DNA from: Pseudomonas sp. GM78
GTDB taxonomy: Bacteria; Pseudomonadota; Gammaproteobacteria; Pseudomonadales; Pseudomonadaceae
Assembly: GCF_000282475.1 (NCBI RefSeq)
Contig: NZ_AKJF01000054.1
Span: 1 to 47,270, forward strand
Direction: 5' to 3'
Length of the DNA: 47,270 bases
A program made the position numbers and the translations under genes. Of the stretch, positions 1 through 47,270 are shown in pieces. Within the stretch, counting starts at the first letter, position 1, and each line of letters begins with the position of its first letter. The notes under the pieces are model-generated. The model did not search any database. It was not told where the DNA came from and saw only the letters and a list, made by a program, of their open reading frames with translations.

Positions 1-33
1 TAACGCGGTACAACAGACACACCGCAGCCCCTG

Positions 34-62
34 GTTCGCCGGCAAGCCTGGCTCCTACAGGG
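34..62. repeat. REP-like palindromic element
   Basis: The stretch holds GCCGGCAAGCCTGGCTCCTA, which matches the common Pseudomonas REP core (GCCGGC and a GCC-GGC arm followed by CTCCTACAGG). Only one unit is present. The rest of the first 300 bases shows no convincing gene; the overlapping short reading frames on both strands lack ribosome sites and family resemblance. Confidence 0.6.
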
Positions 63-301
63 AATTGCGTACGGCTCCCGATCAGGTCGGCTGTAAGGCC
101 GCATCGCTGTTGCAGTGGCTTTTGACCTTCTTGCCGCCTCATGAGGCTCTCGCCGTCCATCGAATGCGTCCGTTTTCGATGGAACCAAATGCCCGAATCC
201 ACTCGTCGCGAGCCCGATATTTCCGTTCAAACTTTCTGTTTTGTGCGTCCTCCGACGTATACGAGCCCAAGCTCGTGCCAACGATGTAGAGGTGAATGAA
301 A

Positions 302-646
302 ATGGCCAATACAGGAAATAAAAATCCCGGCAGCGACTGGGACAAAACTAATGAAGCCGGTAAAAAAGGCGGTCAGGCTTCCGGTGGACAACAAACGCGC
401 GATAGCGATCGCATGTCCGGAGGCGGGCAAGGCAATCGCGGAGGCGAATTTGCCGAAGATAAGGAAAACATGTCCAAACCAGGCCAAAGAGGCGGCCAGG
501 CTTCAGGTGGACAACACGCCAACAGGGCTGACCAATCGTCCAACACTGGGCAAGGAAGCGGACGCGACAGCAATCTTGATCGCGATCAATCTGACAAGGG
601 ACGCAATGACGGTGGGATGAGCGGAGGTGGAGGCCGCAAGCCCTGA
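302..646 (+). CDS. KGG-repeat general stress protein (GsiB-like)
   Basis: This is a small, very hydrophilic Gly/Gln/Asn/Asp-rich protein of 114 residues. It carries two copies of the KGG stress motif (GKKGGQASGG near residue 20 and GQRGGQASGG near residue 62), the signature of the acid/heat/osmotic stress-induced KGG family that includes GsiB. Such proteins are soluble, probably disordered, and protective. The second of two in-frame ATGs is chosen because AGAGG sits about nine bases upstream of it and too close to the first. A strong hairpin terminator follows directly, so it is probably a one-gene unit. Confidence 0.8.
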   Translation: MANTGNKNPGSDWDKTNEAGKKGGQASGGQQTRDSDRMSGGGQGNRGGEFAEDKENMSKPGQRGGQASGGQHANRADQSSNTGQGSGRDSNLDRDQSDKGRNDGGMSGGGGRKP

Positions 647-662
647 TGCGGTCTGACCCATC

Positions 663-690
663 AAGCCCCGAACGCTTCGGGGCTTGGTTT
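663..690 (+). terminator. Rho-independent terminator of the KGG gene
   Basis: Perfect 10-bp stem (AAGCCCCGAA / TTCGGGGCTT) with a 3-base loop, followed by GGTTTT, starting 17 bases after the KGG stop codon. Confidence 0.8.
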
Positions 691-699
691 TGATCGTGC

Positions 700-749
700 C
701 GAACGAGAGTAATCGTTCGAGTCATGCATTCCTTTCAGGAATGCATGAC
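700..749. repeat. Two consecutive inverted repeats
   Basis: CGAACGA...TCGTTCG (700-706 / 713-719) is followed at once by a perfect 13-bp inverted repeat with a TTC loop (721-733 / 737-749). AT-rich sequence follows. It may be a second terminator or a protein-binding palindrome upstream of the methyltransferase gene. Confidence 0.5.
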
Positions 750-818
750 ATAAAATCAATGAATTTTTATTATTGTCTGGTGTGAAGTAGTTTTGATTTC
801 AGGACATGGAGAACGGCC

Positions 819-1538
819 TTGAAATCATCCCCTTCGAACGCTGCCGAAAAATTCGATACCTCACGAGCCGACGAGTACGCACGGCAGAGCCGTATCGCGC
901 TGGCAGGGTATGACGCCTGCCAGGACCTGGCCGCGTGCATGCTGGCGGCAAGCCTGGGCAACACCGGTGTGGCAAAAATACTGGTGGTTGGCGCTGGCGG
1001 TACGGCGCAGGAAATCATCGCCATGGCCAGGCTTGAGCCGGGTTGGCGCTTCATGGCGGTTGATCCGTCCGAGCCGATGCTGGCGGCGGCGAAGCAGCAG
1101 CTTGAGGCCAACAACCTGCTTGAAAGAACGACCCTGCATCTTGGCCACGTGGAAGACCTGGCAGCAGACGAGTCTTACGATGCCGCGACCTTGATCGGCG
1201 TACTCCATCATCTCGATGGGGATGCGGCCAAGCGGCAGATCCTGGGAGCTATTCGACCTCATCTCAAGCCTGGTGCGCCGCTGATTGTTGCGGGCAATCA
1301 GTATGCTTATGCCAGCCAGCCGTTACTGCTTGCTGCCTGGGGACAACGCTGGCGGCAGCATGGAGCCAGCCCGGAGGAAGTGAAGGTCAAGCTTGGGAAA
1401 ATCCTGCAAGGCGCTGACCCTCCACATTCCGAGGCAGCAGTGCAAAAACTTTTGCATGACAGCGGGTTTGGCGACACCACTCGTTTCTTCAGCAGCCTTT
1501 TCTGGGGTGCCTGGTTGACGTGCAAAACGCAGATTTAG
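819..1538 (+). CDS. Class I SAM-dependent methyltransferase
   Basis: A 239-residue soluble Rossmann-fold methyltransferase. Motif I is ILVVGAGG (about residues 54-61), the acidic residue binding the SAM ribose is in MAVDPSEPM, and motif IV resembles LIGVLHHLDG, as in the Methyltransf_11/25 group acting on small molecules. The substrate cannot be read from sequence. The start is TTG, chosen because GGAG lies seven bases upstream and no in-frame ATG precedes motif I. Its 3' end overlaps the 3' end of the convergent LysR gene by four bases. Confidence 0.75.
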   Translation: MKSSPSNAAEKFDTSRADEYARQSRIALAGYDACQDLAACMLAASLGNTGVAKILVVGAGGTAQEIIAMARLEPGWRFMAVDPSEPMLAAAKQQLEANNLLERTTLHLGHVEDLAADESYDAATLIGVLHHLDGDAAKRQILGAIRPHLKPGAPLIVAGNQYAYASQPLLLAAWGQRWRQHGASPEEVKVKLGKILQGADPPHSEAAVQKLLHDSGFGDTTRFFSSLFWGAWLTCKTQI

Positions 1539-2446
1539 CCGTGGCCAGGATTTCCCGCCTGTTTAATCCAGGTATCCAGCTCTGTCACCATTTTATTGAC
1601 CTCGCTGTCTTCCCGTTCCGAGGGGCGAACGATGGCGTTCCAGGCGATATCAAGGCCGTCGTTCAGTGCCGCCCAGGCCAGTTCCCCACGCTCAAGACTG
1701 GGGGTCACCAAATCGCGCTGCAAAATGCTGATGCCGTACCCTGAGCGAACCAGTTCGACGATGGCTTCGATCAACTCAACCGTGATCATGCGCCGCGGCA
1801 GGATGCTCGCGGGGGCGAAGAATCGATCGTATTCCCAGCCACTGGCGCGATCGGTCGAGTACGTCACCAGGTTGTAGGTCTTGAAGTCTTCGGCGTAGAT
1901 ATTCCTTCGTTGCGCAAGCGGATGGTCGGTGGCCATGATCGCGATCAGGTCGTCGCGAAACAGTGGCAGTTTTGCCACGCCACTGGGCACCATGCCGTCA
2001 TCGATGATGGACACGTCAAGCCGCCCTTGCATCAGGCTCGCGTAGACATCATCGCGAGGCACGGTCACCAGGGTGATTTCGATATCCGGTCGAAGGCTCG
2101 AGTAGTGCTTGATGAATTTCGGAATCCAGCGGAACGGGCCGTAGGAGGTGACCCCCATGCGAACAAAGGCCGTGACACCGCCGGCCATCGACCTGGCTTC
2201 GGACTCGGCTTCATTCAGAATCGCGATGATGTCCTTGGCGGCTCGCTCCAGGCGCACGCCCGCAGGGCTGAGCCTCAATTTGCCGCCGGACCTTTCCGTC
2301 AGGCTCACACCCAGCCGCCGCTCCGCTTCACGGATGCGGTGACTGACGGCAGAGGGTGTCAGCCATAAACGCTCGGCCACCGCCGTAATCGAATCGACTT
2401 GGGACAGAGTTTGCAACATCACAAGGTGATCCAGCGTGAGTCTCAT
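1535..2446 (-). CDS. LysR-family transcriptional regulator
   Basis: A 303-residue LTTR. The N-terminal winged helix-turn-helix (about residues 1-60, with SITAVAERLWLTPSAVSHRI) binds DNA, and the periplasmic-binding-protein-like effector domain spans about residues 90-295. It is transcribed away from the oxygenase gene at 2555, the usual arrangement in which an LTTR controls itself and its divergent neighbour. The predicted target is therefore the oxygenase and perhaps the substrate-binding protein at 3499. The effector is unknown, but an amino-acid- or betaine-like molecule would fit the neighbours. Confidence 0.9.
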   Translation of the reverse strand: MRLTLDHLVMLQTLSQVDSITAVAERLWLTPSAVSHRIREAERRLGVSLTERSGGKLRLSPAGVRLERAAKDIIAILNEAESEARSMAGGVTAFVRMGVTSYGPFRWIPKFIKHYSSLRPDIEITLVTVPRDDVYASLMQGRLDVSIIDDGMVPSGVAKLPLFRDDLIAIMATDHPLAQRRNIYAEDFKTYNLVTYSTDRASGWEYDRFFAPASILPRRMITVELIEAIVELVRSGYGISILQRDLVTPSLERGELAWAALNDGLDIAWNAIVRPSEREDSEVNKMVTELDTWIKQAGNPGHG

Positions 2447-2462
2447 AGTGGCCGACCTGAAA

Positions 2463-2489
2463 ATAATTCACAAAAATGCGTAAAATTAT
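2463..2489. promoter_or_regulatory. Candidate LysR operator / divergent promoter
   Basis: ATAATT (2463-2468) and AATTAT (2484-2489) form an inverted repeat in an AT-rich gap of about 110 bases between the divergent LysR and oxygenase genes. LTTRs bind such interrupted palindromes. No binding evidence beyond position and symmetry. Confidence 0.4.
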
Positions 2490-2554
2490 GAGCGTGACTT
2501 GTTTTTTCGGTCGATGCAATCTGAATCCAGCAGAGCCACCGGAGAACAACAACC

Positions 2555-3394
2555 ATGACCACCCTGCCTAGCAAACCTGCACCAGCCCTTGGCGATTTGA
2601 TCGATCTTGCGCGTTACCCCATTACCGACCGCACCAACCCGGCTTATCTGGCGCTGGTTGCCCGCAGTCAGTCGTTGCTGGGACACGAAGGCGTTGCGAT
2701 CTTTCCGGGTTTTATTCGTGATGAATCGGTCGCCGCGATGGCGGATCAAACCCTCGCACTGCACCCGCGCATGTTTCATTTTCGGGAAAAGCATACGGTC
2801 TACTTCAAGCCCCAGGAGGAAGGCTTTGACCCGGGACATCCGCTGCAGCGCTTGATGCAGACCGAAAAAGATACGGTCGCCTACGCTGACATTCCCGGCG
2901 ACAACTTGATCCGGCAGATTTACCAATCGGACGAGGTGCTGACGTTCATCCGGGATGTGTTGAACCTGGAGACGCTTTATCGTCACGCCGATCCCTTGGC
3001 AGCGCTTAACTTGCAGGGCTTCACGGCAGGGCAGCAGTTAGGGTGGCACTTTGATCGTTCCGACTTCAGCGTCACGCTGTCCCTTCAGGCGGCGAGCGCT
3101 GGCGGGGATTTCGAATACGTGCGCATGTTGCGTAATGAAAACGACGATTGCTACGAAGCGGTCAGACAGTTCCTCGATGAACCGCAAACACAGCAGATAG
3201 AGGTGTTGCCGCAAGTACCCGGAACCCTGACATTGTTCCGCGGCCGCTATTCATTGCACCGTGTGACGCCGGTGCAAGGGGAGAGGTTGAGGCTCAACGC
3301 GGTGTTCGCCTACGTGGACCAGCCCAATGTCGAATTCAGTGCCTATGCCCGCCAGTTGTTCTACGGGCGCACCACCGTCGATCCCCTGGTTTGA
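2555..3394 (+). CDS. Fe(II)/2-oxoglutarate-dependent oxygenase, HalD/BesD-like family
   Basis: A 279-residue soluble protein with a double-stranded beta-helix core. The iron-binding triad appears as H165-F-D167 and H235, with an Arg-rich strand (RLRLNA) that would hold 2-oxoglutarate. The overall pattern resembles the small HalD/BesD group that acts on free amino acids. True halogenases replace the aspartate of HxD with Gly or Ala to make room for chloride; this protein keeps Asp, so hydroxylation is the more likely reaction. GGAG precedes the ATG. It is next to an OpuAC-type binding protein, suggesting uptake and oxidation of a small zwitterion. Confidence 0.65.
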   Translation: MTTLPSKPAPALGDLIDLARYPITDRTNPAYLALVARSQSLLGHEGVAIFPGFIRDESVAAMADQTLALHPRMFHFREKHTVYFKPQEEGFDPGHPLQRLMQTEKDTVAYADIPGDNLIRQIYQSDEVLTFIRDVLNLETLYRHADPLAALNLQGFTAGQQLGWHFDRSDFSVTLSLQAASAGGDFEYVRMLRNENDDCYEAVRQFLDEPQTQQIEVLPQVPGTLTLFRGRYSLHRVTPVQGERLRLNAVFAYVDQPNVEFSAYARQLFYGRTTVDPLV

Positions 3395-3498
3395 GTGTCG
3401 CCAATAACAAGAAAAGCAATTGATTGATTCCTTCGCTTCACGTGTGTCGCACACAACAGTTCGCTGCCCCCAATAATAATGATTCGGAGCGTCTGATC

Positions 3499-4467
3499 AT
3501 GAAAAACAGGAAGAGTTTGCTGGCCTCGTTGCTCACCCTTGGCTTGCTCGCCGGCAGTACTTGCAGCCAGGCCGCAGGGTGGTGTGAATCGGGCCGGCCG
3601 GTGAAGTTTGCTGGTCTGAACTGGGAGAGCGGGATGCTCCTCACCGACATCATGATGATCGTGCTCAAGGAAGGTTATGGCTGTGCAACGGATCAGTTGG
3701 TGGGTAACACCATCATTCTCGAGACCGCCCTGGCCGGCAACGATATTCAAGTGTTTGGCGAAGAGTGGATGGAGCGTAGCGAGGTCTGGAAGAAGGCCGC
3801 GGCAGCCGGAAAGGTTGTCGGGGTAGGTGCGCCGATCGTCGGTGCGACCCAGGGCTGGTATGTGCCGCGTTATGTCGTGGAGGGGGACGCCAAGCGCAAG
3901 CGGCCGGCGCAGGCGCCCGACCTCAGGACGGTCGCCGACCTGAGCAAGTACCCGGGCATTTTTCGCGATTCGGAGGAGCCATCCAAAGGCCGGTTCTACA
4001 ACTGCCCCGCGGGCTGGATTTGTGAACAGGACAATACCGAGATGTTGAAAGACTATGGCCTTGAAAACACCTTCACGAACTTCCGCCCGGGCACCGGTGC
4101 GGCATTGGATGCCGCTGTGCTGTCCAGCTACAAGCGCGGTGAACCGGTACTGTTCTACTACTGGTCACCGACTCCGTTGATGGGCCAGGTCGATGCGATA
4201 AGGCTGGAGGAAAAGACCGGCGCCAATAAAGACGTGGTCACTATGGTCGGGCTCTCCAAGGCGTTTCATGACCAGGCGCCCGAGCTGGTCGCGGTGCTGG
4301 AAAAGGTAAATATTCCCATCGAACTGCTGAACCAGAACCTGGCGAGGATGACCCGCGAGCGCATCGAGTCACCCAAGCTGGCCAGGATGTTCCTCAAGGA
4401 GTACCCGCAGGTTTGGCACGCCTGGGTCGATGAGGCTGCGGCGCGAAAAATCGAGGCAGCGCTCTAA
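3499..4467 (+). CDS. OpuAC-type ABC transporter substrate-binding protein
   Basis: A 322-residue secreted protein. It begins with a classical Sec signal peptide (MKNRK, then LLASLLTLGLLAGSTC, processed near SQAAG). The mature part resembles the glycine betaine/proline betaine-binding OpuAC family, including early ligand-site aromatic residues (GLNWESGML) and YYWSPTPLM in the second lobe. The start is the internal ATG with GGAG nine bases upstream; the longer TTG frame lacks a ribosome site. No permease or ATPase is adjacent, so it would work with transporter parts elsewhere or as a stand-alone receptor. Confidence 0.75.
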   Translation: MKNRKSLLASLLTLGLLAGSTCSQAAGWCESGRPVKFAGLNWESGMLLTDIMMIVLKEGYGCATDQLVGNTIILETALAGNDIQVFGEEWMERSEVWKKAAAAGKVVGVGAPIVGATQGWYVPRYVVEGDAKRKRPAQAPDLRTVADLSKYPGIFRDSEEPSKGRFYNCPAGWICEQDNTEMLKDYGLENTFTNFRPGTGAALDAAVLSSYKRGEPVLFYYWSPTPLMGQVDAIRLEEKTGANKDVVTMVGLSKAFHDQAPELVAVLEKVNIPIELLNQNLARMTRERIESPKLARMFLKEYPQVWHAWVDEAAARKIEAAL

Positions 4468-4488
4468 GGGGGTAATCGCAAGGACGCG

Positions 4489-4779
4489 TTACTTGATCTG
4501 CACAAGGACCGGGCCTTCCGTCACGATCGGCGGGTCCGCGTGGATATCCGATGCATTTTTCTGAATCCACTCACGTGCAACTTTCAAGCTCGCATCGCTG
4601 CCGGCCTTGTCCGTGCAAACAGTCACCGACGTACCGCCATCACCGGTATTGAGCAGCGTGTAGCTTACGAGACCAGGCACTGTACGCAGGGCGGCTTCGA
4701 CGTCGGTTTTGCGCTCCTCCAATCGCTCGAAAAGCTGCTTTGCTCCAGCACCCAGGTAGGTTCTTATCACGGCATACAT
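4489..4779 (-). CDS. Small ABM-fold-like protein (dimeric alpha/beta barrel)
   Basis: A 96-residue protein preceded by an excellent AAAGGAG site, which decides this start over a longer upstream frame. MYAVIRTYLG at the start, a helix with LFERLEERKTDVEAAL, then VPGLVSYTLLNTGDGG and a SVTVCTD strand give the pattern of antibiotic-biosynthesis-monooxygenase-like or stress-responsive dimeric barrels. The typical catalytic residues cannot be assigned, so the function is unknown. It converges on the substrate-binding protein gene. Confidence 0.6.
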   Translation of the reverse strand: MYAVIRTYLGAGAKQLFERLEERKTDVEAALRTVPGLVSYTLLNTGDGGTSVTVCTDKAGSDASLKVAREWIQKNASDIHADPPIVTEGPVLVQIK

Positions 4780-4899
4780 GATCGTCTCCTTTGGGAACAC
4801 CCAAGTTTCAATTCCCCCCGATTCATTAAGCTTAGCCACAGGCCGGCGGCAAGCGAGGTGCAACGACCACTGGCGGCTTAGCCCGTCGACCCCGTTTCT

Positions 4900-6759
4900 T
4901 CACGCCTGATCCATCGTCTCAACCACCCCCTGATCCTCACCCAGAAAGCCACCGCTTTGATGCTGCCAGAGCCGCGCGTAGGTGCCGTTTCTTCCCAGCA
5001 ACTCAGCGTGGGTACCCTGCTCGATGATCCGCCCCTCGTCCATGACAATGAGTCGATCCATGGCCGCAATCGTCGACAGACGATGGGCGATGGCGATGAC
5101 GGTCTTGCCCTGCATCATTTCATCGAGGCTTTCCTGGATGGCGACTTCAACTTCCGAATCCAGGGCGCTGGTGGCCTCGTCCAGCAACAGGATCGGAGCG
5201 TTCTTGAGCATCACCCGGGCGATGGCGATGCGTTGGCGCTGGCCGCCCGAGAGCTTGATGCCACGCTCACCCACCAGGGTGTCATAGCCGCTGTGGCCTT
5301 GCCGATCGCTCAGTTGGCTGATGAAACCGTCGGCCTGGGCATTGGCCGCGGCGCTGCGCACCTGCGCGTCGGTCGCGTCCGGGCGGCCGTAGGCGATGTT
5401 GTCGCGAATCGAGCGGTGCAGCAGGGAAGTATCCTGGGTGACCATGCCGATAGCGGCACGCAGACTGTCTTGTGTCACCTGCGCGATGTTTTGCCCGTCG
5501 ATGCGAATCTCACCGCTGTTGACGTCATAGAAACGCAGCAGCAGGTTGATCAGTGTCGATTTGCCTGCACCGGAACGACCCACCAGGCCAATTTTTTCGC
5601 CTGGGCGGATATTCAGGCTCAAGCCGTCGAGCACCTGGCGTTCACCGTTGTAGTTGAAGCTCACATTGTCAAAGCTCACCGCGCCGCCAGAGGGCACCAG
5701 CACGCCGGCGTTCGGCGCATCCTGCACCTTGGGGCCGCGGGTCAGGGTTGCCATGCCGTCCTGCACGGTGCCGATGTTTTCGAACAGCCCAGTCATTTGC
5801 CACATGATCCAATGCGACATGCCATTGATACGCAACGCCATGGCAGTAATTGCCGCCACGGCCCCCGCGCCGACTTCGCCCTGGTGCCAGAGCCACAGGG
5901 CATAACCGCCGGCTGCCATGATCAATCCCACCACCAGTGCCTGATTGACGATCTCGAACTGGCTGACCAGGCGCATCTGGCGAAAACCGGTGTTCTTGAA
6001 ATCCTCCATCGCCGCGCGCGCGAAGTGCGCTTCACGATTGGAGTGCGAGAACAGTTTCACCGTGGTGATGTTGGTGTAGGCGTCCGAAACGCGCCCCGTC
6101 ATGGAGGATCGCGCATGGGCCTGCTCCTGCCCGACTTGCCCCAGTCGCGGCACAAAGTACAGCATGGCCAGCCCGAACAACGCGACCCAGGCAATAAAAG
6201 GCAGCATGAGTTTCAGGGCGAAGCCGCCGGCCAGTGCGATGATTGCAATGAAGTAGACGCCGATTCCGGGTGCGATTTCGATGAGGGTGAACAAAACTTC
6301 GCGCACGGCCAATGCCGTCTGCATCACCTTGGTGGTGACCCGACCAGAAAACTCATCGGAAAAGAATGAAAGGCTTTGCCGCAGCATCAATCGATGGAAG
6401 TCCCAGCGCAGTCGCAGCGGCAGGTTAATCGCCAATATCTGGTGCTGCACCATGGTGCGAAGCGCCACCAGCCCAATGCTGGTGAGCAACACTATCGCGA
6501 TCCCCCACAGCACTGAGCTTTCCTGCCCGTTCGCATCGCCACCGGCCTGCCAGGTCGAGAGCAGATCCACGACCTGACCAAGGAAGGAAAACAACCAGGC
6601 TTCGTAGATCGACACACTGGCACTGAGCAGCGCAAGCAAAAGGATATAGCCGCGGGCTCCACGCGTGCAGGCCCACAGGAACCGCATCAGGCCGACAGGC
6701 GGTGGTGGTGCTTCGTCGGGGGGGAATGGGTCGAGCCTTCGTTCAAACACGCGAAGCAT
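4900..6759 (-). CDS. MsbA-like ABC exporter (fused permease and ATPase)
   Basis: A 619-residue half-transporter. The N-terminal half has about six membrane helices (residues 35-310), typical of type IV ABC exporters. The C-terminal ATPase has Walker A GRSGAGKST (about 390), signature LSGGQRQ (about 500), Walker B ILLLDEATSALD (about 523) and the switch histidine in IAHRLST (about 558). It should act as a homodimer in the inner membrane exporting a lipid, peptide or drug. Start: ATG with GGAG upstream; the longer frame runs through the promoter region. Long open frames on the opposite strand here are shadows. Confidence 0.88.
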   Translation of the reverse strand: MLRVFERRLDPFPPDEAPPPPVGLMRFLWACTRGARGYILLLALLSASVSIYEAWLFSFLGQVVDLLSTWQAGGDANGQESSVLWGIAIVLLTSIGLVALRTMVQHQILAINLPLRLRWDFHRLMLRQSLSFFSDEFSGRVTTKVMQTALAVREVLFTLIEIAPGIGVYFIAIIALAGGFALKLMLPFIAWVALFGLAMLYFVPRLGQVGQEQAHARSSMTGRVSDAYTNITTVKLFSHSNREAHFARAAMEDFKNTGFRQMRLVSQFEIVNQALVVGLIMAAGGYALWLWHQGEVGAGAVAAITAMALRINGMSHWIMWQMTGLFENIGTVQDGMATLTRGPKVQDAPNAGVLVPSGGAVSFDNVSFNYNGERQVLDGLSLNIRPGEKIGLVGRSGAGKSTLINLLLRFYDVNSGEIRIDGQNIAQVTQDSLRAAIGMVTQDTSLLHRSIRDNIAYGRPDATDAQVRSAAANAQADGFISQLSDRQGHSGYDTLVGERGIKLSGGQRQRIAIARVMLKNAPILLLDEATSALDSEVEVAIQESLDEMMQGKTVIAIAHRLSTIAAMDRLIVMDEGRIIEQGTHAELLGRNGTYARLWQHQSGGFLGEDQGVVETMDQA

Positions 6760-6893
6760 TGGGGTCTCCGAAATGATCAGGGTGAGGGGATTCTGCCATT
6801 TAACGGGTGCTTTGACGGTTTGCAGGTTAAGGGCAGGACGCAATTGAGGGTTGGTTTTCCCGCATCTAAAGCGCTGAGTTGAATTTTTACAGA

Positions 6894-6928
6894 TGTAAAG
6901 GTGTGACGGGTGTAAAGGAGTGTAAAGG
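6894..6928. promoter_or_regulatory. Three direct repeats of TGTAAAGG upstream of the ABC exporter
   Basis: TGTAAAGG occurs at 6894, 6911 and 6921. The last two are exactly one helical turn apart (10 bp), a layout common for OmpR-type response-regulator sites. They lie about 135 bases upstream of the exporter start. Confidence 0.35.
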
Positions 6929-7014
6929 GCGCGCATTAGCCGGCCTCAAAAGACCACCCCTGACTAGCCTGGCTAAAGGCTCGAAACTGAGAGTGGCCTG
7001 TTTCTCCCTACCGT

Positions 7015-7680
7015 TTACGAACAATCAGAGGTTGAAATTTCGCTGGCGAAAGAGCCCGTGGTGCCGGTATCGACCTGAGCCGATGGGCTGACAGACATCC
7101 GTGCGCCGGCAGACAAGCTGCCGTTGATTCGGGGAATGTGGCACAGGGATGACTCCGTTCCCATGCTCATGCGCACATTGGCCACGTCCGCAGTGAAGGG
7201 CAGGGGCTTTTTGTTAAAGGTACCGCCCATTGCCAGGTCAAGGACCAGTTCACCCGTCTTACCCTCGATCTGGATGTCAGTGCCCATGCTGCCCGCCACC
7301 GTCAGTCTGGACTGATCGACGGCACACGCAGGTGCGACGATTTTTACCCCTGATTTTCCTGTCAGCCCTGTCAGTGGCTCGCTGGTGTACAGCGTGATAT
7401 CCAGGGCAGGGGAGGCGACGCGAACATTGTCCGCTGCGTCATTCACGAGCAATAACGCCTTGTTGTTTGTCGTCACCTGCAGCTTGTTCAGCGTATCGGC
7501 AGGGCCTGAGACCACCATTGACGACGTTGCAGCGCATTTGATCGACAGGTTGATGCCCTGTCGGGCTTCAACGCTACTGAAGGCGGCCAGCGTAAAGGTT
7601 TTTTCTGCAGCCAGTGCTGCGTAACTGGCCGTGCTCGCCAGCAGCGCAAGCATCAGTTTCATAGTGTTCATGTTATTCAT
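7015..7680 (-). CDS. Secreted DUF2807-like protein (head GIN / adhesin-like beta-helix)
   Basis: A 221-residue protein with a signal peptide (MKLMLALLASTASYAALA, cleavage before AEKTF). The body is a run of short beta strands with the FSSVEARQGINLSI and VSGPADTLNKL pattern seen in the DUF2807 putative adhesin family, which folds as a small right-handed beta-helix. Cysteines near residues 53, 115 and at the end could form disulphides in the periplasm. The start is set by AAGGAAG upstream. Function unknown. Confidence 0.65.
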   Translation of the reverse strand: MNNMNTMKLMLALLASTASYAALAAEKTFTLAAFSSVEARQGINLSIKCAATSSMVVSGPADTLNKLQVTTNNKALLLVNDAADNVRVASPALDITLYTSEPLTGLTGKSGVKIVAPACAVDQSRLTVAGSMGTDIQIEGKTGELVLDLAMGGTFNKKPLPFTADVANVRMSMGTESSLCHIPRINGSLSAGARMSVSPSAQVDTGTTGSFASEISTSDCS

Positions 7681-7844
7681 ACAACTTCCTTGTTTCACAG
7701 TAATGACGCGAGTGGCGCAGCGTTGTTTCGACACTGTACTGAGGCATGCCAAAGTCCACCAGCCGATCCCCTCCGGCCTGGGTATGCATCATCAGCGTGA
7801 CCTTGCCGGAGCGTAGCAGTAGAAATCGGAGGAACATGAAATGT

Positions 7845-7920
7845 AAAGGGGGCGGATCAATTTCCTAGAAATAAATCTAAAAAATCCGTCCCCTTTGCGG
7901 TCCGTCCCCTTTGCGGTCCC
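7845..7920. repeat. Disrupted Pseudomonas-type hairpin repeat with a 16-bp tandem duplication
   Basis: AAAGGGGGCGGAT (7845-7857) pairs with ATCCGTCCCCTTT (7884-7896) with one mismatch across an AT-rich loop, resembling a hairpin repeat frequent between pseudomonad genes. TCCGTCCCCTTTGCGG is then duplicated head to tail (7885-7900 and 7901-7916). This lies in the 419-base gap between the DUF2807 gene and 8100, at the point where core chromosome gives way to accessory genes. Nothing else in the gap is convincing. Confidence 0.55.
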
Positions 7921-8099
7921 CCGTTTTCGCCGCGTACGTTTTGTACGGGGGCGTTATTAGGGGGAGGGCCGCCAATAGGAACGAGCAACCCAAGAGTGAT
8001 TGAGTCCGGGGCGTGCTAACTCTGCGTCTTTGACAAGGAAAATGGTTGCTTCCCACTATTGGCGTACTAAGCTGATCTCGACCAACCTGGACTGCAGCT

Positions 8100-9197
8100 A
8101 TGACTATTCGGATCGCATCGTTCAACCTGGAAAATCTCTTCACACGGCCATCCGCCATGGTTGTCGACGATCCCAAAGGGCAGCAGGCAATCGATGATCA
8201 CGCGTTGGCGAATGCAATTATTGCCAAACTTGTCTATAGCGACGAAGACAAGAAAACGCTGCTGGATCTCGACCGTCGATACCATTTTTCAGCACTTAAT
8301 CCCCCTTCGAAAGCGTTGTTGACTCTCAACAAAGTGCGAGGTCAACTTTTTCGGCGGTCAAATAATGGCGTGGTATCCGTTGTTGCAAATGGGAGAGGAG
8401 ACTGGACCGGGTGGTTTGAATTGCGTCGAGAAGACGTGTCTTGGCAGGCGGTCATGAACACAGGACGAGTCATCGAAGCGGTCAATCCCGACATATTGAT
8501 ATGCGTCGAGGTCGAAAATCGTCCGACGTTGCAGCGCTTCAATGAACAAGTGCTCGGAGCTACTTTTGGTCGGGGCTTCCCGCACGTCATGGTTATTGAT
8601 GGAAACGATGCTCGTGGAATAGATGTTGGACTTCTGAGCCGCTATCCAATTATTGGCATTCGCTCACACGTTGATGATGAGTTTGAAGGCAAGCGGATTT
8701 TTTCCCGAGATTGCCCTGAATATGTGCTTCAACTGCCGTCCGGTAAGCAGCTGGTTGTTTGTCCAAATCACTTCAAATCAAAGCGAGGTGGAGACGATGA
8801 ACAAGCCAAGGCAAGGCGGCTTGTTCAAGGAGTACGTGTTTCGGAGATTGTACGATCAATAGAAGAGCAGATCAGCCCGTTCGTATTAGTTGGGGGGGAC
8901 CTCAACGACACCCCTGATAGCGTCGCAGTCTCTCCGCTGATTGGAGGTGGTTGGACGGATATCCAATCGCATCCGGGTTATCCCGCAGAAAGACCCGGTA
9001 CTTACGCAACCGGTACGGCCAGCAACAAGATCGACTATTTGATTATGTCCAGCGCCCTACAACCGTTGTTGACCGGGGTTGGAGTCGAGCGGCGAGGGAC
9101 TTACCATCCCACTTTATGGCCACCATTTGAGGGGGTGACTGCAACAACTGAAGCATCTGATCATCACTGTATCTGGGCGGACTTCAATCTGCTTTAA
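8100..9197 (+). CDS. Endonuclease/exonuclease/phosphatase (EEP) family protein
   Basis: A 365-residue protein of the DNase I-like EEP superfamily. Motifs run in order: FNLENLF (residues 8-14), the metal-binding Glu in ICVEVENRP (about 122), GIDVGLLSRYPI, CPNHFKSK (about 220), GGDLNDTPDS (about 264) and the catalytic SDHH (about 353). The set is complete, so it is probably an active Mg-dependent phosphodiesterase or nuclease. There is no signal peptide, so it acts in the cytoplasm. The ribosome site is weak. It is the first gene of the accessory island; a role in nucleic-acid defence is inferred from context only. Confidence 0.8.
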   Translation: MTIRIASFNLENLFTRPSAMVVDDPKGQQAIDDHALANAIIAKLVYSDEDKKTLLDLDRRYHFSALNPPSKALLTLNKVRGQLFRRSNNGVVSVVANGRGDWTGWFELRREDVSWQAVMNTGRVIEAVNPDILICVEVENRPTLQRFNEQVLGATFGRGFPHVMVIDGNDARGIDVGLLSRYPIIGIRSHVDDEFEGKRIFSRDCPEYVLQLPSGKQLVVCPNHFKSKRGGDDEQAKARRLVQGVRVSEIVRSIEEQISPFVLVGGDLNDTPDSVAVSPLIGGGWTDIQSHPGYPAERPGTYATGTASNKIDYLIMSSALQPLLTGVGVERRGTYHPTLWPPFEGVTATTEASDHHCIWADFNLL

Positions 9198-9233
9198 CAA
9201 ATTTAGTTTCTCAGTCGAGATTATTGCTGGGCA

Positions 9234-9641
9234 TTAAACGCTCGTGAATTTTAACACCTCTGATGTAGCGACTGTTTGAATTGCATCTACACTCATATCT
9301 TTTCTTGAGTACATCATGCGTTTTTTAAGAAATTGATCGACGATCATGTCTTTTCCACTGTTGAAAACCAGTGCCAGATAAATGCTAATGCCTAATTGTC
9401 TACTGAGCAGTGCGGTTGTTTCCTGGAATAATTGTATATTTGATGTCTTCGGTCTGGCGGGTGTGTAATGTACTTGGACGCCAAATTGTTCGTGGCGACC
9501 GTCTTTAACTCCCTCGGCGAGTAGGTCGACTGTAAAGTCACCTATCGATACCTGCTCCCGGATTGCATATCCTCTTCTTATCAAAGGCAATGCCACTGCT
9601 TTTCTGGAAAAGCGTTTCTCCAAGTCAGATTCACTTTTCAC
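9234..9641 (-). CDS. Small PD-(D/E)XK-like protein of unknown function
   Basis: A 135-residue protein starting with GTG; its start overlaps the upstream stop as GTGA, so it is translationally coupled. The core IGDFTVDLLAE followed by FGVQVHYT has the spacing of a PD-(D/E)XK nuclease centre (Asp, then a strand with xxQVx), but the usual Lys is His, so activity is uncertain. AT-rich compared with the core genes. It likely forms a two-subunit module with the gene at 9638. Confidence 0.5.
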   Translation of the reverse strand: MKSESDLEKRFSRKAVALPLIRRGYAIREQVSIGDFTVDLLAEGVKDGRHEQFGVQVHYTPARPKTSNIQLFQETTALLSRQLGISIYLALVFNSGKDMIVDQFLKKRMMYSRKDMSVDAIQTVATSEVLKFTSV

Positions 9642-10138
9642 GTTTTCTGCCCCTCGTGTTCGTCACTCGTGAATTTTGACCTAAATTCGAAAGAATGGGA
9701 TCTAAAACATTCCTCAACTTCGAAGTAGAGGTTCATGAGTGTCTTCTCATTGTTTAGATCGAAGTGTCTTGGTACGCTGCTAAAGCCTTGGGTGCGCCTA
9801 CTGTCCACAGCAATAAAAAAGACCTCTTCGCTTTCATCGCTTGTGGCGTCTACAGCAACCAGGTAAACGGGTATTTTTCTCTGGAGTGCTTTTCTAACTT
9901 CTGAGCTGGTAAATTTTGCAGGTATAGGTGAGTTCTTTTTAGCTTTGGTTGAGGTCTTAACTTGAAGCATGAAGAATGGTCCGAATTCGCCCTTGCCATC
10001 GACTAGATTTACTACAAAATCCAAAAGCTCAGCCTTAGCGCCGAGGGGTAATGCACTAAACATTATGTGATTGCCAATTGGTCTGCTCAACATTAGTGCG
10101 ACGGCAAACTCGCCTCTGTTTCCAATTGTATTATTCAA
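9638..10138 (-). CDS. DUF4365-like putative nuclease
   Basis: A 166-residue protein. N-terminal GNRGEFAVALMLSR, then LLDFVVNLVD and FFMLQVKTS match the DUF4365 arrangement, a PD-(D/E)XK-type fold in which Asp plus QVK form the metal site. It starts at TTG, a choice supported by GGAGG eight bases upstream; the nearby ATG is out of frame and stops at once. First gene of a leftward pair, divergent from operon A across a long gap. DUF4365 proteins often occur in restriction or defence loci (known of the family); a role here is inferred. Confidence 0.55.
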   Translation of the reverse strand: MNNTIGNRGEFAVALMLSRPIGNHIMFSALPLGAKAELLDFVVNLVDGKGEFGPFFMLQVKTSTKAKKNSPIPAKFTSSEVRKALQRKIPVYLVAVDATSDESEEVFFIAVDSRRTQGFSSVPRHFDLNNEKTLMNLYFEVEECFRSHSFEFRSKFTSDEHEGQKT

Positions 10139-10622
10139 GACATTTGCCTCCAGTGGGTTCTGGTTGCCTATTTTGTCTGAGTGTTTCAGTTGTTTAACAG
10201 TAAGCAGAGATTTCGATGCTCAGATTGCAGAATAGTTTAGCAGTCAATCGCGGGGTCGTAAATGCTCCCGGGTTTGTTCCCGTTGACCCGCTTGCTCTAA
10301 TGCTTGCTTTGTAAAAGTGGCGGCCAGACATGCTTTTTCATTGAGTGAATCGCTATTCTGATTTGTTATATATTATTGAATAAATATGTATAAGTAAGAT
10401 CAGGTGATCAGCTAACGTCCTCTTAAGGCATGTGTGAGGATTCTGTTGATGGTCCAGCGGTCAGGTGACCCCTTAGAGGTCTATTTAACCTGCCCAATTA
10501 AAACACCAGTGGCTGGTGCAGACGGCGTAGTGAAGTCCGTAGGAGACCTTTAAATCCATGATGTGTGGACCTCATAGAGTTTTTCGACAGAGGATGGGTT
10601 AGCGGGTTGAGTGGGGGCGATT
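10139..10622. other. Long divergent intergenic region
   Basis: About 480 bases between the leftward nuclease pair and operon A. The middle (10360-10400) is very AT-rich, with TTGTTA and TATAAG-like hexamers that could serve as promoter elements. GGTCAGGTGACC (10449-10460) is a short palindrome. No protein-coding frame with a ribosome site is visible. The gap is long enough to hold a regulatory RNA or operator array. Confidence 0.4.
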
Positions 10623-12185
10623 GTGAACTCTTTCAGAATTCTCCATGTGTCGGATCTCCATTCGCGTTCCAGTGCAGAGTCACTGCCCGCAGCGCGTATC
10701 GAACAAGTGAAACGGGAAGCCTGGAGGCATGAGCGGGTTATAGGCTCACACTTTAGGGATGACATAAAACTGATCACCAAAGCGGAACCGGTGGACTTGG
10801 TATGTTTTACGGGTGATATAGCCGATTGGGGCGTGCCAGAGGAGTACGCTGAGGCGCGTGTATTCTTCGAACAACTCGCAATTGACGTCGGTGTGACGCC
10901 AGACAGATTGTTCTTTGTGCCAGGCAATCACGATATATGTCGGGGAGTCAATGTCTCCTCTTGGAGAAAGCTACGGCAAGCCGCATTGGCTGTTGGCGAA
11001 CGTGGCGTTTCTGATTGGATGGCTGGTGGACGCGCACCATTTGGCATCAAAGCAAAACTGCGCGAGGAGGTTGGCGCTCGCCAGCAGCACTATCGCGATT
11101 GGCTGGAGAGCATGGGCCGTTCTGAGCTGCTTGCAAAAAACTCCCCGCACGGATTTCTTGGTTATCGAGTATCTCTTGAGCTTCCCGGTCTGTCTTTCCC
11201 CGTCCATATCATTGGTCTAGATACTTCGTGGCTTGCTGGTGATGATCATGACTACGGAAAGTTGATGCTGACAAACGATCAAATTGGTCGACTCTCCAGC
11301 GATGACCAAGGTGCTCCACTCAATGGCTTTCGTCTGGCGCTAATGCATCATCCACTTACTCAGTTGGTGGATTGCACCGATGCCAGAAGAATACTTGCCG
11401 ATACGACAGACCTGCTTTTGCGGGGGCATCAACATGAACCTTTGGCAGATGCTTGGACCGATGCGGATAGAGGTTTAATCGAGTTGGCTGCGGGTAGTCT
11501 CTATGAGGGAACAGAAGGTCATCGTTATCCAAATGGATATACGCTAATAAACATAATTACCGAAGACAATGGCCAGCCCAAGCGCTATGAGCTTCGCTTT
11601 CGATCATGGTCGCAACACGGGCATTGGCATGATGACAGTTCTTTATATCGCTCGGCGGTAAATGGCCGTCTTGTCCTTTCTGCTTCTAGGCATCTAAGCA
11701 AGCAACGGAATTTACCTATATCAGCGCCGCTTTTAAAATCAATCGCAGCGATGTGGGAGCGCCATCGAAAGGCTAAATCAAGGATTTTTACGTTTCATAA
11801 GCTATTATTGGTGAAGCAGTTTGCACCAAGTTATTTTAACGCGGTTTTTGAGTCTGTGAGCAATGGGCTCTCTGAAATAATAGAGCGTTGGTTGGTGCGT
11901 GAGGTTGAGCGGTACACCGGTCAGACTGAACACCTTGTCCTAAATATGGAGGATGACCGAACCCTTTGCGCTGCTAATGTGATCGCAGTCGACCAAGGAG
12001 CAATGGAAGTTGATATACATCATATCCTACAGGCGCTTCTTGCTGACGAAGAGTCGAATACGATAAAGGCGTTACGCAAGGAGTTAAATACCGGAGCACT
12101 AAAAAGGTACGAAGAACTGAAGCGGTCGGCTCGCACAAAATGGCCAGTTGATGAGGGAACTATTGTCGGTGAGATAAATATTTAG
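10623..12185 (+). CDS. Calcineurin-like metallophosphoesterase with Clp-N-like C-terminal tail
   Basis: A cytoplasmic protein of about 520 residues. The phosphoesterase motifs are complete: HVSDLH (about 12), FTGDIAD (about 66), PGNHD (about 104), LMHHP (about 244) and RGHQH (about 271), so a two-metal hydrolase acting on a phosphoprotein, nucleotide or nucleic acid is expected. Residues 370-500 are helical and show two similar units about 75 residues apart (TFHKLLLVK and HHILQALLADEESN), the period and HxLLxALL pattern of the Clp N-terminal substrate-binding domain. GTG at 10623 is preferred (GTGGGGG upstream); GTG at 10611 is possible. The kinase gene follows after 11 bases. Confidence 0.75.
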   Translation: MNSFRILHVSDLHSRSSAESLPAARIEQVKREAWRHERVIGSHFRDDIKLITKAEPVDLVCFTGDIADWGVPEEYAEARVFFEQLAIDVGVTPDRLFFVPGNHDICRGVNVSSWRKLRQAALAVGERGVSDWMAGGRAPFGIKAKLREEVGARQQHYRDWLESMGRSELLAKNSPHGFLGYRVSLELPGLSFPVHIIGLDTSWLAGDDHDYGKLMLTNDQIGRLSSDDQGAPLNGFRLALMHHPLTQLVDCTDARRILADTTDLLLRGHQHEPLADAWTDADRGLIELAAGSLYEGTEGHRYPNGYTLINIITEDNGQPKRYELRFRSWSQHGHWHDDSSLYRSAVNGRLVLSASRHLSKQRNLPISAPLLKSIAAMWERHRKAKSRIFTFHKLLLVKQFAPSYFNAVFESVSNGLSEIIERWLVREVERYTGQTEHLVLNMEDDRTLCAANVIAVDQGAMEVDIHHILQALLADEESNTIKALRKELNTGALKRYEELKRSARTKWPVDEGTIVGEINI

Positions 12186-12196
12186 AGGTGCATTTT

Positions 12197-15100
12197 ATGG
12201 CTTCAATTATTGAGTTTTTTTCTGGATTGCTGAGTTCTATTGAAAATCTGAAAACACCGAAAAATCTTACTACTGATCAAGGGCTCATGCTGGAAGTTGA
12301 GCGCGTTAGATATGGGGCAATGGGGGTCGTCTATTTTTGTCGCCAGTGTTCGGATATTGAAGATGACGAAGATGGATTTTTAGCGTTGAAGACCTTTTCT
12401 GATAAGTATTTTTTTAGTTTGGATATGACGATGATTGTCAAGCGCGAAACTTCAATTTGGGCGCAGTTGGCTGATGTTTCATTCGTCTTTCCGCTCATTT
12501 CCATTTTTATGGTGAACCATAAACCACATTTGGTAATGCCAGTCGCTAAATCTAAATGGCCAGGTGTTTACAGTCTGGCAGACGCAATAAAAATGTCTAA
12601 CAATGGGCTGGATATCCGTCAGTGTCTGGTAGCTGCGATTTGTATCTCGATTGCTATGAGTAAATCCGCAGATAAAATACCAGGTCTCGTGCATGGAGAT
12701 ATAAAACCAGATAATATTCTTTATTTAGGTCAGTATTCCTTTCTTTCAGATTTTGGTCTTGCGGGGATCGCGAATGAAATCGGTCAGTGTGGAACACCGG
12801 CTTATATGGCGCCGGAACTCTGGGATAAAGGGACCCATCAATCCGTCGGAACAGATGTTTATGCTTTTGGGGCAACACTTGGGGAAATGCTCACCGGCAC
12901 CCCCATGTTTGCTGCAAAGGGAAATGATTTGTCTGTGTGGAAAAAAATACATCAATGTAACCCCGCTAAGATAGACTCATCGAGACTTACATCTCCACTT
13001 GCAGATTTTCTAAAAAAACTTGCCCTAAGTTGCCTCTCTAAGGACTCGACCCAACGGCCTGAAAATTTCTACGTGATTCTATCCGCGCTGCTTGAAATGG
13101 GTATGAAATTGGAACCCGAGCTTACTCGCGCTGTTTCAGGATTAAAAGATGCCTTGGAGAGAAGAGATGAGGAATTAGGTGATGAGCATGTTGCGTTTCG
13201 AATCCAGATGTTGCTAGACCAAGGGGATGTCAAGACTGCGTTAAAAATATTAATGGAATTAACCGAGGATGATATCGTTGGTGAATTGTTGAGAGTTGCA
13301 GGAAGTACGTGGTCGTTGGCGGGTGACGATCTGAAAGCGCTAGATTATTTCGAACGTTATTTGGTGACCGAACCCAGCAGTCATGATCGAATTAGATGTT
13401 TGAATGAGCTCGGTTTGTCCTTGAAGCGGTTAAGTCGGTATGAGGAAGCAAAGAGTTTGTTTGAAGAGCTTATAGCCGAGTCGACGGGTATTGCAAAACT
13501 TCAGTTGATGGTTCGCTCCAACTACGTGGCAGTGCTGGCCGAAATGGATCTTATTTTTGAGGCAACAAAGCAGCTCGACTGGCTGATGCTCAATCATTCA
13601 GATTCTGACAAGGTTTTAGCTATGTATGCTCAAGTGCTAGAGCGATCTGAGAAGCTTGATGAAGCCCTGAGCATGATCCAGCGTGCGGTGTTGATTGCGC
13701 CTCGAAACGGGGAATACCAAATTATTAGAGCCGATCTTTTGCTTAGTCTGAGGCGGTTTGATGAAGCTTTGCACGCGCTTGATCGAGCTTCAGACCTTGG
13801 CTTTCTCCCTCATAGATGGTGGTTTTTAAGTCTTGTTGCTTATATGGCAATGAATCGCGCTGGAGAATGGGCTGGGGTATATCAGGCGTTGGAAAAAAAC
13901 TGCCAAAAAGAAGTGTTTGAGGCTCTCGTCACACAGTCAGTAGCGCGGGTGCGAAGCATTATGGGTGTACAAGACAACATGTGGGTACCCGAGTCGGAGA
14001 AAGATTTCAGCGGTGATAAGACGTCAACTAGTCCTCTACATTCATCCGAAAGTTCAACACCCATACGCGAAAAATTATTGGATCAAAAAAGCTCGGCAGG
14101 CTCACAGGCAGTTCATGCCCAAGAACATCGTCGAGCCATTCGCACAGGAAAAACGACACATACCCAGATCAGGATGTCGCATGTTGATGGAAGCTTTACA
14201 ATTGACTTTTATGGCAATGTGAAAGATCCAAATTATGCAAAGCAGTTCCTCAGTTCATATAATAAGATAAAGTGGAAAGTCGAAACGGATGGACTTAAAG
14301 AGCGCCAAATGAGGCATAGATTTTCATGCTGTCAGAAATGTGCATTCGATATTCTTACTGCTCGTGATGAAGGAGAAAGTTTCGTCTGCCAGGCCTGCGG
14401 GGAGCGTGGCCTAATACAATCTTCCAGCTTAACGCAGCTTGATTCTTTGGCGGTAAAGTGCAATGAGCTGATTGGGAGGCCTTTGGAGGAGGAGCAAGTA
14501 TTAGATGAAACGCTCTTGGTCGCCTTTTGGATTTCTGATGAAGAGCATTGCTCACTGATTTCTTTACGCATGGAAGGAAAAGGGTATCTTCGAGGCAAAA
14601 ATAATTCTGTTGCAGCCTCTCTTGCTGCTGACGAAATGAAAAAGCGTACAGCGTCAAAATTATCGATACCACAGTTTATTTGGTATCGAAAAATGAAAAA
14701 TCAGGATGCGGCGACTAGAACTCAGAGCTCACTTGATTTGGATGCGCTTTTACGACAGTTGCGGCGAGAGGTCGGCGTATTTTCTTCGTGTGTCATGAGA
14801 GTCGGTGGTGAGTTAGGTGAATTGGTACTAGCGGATGGCGATCATCGACTGGAGTACTTGAAGTCATTGCAGGTGCTGACTCCTCATAATATGGAGCTGA
14901 AAGGCGTGTTGGTTTCCGCAGAGCTTGCTTCCGGAAATTTAAAGGCGGCTCAGGAAGTCGTAACGTCAATGGAGCACGATGCACCGGACAATATCGAGAC
15001 GTTGATTGCAACCTGTAAATTGGCTTTGCATATGGGTAATGCTCAGCGTGCGATACCGATATTGCAACAAATTGCGGCACGAGAGCCTGGGAATGTTGTT

Positions 15101-15211
15101 TCACGCGAACTGCTAATGCAGGCTTGCCAGGAAATTGGCGATACAGAGCAATATAACAAATGCGCTCTTGAGTTACGAGCATTAGGCGTCTCTGGTGATT
15201 TATTAAATTAA
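12197..15211 (+). CDS. Ser/Thr protein kinase with TPR arrays and a zinc ribbon
   Basis: A 1004-residue soluble protein. The kinase domain (about 35-300) has glycine loop GAMGVVY, lysine in LALKTF (about 65), catalytic HGDIKPDN (166-173), SDFG (184-187) and MAPE (204-207); all key residues are present, with HGD in place of HRD as in many bacterial Hanks kinases. Helical TPR-like repeats fill about 330-580. A disordered Ser-rich linker leads to a four-cysteine zinc ribbon (CxxC...CxxC, about 709-737), and more TPR units close the protein (about 860-1000). Start ATG 12197 is set by AGAGG eight bases upstream. Clearly AT-rich, unlike core genes. It probably phosphorylates partners of the same operon on infection or stress. 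Confidence 0.82.
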   Translation: MASIIEFFSGLLSSIENLKTPKNLTTDQGLMLEVERVRYGAMGVVYFCRQCSDIEDDEDGFLALKTFSDKYFFSLDMTMIVKRETSIWAQLADVSFVFPLISIFMVNHKPHLVMPVAKSKWPGVYSLADAIKMSNNGLDIRQCLVAAICISIAMSKSADKIPGLVHGDIKPDNILYLGQYSFLSDFGLAGIANEIGQCGTPAYMAPELWDKGTHQSVGTDVYAFGATLGEMLTGTPMFAAKGNDLSVWKKIHQCNPAKIDSSRLTSPLADFLKKLALSCLSKDSTQRPENFYVILSALLEMGMKLEPELTRAVSGLKDALERRDEELGDEHVAFRIQMLLDQGDVKTALKILMELTEDDIVGELLRVAGSTWSLAGDDLKALDYFERYLVTEPSSHDRIRCLNELGLSLKRLSRYEEAKSLFEELIAESTGIAKLQLMVRSNYVAVLAEMDLIFEATKQLDWLMLNHSDSDKVLAMYAQVLERSEKLDEALSMIQRAVLIAPRNGEYQIIRADLLLSLRRFDEALHALDRASDLGFLPHRWWFLSLVAYMAMNRAGEWAGVYQALEKNCQKEVFEALVTQSVARVRSIMGVQDNMWVPESEKDFSGDKTSTSPLHSSESSTPIREKLLDQKSSAGSQAVHAQEHRRAIRTGKTTHTQIRMSHVDGSFTIDFYGNVKDPNYAKQFLSSYNKIKWKVETDGLKERQMRHRFSCCQKCAFDILTARDEGESFVCQACGERGLIQSSSLTQLDSLAVKCNELIGRPLEEEQVLDETLLVAFWISDEEHCSLISLRMEGKGYLRGKNNSVAASLAADEMKKRTASKLSIPQFIWYRKMKNQDAATRTQSSLDLDALLRQLRREVGVFSSCVMRVGGELGELVLADGDHRLEYLKSLQVLTPHNMELKGVLVSAELASGNLKAAQEVVTSMEHDAPDNIETLIATCKLALHMGNAQRAIPILQQIAAREPGNVVSRELLMQACQEIGDTEQYNKCALELRALGVSGDLLN

Positions 15212-15243
15212 CGAGACGTGAAGTTCTTGTTAGTGAGGGTTCG

Positions 15244-16152
15244 ATGGCACGGCAACCTGATATTTCAACGAAGAAGCTCTCTCCTTGGGATCAGTATAAA
15301 GAAAAGCCCACAGATATAGCGATGGAGTCAATCTACATCCACGTTGAAAGTGTCGCAACGATGATGTGCGGATGGTACTGGACCAGCATTCGTGTCAAGC
15401 GATGGACCTCTTTGGTTGTGAGGGCTGCTTCATTTTTACTATTGCTCGTGGGTACTACACTTCCTATATTTTCTGCAATTCAAGTAAGTTATGAGTCGCG
15501 TCTCTTGTTTGCGCAAAGCGCTGTAGCGCTATTAGCTCTGGCAGGGTTAATTCAGGTGGCAGATCGGATTTTTGGTTGGTCAAGTGGCTGGGTGCGTTAT
15601 ATTGTTACAGTCACTGCCATGGAGAATTTACTGCGTGTCTTTGAGTTGGAGTGGGCGAACTACCTGCTCTCAAAGAAAGGGGGGCTGGACACTGCTGATG
15701 TTAAAGTATTGTTTGATCTTGCAAGGGGTTTTGAGGGTGAGATGACAAAGTTACAAGCTGACGAAACAACAAAGTGGGTTGTCGAGTTTAATTCTGGGGT
15801 GTCTTTATTGGAGTCACTTATAAAAACGCAGCGCGAAGAGGTTGATAAGGAAATTGAGTCAATAAAAACGACTCTGAATGCACAGAGTGACGTGGATAAA
15901 ACAGGCCGTGAACTGTCGCGCCCCGGTTCTATTGAATTGACTTTGATGCACGTATCGGGTCCTTGTTTGGTCAGTGTACAACTGGACAAAGAGACGCCTG
16001 TTGATTTTTTTGGTACTGTTTGGTGTCGGGTAAATGTGAGCCCCGGTTTTCATGTTGTATCAATCGCTGCATTGGGTGAGGTCATGCAAACTACTCAAAG
16101 GGTTATTGAGGTGTCATCAGGGGGTATTGCTCGCATAGAAGTAAAATTGTGA
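15244..16152 (+). CDS. Two-TM SLATT-like membrane protein with C-terminal beta domain
   Basis: A 302-residue inner-membrane protein, third gene of the operon (32 bases after the kinase). Two adjacent membrane helices (about 56-78 and 88-108) follow a helical N-terminus, and a long helix with coiled-coil character runs to about 215; this is the layout of SLATT domains, two-TM effectors of nucleotide-activated defence systems that are thought to make pores. The last 75 residues look like a PEGA-like beta sandwich (VSPGFHVVSI). No cyclic-nucleotide synthase is nearby; the partners are a kinase and a phosphoesterase. SLATT assignment is by pattern only. Confidence 0.55.
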   Translation: MARQPDISTKKLSPWDQYKEKPTDIAMESIYIHVESVATMMCGWYWTSIRVKRWTSLVVRAASFLLLLVGTTLPIFSAIQVSYESRLLFAQSAVALLALAGLIQVADRIFGWSSGWVRYIVTVTAMENLLRVFELEWANYLLSKKGGLDTADVKVLFDLARGFEGEMTKLQADETTKWVVEFNSGVSLLESLIKTQREEVDKEIESIKTTLNAQSDVDKTGRELSRPGSIELTLMHVSGPCLVSVQLDKETPVDFFGTVWCRVNVSPGFHVVSIAALGEVMQTTQRVIEVSSGGIARIEVKL

Positions 16153-16279
16153 GATGAATCAAGGTCTACCTAATAGCAGTCCATTACTTCCCCGCCTGCA
16201 AAAAATCTAACAGTCTTTGCCAAAAGGGGTACCTGAGCCAGACCGCTCAACGCTATTCGACGGAGGTCATTTTCCCTAA

Positions 16280-16706
16280 GTGGAAAGTAAGACTGGGGCA
16301 AAGTCCGAATGGGTCGCCTTTCTTCGTTGGTCGCTTGGAACATCTACCGTGCGCAGTTCGCCACCCCAGCCGATCGAGAATGTCTTCGCGTTGCCCGACG
16401 CAGCAACCTGGCTCGAAGAGAATGCCGTCCCAGACGTGGCGATCTGGATACATCCGCGTAACAGCATCGATGGTGGCGAAAAGGTGGATTTCCGCGGCGC
16501 GTTCCTGCTCACACAATTTTGAGTCCATGGGCGACGGCCCAGACTTCGACAAATTGCTTCGTCTGCCGCTTGCGCGAGCGTGCACTTACGCGGACGGGGA
16601 GTCCGATGTCCTCTCCGAGCTGATTGTCGGTCAGCCGGCAAGTAAGGAAAGCCCGAACGACAGTTTTCGATTCAATCTTCACAATCCCACGCCGTTCGGA
16701 TTGTAA
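16280..16706 (+). pseudogene. Possible frameshifted gene upstream of the DUF4062 gene
   Basis: Two overlapping frames on the plus strand look like one protein broken near 16520. The first (GTG 16280, GGAGG at 16262-16266) contains IENVFALPDAATWLEE and ends LLTQF. The second, one frame over, contains FDKLLRLPLARACTYADG and LSELIVGQPASKESPN and ends at 16706. Both use G/C in third positions as Pseudomonas genes do. The family is not recognised. Competing minus-strand frames exist, so this is tentative. The rest of the 685-base gap between operons A and B shows nothing else. Confidence 0.3.
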
Positions 16707-16838
16707 AACTCCCATAAAGAGTGGGTCAATTGCCAACGTATTGGCTAGACTTTGGTCGTTGAAGTAGAGGTCCTATCGCTACAGGTTTTGCTTTAATCAC
16801 AGAATCTTTAGAGTCTCAGGTTGAGGGTAGGAGCAAGG

Positions 16839-17963
16839 ATGGCCCAATCTAAGAAAATCAAGGTCATGCTTTCCAGTCGCTGCAATGACCATTTTCCAGC
16901 CGAAAGTGATCAAACGCTCAGCGACCTACGCGAGCAAATCAAGCGCGAAATCGAAGCATCTCAGCTTTTCGGAAAGCCAGTATTTGAAGTCTGGATCAAT
17001 GAGGACGCCCCTCCCGCAGATGGCACTCAGGATAGCTGGGATACTTGCTTGCAAGCTGTCCGAGACTGTGACGTCATGCTGGTCTTGTCCAATGGCAACG
17101 CTGGCTGGGCAAAGGGCGTCGGTGATGTCGGAATTTGTCATGCCGAATATATGGAGGGCTTGGCCACCACTCGTGGAAAGGTTCGCCTAATTGCGATGCC
17201 AAACGTTGTGCTGGGTCAGGAGCACGAGGCAGCGTCGGCGCGCAATAAACGGTTTCAGGATTTTGTTTCACTGCAGACACCTTTCCGAGGTGGCACGGTT
17301 TCCACTGTCGAGCAATTGCGCAGTCGAGTACATGAAGCGCTTCTTGATGCTGTGGTTGTCTTGACTCAGCGTGGAGTCACCGCGGCTGCTTCTACTCGCT
17401 TCGACATGGGGCAAGCTCTGGATTGGACTCGCCTCGATTTCAGTCAACGCAAGCGAGCCATGGAAGCTGTTCTGATAAGGGCGCTTGCCGGAACAGAAAC
17501 CCCGGCGAGCGAGACGGTCGCCGTTGTTCCCATTGGCGGTTTGGATGTGGCGGTTCTCGTCCATGCTATCCCGGCAGCCTTCACTGTCCCGGCGGCGCGG
17601 GAACTTGTAGGCAAACCCTTTCTACGTGATCACCAACATGCGCAAACTCTGAACGAGGCAGTGGGGCCTTTGCATCTAATTGCCTGCCATCGAGGTGCAA
17701 CGGAGGCACAGGCAACTGCACTGCTAGGTTTTGCCGATGCCACGGTGGTTAGTGGCCCTTTCGGCATCTTTGTGGCCGATGATGTACAGAAAGTGCAGTT
17801 TGCGTTCCTGGCAAACTCTCGTGATGAAACGCAAACCCGCCATGCTCTGCAGAGATTCAAGGAGTGGCTGGATCAGACAGGCGAAGCTGAGATTTTGGCG
17901 AGACGGGCCGCTTCACGCGCCAAGATCGTTCGGGTCATTGCAGCCGAGTATCAAGGGAGATAA
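16839..17963 (+). CDS. DUF4062-like (TIR/SLOG-like fold) protein
   Basis: A 374-residue soluble protein. Residues 5-130 follow the DUF4062 pattern: KIKVMLSSRCND at the first strand, DSWDTCLQAVRDCDVMLVLS in the middle, and ICHAEYMEGL with a catalytic-type Glu. DUF4062 resembles TIR and nucleoside-deoxyribosyltransferase folds that sense or cleave nucleotides. The rest (about 190-374) is a mixed alpha/beta region without a known name. ATG 16839 has GGAG just upstream and is preferred over TTG 16821. It lies five bases before the PhoD-like gene, so the two are co-translated. A sensor or NAD-cleaving role is inferred from fold resemblance only. Confidence 0.6.
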   Translation: MAQSKKIKVMLSSRCNDHFPAESDQTLSDLREQIKREIEASQLFGKPVFEVWINEDAPPADGTQDSWDTCLQAVRDCDVMLVLSNGNAGWAKGVGDVGICHAEYMEGLATTRGKVRLIAMPNVVLGQEHEAASARNKRFQDFVSLQTPFRGGTVSTVEQLRSRVHEALLDAVVVLTQRGVTAAASTRFDMGQALDWTRLDFSQRKRAMEAVLIRALAGTETPASETVAVVPIGGLDVAVLVHAIPAAFTVPAARELVGKPFLRDHQHAQTLNEAVGPLHLIACHRGATEAQATALLGFADATVVSGPFGIFVADDVQKVQFAFLANSRDETQTRHALQRFKEWLDQTGEAEILARRAASRAKIVRVIAAEYQGR

Positions 17964-17968
17964 CAAGG

Positions 17969-19735
17969 ATGGCCAAGTCACTCTTCACCGTGGGACCCGT
18001 TTTGTCGTTTCGCGGTATCAGCGCAGGGCAGTGGAAGGTAACGGCACTGATTGGTATTGCCAGTGGTGCGGCAATCCCTGAAATTTTTATCGAAGGACAC
18101 GACTGTGCGGCACCGACAGTTTTGTTGACGCGATCCAAGGACATTATCCTTCGCTATGACCTTAGTTGTGCACTCAAGAGTCAGGAACGTGTCGTCGAAT
18201 TCGGCTTGGTGAACGGCGGCCCGAAATGGAAGTTCTCAGTCCCGGGAAAAGACTATGCCCCCCGAATGGCTTATGTCTCGTGCAACGGTTTTTCCGATCC
18301 CAGCGCCATGCGCAAGTTGGCCCGACCTGAAAATGCTGTCTGGGCTGACCTTGTCGGCAACCATGACAACGAATTGCGTATTCCCGGTTTCGAGTTGGAT
18401 AAAGAGCAGCTATGGCATGAAGGCCGAATTCATGACAAGGGTCTGAAGCGCTTTCACTTACTACTGATGGGTGGGGATCAGATTTACTTCGACTCCATCT
18501 GGGAAGATGTCAAACCTCTCAAGAAGTGGGTGGGCATGGCGCGCAAGGAACAGCTGACTTATGAAGTGAGTGCCGCCCTCGAGAAGGAGATTGAATCCTA
18601 TTATTTCGAGCATTATGCCCAGCGCTGGTTAGCGAAAACTCGTCGCGATTGGGGCAAGGGCAAACCGAATTTGGATGCTGCCGATGCGATGGCAAGAATT
18701 CCTACTGTGATGATGTGGGACGACCACGACATATTCGATGGCTGGGGATCCTATAGCCCCCAGATGCAGGACTGCCCGGTGTTCAAGGTTTTGATGCGCT
18801 GCGCACGTCAAGCTTTCTGGGTTTTCCAGCTTCAGCATGCTCTTAAGGATCTGCCACCTCTGCTGATGCAGAGTCGAGCAAATCTTTCCAAGCAGGATCC
18901 GCAGTATGAGCCGATCGAGTGGAGCCTGAAGTTGAAGGATGATCCCTTGGCTCTGCCACTTCTCGATAAACAACCAGGATTCAGTTTTGGTCACCATATG
19001 GGGCCGGTTTCATTGTTTGTCGGTGATTTGCGTACTGAGCGCTCTCGTACCCAGGTGCTCGGGGCCGCAAGTTGGACGGCCATGCAGGCTTGGCTCAACA
19101 CACTTCGCGATGGCAAACCGACTCATCCAGGTAGCAAGTGTCAGCATCTGATATTCATGTCGTCGGTTCCTGTTGCCCATCCCAAGTTATCGCTGGCCGA
19201 GGGCTTGCTTGATACTTTTGGTCAGGATCATGTACTCGACAGCAATGCTGATGATCTCAAGGATCACTGGTCGCACGGCGACCATGAGGGTGAACGTAAA
19301 CGACTATTGGAGTCACTGACCCGCGTTGCCGAAGAACGAATGCTGCGTGTGTCGATCGCCTCGGGAGACGTGCATGTTGCGGCTTGGGGCAGTTGCTACC
19401 GTCGAGACATCCCTCCGACCTCCAACTGGGCGCAGATCCAGCAGTTTACCTCGTCTGGAGTAGTTCATCCGTCTTTGATTGGAGTGTTTGAACGGTTGTT
19501 CCTTCAGTTACTAAATCATACTGCCAGTAAGGTTCAGTCCATCGACGTACAGCAATGCGTCGAAATGATGTTGTTCCCGGGGTACGACCGCTATGTGATG
19601 CCGTCTCGGAACTGGTTGGCGTTTGAGTTGGATATGGGGGGCGAGAAAGGTTGCAAGCTTTGGGCGACTTGGCGTTGTGAAACTGAGGTAGGTTTTTCCA
19701 ATCATCTACAAGCGGTGCATCCGGCTCAGAAGTAG
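17969..19735 (+). CDS. PhoD-like metallophosphatase (alkaline phosphatase D family)
   Basis: A 588-residue protein with no signal peptide, so cytoplasmic, unlike classical secreted PhoD. An N-terminal beta-rich domain (1-95) leads into the phosphatase fold: GGDQIYFD (168-175), MWDDHDIFDGWGS (249-261) and SGDVHVAAW (about 464-472), the metal-binding series of the PhoD-like group. It likely hydrolyses phosphomono- or diesters. It is co-transcribed with the DUF4062 gene and ends the island, just before the prophage attachment site. A pairing of a nucleotide-handling sensor with a phosphodiesterase would fit a defence or stress system; that is inference. Confidence 0.7.
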   Translation: MAKSLFTVGPVLSFRGISAGQWKVTALIGIASGAAIPEIFIEGHDCAAPTVLLTRSKDIILRYDLSCALKSQERVVEFGLVNGGPKWKFSVPGKDYAPRMAYVSCNGFSDPSAMRKLARPENAVWADLVGNHDNELRIPGFELDKEQLWHEGRIHDKGLKRFHLLLMGGDQIYFDSIWEDVKPLKKWVGMARKEQLTYEVSAALEKEIESYYFEHYAQRWLAKTRRDWGKGKPNLDAADAMARIPTVMMWDDHDIFDGWGSYSPQMQDCPVFKVLMRCARQAFWVFQLQHALKDLPPLLMQSRANLSKQDPQYEPIEWSLKLKDDPLALPLLDKQPGFSFGHHMGPVSLFVGDLRTERSRTQVLGAASWTAMQAWLNTLRDGKPTHPGSKCQHLIFMSSVPVAHPKLSLAEGLLDTFGQDHVLDSNADDLKDHWSHGDHEGERKRLLESLTRVAEERMLRVSIASGDVHVAAWGSCYRRDIPPTSNWAQIQQFTSSGVVHPSLIGVFERLFLQLLNHTASKVQSIDVQQCVEMMLFPGYDRYVMPSRNWLAFELDMGGEKGCKLWATWRCETEVGFSNHLQAVHPAQK

Positions 19736-19891
19736 TGGTCCTCAGTTTACAGGCAGTGACATCGTTCTCTAGGTGCGCCGTCCTATCGGTAGTTGACGGC
19801 TCGACGACGCTGTGAGCGTAAGATAGTAAATTCAGCCGCTGTCAAGATTTCATCCAAGGTGTGGGCTGTGAGGCTTTTCCAAAAGCCAGAA

Positions 19892-19925
19892 ACGACAAAG
19901 CCCTGAATAATCAGGGCTTTGTCGT
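19892..19925. terminator. Bidirectional hairpin terminator beside attL
   Basis: Perfect 15-bp stem (19892-19906 / 19911-19925) with ATAA loop. Since the adjoining tRNA fragment reads leftward, this is probably the original terminator of the tRNA-Ser gene. A second small inverted repeat, GGCTTTT/AAAAGCC, follows at 19872-19887. Confidence 0.7.
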
Positions 19926-19932
19926 ATAAAGA

Positions 19933-19988
19933 TGGCGGAGGCGATGGGATTCGAACTCATGGACCTGTTACAGTCGACGGTTTTCAAG
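19933..19988 (-). other. attL: displaced 3' part of tRNA-Ser(TGA)
   Basis: Read leftward, the segment runs from the anticodon loop CTTGAAA (anticodon TGA) through the long variable arm and TTCGAAT T-loop to the acceptor end and CCA (19933-19935). The 5' half of the tRNA is missing: upstream of the loop the bases do not pair with the ACCGT side of the anticodon stem. This is what integration into the 3' end of a tRNA gene leaves behind. The integrase starts 140 bases away. The intact tRNA should be at attR, to the right of the window. Confidence 0.75.
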
Positions 19989-20127
19989 TCCGACGAATAA
20001 ACCTGATATTTCAAGAGTTTAGCCTTTATCGGTTTCCGCAGTAAAGCTTTCTCCAATGCTCTGGAGGCCACTGAAATCAAGGGGGGGCACTTTACTTGCG
20101 GAAACGAATTTGGCCTGTTCTTTGGCT

Positions 20128-21195
20128 TCATCGGGTGGGCTTTACAATCTCCCCGACGCGCCGGTAAACAGTCTCGGTGATGCGCTTGTCGGTGTGGCCG
20201 AGCAGTCGACTGGCGTGCCCCAAATCGTCGATTTCGCTCGCTGCCTTTGGCCGGATATCCCTGAACTGGAATTGCCGGATGCTTGCAGCGAGTGCCGGGT
20301 CTTCATCTTTCAGCGCTTTAACGATTGCTACGTTGCGTGCGTCGTCGAAGCGTAGACGGAGCATCGGCGCGGTCACCCGACGACCATCCTCGGTGACAAT
20401 TAGGTAAGGGTTCCGGACGGCGCGCGCCTTTCGTTGCTGGAGCAACCTTTCGATCAGCTCACCCAAGCCGTTGATGACCTCCCCGGCATCGAGCCGAATC
20501 CGCAGCTTCTTCGAGGTCTTGCCCTGAGCGACCTGCAGGAAGCTGTCAATGACATCGGTAGCCCGCATAGACAGAACGTCAGCCGGACGCTGAGCAGTGA
20601 AATAGGCCAGGTCCATGGCGTCCTTCAGTTCTGGCGATGCCGCCCCGTAAACGGCATTCCAGATGGTCGCGTCGGCGTAGAAATCGCGCGGCGTTTCTTT
20701 GTTCTTGCGCACGCCAGAAGCAGGGTTCTCTTTTTCGGTGATACCCCATTCCCTGGCGATGTTGTAGATGTGCGAGAGAAGCGAGATTTCGCGGTTCGCC
20801 CGAACCTTTCCGGTTCGCTTGTCGCGGTACTGCGCGATTGCCTGTGGCGTCACGGCGTTGATCGGCGCATCACTGAATGCCTTCCTAAGCTGCGTCAGCG
20901 AGAGCAAGTTGTCTTTCTGGGTTCTAGGCTTCTTCCCTGGAATGATTTCGGCCTCGTAACGGTCAAACACCTTGCCCAGCAGCGTGTTCTTCGCTGGCAC
21001 CGGTTTGCAGTCGAGCTTCGCCCATTCCGCTTTGGCAATGTCCAAATCCCCACCAAGAGGAATTTCAATCCTCTTCCCCGCACTATCTTTCCCGTCGTAG
21101 TAATACCCCACCCACTGCACACCGCTTTTCAGCGTCCTGACCCGCCGGATCATCCGAGGCGGCAGGTCTCTGTTTGCTGCCTTTCTTGGGCGCAT
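20128..21195 (-). CDS. int: Prophage tyrosine integrase
   Basis: A 355-residue phage integrase. An N-terminal arm-binding segment (WVGYYYDGKDSAGKRIEIPLG) is followed by a SAM-like core-binding domain (about 75-170) and the catalytic domain. Catalytic residues are visible: Arg in TAQRPADVL (about 200), a Lys in the beta hairpin (KTSKKLRI), RDIR (about 311, with Arg where His is usual but as often in this subgroup), His in LGHTDKRIT (about 331) and the nucleophile Tyr in TVYRR (about 340). It catalyses integration and excision at the adjoining tRNA-Ser site and ends the leftward operon. Confidence 0.92.
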   Translation of the reverse strand: MRPRKAANRDLPPRMIRRVRTLKSGVQWVGYYYDGKDSAGKRIEIPLGGDLDIAKAEWAKLDCKPVPAKNTLLGKVFDRYEAEIIPGKKPRTQKDNLLSLTQLRKAFSDAPINAVTPQAIAQYRDKRTGKVRANREISLLSHIYNIAREWGITEKENPASGVRKNKETPRDFYADATIWNAVYGAASPELKDAMDLAYFTAQRPADVLSMRATDVIDSFLQVAQGKTSKKLRIRLDAGEVINGLGELIERLLQQRKARAVRNPYLIVTEDGRRVTAPMLRLRFDDARNVAIVKALKDEDPALAASIRQFQFRDIRPKAASEIDDLGHASRLLGHTDKRITETVYRRVGEIVKPTR

Positions 21196-21198
21196 ACC

Positions 21199-21435
21199 TT
21201 ACCCCACGCGTGACAGGTCTAGCGACCAAGCCTCGGCCGCAACATTTTCTACCGAGGGCTTAACCCCGGCCAGCTTCATTCGGGCATATACCCGGCCAAC
21301 GACGGGGCGCCGCGCCCCTGTCAAGACGTACTTCCAGCCATTTTGATTGAGCCATCCCAGTTGGCGCGAAGGAATTTGATAGCCCGTGATAGCAGCCAGC
21401 TCTTCCTCGGCGAGAGTTTCACTTTGAATTTCCAT
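21199..21435 (-). CDS. DUF4224 family protein (excisionase-position)
   Basis: A 78-residue protein. EELAAITGYQIPSRQLGWL followed by GRP-like residues (TGARRPVVGRVY) is the DUF4224 pattern, a small winged-helix-like phage family usually found directly upstream of integrase. It ends three bases before the integrase start codon, so the two are coupled. A recombination directionality or integrase control role is inferred from its position. GGAG lies upstream of the ATG. Confidence 0.75.
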   Translation of the reverse strand: MEIQSETLAEEELAAITGYQIPSRQLGWLNQNGWKYVLTGARRPVVGRVYARMKLAGVKPSVENVAAEAWSLDLSRVG

Positions 21436-21481
21436 AAAGATGCTCCATGCCGCCCGCGGCGGCAGAGTGTGGGGAAGGGGG

Positions 21482-22129
21482 TTATTCGTCTTCGTTGTCT
21501 TCAGGCCAGCCCTTGAGGTCGCGCGCGAAGGCCACCCACTTTTGCTGATCCTGCTCGCTCATCTCGTCCCAGCGCCTGGCGATGTCAGAGGACACGACTT
21601 CCCCCGCCTTGAGCTTCACCGTGCCGCAGTTGCAGCCGAGATCTTCGTCGGCATACCGGATGATTATTTCGTCATCTGGATGGCGCTTCGAAAGCTCCTG
21701 CAGGACTGGCATGGGGCACGACCACGCGGTGTCGAAAGAGACCTCGCCGACATCAAGGTCGATTACCTGGTCGTAGGCATTCCATTTCGTCCCCCAAACA
21801 TCACGGGCGAAGTCCAGGGTGTTGAAGTGGCCGCACGATCGCTTGTTTCGCAGCATCTGCACGAATTGTTCGAAGCCTTCTTCGCTCAATTTGAGCGCGT
21901 CCACCCGGCTTCGATTGGATTGCTGCAGGGACGCGATTAGGGGGTGATCATCCAGCGGCTGGGCCGTGATGACTTGTGCCGCCTCCTCAGCGGCGCAGTC
22001 GATACCGTTCCAAGCAAACTGCCCGCCAAAAGGGAGGATCGTGTTGAAGTCGATCTTGCCGTTCTCGTTGATCAGCGTTTGCAGGACGTGCGATGGCGCG
22101 CGAACCTTGTTGGTTACATGGTTTGGCAT
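21482..22129 (-). CDS. Api92-like / YubB ferredoxin-like phage protein (DUF1281-type)
   Basis: A 215-residue protein. The start MPNHVTNKV and the later WGTKWNAYD and SFDTAWSCPMPVL segments are hallmarks of the Api92/YubB family with a ferredoxin-like domain, carried by many phages and plasmids. Function unknown. CNC near residue 162 may be structural. A hairpin sits upstream of its ribosome site, as for several neighbouring leftward genes. Confidence 0.7.
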   Translation of the reverse strand: MPNHVTNKVRAPSHVLQTLINENGKIDFNTILPFGGQFAWNGIDCAAEEAAQVITAQPLDDHPLIASLQQSNRSRVDALKLSEEGFEQFVQMLRNKRSCGHFNTLDFARDVWGTKWNAYDQVIDLDVGEVSFDTAWSCPMPVLQELSKRHPDDEIIIRYADEDLGCNCGTVKLKAGEVVSSDIARRWDEMSEQDQQKWVAFARDLKGWPEDNEDE

Positions 22130-22200
22130 GGCAATAGAGCTCCTGACCCGCCGGGTGCCGGCAGGCTGGCAGGTGGATTGTGGAAATCAGGTGAGGGGTG

Positions 22201-22299
22201 TTAGGCAGGCAGAATGGCTGAGCTAAGGTTTATTGGTTCACCTCGCCAGTTGCGCACACGCTTTCTCCCCTGAAGGTAGCTGGCGGGGTGAACCCCCAT
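22201..22299 (-). CDS. Short basic protein, 32 residues
   Basis: A short frame with many basic residues (RKRVRNWRG). Its ATG overlaps the preceding 17-codon frame's stop (TGATG), suggesting translation by re-initiation. No known family. Real expression is uncertain. Confidence 0.35.
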   Translation of the reverse strand: MGVHPASYLQGRKRVRNWRGEPINLSSAILPA

Positions 22300-22352
22300 C
22301 ACCGCGGCCCCTTGTAGCAGTACACGTAGGCGAACCAGGCGAGGGCGATCAT
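22299..22352 (-). CDS. 17-residue hydrophobic micro-protein
   Basis: MIALAWFAYVYCYKGPR: a single hydrophobic helix with a basic tail. Its start overlaps the 193-residue gene's stop as ATGA and its stop overlaps the next start as TGATG, so it is coupled on both sides. This double coupling, rather than length, is the evidence for it. Confidence 0.4.
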   Translation of the reverse strand: MIALAWFAYVYCYKGPR

Positions 22353-22930
22353 GGCGCCACCTTCTGGCAGAGCAGCACATCGCTGACGACCTCCCAGAGT
22401 TGAGCGGGCGACCATTGGAACCGGTCGAAGTCGGTGTCAGGCTCGACGCCGATCACGCAACTGGACTGCGCGCCTTTTGTCCCTTCCCAGCCTTTCTTGA
22501 GGATTGTCGCTACCTTCCCATCGCCGCCGGGCTCGGTTCGATGAAAGTCGTAGGCCTTCATGCAATAGGTCGATCCAGCGGATACCGCGTGGCTATAGAG
22601 TTCGCGCATATCAACCCGGCCATTCGGCGTCCATGGGCGGCCACCACGCGACGTTCTAGCACCCTCATGTAGATAGAGCTCGTGGGTTTCCTTGATGAAG
22701 CAGGCGGACTCTGCAGGGAAATCGGCGAAGGGGATGTTGATCTGCGTGCCGACCAGAACGCGCGATTCGAAGTCGAAGCGGTGGTTGTGGATCGCCGAGT
22801 GTTCGAAGCATGCCCGGCGCGGCAGCTCAGGGTGCCAGACGTGCAGGCGCTGATTGCCCTGGAGTTGAACCTGCACAAAGCCAAGGCCGTGCAGGGTGAT
22901 TTTGTCGGTCATAACGTCGTCGATGATCAC
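22349..22930 (-). CDS. Phage protein of unknown function, cupin-like core
   Basis: A 193-residue protein starting at GTG 22930, a choice fixed by GGAGG seven bases upstream and a GTGA overlap with the gene before it; a much longer upstream frame is spurious. A histidine cluster (HSAIHNHRF near residue 45) and a later YDFHRTEPG recall the metal ligands of cupin folds. No named family is recognised. Confidence 0.6.
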   Translation of the reverse strand: MIIDDVMTDKITLHGLGFVQVQLQGNQRLHVWHPELPRRACFEHSAIHNHRFDFESRVLVGTQINIPFADFPAESACFIKETHELYLHEGARTSRGGRPWTPNGRVDMRELYSHAVSAGSTYCMKAYDFHRTEPGGDGKVATILKKGWEGTKGAQSSCVIGVEPDTDFDRFQWSPAQLWEVVSDVLLCQKVAP

Positions 22931-23217
22931 GCTGCTACCTCCTTCTTCATCCATTCCTTGTAGTCGCCGGCGTACTCCCAGCAATACGTCGCCGGCCATG
23001 CGCCGCGCGTCCCTGGCTCGACGAAGTGATACCAAGAGCCGCCCGGACGCGGCGTTGTCTTGCACCAGACATGTTCGGCGCCGCCCAGGAACCAGCCCGG
23101 GTACTGCTTCACGGCCTCGGTCATGAACTCGGTCAGGTCGTGGTGGCCTTTGCTCATGACGATGTAGGTATCAGAGCCGACGCTTTCGACCTCGAGTGGG
23201 TACTTTTCTTCATGCAT
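22927..23217 (-). CDS. Conserved-looking phage protein, unknown function
   Basis: A 96-residue soluble protein rich in aromatic residues (QYPGWFLGG, GSWYHFVEPG, YCWEYAGDYKEWM). No recognised domain. It is coupled by GTGA to the next gene, and a perfect hairpin (GCCGCT...AGCGGC, 23229-23246) lies just before its ribosome site. Confidence 0.6.
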   Translation of the reverse strand: MHEEKYPLEVESVGSDTYIVMSKGHHDLTEFMTEAVKQYPGWFLGGAEHVWCKTTPRPGGSWYHFVEPGTRGAWPATYCWEYAGDYKEWMKKEVAA

Positions 23218-23297
23218 GACTTCGTCCTTGCCGCTATAGCGAGCGGCTGACTTTGAAGGGGGAGGGGCTACTACTGGGTGCTCAGAGCTGCGCTGGC

Positions 23298-23534
23298 TTA
23301 ACCGCGCAGTTCGACATCGGTTGTCACGGCCTTCACTACCACCGGCCCTAGAATCCGGATCCCGCGCTGATCATCTTTGAATGCGCGATTGATTCGGCCG
23401 ATTGCCGCTTCACGGGCCTGCCGATAAACCTGATCGATCTGGCAGTCTGGTCCCCAACTGCCGAGGTTGGTCAGCTCGATCGTGAGCGTCACCGTCGCAC
23501 CGGTGGTGGTTCGAACTATTGGTCGCTTGGTCAT
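23298..23534 (-). CDS. Small phage protein, unknown function
   Basis: A 78-residue alpha/beta protein (VRTTTGATVTLTIEL, then a helix AREAAIGRINRAF). ATGA overlap with the preceding gene shows translational coupling. No family assigned. Confidence 0.6.
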   Translation of the reverse strand: MTKRPIVRTTTGATVTLTIELTNLGSWGPDCQIDQVYRQAREAAIGRINRAFKDDQRGIRILGPVVVKAVTTDVELRG

Positions 23535-23815
23535 GGCAGTTCATCCCCGACTATCAGCTTGCAGGGGCCTTGCCGCACTGTTGCAATTTCTGCCAATAGC
23601 TCATCAATCCGCCGGTTGCGTCTAGTGATTGCGGCCTGAAGGGCGTCAATGGTCTGGTCTGCCGTGGTCAGGCTCAGCTGTAGGCCATTACGCTCGGCAG
23701 TGATCCGGTCGAATTCGGAAGCCATGACAACCTCTGGCCCGTGAGGGTCGTAGCCGATTCGGTTCCCGCCCTCAGAAAGCATTGTCACAACGTTGTAGCG
23801 ATGAACTTCGCTCAT
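23531..23815 (-). CDS. Small phage protein with coiled coil
   Basis: A 94-residue protein. Residues 33-80 form a heptad-rich helix (ITAERNGLQLSLTTADQ, then LQAAITRRNRRIDELLAEI). Such small coiled-coil proteins are common in leftward operons of Pseudomonas phages; function unknown. Coupled by ATGA on both sides. Confidence 0.6.
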   Translation of the reverse strand: MSEVHRYNVVTMLSEGGNRIGYDPHGPEVVMASEFDRITAERNGLQLSLTTADQTIDALQAAITRRNRRIDELLAEIATVRQGPCKLIVGDELP

Positions 23816-24132
23816 CCTGCAACCTCCATCGATACCAGATCATGGGCATTCACAACCGGTTGCGGGTTATCGTGGCCAGGGCATCCGTTGCCGGCGAAAC
23901 CGAATCCATCGCAGGGCGGTCCGAACGGCAGCACTTCTTTGCCTTGGGCCAGCGCTTCGAGCAGGTGGTCCTTGGCCTCGTCGGCTGTGCACTCCCGGCC
24001 ACCTTCCATGCGGAACATGCCTTTGAGCTGGCGCTTGCTGAAATCGCGCAGCGCGCCACGAACGCTCAGATGAATATGAAAGGTGCGTCCGTTGGGGCCG
24101 AATGGATCTGCCGGTTTGTTTTCTGTGGGCAT
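23812..24132 (-). CDS. Phage protein, unknown function
   Basis: A 106-residue protein with RTFHIHLSVRGALRDFS and a Gly/Pro/Cys-rich end (FGPPCDGFGFAGNGCPGH). Not recognised. Coupled to the next gene by ATGA. A small AGCC/GGCT hairpin lies before its start. Confidence 0.6.
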   Translation of the reverse strand: MPTENKPADPFGPNGRTFHIHLSVRGALRDFSKRQLKGMFRMEGGRECTADEAKDHLLEALAQGKEVLPFGPPCDGFGFAGNGCPGHDNPQPVVNAHDLVSMEVAG

Positions 24133-24184
24133 GGGATGAGCCTCATGGCTAAGCTTCAGGGTGTTAAATTCGGGGAGTCTGCAA

Positions 24185-24832
24185 TTGAATATTTGCTTTT
24201 CTATAACGGATATTAATTGGCAGCTAACAAAGGATGTCTTTGAAGTAGTTGCGTCTTTGGCAACTGTCTTGGGTGTGGCAGCCGCCGGTTATTTTGGGTT
24301 TCAAGGATTGAAGACTTGGAGGTGGCAACTAAGAGGAACTGAGGATCATAAGTTAGCCCTCCGAGTGCTTAATAAATTGCTCGCATATAGAGAGGCTATG
24401 GTTCAGCTCAGAAGCCCAACTATTTGGGGTTATGAGTACGAGGCATTAGCGGATGGGGGGAAAGATTGGGACGCAAGAAGGTTTGAAGCCTTTGTTGGAG
24501 AATACACGCGGCGACAGACAGAAGTGACTAAGTTTCGCATTGAATTGGGTGCATTGTTTTTAGAGTGTGAGGCTTTGTGGGATAATACGCTTGATGAATT
24601 GTTTAAGAGTGTCTTCGGGTTGGAGCACGAATTTACTATGTATCTGTATTTACATTTGAGGATTATAAATCCAGCATTTGATGAGTTCTCGAAGCAGAAA
24701 TACCAATCCATGATCGGTACTAGGCGAAACGTGCTTTACAATACCACTGGGAACGATGACGAATTTCAAGCCGAGTTGAATGGGTATCTTGAAAAAATGC
24801 AGACTTATTTAAAGGAGAAACTTGTTACCTAA
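24185..24832 (+). CDS. Moron-like single-TM protein
   Basis: A protein of about 215 residues on the strand opposite the surrounding operon. A membrane helix (VVASLATVLGVAAAGYFGF) is followed by a long charged helical cytoplasmic domain. It is notably AT-rich. TTG at 24185 is favoured because GGGGAG lies seven bases upstream; GTG at 24161 is an alternative. Position, orientation and composition mark it as a moron expressed in the lysogen, possibly for superinfection exclusion or host fitness. No family is recognised. Confidence 0.6.
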   Translation: MNICFSITDINWQLTKDVFEVVASLATVLGVAAAGYFGFQGLKTWRWQLRGTEDHKLALRVLNKLLAYREAMVQLRSPTIWGYEYEALADGGKDWDARRFEAFVGEYTRRQTEVTKFRIELGALFLECEALWDNTLDELFKSVFGLEHEFTMYLYLHLRIINPAFDEFSKQKYQSMIGTRRNVLYNTTGNDDEFQAELNGYLEKMQTYLKEKLVT

Positions 24833-24873
24833 AGCAGTATTACCGTTATGCTTGCCTGACTTCCAGCATCGAC

Positions 24874-24930
24874 GGCTGGCGTGAAGCGTTGAAGTGGGGT
24901 ACTTGTGTCCGGCGCGGCATAGGGCCAGTT
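24874..24930. repeat. Leader repeat, copy 1
   Basis: GGCTGGC then GTGAAGCGTTGAAGT, followed by a 35-base extension shared with copy 3 (about 28 of 35 identical). A hairpin (CCAGC/GCTGG) overlaps its left edge. It stands to the right of the 24185 moron. Confidence 0.6.
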
Positions 24931-25403
24931 CAGTCGCGCAGATACTCGCGGTGCTGCTTCAGGGCTTCTTTGTAGCTGGCCTTGGCTTCCACTGCCGTTG
25001 GGAACCATTCACCCTGCACGTCGCGGTCACAAGACCACTTGTAGCCGGAGCGGGTGCGATACATGCGGAACTGACGCTGACCATCGACGATTCGACGCTC
25101 ACGATGCGGCCTGTTGATTTCAAGGAACTCATGAAAATCGCACGTCCACTCCTCGTCGTAGTAACGGTCGTAGTTAGTCTTGCGCGGTGGCCGGGGCAGC
25201 TTGTCTGCCATATCGCCGTATTCGATCCCGTCGACGGGGTGGTAGTGGCAGGCGTGCCGTTTTTCGTCTTCGTCGAGTACGATGCCGATGTGGTGGCCGA
25301 AGTCTTGCGTGATGGTGCCAGGCTTGCCGTAGGCGATGACGCGGCGGCCAATTTCGGCAGGCACCTGATAGTGCTGCCGGACGTATGCGCAGTTGTGGCT
25401 CAT
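24930..25403 (-). CDS. Phage protein, unknown function, KOW-like N-terminus
   Basis: A 157-residue protein. The early part (VPAEIGRRVIAYGKPGTI then IGIVLDEDE) looks like a small SH3/KOW-type barrel; the rest is rich in Tyr, Arg and Asp with a helical end (EALKQHREYL). GGAG precedes the ATG. No known family. Short open frames in other phases are shadows. Confidence 0.6.
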   Translation of the reverse strand: MSHNCAYVRQHYQVPAEIGRRVIAYGKPGTITQDFGHHIGIVLDEDEKRHACHYHPVDGIEYGDMADKLPRPPRKTNYDRYYDEEWTCDFHEFLEINRPHRERRIVDGQRQFRMYRTRSGYKWSCDRDVQGEWFPTAVEAKASYKEALKQHREYLRD

Positions 25404-25433
25404 GGATTTCTCCAGTGAGGCGCCGCCCTCACG

Positions 25434-25455
25434 GGCTGGCGTGATTCGTTGAAGT
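25434..25455. repeat. Leader repeat, copy 2
   Basis: GGCTGGC plus GTGATTCGTTGAAGT, identical over 22 bases to copy 3; a hairpin (GCCC/GGGC) abuts it on the left. It lies between the start of a leftward gene and the small rightward zinc-ribbon gene. Confidence 0.65.
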
Positions 25456-25497
25456 GGTGGCGCTATGCTGAGTTGAGACCTAACGGAGGGCTCTCAG

Positions 25498-25665
25498 ATG
25501 GCCAAGTGCAAGAAGTGTGATGAAGAACTTCAATTCGATATGGACGACAAGTAGGATCAGGTCGAAGTCGTGTGCCCGAGATGCGGTGCGCGGCATGTGG
25601 CCAGGCTGGATCGCATCATCCCCACTGATTCCTGGGGCGCAGTTCGAGGTCGTCCTGGTGGATGA
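25498..25665 (+). pseudogene. Small zinc-ribbon gene split by an in-frame amber codon
   Basis: Starting at ATG 25498 with a strong GGAGGG site, the frame reads MAKCKKCDEELQFDMDDK, meets TAG at 25552-25554, and continues in the same frame through VVCPRCGARHVARLD to TGA at 25663. The two CxxC pairs, one on each side of the stop, together make one four-cysteine zinc ribbon of 55 codons. A C-to-T change (CAG to TAG) would explain it. Recent inactivation or amber read-through are both possible. It lies opposite to its neighbours, like the two morons. Confidence 0.6.
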
Positions 25666-25671
25666 CTGAGG

Positions 25672-26232
25672 TCAGGCGGTGTTGCGCTGATTCAGCACCT
25701 GGCGGCGCGCAGCTTCAAACTCGCTTGCCACAATCTCCGCGGCACCTTCGATGTGCTCGCCGTCTTCCTTCAGCTGGAATCCCAGGTTGAGATAAATGGC
25801 GCCTTCATGCTTGAAGAACACGCCACCGCTCAACCACACACTGCCCCAGTCCACGCCAAGCGCCTTCCATACGTCGTCCTTGCTGATGCGCGCAGGGCAG
25901 TGCTCTTGCCACAGAGCGGTCAGGCGTTCGTGTTCAGCCTTGTACGCTGCCCGGGCTTCTTTCGTCGTGCCTTTCTCAGGCTTGGTCGCATGTCGCAGGG
26001 CGCGGTAACCGTATTCGTCCGGGCGCCGCCAATGAACGTCCAGATCCCGGCTATCGCTGATCTTCACGCCGCCGACATAGCAGTCACTGCCTGAGTACAT
26101 TGGAGAGCCGGGGCCGCCGAAAACGTCTTTGAGCGCCTCGCGCTTGCGGTCAAATTCGGCCCGCTTGGCGTCCCATGCAGCGATGGCGGCCAGTGCTGGG
26201 GCGGCGTTGGTCTTGTAGAAGTAGCTGCTCAT
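25672..26232 (-). CDS. Phage protein, unknown function
   Basis: A 186-residue protein. The start (MSSYFYKTNAAPAL) is fixed by GGAG upstream; the longer frame runs back through the leader repeat and into the divergent moron. A helix with AIAAWDAKRAEFDRKREAL opens it, and the end has GVFFKHEGAIYLNLGFQL. Not recognised. Confidence 0.6.
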   Translation of the reverse strand: MSSYFYKTNAAPALAAIAAWDAKRAEFDRKREALKDVFGGPGSPMYSGSDCYVGGVKISDSRDLDVHWRRPDEYGYRALRHATKPEKGTTKEARAAYKAEHERLTALWQEHCPARISKDDVWKALGVDWGSVWLSGGVFFKHEGAIYLNLGFQLKEDGEHIEGAAEIVASEFEAARRQVLNQRNTA

Positions 26233-26262
26233 GGCAATCTCCAGACAGACGCCAGCCTCGCC

Positions 26263-26319
26263 GGCTGGCGTGATTCGTTGAAGTCGGGTATTTGTGTTCG
26301 GCCCGGCATGGAGCCGGTT
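26263..26319. repeat. Leader repeat, copy 3
   Basis: Same 22-base core as copy 2 and the longer extension shared with copy 1. A strong hairpin, CGCCAGCC/GGCTGGCG (26250-26270 region), sits between it and the ribosome site of the leftward gene. A rightward moron begins 14 bases after its right end. Confidence 0.65.
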
Positions 26320-26332
26320 TGGGGAGATTTCA

Positions 26333-26806
26333 GTGGCTAACGAACTAGCGATGATTACAGTCGCAATAATATCCGGCGCCGGAGTGTTAGCTGGCAGCTT
26401 TTTAACCTGGCTTTTGAACAGCATCACCGCGGGAGAAACTGCCAAGCGGGCAGAGCGTTCGGCTATGAGACTGTCGACCGAGGAACGCTATCTTTCCGTG
26501 ATGACCTCGCTTGAGTTGTTTATTCGCTCTCGAACACGAGGAGCTGAAATAGATCGAGAGTTGGCTAGCCTCAATGCGGTAATAGGTCTATTCGGAAGTG
26601 ACGCAGTCAAAGACCGATTCAAGGTATTTGGTGAGAAGTTTCGCGCATATGAGAACGCCTATGAAGAATCTGGTAAATCCTATGTTTCGATATCCGATGC
26701 TGCAGACGACTTTCCTGACGAATGGAACAAAGCCATTTCAGCAATGTACAAGCTTTCCGGAGAAATGAGGCAGCACATTATGCAGCTTTGCGCTTTCAAA
26801 GACTGA
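26333..26806 (+). CDS. Moron-like single-TM protein
   Basis: A 157-residue protein opposite in direction to the operon around it. GTG 26333 follows GGGGAG by six bases. A membrane helix (MITVAIISGAGVLAGSFLTWLL without its ends, about 7-27) precedes a helical cytoplasmic domain with charged residues and ends before a hairpin terminator. The layout is like the moron at 24185, but the sequences do not look alike. Probable lysogenic-conversion gene; role unknown. Confidence 0.6.
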   Translation: MANELAMITVAIISGAGVLAGSFLTWLLNSITAGETAKRAERSAMRLSTEERYLSVMTSLELFIRSRTRGAEIDRELASLNAVIGLFGSDAVKDRFKVFGEKFRAYENAYEESGKSYVSISDAADDFPDEWNKAISAMYKLSGEMRQHIMQLCAFKD

Positions 26807-26809
26807 GCA

Positions 26810-26827
26810 AGGCCGGTCGCCCGGCCT
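26810..26827. terminator. Hairpin between convergent genes
   Basis: AGGCCGG-TCGC-CCGGCCT: 7-bp perfect stem between the moron and the DUF2303 gene, without a clear T-run. Likely a shared terminator. Confidence 0.5.
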
Positions 26828-26834
26828 CTATGGA

Positions 26835-27650
26835 TTACTTCGGATCGAAAGCACCCAGAGACAAGGTTGCGGCGTCACCGATCTTGTCCTGAAGTACAGT
26901 CTTGAACTCCTGAGCGATGTCCTCGCGCTGAACCTCTTCACCGACCCAGCGTAATTTGAGTGCGGGCACTGAACCGCTGGTGAGCACAGAAATCCGCAGA
27001 TTGATCCGCTGCTCGGTCAAGCCCTCATACGGGATGGTGCTGAACAGCAGGGCCGCGGGCAGCGTTTCTTTGCTTCGGGCCTCGATCTGATCCATGGCGC
27101 TACGGCTGGCGCTGGTGTCGCCGACGGTGTTTTCCGATTCGCTGGTCGCCTTAACTGTGATTGTGCGTACAGCTGCGATGGCCCGGGCGACAGGTATTTC
27201 CTTACCTTCGTCATCTACTGGGGTCAGGTATTGGTGCCAATCTTCGATCCAGTCGCTCAGATCTTTCTGAGACATCGCGCGCCCACCGATTGTCTGAGCT
27301 GCCTTGTAGCCAGCCGATGCTTTCAATCGAAGTACTGCGCGGTCATCGGCGTGCCCTGGCAGTTCATCGGTGCCCAGGTTGAACAGCAACGTGCAGGTCA
27401 TTTCGTCCTGGTCGATAAAGCCTTTGGCGGACGAGATTGCCCGAGCGGCGACGTAGGCGCTGAAGTCGGCCAGCGAATGGGTGGAGTAGATGCCACGGAA
27501 GCGGCTGCGGCCAGCTTGCCATTTTTCCAGGGTGACCACCTGGCAGCCTTCGGGCAGCACGATAGTAGGCGTTTGGGTGGCCAGCGCTTTACCGCTGGCT
27601 TCCAGCGCGGTGTCGGTGATGAGCTGGATCGCTTCTTTGGTCAGAGACAT
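26835..27650 (-). CDS. DUF2303 family phage protein (YfdQ-like)
   Basis: A 271-residue protein matching the YfdQ/DUF2303 pattern: TIVLPEGCQVVTLEKW near the start, then RFRGIYSTHSLADFSAYV and LSDWIEDWHQYL. The family is widespread in phage early operons, and its role is not established. Downstream of a 115-residue partner with which it usually occurs. Confidence 0.8.
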   Translation of the reverse strand: MSLTKEAIQLITDTALEASGKALATQTPTIVLPEGCQVVTLEKWQAGRSRFRGIYSTHSLADFSAYVAARAISSAKGFIDQDEMTCTLLFNLGTDELPGHADDRAVLRLKASAGYKAAQTIGGRAMSQKDLSDWIEDWHQYLTPVDDEGKEIPVARAIAAVRTITVKATSESENTVGDTSASRSAMDQIEARSKETLPAALLFSTIPYEGLTEQRINLRISVLTSGSVPALKLRWVGEEVQREDIAQEFKTVLQDKIGDAATLSLGAFDPK

Positions 27651-27676
27651 TGTTCGGTTCCTTGATGGTCGGGCGG

Positions 27677-28024
27677 TTAGGTGCGAGGAGTGATAGGGGC
27701 TTGTTCACGGCTGAAGAGCTGGTCGTGCTTCTCCGCGAAGAGCGTGATCTTGCCGCCGGAGCCGACATGCATCGGCGTATCCAGGCTGGTGTTCTCGCTG
27801 CGGGTACCGCGCTTGGTGGGCACCTTGTAGTCGAGCTTGTGCTTGATCTTCACCTGACTGGATTCGCCGATCTGGCTGAAGTCCAGCGTGATCACCAGCT
27901 TGCCGGCCTTGCCGTGGTCAACAACCCCGGAGGCTACTTCGGAAAGGGCGTGACCGATTTGGCTGGCGAAAGCGCCGCCGTTGAGCTCTTCGAGGAACTC
28001 TGCGGTGTCGGTAGGAGTGGGCAT
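27677..28024 (-). CDS. Phage protein partnering DUF2303
   Basis: A 115-residue protein starting MPTPTDTAEFLEEL with a strand-rich core (AGKLVITLDFSQIG, VKIKHKLDYKVP). Genes of this type commonly precede DUF2303 in phages. Function unknown. It ends 26 bases before the DUF2303 start. Confidence 0.65.
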   Translation of the reverse strand: MPTPTDTAEFLEELNGGAFASQIGHALSEVASGVVDHGKAGKLVITLDFSQIGESSQVKIKHKLDYKVPTKRGTRSENTSLDTPMHVGSGGKITLFAEKHDQLFSREQAPITPRT

Positions 28025-28119
28025 GGCTGTAGCTCCGGGATGGCCAATAGGCCGCTGGGTGGAAGTGTGAATTGGGACTGACGAAGGCGCTGGCGCACCT
28101 GGTTGTTGATGCGTCTCAT
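27934..28119 (-). CDS. Possible small overlapping gene
   Basis: A 61-codon frame (MRRINNQVRQRLRQSQFTLP...) whose ATG overlaps the upstream stop as ATGA, but which runs 90 bases into the next gene in another frame. The coupling favours it and the overlap and Ser/Pro-rich end argue against it. Only the first 30 residues look natural. Confidence 0.25.
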   Translation of the reverse strand: MRRINNQVRQRLRQSQFTLPPSGLLAIPELQPCPLLPTPQSSSKSSTAALSPAKSVTPFPK

Positions 28120-28580
28120 GCTGCGACCTTCACCTGATGCCAGGCGCCGGCGGCATAGAACAGCTTTGCGGCCTGCGCTTCTTCTAGCGTTACCTCTGCA
28201 GGAACGGCGATCCATCCAGACGCAATCAGGTGGTTCGGGTTGCAGCTGTTTCGCAGCTCCAAGTAGTAATGCTCGATGGCATCCGTCAGGCGCTCAACCT
28301 TGTAGATGCCCTCCGGCGATATCTCCACCGACTTGACGTACTCAACGCCGCGCTCGTCTCGACACATGGCGCTGATGTAGATCGTCCATCGGTAGGAGAA
28401 GTCGAACAGAGCGTTGGCAGTCGCCAGGCTTCGAATCTGCCGGCAGCTCTTCCAGTTCGCCATGATCTGGGCGCCACTTGGGTCGATGTTCACGACCGCG
28501 ACATGATTGGTTCGGAGCAATGCCCGGCAGCTTCGCTCGGCCCGGGCGAAGCCGTTGTTGGGCTTTCGTACCTTGCTCAT
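28116..28580 (-). CDS. Phage protein, unknown function
   Basis: A 154-residue protein; the start is fixed by GGAGG and an ATGA overlap with the previous gene, and a longer upstream frame is spurious. A basic N-terminus (MSKVRKPNNGFARAERSC) precedes alternating strands (HVAVVNIDPSG, YRWTIYISAMCRDERG) and a C-terminal helix (LEEAQAAKLFYAAGAWH). Not recognised. Confidence 0.6.
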   Translation of the reverse strand: MSKVRKPNNGFARAERSCRALLRTNHVAVVNIDPSGAQIMANWKSCRQIRSLATANALFDFSYRWTIYISAMCRDERGVEYVKSVEISPEGIYKVERLTDAIEHYYLELRNSCNPNHLIASGWIAVPAEVTLEEAQAAKLFYAAGAWHQVKVAA

Positions 28581-28810
28581 AGCGCCTCCGTGATTCGCCG
28601 AAGCGCGATGCGTTCTGCATGGGTAGGCGAAGGACGGCGCCGCTTGAGGACAGTGTCCGGGGCGATATGTGCGGACCGGGCAGGGCGCTGCTTCATCTCG
28701 GCTGCGGGTTCGACCAGGGCTTTGCCGCCGTCGCCGAAGAACTTTTCCAGTTTCTGGCTCAGGTGTGCTTCGATCGCGTCCTTGGGGTGAGGCATTGGTA
28801 CGCCGATCAT
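28577..28810 (-). CDS. Small phage protein, unknown function
   Basis: A 77-residue protein with a helix (KDAIEAHLSQKLEKFFG) and a basic tail (RRRPSPTHAERIALRRI). GGAG lies upstream of the ATG. Coupled by ATGA overlaps to the genes before and after it. Confidence 0.55.
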   Translation of the reverse strand: MIGVPMPHPKDAIEAHLSQKLEKFFGDGGKALVEPAAEMKQRPARSAHIAPDTVLKRRRPSPTHAERIALRRITEAL

Positions 28811-29169
28811 TGCTGTGCTCCAAAGTAAGCGAAGACGAACAGCAGTGCGGCGCACCCGATGGCCCAGCGCATGAGAATCCGCCCGAAGCGGCTGCTGGTC
28901 AGTCGGACACCTTCGAAGAAGTCCGCGTTCTGCTCGAGCTGCTTCGCGAAATCGCAGGCCATGTCGTGGCCGTCACGGGCGCCGCGGGAGACGCCGGTGT
29001 CATGCTCGACAATGTCGAACTTGTTGCCGCCCAGGGGGATGACGTTGAAGCGTGGCGCACGCACTGGCTCTTCGCGACCGATCATCTGGTACATCTCCGA
29101 AGTGGACATCGAGACACGCTCCCGCATCACCTGCAGGATCGCTTGTTTTTGGCGAATGGTTTGGTTCAT
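28807..29169 (-). CDS. Small phage protein with C-terminal membrane helix
   Basis: A 120-residue protein. A soluble N-terminal part (MNQTIRQKQAILQVMRERV...) is followed by a Phe-rich segment and a C-terminal membrane helix (WAIGCAALLFVFAYFGA), giving a tail-anchored layout. The start at 29169 has GAGGGA upstream. Coupled by ATGA to the next gene. Function unknown. Confidence 0.6.
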   Translation of the reverse strand: MNQTIRQKQAILQVMRERVSMSTSEMYQMIGREEPVRAPRFNVIPLGGNKFDIVEHDTGVSRGARDGHDMACDFAKQLEQNADFFEGVRLTSSRFGRILMRWAIGCAALLFVFAYFGAQQ

Positions 29170-29202
29170 GGCTGATCCCTCGGTGGTGGGGTTGCGTGTA
29201 TT

Positions 29203-29258
29203 CGTCAGCACTCGGGCCTCCTGCTGGTTGCCGTTGGGCGCAGGGGAGAGTGCTGACG
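29203..29258 (-). promoter_or_regulatory. Leader hairpin of the 29169 gene
   Basis: CGTCAGCACTC (29203-29213) and GAGTGCTGACG (29248-29258) are perfect 11-bp arms around a 34-base GC-rich loop, 33 bases upstream of the start codon. It would form in the leader RNA. Confidence 0.5.
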
Positions 29259-29275
29259 GATAAAGGCAGGCGTAA

Positions 29276-29301
29276 AAAAGCCCGATCGAAACCGGGCTTT
29301 T
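29276..29301. terminator. Rho-independent terminator
   Basis: AAAAGCCCG / CGGGCTTTT arms with an 8-base loop and A/T tails on both sides, so it can act in either direction. In the leftward direction it would stop transcription from the PL7 side. Confidence 0.7.
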
Positions 29302-29743
29302 GTTGGTGTCACGAAGACCTCCCTACGTGACAGCCTCCCAGGCCCGCTACTGGCGACGGCCTGGGTTTGAATCATCAGCGGTGACCTTGAACTTGGGGTG
29401 GCCTACCGATTGCTCGGCCGGTGCGCGGTAACACCGTCTGCCTAGATGTCCGCTGCCTGCCAGGGTGTAGGGCGCAGCCTTCAGGCTTACTGCGCCACGC
29501 GGGTGAAGCGATGGTCTACTTCATGGCTTAAGCTCCTGTTGCGCGCTCACTGGGCAGGCAGTGGCCACCTATCGAAGCTGCATTGGAATGTCGGTCCACA
29601 CCATTTTTTGCAATCGACGTCCGGGTATTCGCCACAATCCGATTGCTCTGGAGATGCTTTTTTCATGACCCGCCGACATTCCGATACAGCCTCTGTCGAG
29701 GGATCGGGCAGTTATCGTCAGGCTGACGTGGCGCTGGTTGGTC

Positions 29744-30418
29744 TTACCCGTGTGTGATGGATAGATCACTGATCACGCAAATCGAAGCGTCCTCAGGATC
29801 GGTGGATTCGGAGTAGTCGATCTGGTTGTACACGCCGCCATGGAAAGCGAGAGTCTTCGTGTCCCAGGTGTTGTCGAGGCGCATGATCGCGGAGGTGGAT
29901 TTGATGCCGTTGCAGCTGGCAGATACCGATACAGCGCCGCTCGAATTGGCGTGAATGTTGATTTTGAAGAGCGCGCCGAGCGGCACGTTCTCCAATACCG
30001 TCGAGTTGACCGGATCGTCTTGCAGGTAGCTCGACCGGAACCCCATGGTGATTTTGCCTTTGTTCCAGAACACCTTTACCGGTGGGCGTTCAGAACCCTG
30101 CACATGAATTTGGCCAATCACGACCTTCTGCAGCGAATTGACCTTCGTTAGCCGCATTTCTTGACGGCACCAATGGTCTGCGGCACTTGCAAACAGCCAA
30201 TAGCCAGGCTCTTTCCATTCACAACGAGTTCGATGGACGCTTTTACTGGAAGCTCCAAGTGTTGGCGCCGTCATCTGCAGCGATCCGTCGGGAAGCATCG
30301 AGGCGACGCTTGGGCATTCGATCAGCGCTCGCCAGCCGATCAAGTCAAGGGAGATAGGGTTCGTGTCGGAAATTGGAAGCGGGGTGGCGATGATGAAATT
30401 GCTGATATCTACAGTCAT
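29744..30418 (-). CDS. PL7-like polysaccharide (alginate) lyase, prophage-borne
   Basis: A 224-residue protein with the three conserved blocks of polysaccharide lyase family 7: RQEMR (for R(S/T)ELR), GQIHV (QIH) and AFHGGVYNQ (for YFKAGxYNQ). The catalytic Gln/His, the Arg and the Tyr of VYNQ are present; the usual K of YFKAG is H. PL7 enzymes cleave alginate by beta-elimination. There is no signal peptide or tail-fibre fusion, and it sits in the early leftward operon, not with tail genes. Release would need lysis. Start: AAGGA upstream of ATG. An RNA element (30484-30523) is in its leader. Confidence 0.72.
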   Translation of the reverse strand: MTVDISNFIIATPLPISDTNPISLDLIGWRALIECPSVASMLPDGSLQMTAPTLGASSKSVHRTRCEWKEPGYWLFASAADHWCRQEMRLTKVNSLQKVVIGQIHVQGSERPPVKVFWNKGKITMGFRSSYLQDDPVNSTVLENVPLGALFKINIHANSSGAVSVSASCNGIKSTSAIMRLDNTWDTKTLAFHGGVYNQIDYSESTDPEDASICVISDLSITHG

Positions 30419-30483
30419 TGTCGATTCCTTATTTCATTTGATGTCACCTGTGCTCTGTTGAGCCCTTCGCTTGATGTAGGCCT

Positions 30484-30523
30484 ACATCCCGCTACCCACT
30501 CAGTGAATGGGCAGAAGTGATGC
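30484..30523 (-). promoter_or_regulatory. Structured leader element, copy 3 (before PL7 gene)
   Basis: Read leftward: GCATCAC, an inner CCCA/TGGG-type hairpin, then GGGATG. Same order and spacing as the elements before terB and csrA, with a diverged inner stem. Confidence 0.5.
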
Positions 30524-30526
30524 TTG

Positions 30527-30730
30527 TCAGAACGGCGCGGCGTCCAGTGCGGCACTGCCTTTTTCGGTGAGCGCCACCTTGCCGTCGACAACATGAGCAA
30601 ACCCCTCACACTCCATGTCAGCCCAAAGCCGAGGGCCGATCGGTTCATGGTCATCGATGAGGTGTTCCAGCGTGGCGTTGCCGGCGGTGTTGCGGATGTA
30701 CTGCGCCACTTTTTTTAGTATGGGTGTCAT
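30527..30730 (-). CDS. Small winged-helix-like phage protein
   Basis: A 67-residue protein. Helices IRNTAGNATLEHLIDD and PRLWADMECEGF followed by a strand pair with VVDGKVALTEKG give a winged-helix-like pattern. It overlaps the preceding small membrane-protein gene by ATGA. Function unknown. Confidence 0.6.
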   Translation of the reverse strand: MTPILKKVAQYIRNTAGNATLEHLIDDHEPIGPRLWADMECEGFAHVVDGKVALTEKGSAALDAAPF

Positions 30731-30894
30731 TTCCCTTTATCCTTGCCGACCATCAGCACCATCAAAAGCATCGCGACGAGCACCAGGTCGCCAACCATTG
30801 ACAGGATCCGGCTGGCCGAGTCGACGAATACGACCCCGCCAGCTAGGCCGTAGGCTGCCAGCGAGCGCGCTCTGTTGCTGAACCTGCCGAACAT
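30727..30894 (-). CDS. Small membrane protein, 55 residues
   Basis: MFGRFSNRARSLAAYG..., followed by a hydrophobic helix (MVGDLVLVAMLLMVLMVG) and a KDKGK tail. The start lies two bases after the terB stop and the stop overlaps the next start as ATGA, so the frame is held between two coupled genes. No own ribosome site is visible. Confidence 0.6.
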   Translation of the reverse strand: MFGRFSNRARSLAAYGLAGGVVFVDSASRILSMVGDLVLVAMLLMVLMVGKDKGK

Positions 30895-30896
30895 GA

Positions 30897-31334
30897 CTAC
30901 AGGTAGTCTTTTAGGTTGAGGTTCATGATCTTGGCGGCCTTCTCCAGCACCACCATTTCGGCGTCCTCGATGTCGCCGTCAGCCTCCGCCACGGTCAGCA
31001 TGAAGTTCAGCACCGTAGCCGCGTCGTCGACGCTGTGCGCCAGATCCTTCAGTTCCTTCTCGGCGTTCTGGCGAATGATGCGCGGGCCGCCGTCGTTGAA
31101 GTCGGCCTTGGCGCGGTCAATGGTGTTGCTCAGCTCTGCGCCGAAGCCCTTCAGGGCGGGAGAGTTGTTGATCAACTTCTCGATCTTCTCGAGCTCTTCT
31201 TTTTCGATGTCGCCATCGGCGGAAGCGACGTAGAAGACGCCGTAGACCGACGCCTGCATCAGATCGCGGTTGGTCATCACGGCCAGGGCCTGGCGGGCTT
31301 CGCCGGATTTCTTGCCAAACAGTTTGCCGAACAT
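30897..31334 (-). CDS. TerB-like tellurite-resistance domain protein
   Basis: A 145-residue protein. After MFGKLFGKKSG it has the two acidic, EF-hand-like blocks of TerB, VASADGDIEKEELEKIEKL and TVAEADGDIEDAEMVVLEKA, in an all-helical body. TerB proteins bind metal and are linked to phage inhibition and stress complexes (known of the family); a phage copy may interfere with or mimic them (inference). The start is fixed by AGAGGA. It is the second gene of the leftward operon after csrA. Confidence 0.78.
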   Translation of the reverse strand: MFGKLFGKKSGEARQALAVMTNRDLMQASVYGVFYVASADGDIEKEELEKIEKLINNSPALKGFGAELSNTIDRAKADFNDGGPRIIRQNAEKELKDLAHSVDDAATVLNFMLTVAEADGDIEDAEMVVLEKAAKIMNLNLKDYL

Positions 31335-31356
31335 GGTGAATCCTCTGGGTTGGGTA

Positions 31357-31397
31357 GCATCCCGATGCACCCTGTGGCCAAGGTGCAGCAGTGATGC
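31357..31397 (-). promoter_or_regulatory. Structured leader element, copy 1 (before terB)
   Basis: Read leftward: GCATC, ACTGCT, inner stem GCACC/GGTGC around a 10-base loop, then ATC and GGGATGC, whose GATGC pairs with the first GCATC. It lies 23 bases before the terB start. Confidence 0.55.
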
Positions 31398-31404
31398 TTT
31401 TCGA

Positions 31405-31578
31405 TCAGGCCTTAGCTGCATCCTGAATACGCTGGTAGATCTCTTGACGATGCACGGCGACCTCTTTCGGCGCCTCAAACGCCAGCTTTACTTGCTGCCC
31501 GCTAACACTCAGCACCGTGATGCTGATGTCGTCGTTAATGCGGATGGTTTCGCTGGGCTTGCGGGTGAGTATCAACAT
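31405..31578 (-). CDS. csrA: Phage-encoded CsrA/RsmA family RNA-binding regulator
   Basis: A 57-residue protein, too short for simple ORF cut-offs. [18 protein letters not shown] matches the CsrA N-terminus including the RNA-contacting L4 and R6, and [17 protein letters not shown] gives the second RNA-binding strand with VHR and the C-terminal helix. CsrA dimers bind GGA motifs in leaders and change translation or stability. Its own leader has GGGATG, AAGGAG and CAGGAC before the ATG, so autoregulation is likely. First gene of the leftward operon, in the place where lambda has N. Confidence 0.88.
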
Positions 31579-31596
31579 GGTCCTGCTCCTTGGTTG

Positions 31597-31637
31597 TCAT
31601 CCCAAAGCACCCGGTTGCCCAGGTGCTTCAGTGATGC
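31597..31637 (-). promoter_or_regulatory. Structured leader element, copy 2 (before csrA)
   Basis: Read leftward: GCATCAC, inner stem AGCACC/GGTGCT-like around a 9-base loop, then GGGATG. Lies 19 bases before the csrA start, same geometry as copy 1. Confidence 0.55.
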
Positions 31638-31735
31638 TGTCCGTCTTGCTGGCCGCTGTTACTCGCCACCTGCGGACTGGGCGATGATTTCTTTCCGTAC
31701 GTTTACGGTTTGGCTCCTGGGGCCTGGCAATACGG

Positions 31736-31769
31736 CGTACCGAGGTGGGAGTCGCCCACGCCTGGTACG
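31736..31769 (-). promoter_or_regulatory. Nested hairpin in the leftward operon leader
   Basis: CGTACC/GGTACG outer arms (31736-31741 / 31764-31769) enclose TGGG/CCCA inner arms. It sits in the 300-base untranslated stretch between the putative leftward promoter and csrA, where antitermination RNA signals are found in other phages. Confidence 0.4.
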
Positions 31770-31879
31770 TCAATGTCCGGCTTATCCAGAAGCTTTCTGC
31801 AGTTGGGTTGTTAAAGAGCGGCAGGCCTCTCGGCCCTTCGCACCTGGCACCTGATTGGGTTCCGTGTTGCGATGGGGTG

Positions 31880-31925
31880 AATTTATCGGCGTGATAAATT
31901 GTTGTCAATATCATATTGATAAATT
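31880..31925. promoter_or_regulatory. Putative left operators (OL) of the phage repressor
   Basis: A perfect AATTTATC-N5-GATAAATT palindrome (31880-31900) and a weaker AATATC-N5-GATAAAT site (31907-31924). The same pattern occurs beside the repressor gene. An AT-rich leftward promoter here would drive csrA and the early operon. Confidence 0.65.
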
Positions 31926-31973
31926 TATCTCTGAATGGTCATTTCTCTGCGATAACTTTTCTATCGCGGCCAC

Positions 31974-32000
31974 AAAAAAGCCCGCACATCGGCGGGCTTT
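31974..32000 (-). terminator. Terminator of the DUF1654 gene
   Basis: AAAGCCCGC/GCGGGCTTT stem, with a run of six A on the plus strand that becomes a U-run leftward, 16 bases past the DUF1654 stop. Confidence 0.75.
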
Positions 32001-32015
32001 ATTCATTCGCTGCGA

Positions 32016-32273
32016 TCAATCGTCTTTTGGCACAACCCAGAACACCTGTACGCCACCATCATCTTGGTGGGCGATGGTCACGTTATCCGCTTCGTCGATA
32101 GCCTCCAGCATTTGCTCCCAGTCATCTAGGGATTCGTTCGAGGCTTTATAGATGACGGCGCGCTTTGCTGTCTGCGCATCGGTCGAATTGATGATTTTCT
32201 GCACCCGCATACCCATCAGATCGTAGGAGGAGGGCGGGGTAGGAACTGCTGATGGCTTCTTCGCTTTAGACAT
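32016..32273 (-). CDS. DUF1654 family phage protein, SOS-controlled
   Basis: An 85-residue protein. SSYDLMGMRVQKIINS, DDWEQMLEAI and the C-terminal TIAHQDDGGVQVFW fit DUF1654, a family restricted mainly to Pseudomonas phages and prophages. Its role is not established. GGAG lies upstream of the ATG and a LexA box 17 bases upstream, so it should be made after DNA damage even in the lysogen. It lies between the two operator clusters and has its own terminator. Confidence 0.8.
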   Translation of the reverse strand: MSKAKKPSAVPTPPSSYDLMGMRVQKIINSTDAQTAKRAVIYKASNESLDDWEQMLEAIDEADNVTIAHQDDGGVQVFWVVPKDD

Positions 32274-32289
32274 GATAACGCTCCTTTTA

Positions 32290-32305
32290 CTGTATGAATA
32301 AACAG
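32290..32305. promoter_or_regulatory. LexA (SOS) box
   Basis: CTGTATGAATAAACAG fits CTGT-N8-ACAG, extended to TACTGT...ACAGTA. Placed just upstream of the ribosome site of the DUF1654 gene. Confidence 0.8.
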
Positions 32306-32495
32306 TATTTTATCTGATGGTAAAAGGCAAGGTGGTAAGAGTACTTTTGTACTCCTTTGTGCGCCATACGGAGGGAAGCCCACTCAGTTGAAGGTACAGC
32401 AGGGCCCAGGTGGACCGATCATCGGGCCGTTGCGGTTAGTGCAGGTCGATGCCTGGGAGAGGACAGTGCAATGCAGGGATCAGAAGCCGGAAACG

Positions 32496-32521
32496 AAAAG
32501 CCCGCACTTAGCCGGGCTCTT
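32496..32521 (-). terminator. Terminator of the 305-residue immunity-region gene
   Basis: AGCCCG/CGGGCT stem with an A-run at 32496-32499 that becomes the leftward U-run. The 300-base gap 32274-32576 otherwise holds only the LexA box and promoter; a 66-codon rightward frame there is not convincing. Confidence 0.65.
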
Positions 32522-32576
32522 GATGCGCGTGGCCAAATCCTTTTGGCTAATCACTGATAGGTAGCAAAGCTTCAGA

Positions 32577-33494
32577 CTAAGATCTCAAGCTATTAGCTAT
32601 GTTGATGGCTGATTTTACGCTTTCCGCAGATAGCCCCGCGGCCCCAAGCCCCGAAACATTGTCCTTGGTGAAAAATTTCTTACCGCTACTGATCAGGTAG
32701 TTGATTCGCTCTAAGCCTTTATTTGCTTTGCCAATCCAAATGTGAACTTTATCTATTTCGCCAGTGCGCCAGGAGTAGATGTCTTCAACGGATGCGGATA
32801 TAACATTCCGTAGTGGAGTGGCAAAATTAAAAACCTCTTCGTCTCTGTGAGTCGCATTCAAAAAATCGAAACCAGCGATCTCTCCTATTTTGATTTGGTT
32901 AGGCGGCACAACCCCAGATTTTTTTGCAGCTGGATTCGTCTCAAAATAAGCTTCTCGCTCTGCAAGCGACCTAGACTCATAACGGTATAGGTTTGAGTCT
33001 TTGGTTTTCAGCTTGTGTGCAATGTGCTGATTCTCGGTGGCTGACAGAGCAGCCCGAAGCGAGTACCTCAGTGACTTAAGGATTGAATATTCGTTTTTGG
33101 CTGAAAGCAGGACGGCTAACGTTTCAGGAGCCGCACCTTTCAACTCTAATATGCGATGTATCTTAAGGCGCCTATTGTATAGGTCGTCATGCCTTTTCAT
33201 CTCGGTGGCAAAATCGGCCTTGAAGTGTAGCGTCCCGCAATCTTTCCCTATATTTGTTTCTAGGCCGTCACTGGTTGTTATTACATATCCATGCAAATGT
33301 TTTGTTCCGCAATCAGATATGCCGCACTTAATTTTTGCCAACTTTAGATGGTATGGTGCAACTATCTTGCCAAATTTTCTATGTTTGTGTTTTGGGGAGA
33401 AGTATAGCGATGAATGATAGTTCGCTCTATTGATAATTGATTCTATGTCTGGCAGGGCTGGAACATCATCAAATTTAAGATCAATATTACTCAT
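32577..33494 (-). CDS. Unknown 305-residue protein in the rex position
   Basis: A soluble protein, AT-rich compared with the rest of the prophage. The N-terminal third has a Cys/His cluster (IKCGISDCGTKHLHG, then IGKDCGTLHF) that could bind zinc; the rest is mainly helical with many Lys and Asn. No known family. It lies leftward of the repressor, between the two operator clusters, with its own terminator. In lambda this place is held by rexAB, expressed in the lysogen and excluding other phages. A similar role here is inference. Confidence 0.6.
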   Translation of the reverse strand: MSNIDLKFDDVPALPDIESIINRANYHSSLYFSPKHKHRKFGKIVAPYHLKLAKIKCGISDCGTKHLHGYVITTSDGLETNIGKDCGTLHFKADFATEMKRHDDLYNRRLKIHRILELKGAAPETLAVLLSAKNEYSILKSLRYSLRAALSATENQHIAHKLKTKDSNLYRYESRSLAEREAYFETNPAAKKSGVVPPNQIKIGEIAGFDFLNATHRDEEVFNFATPLRNVISASVEDIYSWRTGEIDKVHIWIGKANKGLERINYLISSGKKFFTKDNVSGLGAAGLSAESVKSAINIANSLRS

Positions 33495-33536
33495 CTTTCT
33501 TCCTTGGTGACTAATTTTGGTAATTTAATATTGAGA

Positions 33537-33795
33537 TTATTGATTTTGCTTCACTACACTCAGGGGCGAGGCGGTAGGGCTTTTCCACGAACAATCCTTC
33601 CCTCTTTCCCCCTTTCCCTCATCTGCCAGCGCCGCCACCCGATCTGCATTCTCGTGGAGCTTCGCAATCACCTTCAGGACCGCTATCGCATCCACGTTCC
33701 GACAGTCCTTAGTGACGTTGAGCACTTCGGTTGCGGCCTGCTCAATAGATCCTTGATTCGCAGCGAAGCTGCTGGTTAGGCTTGGTGAGGGGCAT
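33537..33795 (-). pseudogene. Small phage gene with an apparent frameshift
   Basis: An ATG at 33795 with AGGAA seven bases upstream starts MPLTKPNQQLRCES and stops at 33742. One frame over, the sequence continues SIEQAATEVLNVTKDC and then VLKVIAKLHENADRVAAL to 33537, which looks like the natural remainder. Removing one G near 33750 would join them. Either a one-base lesion or a programmed frameshift. Family not recognised. Confidence 0.45.
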
Positions 33796-33820
33796 AGGAA
33801 TGGTTCCTGTGGGAGGCAGC

Positions 33821-34531
33821 TCAATAGCTGCGTCCGGTCCACCAGTAAATAATTTGGGCTAGGACCTGGATGTCTCCTTCGCGATCGGCAGGGACATCAA
33901 TCTCACGGTACTGGCCGTTGTCCGAAATGATAGTCAGGCCATCCAGATTTCTCTGGATGCGCTTGATGTGCTGCTGCCCGCGCATCAAAAAGAAGTAGAT
34001 AGCATCCGATTCGACGGAGGTGACCCCGGCGTCGACAATCAATGCATCACCGCTTCGGATTGTGGGGGCCATGCTGTCGCCGCGGCCAGATATCAGCTTG
34101 AGATTTTCGATGGCGGTGTAGACCAGATTTTGACGAACCCACCCCGCATCAAGGCTCATATGCTCAACGACCATATTCATGTCTGGCGGCTCCGTGCCTG
34201 GCCCCATTGATCCTGCAATATCAAACCGTTCGATTTCGACTACCGCGCGATAGCTGGTTATTTTTTGAGCGAGAGCAGCTGGCAAGAACGACAGATCGAC
34301 TGTCTCGCCCGGTTCTTTTGAGTGGGCACTATCCAGCCACCCCATAGGCAAGCCCTGAGCGGACTCAATTTTTCGTGCTAGTTGATGCCCAAGATTCCGT
34401 TTCGGGTTTGGCGAAACGATCAGGCTTATCACGGACGGCGCGGTACCGCATGCGGCTGCGAACTCGGCCTGCGTGGCATATCGAGCCGCAAGGGCTCGTA
34501 AGTTTTCTCTGCGAATGCTGTTGGTATCCAT
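33821..34531 (-). CDS. Phage repressor, XRE DNA-binding domain plus S24 (LexA-like) peptidase
   Basis: A 236-residue CI-type repressor. The N-terminal helix-turn-helix (about 15-65, QAEFAAACGTAPSVISLI) is followed by a linker with an Ala-Gly at DIAGSMG, the likely self-cleavage point, and the peptidase domain with the catalytic Ser in GRGDSMAPTI and Lys in HIKRIQR. It maintains lysogeny and is cut when RecA is activated. It should bind the TTTATC-N5-GATAAA sites at 34550-34615 and 31880-31925. ATG 34531 starts the natural domain; the longer frame would overlap the operators. Confidence 0.9.
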   Translation of the reverse strand: MDTNSIRRENLRALAARYATQAEFAAACGTAPSVISLIVSPNPKRNLGHQLARKIESAQGLPMGWLDSAHSKEPGETVDLSFLPAALAQKITSYRAVVEIERFDIAGSMGPGTEPPDMNMVVEHMSLDAGWVRQNLVYTAIENLKLISGRGDSMAPTIRSGDALIVDAGVTSVESDAIYFFLMRGQQHIKRIQRNLDGLTIISDNGQYREIDVPADREGDIQVLAQIIYWWTGRSY

Positions 34532-34549
34532 CCCCGAATCATCCCTGCT

Positions 34550-34627
34550 TTTATCTAATTGATAAATAATCTCTGCGATCAATCTCCTCTTGCCTTCAAA
34601 TTATCAATGAGATAAATTTGATATATC
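34550..34627. promoter_or_regulatory. Putative right operators (OR) between repressor and cro-like gene
   Basis: A perfect TTTATC-TAATT-GATAAA site (34550-34566), TTATC-AATGA-GATAA (34601-34615) and a GATATATC palindrome (34620-34627) lie in the gap between the divergent repressor and Cro-like genes. The same pattern occurs at 31880-31925. Confidence 0.7.
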
Positions 34628-34646
34628 TCGCAAAAAGGTGATGAAC

Positions 34647-34883
34647 ATGAAAACCCCAATTCCCGAAATGCAGGCTTGGCTTACCAAAGCTGCTCCTGAC
34701 GAGCGTCAGCGGGTTGCCGATGCGTCGGGAATCTCCGTTGGTTATCTCTGGCTGATCGCCGGGGGACACAGAAAACCCTCGGAAGATGTAGCCACGAAAC
34801 TGCATAAGGCCACCCAAGGGCGTGTATCTGCTTTTTCGTTCTTCCCGAAACTCGCCGCTATTGCTGCCGAGTCCGCCGCCTAA
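34647..34883 (+). CDS. Cro-like regulator
   Basis: A 78-residue protein divergent from the repressor. ERQRVADASGISVGYLWLIAGG looks like a helix-turn-helix of the Cro/YdaS type, followed by SEDVATKLHKAT. First gene of the rightward operon, expected to shut off the repressor promoter and favour lytic growth. Three in-frame starts are possible; ATG 34647 is best placed relative to AAGGTG. Confidence 0.75.
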   Translation: MKTPIPEMQAWLTKAAPDERQRVADASGISVGYLWLIAGGHRKPSEDVATKLHKATQGRVSAFSFFPKLAAIAAESAA

Positions 34884-34919
34884 CTCAGCCCCGTCACTCC
34901 CAACTGCGGAAGCGAATCC

Positions 34920-35264
34920 ATGGCCTACGACAACAAAAACCATCGCAACACCCACCAGCTGAAGTCTCGCCTGAATGACCACGCCTACGACGCCATCAAG
35001 GCGGAAGCGCTGGAGCGGGAAACTCAGCCGGGCGCCTTGGTTCGCGACCTCACCTTGGCTGCTTTGCGGTTCAAGGAGGATTACGGCTACTTCCCATTGA
35101 TTGACGACAAAGAGCTGGACGGTTTTCCGGCACTGGCCGAGCTGGCTCGCGAGCTGAAGATTCAACCCGCTGTACTCGCGCGCGATCTCATCCGTGCAGC
35201 CCTGCAAGCAAGACGAGAGCAGGACGCAATAACCCAGGCCAACGACAAGAAACTCAGCGCCTGA
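34920..35264 (+). CDS. Phage protein, unknown function
   Basis: A 114-residue protein. HQLKSRLNDHAYDAIKAEAL then QPGALVRDLTLAAL, and a second similar unit LKIQPAVLARDLIRAAL, suggest two related helical or ribbon-helix-helix-like units. Possible DNA-binding regulator (inference). GGAAGCG precedes the ATG. Confidence 0.6.
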   Translation: MAYDNKNHRNTHQLKSRLNDHAYDAIKAEALERETQPGALVRDLTLAALRFKEDYGYFPLIDDKELDGFPALAELARELKIQPAVLARDLIRAALQARREQDAITQANDKKLSA

Positions 35265-35283
35265 CTAGGCCATGGAGGGAGCA

Positions 35284-35535
35284 ATGCCTGCAATACCGGA
35301 AGTAGGGCAGTACACGCAGGACGAGAAGGATCAGCTTGAGCGGTGGGCTGATGAGGTTGGGATCGGCATGGATCAGCTCGCCGATCGGATTTTGCAGGTG
35401 ACGGAGCGCGCGGTAGAGCGGCGCAGTGCTGCTCGCCTCGCAGCCGATAAAGCAGCACTGCGAAGCCGCCTCGCCGCTCATTCTGCGCAAGAGGCCCAGG
35501 CAGAAAACGTGGTCTCAATTTTCCCTTCGAGGTAA
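35284..35535 (+). CDS. Small helical phage protein, unknown function
   Basis: An 83-residue protein, almost wholly helical (DEKDQLERWADEVGI, LADRILQVTERAVERR, then Ala/Arg-rich). ATG 35284 is preferred over 35272 because GGAGGGAG lies directly before it. Not recognised. Confidence 0.55.
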   Translation: MPAIPEVGQYTQDEKDQLERWADEVGIGMDQLADRILQVTERAVERRSAARLAADKAALRSRLAAHSAQEAQAENVVSIFPSR

Positions 35536-35540
35536 CGGTC

Positions 35541-35608
35541 TGGCCCCTTATTAGGTGCCGCGATAGCAGAGATTGGACCAGGTGGGGCTGGCACCTAATT
35601 CGGGGCCA
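35541..35608. repeat. Long inverted repeat in the early rightward operon
   Basis: TGGCCCCTTATTAGGTGCC (35541-35559) pairs with 35590-35608 at 17 of 19 positions across a 30-base loop. It begins six bases after the stop of the 83-residue gene. No T-run follows, so it is more likely a regulatory hairpin or antitermination signal than a simple terminator. Confidence 0.55.
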
Positions 35609-35709
35609 AAGAGAAGAAAGGGTCATGGGTTCTTCCGTGATCAGTTGATGAACGAATGATCGCCTGGTTGGCATAACGCCACCACGGAAACAGAAGCGAG
35701 GTTTTACGA

Positions 35710-36132
35710 ATGGACAAGTTCCTGCGGGCCTGCCACGACGCGGTCAAGGACAACGAAGCAAAGTCGCTGAGCGCCAAGATGGGTGTTCCGCATGTGAGCC
35801 TGCTCCAGCGCTCGAATCCGGATAACGACGCTCACCACCTGACCATCGAACATCTGTTCGGGATCTTGTTGCACACCGGTGACATGCGCCCTTTGGTGAC
35901 GCTGGCGGATCAGTTCGGTTTCGACCTGGTTGCGCGGGAAAAGCCTGCGGTCAAGCCGTTGATGGTTGCGCTTGGGCAGCTTTCGGCTGAGTGCGGCGAT
36001 GTTGGCCGGCTGATCTTTGATGCTGCTGAGGACAATCACATCAGCCAGCACGAAAAAGCCCAGGGCGAGAAAGCAATTCTTGAAGCGATCGATGCGCTGC
36101 AGGTTCTGCGCGAATCCCTCAAGGCTGCCTGA
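35710..36132 (+). CDS. Phage regulatory CII family protein
   Basis: A 140-residue protein. MDKFLRACHDAVKDNEAKSL then MGVPHVSLLQRSNPDNDAHHLTI is typical of the CII-type regulators of P2-like and Pseudomonas phages, which have a helix-turn-helix (about 20-60) and a helical tail. It probably activates lysogeny promoters early after infection. GAGG precedes the ATG. Followed by a terminator. Confidence 0.82.
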   Translation: MDKFLRACHDAVKDNEAKSLSAKMGVPHVSLLQRSNPDNDAHHLTIEHLFGILLHTGDMRPLVTLADQFGFDLVAREKPAVKPLMVALGQLSAECGDVGRLIFDAAEDNHISQHEKAQGEKAILEAIDALQVLRESLKAA

Positions 36133-36144
36133 ATTCCAGACACA

Positions 36145-36173
36145 AAAAAGCCGACGTACGAGGTCGGCTTTTT
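36145..36173 (+). terminator. Rho-independent terminator after the CII-like gene
   Basis: AAAAAGCCGAC/GTCGGCTTTTT stem, 7-base loop, T-run included. The replication genes beyond it must be reached by antitermination or a further promoter. Confidence 0.8.
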
Positions 36174-36203
36174 CAACAGCGGTAAAACAATGTGGAAATG
36201 ATT

Positions 36204-36425
36204 ATGCACAACCAGATCCCCCCCGGCAATACCCACCGTGTTGCGACACTATTCGATCATTCGCAAAACGTGTCGCAACATCTCACCACCCATCAATCTG
36301 CAGCCATGCACGCCGCGATATTGGTTCGATTCCAGTACTCCCGTGAGTCCAAATCTCGCTTTCGCCGAGAATGCCTTGATCACCTGAAGGCGTCCCTTTC
36401 CTCGGAACAGAAGACTTCAGCATGA
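36204..36425 (+). CDS. Small phage protein, unknown function
   Basis: A 73-residue basic protein (MHNQIPPGNTHRVATLF..., YSRESKSRFRRECLDHL). Start 36204 has GTGGAA six bases upstream; earlier in-frame starts exist. Its stop overlaps the next start as ATGA, tying it to the replication operon. Confidence 0.6.
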   Translation: MHNQIPPGNTHRVATLFDHSQNVSQHLTTHQSAAMHAAILVRFQYSRESKSRFRRECLDHLKASLSSEQKTSA

Positions 36426-37219
36426 GCAATGTCATTCAACTTCACGCAAGTAACCCGGGGGGCTTTACCCGGATGGACAACGATCTTTATGGCGCCCTGA
36501 TCCGCGCCGACCTATCAGGTAGGGAACTTCGTGTCGCCCTGGCCATTCACCGCCAGACCGCAGGCTACAACGTCGCCAGCGCCCGCATAGCGGCTTCCTA
36601 CATCGCCGAGATGGCCAATATCCACCGAGAGGACGTTTCACGCATCATCGGTGAGCTGCTCCGTCAGCGTGTGATTTACCGCGAAGGTGGAAGCAAGGCT
36701 CCCATAGGAATTTCGCCGGTGACTGCATGGCGGATTGATGCAAAAAACAACCGCAAATCCACCACCAAAAAAGTGCCACAGTGTGGCGTTTCCACCACGT
36801 CCTTAGTGGCGTTTCCACCACACAATAAAGACACAAATACAAATACTACCTCTGACGAGGTAGTCGTCGACGCCGAGCGTCAACCGGAAGCGGCGGCGGG
36901 AAAAATCTCCAGGACGAAAGCCGACTCATGCCCCCACCGGGCCATTGTCGACCTGTACCACGAAATCCTTTCCGAGTTGCCAGCCGTAACCCTGATCAAT
37001 AAAACCCGTCAGCAGAATCTGCAGGGCCGGTGGCGTGAGCACGAAGCCCATCGCGACCTGGCTTTCTGGCGTGAGTACTTCGAATCGGTGAAGGCGTCGA
37101 ACTTCCTGATGGGCAAGGTGGAGGGCCGTTTCGGCACCAAGCCGTTCCGCGCCTCGTTCGACTGGTTGATCGCGCCTCGCAACTTCGTGAAGGTCGTCGA
37201 GGGGAATTACCATGCGTGA
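36422..37219 (+). CDS. Phage replication protein O-like initiator
   Basis: A 265-residue protein. Residues 10-100 (GGFTRMDNDLYGALIRADLSGRE without its ends, AIHRQTAGYN, SYIAEMANIHREDVSRII) match the Rep_O winged-helix DNA-binding domain that recognises the phage origin. The C-terminal part (WREHEAHRDLAFWREYFESV, then FDWLIAPRNFVKVVEG) is the type of tail that contacts the helicase. Overlaps the helicase gene by eight bases. An origin is often inside such genes, but no iterons are evident here. Confidence 0.82.
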   Translation: MSNVIQLHASNPGGFTRMDNDLYGALIRADLSGRELRVALAIHRQTAGYNVASARIAASYIAEMANIHREDVSRIIGELLRQRVIYREGGSKAPIGISPVTAWRIDAKNNRKSTTKKVPQCGVSTTSLVAFPPHNKDTNTNTTSDEVVVDAERQPEAAAGKISRTKADSCPHRAIVDLYHEILSELPAVTLINKTRQQNLQGRWREHEAHRDLAFWREYFESVKASNFLMGKVEGRFGTKPFRASFDWLIAPRNFVKVVEGNYHA

Positions 37220-38591
37220 CCCTCACAGCATCGAGGCGGAGCACAGCCTGCTTGGCGCCATGATGCAGCGCCCCGAGCTGATCGATACCCTCTGCGAAGA
37301 CCTGTCCCCCGAGGCGTTTTACTTTCCGGCAAACGCCGATGTATACCGCGGCATCCTGGCCGTTCGTTCGTCTGGTCAGGCGGTGGATTTCCTTACAGTC
37401 GGCAATCACATCGGTTCGATGGACGACGGCAGCCCGGCATTCGCCTATTGCGCCGAAATCGTCAAAAACACGCCGAGTATCGCTAACGCTCGAACCTACG
37501 CCCAGATCGTTCGTGAGCGGGCCATTGACCGGGCGCTCTACGACCTCGGCAGCCAGGCGATGGAAATTTCCCAAGGCTCGGAGGACACGCAGGCGAAGAT
37601 CGCGGCGGTCCAGGCGGCGGCCATGGCGATTGATTGCGGCTCGGGTGATGACGACATCGTCAAAGTCGGCGACGTGCTCGTCGATCAGCTTGAAGTGTGG
37701 CAGGACCGCCATGATCGCCACTCCCGGGGCGAAACTTTAATCGGTCTGTCGACTGGCTTGAATGATCTGGATGAGAAGCTCGGTGGGTTGCAGCCCGATC
37801 ACCTGTACATCGTCGCCGGGCGTCCGGCCATGGGCAAGACCACGCTGGCCATGGGCTTTGTCATCGACGCGGCTGTACGCCAGAGCAAGTCGGCACTCGT
37901 CGTCAGTTTAGAAATGAACAAAGGTCAGTTGCTGGATCGCGCCGTGGCTTCGGAGGGGCGAATTCCGCTCAACCTGGTGAAGACTGGCACGGCTTGCCAG
38001 AGCCACGGCGCCGAACTGGCGGCCGCGGCTGGGTTGTTGCGCAGCGCTCCGCTCTACATTGCCGACCGCGCCGGCTCGACGATTGGGCGCATTCGCTCCT
38101 TGGCCAGACGCCACAAGCTTCGGTATGGCTTGGACCTGCTGATGATCGACTACCTGCAGCTTGTGGAAGGGGACGGCGGCAACCGTACCGAAGAGGTGAG
38201 CAGCATCAGTCGCGGCTGCAAGCTGCTTGCCAAAGAGTTGGGCATCCCCGTCGTGTTGTTGAGTCAACTGTCTCGCAAATGCGAAGAGCGTCCCAACAAG
38301 CGCCCGGTGCCCTCCGACTTGCGTGAATCGGGTGCCATCGAACAAGACGCCGACGTGATCATGTTCGTCTATCGCGACGAGGTCTACCACGAAAATACCG
38401 AGGCCAAAGGCATTGCCGAAATCATCATCGGCAAGGGTCGCGACATCGAGATGGGCACCGTCCGCACGGCCTTCCTTGGCCAATACAACCGATTCGAAAA
38501 CCTTGCTGCCGGGTGGAAGCCAGAGCCTGTCGAGCAGCCGGAAAAGGTAGCAAGCCTGGCCAGTCGATATGCCAAAAAGGAACGATTCTGA
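37212..38591 (+). CDS. dnaB: Replicative DNA helicase DnaB
   Basis: A 459-residue ring helicase. The N-terminal domain (1-110, EAEHSLLGAMMQRPELID) binds primase; the RecA-like domain has Walker A GRPAMGKTTL (about 203), Walker B LLMIDYLQLV and the RESGAIEQDADV motif. It unwinds the phage origin and replaces host DnaB, loaded by the O-like protein encoded upstream. Full length for the family. Confidence 0.93.
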   Translation: MRDPHSIEAEHSLLGAMMQRPELIDTLCEDLSPEAFYFPANADVYRGILAVRSSGQAVDFLTVGNHIGSMDDGSPAFAYCAEIVKNTPSIANARTYAQIVRERAIDRALYDLGSQAMEISQGSEDTQAKIAAVQAAAMAIDCGSGDDDIVKVGDVLVDQLEVWQDRHDRHSRGETLIGLSTGLNDLDEKLGGLQPDHLYIVAGRPAMGKTTLAMGFVIDAAVRQSKSALVVSLEMNKGQLLDRAVASEGRIPLNLVKTGTACQSHGAELAAAAGLLRSAPLYIADRAGSTIGRIRSLARRHKLRYGLDLLMIDYLQLVEGDGGNRTEEVSSISRGCKLLAKELGIPVVLLSQLSRKCEERPNKRPVPSDLRESGAIEQDADVIMFVYRDEVYHENTEAKGIAEIIIGKGRDIEMGTVRTAFLGQYNRFENLAAGWKPEPVEQPEKVASLASRYAKKERF

Positions 38592-39091
38592 TGAACGAAT
38601 CACGCCAAACCCAAATCCTCGCAGGCCAGTCCTCAATCGCCCAAAAGGTCTTTGGTTTCGTACCGATGCAGGCGAGCTGGAGCGCTCACGATATCCACGG
38701 GGCGGTCATTGCAGCCAATGCAACAGGTGCGTCGGCATATGCGATACGCCGAGCACTTGGCGAGCTGAAGGACGCCGGGCTCGTCCGGGAGCCGGTAGGC
38801 GGAAAGTTTCAGCGCGATGCAGCCATCCCAAAACCAAAGAAGGAGCAAGTGATGACACAGGTAGCCCCGCAGACAGTTGTACCTAACAAGAAGCCTGAGG
38901 GTGCACTCGATGTGCTAGCGGCTCTTTCCGGCGAAGTGGTGGACCTGTCGGGTGAGTTCAGCAAGCGCATGAAAGCTCTTGCTGCGCGGATCGAAGAGGT
39001 GGCGCTTTCTGTTGAAGCCGAAAGGGAAAGCAATGCCGAAGCGATCATCAAAGCCAAGCGTTTGCAGGAAGCGTTGAGGGAGTTTGCGTAA
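38591..39091 (+). CDS. Phage protein with winged-helix-like domain and coiled coil
   Basis: A 166-residue protein whose ATG overlaps the dnaB stop (TGATG); AAGGAACG lies upstream. Residues 20-80 (WSAHDIHGAVIAANATGAS, AIRRALGELKDAGLVREPVG) look like a winged helix, and 110-165 form a long helix with heptads. Role in replication or its control is inferred from position. Confidence 0.6.
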   Translation: MNESRQTQILAGQSSIAQKVFGFVPMQASWSAHDIHGAVIAANATGASAYAIRRALGELKDAGLVREPVGGKFQRDAAIPKPKKEQVMTQVAPQTVVPNKKPEGALDVLAALSGEVVDLSGEFSKRMKALAARIEEVALSVEAERESNAEAIIKAKRLQEALREFA

Positions 39092-39309
39092 TGAGCGCAC
39101 TGGGAAAACAGGTGTCAGGCGGGCACTACAAGTCGTTGAAGATCCAGCCGATCGAATACATTCACGCGAACGGCATTCCCTTCGCCGAAGGCAGCGTCAT
39201 CAAGTACGTGACGCGGTGGCGCGATAAGGGCGGCATTGCCGATCTGGAGAAGGCCAAGCATTTCCTCGAGCTGCTGATTGAACTTGAGCAGGCGAGGGCG
39301 CCGGAATGA
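39091..39309 (+). CDS. DUF3310 family protein
   Basis: A 72-residue protein: VSGGHYKSLKIQPIEYIHAN, then SVIKYVTRWRDKGGIADLEKAKHFL, the DUF3310 pattern seen in phage nucleotide-metabolism or kinase proteins. Coupled by TAATGA to the previous gene and by overlap to the VRR-NUC gene. Confidence 0.8.
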   Translation: MSALGKQVSGGHYKSLKIQPIEYIHANGIPFAEGSVIKYVTRWRDKGGIADLEKAKHFLELLIELEQARAPE

Positions 39310-39737
39310 CCCTAGCCAACACAAAGTTGTTCAAACAGAAGCCCGTGCGGGCTAAGCCAGTCGACCGCGAAGGGCAGGAACAGGCTGCGCTCATGCGCGA
39401 GCTTGAACTGCGCTACCCGGCGGTGTTCGAACTGATCTACCACGTTCCCAACGGTGGGCACCGTGTCAAGGCGGTCGCCGGCAAGTTGAAAGCCCAAGGT
39501 GTAAAGGCCGGCATTCCCGATCTAGTGCTGACCATGGCCCGTGGTGGATTCTTTGGCTTGTACATCGAATTCAAGGCCACGCCACCGAACGATGCCGCCA
39601 TCTCGGCCAGTCAGCACGAGCGCATTCGCAAGCTCAATGACCAGGGATATCTGGCGGTGGTGTGTCGTGGCCACTTCGACACGATGGAGCAGATCCGCGC
39701 TTACCTGCGCCTCGCTCCTACAGTGGTGGCTGCATGA
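39306..39737 (+). CDS. VRR-NUC domain nuclease
   Basis: A 143-residue protein with the VRR-NUC core: HVPNGGHR, then GVKAGIPDLVL (catalytic Asp) and FFGLYIEFKA (E-x-K). These phage nucleases cut branched DNA such as replication or recombination intermediates, standing in for RusA/NinG-type resolvases. Coupled by ATGA on both sides. Confidence 0.85.
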   Translation: MTLANTKLFKQKPVRAKPVDREGQEQAALMRELELRYPAVFELIYHVPNGGHRVKAVAGKLKAQGVKAGIPDLVLTMARGGFFGLYIEFKATPPNDAAISASQHERIRKLNDQGYLAVVCRGHFDTMEQIRAYLRLAPTVVAA

Positions 39738-41020
39738 CAATGACCGTGGCCTTCTCCGATGCAGAGATTCGTCGGCGTGCCGATGACCCGGCTGCCGTGC
39801 TGATGCGTGATCCTCGTCACCCGGGGTTGTACTTCCGCTTCACAGAGACTCGTCCGCGTGGAACCTGGAGCCTAGTCGTTCGGAAGAAGTGGAACCGAAT
39901 CGGCGCCTATCCCGACCTGTCGGCGAAAGCTGTGTTGGCCGCGCTGCCTGATCTACGCATGAGGTTGGGAGCAGATCCGGAGGCTGGTGCCACCGTGTCC
40001 GCATGGTCGACGCTGGGCGAACTGTTTAAGTGGCACGCCGACCGGATGAGCCGCGACCGCAACCTGTCAGACGAGCGCAAGGCAACGAGTAAATCAGCAA
40101 TTGCCCGGCACCTTATTCCGCGTGTAGGTGATATGCCGATAACCGACATACGTCACGGCACACTCGATGCTCAGTTGATGTGGCCGCTGCAAGAGACACT
40201 CTCGCTCGAGTATGTGCGGTTGATTTTTGGTGTGCTGGTGGTGGCGTGCCGGCAGGCGCACACCTTGGGCTTGATACCGAAAAACCCGATGGTGGGTATC
40301 AAGTTCAGTGACTTCTCCAAGACCAAGATCAAAGCCAAGCCGGCGCGTCTTCGCGGCGTGCAGATCGAGGCGCTGCTGAGCCAACTGCATGAGCTTTTCG
40401 AGTCCGATCCACAACCGGCCATGCTCGCGCTGATGATGCTTTGCCACGGCACGCGCATCGGTGAAACCCGCAAAGCGCAGTGGTCGCACGTCAGCCTGTC
40501 AGAACGCACCTGGTATCTGCCGGTGGGCAACACCAAGACCCGAGTCGAGCACTCGCTACCACTGACTGAGCAGGTGTGTGCGCTGCTGATTGGGTATCGC
40601 GCACACCAGAAGGTAAGCGGCTACGAGGGTCAGTTCCTGTTTCCCGCCAGAAATGGAAAGGGCATGAGCAAGGCGCAGGCCAGCGCCGTGTTCACCGGGC
40701 TGGGGAAGGGCGAGTGGAGCAGTCACGATCTGCGCAAGTTGGCCAGGACCGGCTGGGCTGACCTCGGGGTCGACTTCCTGATTGGCGAGATGCTGATCAA
40801 CCACGCCATGGGCCACAACGTGCAAGCCTACATCCACACCACTGTCGAAGAGCGCAAGCGTGCAGCCCTCGAACTGTGGCACGGCCATTTAGACGGTAAG
40901 GGTTTTTCCCTGATTCACGGGTTGAAGGACGGTAGAAACGAAAATTCGGGTAAACCGCTGCAAGCCGCAGAACAGAAGGCCTGCGAGGCCATTCATGAAT
41001 CAACCATAGGCGAGGTTTAA
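39734..41020 (+). CDS. Second tyrosine recombinase inside the replication operon
   Basis: A 428-residue integrase-like protein. The N-terminal region (PGLYFRFTETRPRGTWSLVV, RIGAYPDLSAKAVL) resembles the arm-binding domain of P4-type integrases; then a core-binding domain and a complete catalytic set: GTRIGE, NTKTRVEHSLPL (Lys), SHDLRKLAR (H-x-x-R), NHAMGH and AYIHTT (Tyr). ATG 39734 overlaps the VRR-NUC stop as ATGA, and the longer frame is spurious. It is distinct from the attL-side integrase and transcribed with lytic genes, so it may resolve multimers or act on another site. Confidence 0.85.
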   Translation: MTMTVAFSDAEIRRRADDPAAVLMRDPRHPGLYFRFTETRPRGTWSLVVRKKWNRIGAYPDLSAKAVLAALPDLRMRLGADPEAGATVSAWSTLGELFKWHADRMSRDRNLSDERKATSKSAIARHLIPRVGDMPITDIRHGTLDAQLMWPLQETLSLEYVRLIFGVLVVACRQAHTLGLIPKNPMVGIKFSDFSKTKIKAKPARLRGVQIEALLSQLHELFESDPQPAMLALMMLCHGTRIGETRKAQWSHVSLSERTWYLPVGNTKTRVEHSLPLTEQVCALLIGYRAHQKVSGYEGQFLFPARNGKGMSKAQASAVFTGLGKGEWSSHDLRKLARTGWADLGVDFLIGEMLINHAMGHNVQAYIHTTVEERKRAALELWHGHLDGKGFSLIHGLKDGRNENSGKPLQAAEQKACEAIHESTIGEV

Positions 41021-41022
41021 AA

Positions 41023-41346
41023 ATGATGAAAAAGAGCCATGGCCCGGCCTTCCGTCGAACCCTAATCCCGCTGGAACACTGCAAGTCCTGCAAGGGCCGG
41101 GCAGTGATCACCGGGCTGTTTCACCATCTGGACTGTGTCGACTGTCACGCCTCGGGCTGGGTTCGCGCCGATGGCGGTGAGCAGCTTTCATTGCAGGACC
41201 TGGTCACTCAACTTAGCTTCAACCTGAATGCTGCTTATGCCGCTGGGCTGGCCGGCTCCAGCGAGAAAGAGCCAGTCGGCCTACTGAACTACTACAGCCA
41301 GAACAACCGCCGCGGCGCCGGTGGCACCAACTTCACAGGGGATTGA
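41023..41346 (+). CDS. Small zinc-binding phage protein
   Basis: A 107-residue protein with CKSCKGRAVITG and CVDCHASGW, a pair of CxxCxxG motifs like half of the DnaJ cysteine-rich domain, followed by a helical part. Common before late regulators in Pseudomonas phages; role unknown. It starts two bases after the recombinase stop. Confidence 0.65.
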   Translation: MMKKSHGPAFRRTLIPLEHCKSCKGRAVITGLFHHLDCVDCHASGWVRADGGEQLSLQDLVTQLSFNLNAAYAAGLAGSSEKEPVGLLNYYSQNNRRGAGGTNFTGD

Positions 41347-41349
41347 ACG

Positions 41350-42045
41350 ATGATCTATCCAGGCATTCTGAATGCAGTTGTTTCGGCCCTCGCAGCTGAA
41401 GCCATCGACAACACCAGCAAGCAGGCATGGCAGAAACTCTACAACTCGGCCGACGAGGAGGAGGGCGGCGATCTGGCGACACTGGTTCGATCCCGTGGGG
41501 CCAGTAGCATTGATCGCACTCAGGTTGATTGCTGGGTCTCAGCCAGGTTGCATCATGGGCTTGAGCCGAAGCATTGGAATGCTCTGGTCGCCAGGTACAG
41601 CACGCACAAAGGCCGCAAGGTACAGGCGATCGCAGAGTTGCAAACCATCATCACAACGCCGGCGCCGAAGTTGTTCCTCTATAAGGCAGTCACTACTTGG
41701 GCGATCCCGCAATTGAAGGGTGCCCGGCCAAAGGTTGTGAGTTCGGTGTCTGTCGAGATTCCGCTTGATGCACCAGCATGGCGTCGCGAAGCGATGGTGA
41801 AAGCGGCTGTTGCAGCTGGTCAGGCCAAGGCCAAGAAAGACAACTCGCGATCCGCTGACATGATCGTGCTGAAGGACAGCTTCTACGACATGAACACCTG
41901 GGAGAGCGATGGAACGCCGGAGTCAACGCGCCGCCGGTGGCGTCAATCGATCAGTCAGGCAGCAGACGACTTGGTCAACGATGCATTGGCTCATGCCAGT
42001 GAGATCCTGGAGGCCGAAGGATTGCTCATCGAAAAGGCCGCGTGA
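41350..42045 (+). CDS. Phage protein in late-regulator position
   Basis: A 231-residue basic, helical protein with no recognised domain (WQKLYNSADEEEGGDLATLV, VDCWVSARLHHGLEP, RRRWRQSISQAADDLV). It is the last gene before a terminator and the lysis genes, where lambdoid phages carry the Q antiterminator. A Q-like function is a guess from position. Confidence 0.5.
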   Translation: MIYPGILNAVVSALAAEAIDNTSKQAWQKLYNSADEEEGGDLATLVRSRGASSIDRTQVDCWVSARLHHGLEPKHWNALVARYSTHKGRKVQAIAELQTIITTPAPKLFLYKAVTTWAIPQLKGARPKVVSSVSVEIPLDAPAWRREAMVKAAVAAGQAKAKKDNSRSADMIVLKDSFYDMNTWESDGTPESTRRRWRQSISQAADDLVNDALAHASEILEAEGLLIEKAA

Positions 42046-42127
42046 CTGCTTGTTGACATCAGTGAGCGGATGAGCGAAATTAACCCCATCATGTCGATCT
42101 TGCGCGTTATGAGAGACGACACACAAT

Positions 42128-42151
42128 GCCCAGCCACCCGCTGGGCTTTTT
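42128..42151 (+). terminator. Rho-independent terminator
   Basis: GCCCAGC/GCTGGGC stem with CACCC loop and TTTTT tail, closing the early rightward operon. The 193-base gap around it holds no gene. Confidence 0.8.
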
Positions 42152-42238
42152 CGTTTTATATGACCTGCCAGATGCTTTTCTGTGGACTGCTGTAGAGATA
42201 TCCTCCGGCTTCTACACAGATCAATCTAGGGAAGTCGC

Positions 42239-42475
42239 ATGAAACGTAATTTTGAGGCAGCACGGCAAATTCTCCTGGCTGTTCAAAGCAAGGCATGTTC
42301 AGAGGGAGTTGACCGACTTCATTTAGAAGGGGTCGTCACTCGTGAGCTTGGTGTAGATCCTGACGATTTCTTCTACAACTATAAGCTTCTGGTCAACGAC
42401 GGCTATTTGCTGCCGGAGCACGGTACGGTTCAGTTGACTTGGTCTGGCCACGATTTGTTAGATAGTCTCAGCTAA
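42239..42475 (+). CDS. DUF2513-like small protein
   Basis: A 78-residue protein. MKRNFEAARQILLAVQS at the start and YKLLVNDGYLLPE then LTWSGHDLLDSL at the end fit the DUF2513 winged-helix-like pattern. It stands alone between two terminators, like a moron. GGGAAG precedes the ATG. Confidence 0.65.
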   Translation: MKRNFEAARQILLAVQSKACSEGVDRLHLEGVVTRELGVDPDDFFYNYKLLVNDGYLLPEHGTVQLTWSGHDLLDSLS

Positions 42476-42494
42476 CCCTTCCTACTAAATATTG

Positions 42495-42520
42495 AGCCCC
42501 GCCATCGAGCGGGGCTTTTT
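42495..42520 (+). terminator. Rho-independent terminator
   Basis: AGCCCCGC/GCGGGGCT stem with CATCGA loop and TTTTT tail after the DUF2513-like gene. Confidence 0.8.
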
Positions 42521-42607
42521 CGTTTTCGGCTCCACCACACCCATCGCTCCGAGCTGGGAGTGCTGCTGGAGCCGGACTTACATCGCTCCCCGAGAGGGAG
42601 GACCCGG

Positions 42608-42937
42608 ATGCCAAACATGCCCGACAAACCAGACACCTGGCTCCTTGTGCTCGCCTGGCTGAGTCAGCATGCGCCAATGTTTTATGCCGCGGCGCTGTCC
42701 TGTTGGATCGCCTTCCTTCGTGTCATTTACGGCGGTGGAGGCCGGCGTCAGGCGCTGCTTGAGTCCTGCCTGTGTGGCGCGATTACCGCTGGGGCATTTC
42801 CGCTGCTCGAGTACTTCAACCTCCCATCGAGCCTTGCAGCGGCCGTCGGCGCCTGTATTGGTACCCTCGGTGTGAAGAAGGTTGCAGCCTTGGCTGACCG
42901 ATTCACCGACTTCAAATTGCCCAAGCGGCAGGAGTGA
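42608..42937 (+). CDS. Holin, lambda-type family
   Basis: A 109-residue membrane protein with about three hydrophobic helices (WLLVLAWLSQHAP..., AAALSCWIAFLRVIYGG, and LAAAVGACIGTLGVK) and a charged tail. MPNMPDKPDTWLL is typical of lambda-type phage holins, which open the inner membrane for the endolysin. ATG 42608 with GGGAGG upstream decides the start. No endolysin gene lies next to it, so that gene is probably beyond the window. Confidence 0.75.
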   Translation: MPNMPDKPDTWLLVLAWLSQHAPMFYAAALSCWIAFLRVIYGGGGRRQALLESCLCGAITAGAFPLLEYFNLPSSLAAAVGACIGTLGVKKVAALADRFTDFKLPKRQE

Positions 42938-42940
42938 CCC

Positions 42941-43135
42941 ATGCAACTGATCGACAACTGGAAACAAGCGCTGAGCATGACCAGCGTTCAGGCGGGTGGC
43001 GCCATTGCTGCCCTGGGTATCGCTGAGCAGCTGATGCCGTCTCTTCAGGCGGTGTTGCCACCAATTGCCTATGGCGTGCTGGGCCTCATGGTGATGATCG
43101 CCCGGGTCGTGCTGCAGCCGAAGCTGAGCAAGTAG
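42941..43135 (+). CDS. Small two-TM holin-like protein
   Basis: A 64-residue protein with two hydrophobic helices (SVQAGGAIAALGIAEQL and YGVLGLMVMIARVVL) separated by a short loop with Pro. It starts three bases after the holin stop, with GGAG upstream. Probably a second holin or antiholin. Confidence 0.6.
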   Translation: MQLIDNWKQALSMTSVQAGGAIAALGIAEQLMPSLQAVLPPIAYGVLGLMVMIARVVLQPKLSK

Positions 43136-43188
43136 TTCGCGACACGTTTCGCGGATGAGCAAATTGTGTCGCCAAAGGTCAATCATGT

Positions 43189-43512
43189 ATGTCTCGACTT
43201 AAAACGTTACCGCCTCGAATGAAGCCATCCGAAGGTAGACCATTCGCTGTCCCCATCGCAGAGGGAGGCGCGGAGGGTTGGGGTTCGGGCCGTGGTGGTC
43301 GACCTTGGCGACGTAAGCGTGCCGCGATCCTGGTACGTGACGAATACACTTGCCAAACCTGCGGCATCATCACGTTGCAGCTCGAGGTCGATCACATCGT
43401 GAACCGCGCTCGGGGTGGGTCGGACGATGAAGCGAACCTTCAGGCGCTCTGCATCCCGTGCCACAAGCTGAAGACCGCAGCCGAGTCGGCCGAGGGAGCG
43501 GGGCGAACGTGA
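43189..43512 (+). CDS. HNH endonuclease next to terminase
   Basis: A 107-residue HNH nuclease: YTCQTCG, LQLEVDHIVNRARGGSDD, ANLQALCIPCHK, with both zinc CxxC pairs and the catalytic DH...N...H. In HK97-like cos phages the HNH protein works with the terminase to cut cos (known). The position just before terminase fits. Confidence 0.88.
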   Translation: MSRLKTLPPRMKPSEGRPFAVPIAEGGAEGWGSGRGGRPWRRKRAAILVRDEYTCQTCGIITLQLEVDHIVNRARGGSDDEANLQALCIPCHKLKTAAESAEGAGRT

Positions 43513-43613
43513 TGTTCGACGATCTCGTCGAGCCAATGCGAATCGGTATCGACTGCGTGATGTGGCACGTCAGTGCCCCGGGGCAGGTCGAAACCGTGGA
43601 AGGTTTTGCATAG
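43512..43613 (+). CDS. Possible 33-residue protein
   Basis: MFDDLVEPMRIGIDCVMWHV... to TAG. Its ATG overlaps the HNH stop (TGATG). No family; credible only through the coupling. Confidence 0.3.
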   Translation: MFDDLVEPMRIGIDCVMWHVSAPGQVETVEGFA

Positions 43614-43670
43614 GACACCGCCCCCGACCGCACGGACAGATTTTTTCCCCTCCATAGGTTTTTGTTAAAG

Positions 43671-44231
43671 ATGGCACTCACCTCAAAAAAGCGCGCATTC
43701 ATCGTCGCAGTGAGAGAAGGTGCGTCCAATAAAGATGCGGCCATTGCCGCCGGCTGTTCGCCGAAAACCGCGTCAGCCGCTGGCTCCAGGCTCGCAAAGG
43801 ACGTTGACGTTGTTCTCGAGTTGCACAAACTCAACGCACTTTTCCCAGTCGATGGGAATGTTAAAGCCGATGTTAAAGCGGTTGTTAAAGCGCCCCGGGC
43901 AAAGACCTCACCTCGCGAACCTAAGCACGCCGGAGAGTACATCCCGAAAGCGCTTCGACAGCCTCAGGTGCCCGTCGAACCGCATGATCCCGAAGAGGGT
44001 TTCGGTCGGGTGTACACCGATCCGAAAGACTATTTGCTCGACGACATGAATGATCCCTTGCTGGATCGGAAAGACCGGCGTGACGCCGCTAAAGCGCTCA
44101 TGCCTTTCCTGCATGCCCGTAAAGGCGAGGGCGGGAAAAAGGAAGAGCGCCAGGACGCCGCCAAAAAAGCAGGGGCTGGAAAATTTGGCGCAGCGCCTCC
44201 GCCGCCATCACATTTGAGATCGGTAAAATAA
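43671..44231 (+). CDS. terS: Terminase small subunit
   Basis: A 186-residue protein. The N-terminal helix-turn-helix (KKRAFIVAVREGASNKDAAI without its ends, AGCSPKTASAAGSRL) matches the Terminase_2 small-subunit family that recognises the packaging site. The C-terminal half (DPKDYLLDDMNDPLLDRKDR, AAKALMPFLHARKG) is repeated in the next gene. ATG 43671 begins the natural N-terminus. Confidence 0.8.
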   Translation: MALTSKKRAFIVAVREGASNKDAAIAAGCSPKTASAAGSRLAKDVDVVLELHKLNALFPVDGNVKADVKAVVKAPRAKTSPREPKHAGEYIPKALRQPQVPVEPHDPEEGFGRVYTDPKDYLLDDMNDPLLDRKDRRDAAKALMPFLHARKGEGGKKEERQDAAKKAGAGKFGAAPPPPSHLRSVK

Positions 44232-44426
44232 ATGAGCGATCGAGACGCTGAGAATTTTTCGTTGGCTGGGCCGTTCAAGGATCCAAAGAATTTCCTGTTG
44301 GCCGTCATGAACAGCCAGGCAGCGCCCACGGACATTCGGATCGAAGCTGCACAGGCTTTGATGCCCTACTTTCATGTGAGCAAGGAGAAGAGTAGGGCGT
44401 TTAGGCGCCACCCCAATCCATCATAA
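44232..44426 (+). CDS. Terminase-small-like C-terminal domain protein
   Basis: A 64-residue protein starting on the base after the terS stop. DPKNFLLAVMNSQAAPTDIR and AAQALMPYFHVSKEKS align with the C-terminal block of the small subunit just encoded (DPKDYLL..., AAKALMPFLHARKG). It lacks the helix-turn-helix. Probably a duplicated interaction domain that joins the terminase complex. Confidence 0.6.
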   Translation: MSDRDAENFSLAGPFKDPKNFLLAVMNSQAAPTDIRIEAAQALMPYFHVSKEKSRAFRRHPNPS

Positions 44427-44429
44427 GCG

Positions 44430-46127
44430 GTGAACAAGTTGAGCGAACCAGTCTGGGACACCTCATGCCGGGACTGGGAGACGCGCATCGTAAACCGCCA
44501 ATCGCTGGTGCCGTTTCCGCCACTGTTTCCGGACGAGGCTGAAGCCTGCCTTCAGGTGCTGAATGATCTGCGGATTGTCGACGCACCTGGTAGCCCCCTA
44601 ATTGGGGAGTCCTGTGCACCTTGGATCAGTGACCTGGCTGGCGCTATTTTCGGTGCGTACAACGCTGGTACCGGTGAGCGGCTGATTCAGGAGTTCTTCC
44701 TGCTCATCAGTAAGAAGAATGCAAAGAGCACCATCGCCGCGGCAATCATGCTCACGGTACTGATCCGCAATTGGCGCCAGTCTGCCGAGTTCATCATCCT
44801 GGCGCCGACGATCGAGGTGGCGAACAACGCCTACGCGCCGGCGCGGGATATGGTCAAACACGACGAAGAGCTTTCGGCGCTGCTGCATGTGCAGGATCAC
44901 GTTCGGACGATCACCCATCGTGAGTCCGGGGCGACATTGAAGGTGGTGGCCGCCGATCAAAACACTGTCGGAGGGAAAAAAGCCGCCGTCGTCCTGGTCG
45001 ATGAGCTTCACCTGTTTGGCAAGAACCCACATGCGGCCAACATGCTGCGCGAAGCCACCGGTGGACTTGCGTCTCGGCCCGAAGGGTTCGTGATCTATCT
45101 CACGACGCAGTCTGACCAGCCCCCCGCGGGCGTGTTTCGCGAAAAGCTCCAGTACGCTCGGGGGGTGCGTGACGGCACGATTGTCGATCCGAACTTCCTG
45201 CCGGTGATCTACGAGTTTCCGAAAAAGATCCTTGAGGCTGATGATCATCGCAAGCCCGAGAATTTCTACATCACCAACCCGAACATGGGGTATTCGGTCA
45301 GCGAGAAGTTCCTCATCCGGGAGATGAAAAAAGCGGAGGAGGCCGGTGAGGCAGAGGTGCTGGGCTTCATGTCCAAGCACCTTAACGTCGAGATCGGCCT
45401 CGCGTTGCGCTCAGACCGGTGGGCAGGCGCTGACTATTGGGTCGGCGCAGCAGAAAAGAAGCTCACCCTTGATGATGTGATTGCTCGATCCGACGTCATC
45501 GACATCGGGATCGATGGTGGTGGCCTGGACGACTTGCTGGGTTTTGCCGCCGTGGGCCGTGACAAACGAACCCGAGACTGGTTGATATGGACCCACGCTT
45601 GGGCGCACCCCTCGGTGCTCGAGCGAAGAAAGGCGGAAGCCCCTCGCTTCCATGACTTTGAGAAAGACGGCGACCTGACCCTGTCCAAGCGAATCGGCGA
45701 TGACGTGCTTGAGGTGGCTGACCTGGTTGAACAGGTGGAGGAGTCGGGCTTGCTGGATAAGGTCGGGGTCGACCCTGTGGGTATCGGTGCGATCTATGAC
45801 GCGATGATCGAGCGCGAAATCCCCCCGGAAAAGATTGTTGCTATCAGCCAGGGCTGGAAGCTCGGCGGGGCGATCAAGACGGCGGAACGTAAGCTCGCCG
45901 AAGGCGGCATGAAGCACGGCGGGCAGCCGATGATGGCGTGGTGCGTGGGGAACGCGAAGGTGGAGCCGCGCGCAAACTCCATCCTGATCACTAAGCAGGC
46001 CAGCGGGTCGGCCAAGATTGACCCATTGATGGCTCTATTCAACGCAGTGACCTTGATTTCCTTAAACCCCGAAGGCCGGGGCAATGACGACTTCATGGCC
46101 GCCATTAGGAACCCGATCATCGTATGA
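44430..46127 (+). CDS. terL: Terminase large subunit
   Basis: A 565-residue packaging motor of the Terminase_1 (HK97-like) family. The ATPase part has the variant Walker A SKKNAKST (about 93) and Walker B VVLVDELH (about 190); the nuclease part begins near DIGIDGGG (about 360) with acidic metal ligands and later VGVDPVG. It pumps DNA into proheads and cuts concatemers. GTG start three bases after the previous stop, without a strong ribosome site, so likely coupled. Confidence 0.92.
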   Translation: MNKLSEPVWDTSCRDWETRIVNRQSLVPFPPLFPDEAEACLQVLNDLRIVDAPGSPLIGESCAPWISDLAGAIFGAYNAGTGERLIQEFFLLISKKNAKSTIAAAIMLTVLIRNWRQSAEFIILAPTIEVANNAYAPARDMVKHDEELSALLHVQDHVRTITHRESGATLKVVAADQNTVGGKKAAVVLVDELHLFGKNPHAANMLREATGGLASRPEGFVIYLTTQSDQPPAGVFREKLQYARGVRDGTIVDPNFLPVIYEFPKKILEADDHRKPENFYITNPNMGYSVSEKFLIREMKKAEEAGEAEVLGFMSKHLNVEIGLALRSDRWAGADYWVGAAEKKLTLDDVIARSDVIDIGIDGGGLDDLLGFAAVGRDKRTRDWLIWTHAWAHPSVLERRKAEAPRFHDFEKDGDLTLSKRIGDDVLEVADLVEQVEESGLLDKVGVDPVGIGAIYDAMIEREIPPEKIVAISQGWKLGGAIKTAERKLAEGGMKHGGQPMMAWCVGNAKVEPRANSILITKQASGSAKIDPLMALFNAVTLISLNPEGRGNDDFMAAIRNPIIV

Positions 46128-46285
46128 ACCCATTGCACGTATTCATTCTGCTCGCGCTGTGCGGGTTCGGTTCGGCCGTTGCAGGCGTTTACGTTCTGCA
46201 AGGCTTGGGCTGGGCGCTAATCGCCGCAGGCGTTGCGTTATTTCTGATCGCTGGATTTGTGCGCAAGGGGCTGATCAGTGACTAA
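46124..46285 (+). CDS. Small two-TM protein between terminase and portal
   Basis: A 53-residue protein made almost entirely of two hydrophobic helices (LHVFILLALCGFGSAVAG and LIAAGVALFLIAGF). ATGA overlap with terL and an eight-base overlap with the portal start make it a coupled gene. Such mini-proteins occur between terL and portal in several siphophages. Role unknown. Confidence 0.6.
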   Translation: MNPLHVFILLALCGFGSAVAGVYVLQGLGWALIAAGVALFLIAGFVRKGLISD

Positions 46286-47270
46286 ATCATTATCGGCCGT
46301 ACTGGGCCGCGCGGCCCGCAAGCCAAGCGCGTCGCTGGGGCACACCCTGAACGAATGGATCGGTCGGCAGATCGGCTTGGGCGACGGCGGCTTCTGGGGT
46401 CAGTTCCTCGGTGGCGAATCCAGCTCGGGCAAGAACGTTACGGTCGATAACGCTATGCAGCTCTCGGCGGTTTGGTCTTGCGTCAGGATCATCTCGACGT
46501 CGGTGGCCGGTCTGCCGATGGGTGTCTATCGACGCGAAGCTGACGGTGGACGCAAGGATGCCCGGGACTTTGGCCTCTACGACATCGTGCACACAAGCCC
46601 CAACGAGGACATGACGGCGTTTCAATTCTGGCAGGCGATGGTTGCCGCCATGCTTCTGCGCGGAAATGCATTTGCGGAAATCTTGCGCATAGGTAACCGA
46701 GTTATCGCCTTAGATTTCCTGCTGCCGAGTCGTGTCGATTTGGAATTGGATTCGGATGGCAGGATCACCTATTGGTACCGCCCGAAAAAAGGCGCCCGGC
46801 GCCAGATCCAGCGCTCGGACATGTTGCATATCCCGGCGTTTAGTTTAGACGGGCGTGTTGGCCTTTCGGCCATCCGCTACGGCGCTGATGTTTTCGGCGC
46901 TGCAATGTCCGCAGATGATGCCGCGAATGGAACGTTCAAGAACGGTTTGCTTCCCGCGGTGGCATTTAAGGTTGATCGCGTGCTCAAGCCAGAGCAGCGA
47001 GAAGAGTTTCGCGACTATGTGAAGCAGGTGTCGGGGGCTTTGAATGCCGGGCGATCGCCAGTGCTAGAGCAGGGCATCACGCCAGAATCCATCGGGATTA
47101 ATCCCGTGGATGCTCAACTGCTCGAGTCCAGGGGTTACAGCGTTGAAGAGGTGTGCCGTTGGTTCGGCGTACCGCCATGGATGGTGGGAAAAACGGATGC
47201 GGGCAGTAACTGGGGTACCGGGCTCGAGCAGCAGATGATTGCCTTCCTGACCTTTAGCATCAGTTCGATT
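46278..47270 (+). CDS. Portal protein, HK97 family (cut by window end)
   Basis: The open frame starts at GTG 46278 and runs without a stop to the last base (331 codons). AMQLSAVWSCVRIISTSVAG, LYDIVHTSPNEDMTAFQFWQ and EEVCRWFGVPPWMVG are hallmarks of the HK97-type portal, the dodecameric ring through which DNA enters the capsid. The C-terminal part (about a fifth to a quarter) is missing. Confidence 0.92.
   Translation, partial: MTKSLSAVLGRAARKPSASLGHTLNEWIGRQIGLGDGGFWGQFLGGESSSGKNVTVDNAMQLSAVWSCVRIISTSVAGLPMGVYRREADGGRKDARDFGLYDIVHTSPNEDMTAFQFWQAMVAAMLLRGNAFAEILRIGNRVIALDFLLPSRVDLELDSDGRITYWYRPKKGARRQIQRSDMLHIPAFSLDGRVGLSAIRYGADVFGAAMSADDAANGTFKNGLLPAVAFKVDRVLKPEQREEFRDYVKQVSGALNAGRSPVLEQGITPESIGINPVDAQLLESRGYSVEEVCRWFGVPPWMVGKTDAGSNWGTGLEQQMIAFLTFSISSI

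Follow-up and report, generated by a model that had tools for sequence, protein, structure and literature searches.

A candidate kinase-centred anti-phage operon with an adaptor-tied phosphoesterase and a SLATT protein in Pseudomonas sp. GM78

Three same-strand genes in a variable host hotspot

The window analysed here is a stretch of 47,270 nucleotides from Pseudomonas sp. GM78 (contig NZ_AKJF01000054.1, positions 1 to 47,270), the host assembly of which comprises 7.29 Mb. It contains three consecutive genes on the forward strand. Gene 1 (10623..12185, + strand) encodes a calcineurin-like phosphoesterase with a C-terminal adaptor, gene 2 (12197..15211, + strand) a kinase-TPR-zinc ribbon-TPR protein, and gene 3 (15244..16152, + strand, ATG start) a SLATT_2 two-TM protein. 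The open reading frame of gene 1 (10611-12185) opens at GTG 10611 and has an alternative in-frame GTG at 10623. That of gene 2 (12188-15211) also opens with GTG, and its in-frame ATG at 12197 is preceded by GAGGT, the product being about 1004 aa long from this ATG and 1007 aa long from GTG 12188. With starts at 10623 and 12197, the gaps of 11 and 32 bases between the genes reported in a first-pass annotation of this DNA hold, as does its description of the region as AT-rich (42-49% GC over 10-16 kb compared with 55-61% in the left flank, 1-8 kb). The third-position GC (GC3) is 0.46 for the phosphoesterase gene, 0.42 for the kinase gene and 0.43 for the SLATT gene, whereas the DUF4062 and PhoD-like genes downstream have values of 0.53 and 0.58. 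The trio is not singled out by composition, because two opposite-strand genes upstream of it are equally low in GC3 (0.41 and 0.45).

The trio is carried by a variable, AT-rich host hotspot (7765..19878) located downstream of tRNA-Ser, which was recognized by comparison with a same-species genome, G285. In G285, ~16.5 kb separate the left flank from an intact tRNA-Ser(UGA), and this interval carries a different cargo, with SIR2, ParA-like, WYL and AddA-like genes among it. The tRNA-linked prophage previously described next to the trio is present, with genes for an integrase (20128-21195, - strand), a replication O-like protein, DnaB and a terminase, but the tRNA is not intact. ARAGORN detected no tRNA in the window, and beside the integrase lie the 3' 60 nt of tRNA-Ser(UGA) (19933..19992, - strand), which match the intact tRNA-Ser region of G285 at 97%. 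This segment is probably the host side of the prophage attachment junction. Based on the G285 comparison and on the tRNA-Ser remnant adjoining the integrase, the trio most likely belongs to a host hotspot that adjoins the prophage and lies outside it. The prophage stretch itself shows a short match (4%) to four Pseudomonas phages. As for the island of nuclease-like genes reported around the trio, the Exo_endo_phos match is clear and DUF4365 is just above its cut-off, but the MTES_1575 match is weak and lies below cut-off.

The N-terminal ~340 aa of gene 1 form the phosphoesterase domain (Pfam Metallophos PF00149, 4.2e-13), in which the five metallophosphoesterase motifs are intact (DLH15, GDIAD68, GNHD105, MHH245 and GHQH272, numbered from the GTG start). 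The nearest solved structures, all weak matches, are Rv0805/Icc (E 0.002-0.03), a cyclic-nucleotide phosphodiesterase, and SbcD (0.058), a nuclease subunit. PADLOC gave single-domain matches of gene 1 to 'Effector' (2e-21) and PDC-S60 (5e-18). The C-terminal adaptor comprises residues 355-524 (11673..12182, + strand) and has no Pfam match of note. It is common to gene 1 and a Rhizobium hydrolase, and GAAD was absent at E<=10 from both the window adaptor and the Rhizobium adaptor in a Pfam scan. An hhalign comparison with Clp_N yielded a local match around the HxLxALL motif (E=0.0014, probability 17.7%), the score of which (26.9) exceeded the maximum of 100 column shuffles (20.4) and also that of the reversed alignment, and Pfam returned no Clp_N match on the adaptor at E<=10. 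These values are at most suggestive of a weakly Clp_N-like adaptor. The AF2 model of the adaptor from a single sequence (pLDDT 34) was uninformative.

Gene 2 matches Pkinase (PF00069, 4.5e-24) and TPRs. Its kinase catalytic motifs are also intact (K68 in LALKTF, HGDIKPDN169, SDFG187 and APE208, GTG numbering), and the earlier phosphoesterase and Hanks kinase calls are both confirmed by the domains and motifs found. Absent from the earlier description is a zinc-ribbon-like CxxC...CxxC pair at residues 715-737 (C715xxC718...C734xxC737; 14330..14398, + strand), which lies between two TPR blocks. This region matches no Pfam family of note, and all four Cys are kept in a Rhizobium relative of the kinase. 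In PADLOC, the kinase gave single-domain matches to MAD6 (2.5e-26) and PD-T4-6.

The kinase was searched against plasmids, genomes and phages. Among 72,556 plasmid records, 164 matches were found at E<=1e-5, and at least 80% of the kinase was covered in two records, both from Rhizobium phaseoli, one of which was examined for gene context (L003, 14.9 kb). The R. phaseoli kinase (L003:5923-8916) is 29.2% identical over 97% of 1007 aa. In whole genomes, the kinase was found in the own genome only, among 398 genomes of the genus and 398 of the phylum, with a query that recovers the Rhizobium kinase at E=5e-18. The own genome was also the only hit across 369 genomes of the class (E<=1e-30, at most two candidates scored per listed genome), and none of the 297 genomes in the Rhizobium-like family of G461 had the kinase (E<=1e-20, a set without a positive control). 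Two G461 stretches (L191 and L192) contained no adaptor, SLATT or kinase relative. A search of 50,697 phage records gave no match at E<=1e-8, and no relatives were found in viral contigs scanned with kinase, chimeric, anchored and SLATT queries. The DNA pattern K-T-F...F-x-F-P-x-I occurred in 41 viral and 89 genome stretches with no relatives in either, which is weak evidence of absence because the pattern was derived from only two sequences. The kinase hub is rare, with two independent loci found.

Gene 3 scores above both curated SLATT_2 cut-offs, with 68.9 bits against PF18183 (6.8e-19, cut-off 25) and 167.1 bits against NF033633 (2.9e-49, cut-off 40). Together with hydrophobic segments at 55-83 and 85-111, these scores bear out its earlier description as a SLATT-like two-TM membrane protein. 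In its C-terminal region, beta strands are predicted (single-sequence AF2, pLDDT 45, mostly under 60). Its one plasmid relative, from Pseudoalteromonas (35%, full length), has a C-terminal extension in common with it. The neighbours of this relative are of housekeeping type, and none is annotated as a kinase or a phosphoesterase. The window SLATT protein was found in the own genome only among 57 genomes, and the SLATT_2 family among 293 genomes of the order in the own genome, plus one sub-cut-off match. PADLOC gave no match for this protein.

N-terminal effectors are exchanged over a common C-terminal domain

Directly upstream of the Rhizobium kinase lies an Abhydrolase_6 gene (L003:4676-5926), which overlaps the kinase gene by 4 bases. 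The alignment between gene 1 and this hydrolase is limited to ~150 C-terminal residues (24%, E=4e-9, BLASTP), and a plasmid search with the window adaptor domain found only the two Rhizobium records at E<=0.01. Hence, in the same position upstream of a homologous kinase, the two proteins have differing catalytic N-terminal domains and the same C-terminal domain. This arrangement is what one expects of an effector coupled to its hub through an adaptor. Most likely, the phosphoesterase serves as an exchangeable effector, which a hub-specific adaptor plugs into the kinase hub. No SLATT was seen in the 14.9-kb Rhizobium locus with a two-row HMM, which may miss other SLATT subfamilies. The expected co-occurrence of the three genes is borne out for the pair of effector-adaptor and kinase, which recurs at the Rhizobium locus, but not for the trio, of which no second example was found.

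Apart from the second R. phaseoli record, a plasmid search with the hydrolase domain of the Rhizobium protein found four homologues at E<=1e-15. The Acetobacter domain (L184) is 53% identical to the Rhizobium one (E=1e-97) and carries GAAD; this hydrolase-GAAD gene is the first in a gene run, the fourth gene of which is DO-GTPase1 (found with the L006 query). The Acaryochloris homologue adjoins an NB-ARC-TPR gene, with a second NB-ARC-TPR gene further on, and the two remaining homologues have longer C-termini without a Pfam family. In all four relatives compared, the similarity to the Rhizobium hydrolase ends at residue 245-247. These comparisons point to a hydrolase effector that moves between hubs, its C-terminal partner changing at a recurrent boundary at residue 245.

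The N-terminal domain of gene 1 is promiscuous in a similar way. Phosphoesterases from NACHT, STAND and DO-GTPase loci match it at 22-33% identity, with 30.6% at a NACHT locus, 26.3% at a STAND locus and 27.8% at a GAP1-N1 locus. At locus L005, a gene 1-type phosphoesterase is part of the same protein as an nSTAND NTPase; at locus L006, it shares a protein with GAAD and lies beside GASH, two DO-GTPases and GAP1-N1. At locus L004, the phosphoesterase reading frame continues into NACHT and FGE-sulfatase, with an in-frame stop within the phosphoesterase part and two genes annotated in the record. GTPase loci have the same effector types, and so do STAND-type NTPase genes, either within the gene or next to it.

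Comparison with known conflict systems

Calcineurin phosphoesterases, the commonest, and alpha/beta-hydrolase are among the variable effectors of GAP1-N1 systems, in which effectors are coupled by GAP1 fusion, by EAD1, or frequently via GAAD; SLATT genes join the nucleotide-related effectors of these systems on several occasions (PMC7159879). Kaur and colleagues also describe effectors as shared between conflict systems and cores as not exchanged, and active kinases, often zinc-ribbon fused, as partners in actinobacterial GAP1-N2 (GTPase) systems (PMC7159879). Another paper names a calcineurin-like phosphoesterase as one of the N-terminal domains that vary between TRADD-N proteins, and alpha/beta-hydrolase as one of the effectors fused to bDLD3 (PMC8195603).

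DO-GTPase1 was found in 11 plasmid records, nine of which were examined (two Klebsiella records were left out). The first operon gene is an annotated metallophosphoesterase at 8/9 loci and a hydrolase with GAAD at 1/9. GAAD was found in 5/5 loci tested (L006, L183, L184, L186 and L188, 2e-18 to 2e-11), and the GAP1-N1 domain in 2/2 loci tested (L006 and L189). Like GAP1-N1 systems, the kinase loci have a first gene encoding a calcineurin phosphoesterase or an alpha/beta-hydrolase with a C-terminal helical adaptor. Further likenesses are the reported SLATT companion, the zinc ribbon in the hub component and the sporadic distribution. In contrast, the hub here is a single kinase-TPR-ZnR-TPR protein, and the adaptor is not recognised as GAAD. 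No DO-GTPase pair, GAP1-N1 or GASH was found by Pfam in the trio and its six neighbours, and a scan of the same type finds all of them in L006. GAP1-N1 was not found in the own genome (G000) either, in a search that gave no match anywhere. With no GTPase, GAP1 or GASH among the scanned genes and no GAAD adaptor, membership in the GAP1-N1 systems was rejected. The published SLATT precedent is not reproduced here, because none of the nine DO-GTPase loci has SLATT by a two-row HMM, which may miss other SLATT subfamilies.

Phage defence by DS-8 and DS-9 is reported to require their metallophosphatase domain (PMC13092281). Gene 1 has a catalytic domain homologous to theirs (NF053861 and NF053862, 1e-20 and 3e-15), but its scores, 72.9 of 790 and 56.2 of 420 bits, are far under the family cut-offs. 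Membership in DS-8 or DS-9 was rejected on these scores and on the absence of NACHT (DS-8) and HAD phosphatase (DS-9). Gene 2 shares the Hanks kinase domain with MAD6, PD-T4-6 and PglW, whereas the best matching stretches are confined to the kinase part or extend only a little beyond it, and its score against NF047741 is 44.9 of 460 bits. MADS, PD-T4-6 and BREX membership was rejected, the matches being centred on the kinase domain and no MADS/BREX partners being present among the scanned genes. The SMODS/SLOG-SLATT systems resemble gene 3 in the two-TM SLATT_2 domain but differ from it in the C-terminal extension that gene 3 has in common with its Pseudoalteromonas relative, and no SMODS or SLOG partner was found by Pfam among the trio and its six neighbours, nine genes in all. 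The NB-ARC/NACHT/STAND genes (L004, L005 and L193) have related phosphoesterase or hydrolase effector domains, but there the partner of the effector is an NTPase, located in the same protein or in the adjacent one, and not a kinase.

Consistent with the novelty claimed in the first-pass annotation, no system of this make-up is named in the PADLOC and NCBIfam libraries or in the open-access papers searched, and none of these papers was seen to describe a kinase hub that uses this adaptor. The layout seems to be new, with parts borrowed from known immune systems.

A candidate kinase-controlled mechanism and its alternatives

From the sequence comparisons, the trio is probably (roughly 60%) a kinase-centred conflict (anti-phage) operon, in which a sensor kinase would control an adaptor-tied phosphoesterase and a SLATT protein as effectors. 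Confidence in this reading is limited because the hub is rare and the independent loci number two. In the mechanism that we infer, the kinase-TPR-zinc-ribbon-TPR protein would act as both sensor and switch, and infection would relieve the autoinhibition of the kinase. The kinase would then dock on the C-terminal adaptor of gene 1 and probably phosphorylate it, and engagement of the adaptor would position or release the phosphoesterase. Cleavage of a nucleotide or nucleic acid by the phosphoesterase may then stall the infected cell. As a second effector, the SLATT protein may form a pore that opens the membrane, triggered by the altered nucleotide or as a kinase substrate. Protection against phage would be the outcome.

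More tentatively, and at slightly under even odds, the locus may represent an undescribed hub class, in which the place of a GTPase or a STAND/MoxR NTPase would be taken by a Hanks kinase that has TPRs and a zinc ribbon and licenses interchangeable effectors via its own adaptor. Release would be set by phosphorylation, with the SLATT pore as a second arm in the phosphoesterase version. If this is true, kinase signalling is one more of the switches acting on a shared pool of immune effectors in bacteria, and adaptor-hub pairing becomes a testable code, given the recurrent hydrolase boundary at residue 245. In addition, a compact three-gene operon would allow kinase-controlled immunity, the target of a defence phosphoesterase and SLATT activation to be studied together.

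The context agrees with the defence role suggested in the first-pass annotation, as defence-type genes, intact enzymes, a SLATT protein and a variable hotspot are all present, but the switch that it proposed is not borne out. According to that proposal, the phosphoesterase reverses the phosphorylation made by the kinase, and the pair is an on/off switch controlling SLATT. Both enzymes are indeed intact and adjacent, and the calcineurin superfamily includes protein phosphatases. However, the Rhizobium kinase has an alpha/beta-hydrolase with the same C-terminal domain in place of the phosphoesterase and no SLATT seen near it, and the replaceability of the phosphoesterase speaks against a switch in which kinase and phosphatase oppose each other. 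Moreover, the nearest solved relatives, weak as they are, are not protein phosphatases, and the domain has homologues that accompany NTPase and GAAD modules, in the position of an effector. Such a switch is thus quite unlikely. The Rhizobium locus without SLATT, as well as the solitary occurrence of the nearest SLATT relative on a Pseudoalteromonas plasmid, would also fit a two-gene system of effector-adaptor and kinase, with SLATT as an unrelated or independent downstream neighbour. We consider this rather doubtful, since the SLATT gene lies on the same strand after a 32-base gap and is close in GC3 (0.43) to the kinase (0.42) and phosphoesterase (0.46) genes, unlike the next genes, the upstream genes being also low, and since a calcineurin/SLATT pairing has been published for GAP1-N1 systems (PMC7159879). 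Given this operon order, the similar composition and the published precedent, we infer that the SLATT protein is part of the unit.

The preferred reading, a conflict operon, has also to be weighed against a signalling operon for envelope or metabolic stress without an immune role. Kinase-TPR proteins are common in stress signalling, and one SLATT_2 relative lies among housekeeping genes. Such a role is nevertheless improbable for an operon that is sporadic and AT-rich, sits in a strain-variable hotspot and includes a SLATT gene. In addition, its effector domains recur in conflict systems, and one conflict-type locus with a recurring effector domain adjoins RADAR in Aliivibrio.

Hotspot carrying the trio

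The phosphoesterase, kinase-TPR and SLATT_2 genes lie in a hotspot that differs between strains (7765-19878 in the window and 1600-18000 in L147, the stretch compared with it), with tRNA-Ser(UGA) on one side and a host gene that is conserved on the other. Comparison with a same-species genome carrying an intact tRNA-Ser(UGA) showed that the cargo at the equivalent site comprises SIR2, ParA-like, WYL and AddA-like/PD-(D/E)XK genes.

Neighboring island genes and the prophage

Upstream of the trio, overlapping genes on the minus strand (window 9234-10138) encode a REase-like protein of the MTES_1575 type, a weak match, and a DUF4365 protein, possibly representing another small nuclease module. 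Downstream, a DUF4062 gene is followed after a 5-base gap by a PhoD-like phosphatase gene (window 16821-19735), and this pair is a second phosphoesterase module of the island, with a composition unlike that of the first. The approximately 650 bases between the SLATT and DUF4062 genes (window 16160-16820) contain only short, overlapping ORFs, which may be remnants. Within the prophage, a second integrase-like protein is encoded on the plus strand (window 39662-41020), flanked by replication genes and terminase genes.

Related loci on plasmids

The hydrolase effector domain, first seen upstream of the Rhizobium phaseoli kinase, also precedes long C-terminal regions without a Pfam family in proteins from R. 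ruizarguesonis (L194:6896-8626) and Methylobacterium (L195:6941-9349); these regions are possibly additional unnamed adaptors or hubs. On Aliivibrio salmonicida pVSAL840, the DO-GTPase locus (L186 1407-12813) contains a metallophosphoesterase, a GASH region with an intervening IS30 transposase, and GTPases. The RADAR genes rdrAB immediately adjoin this locus.
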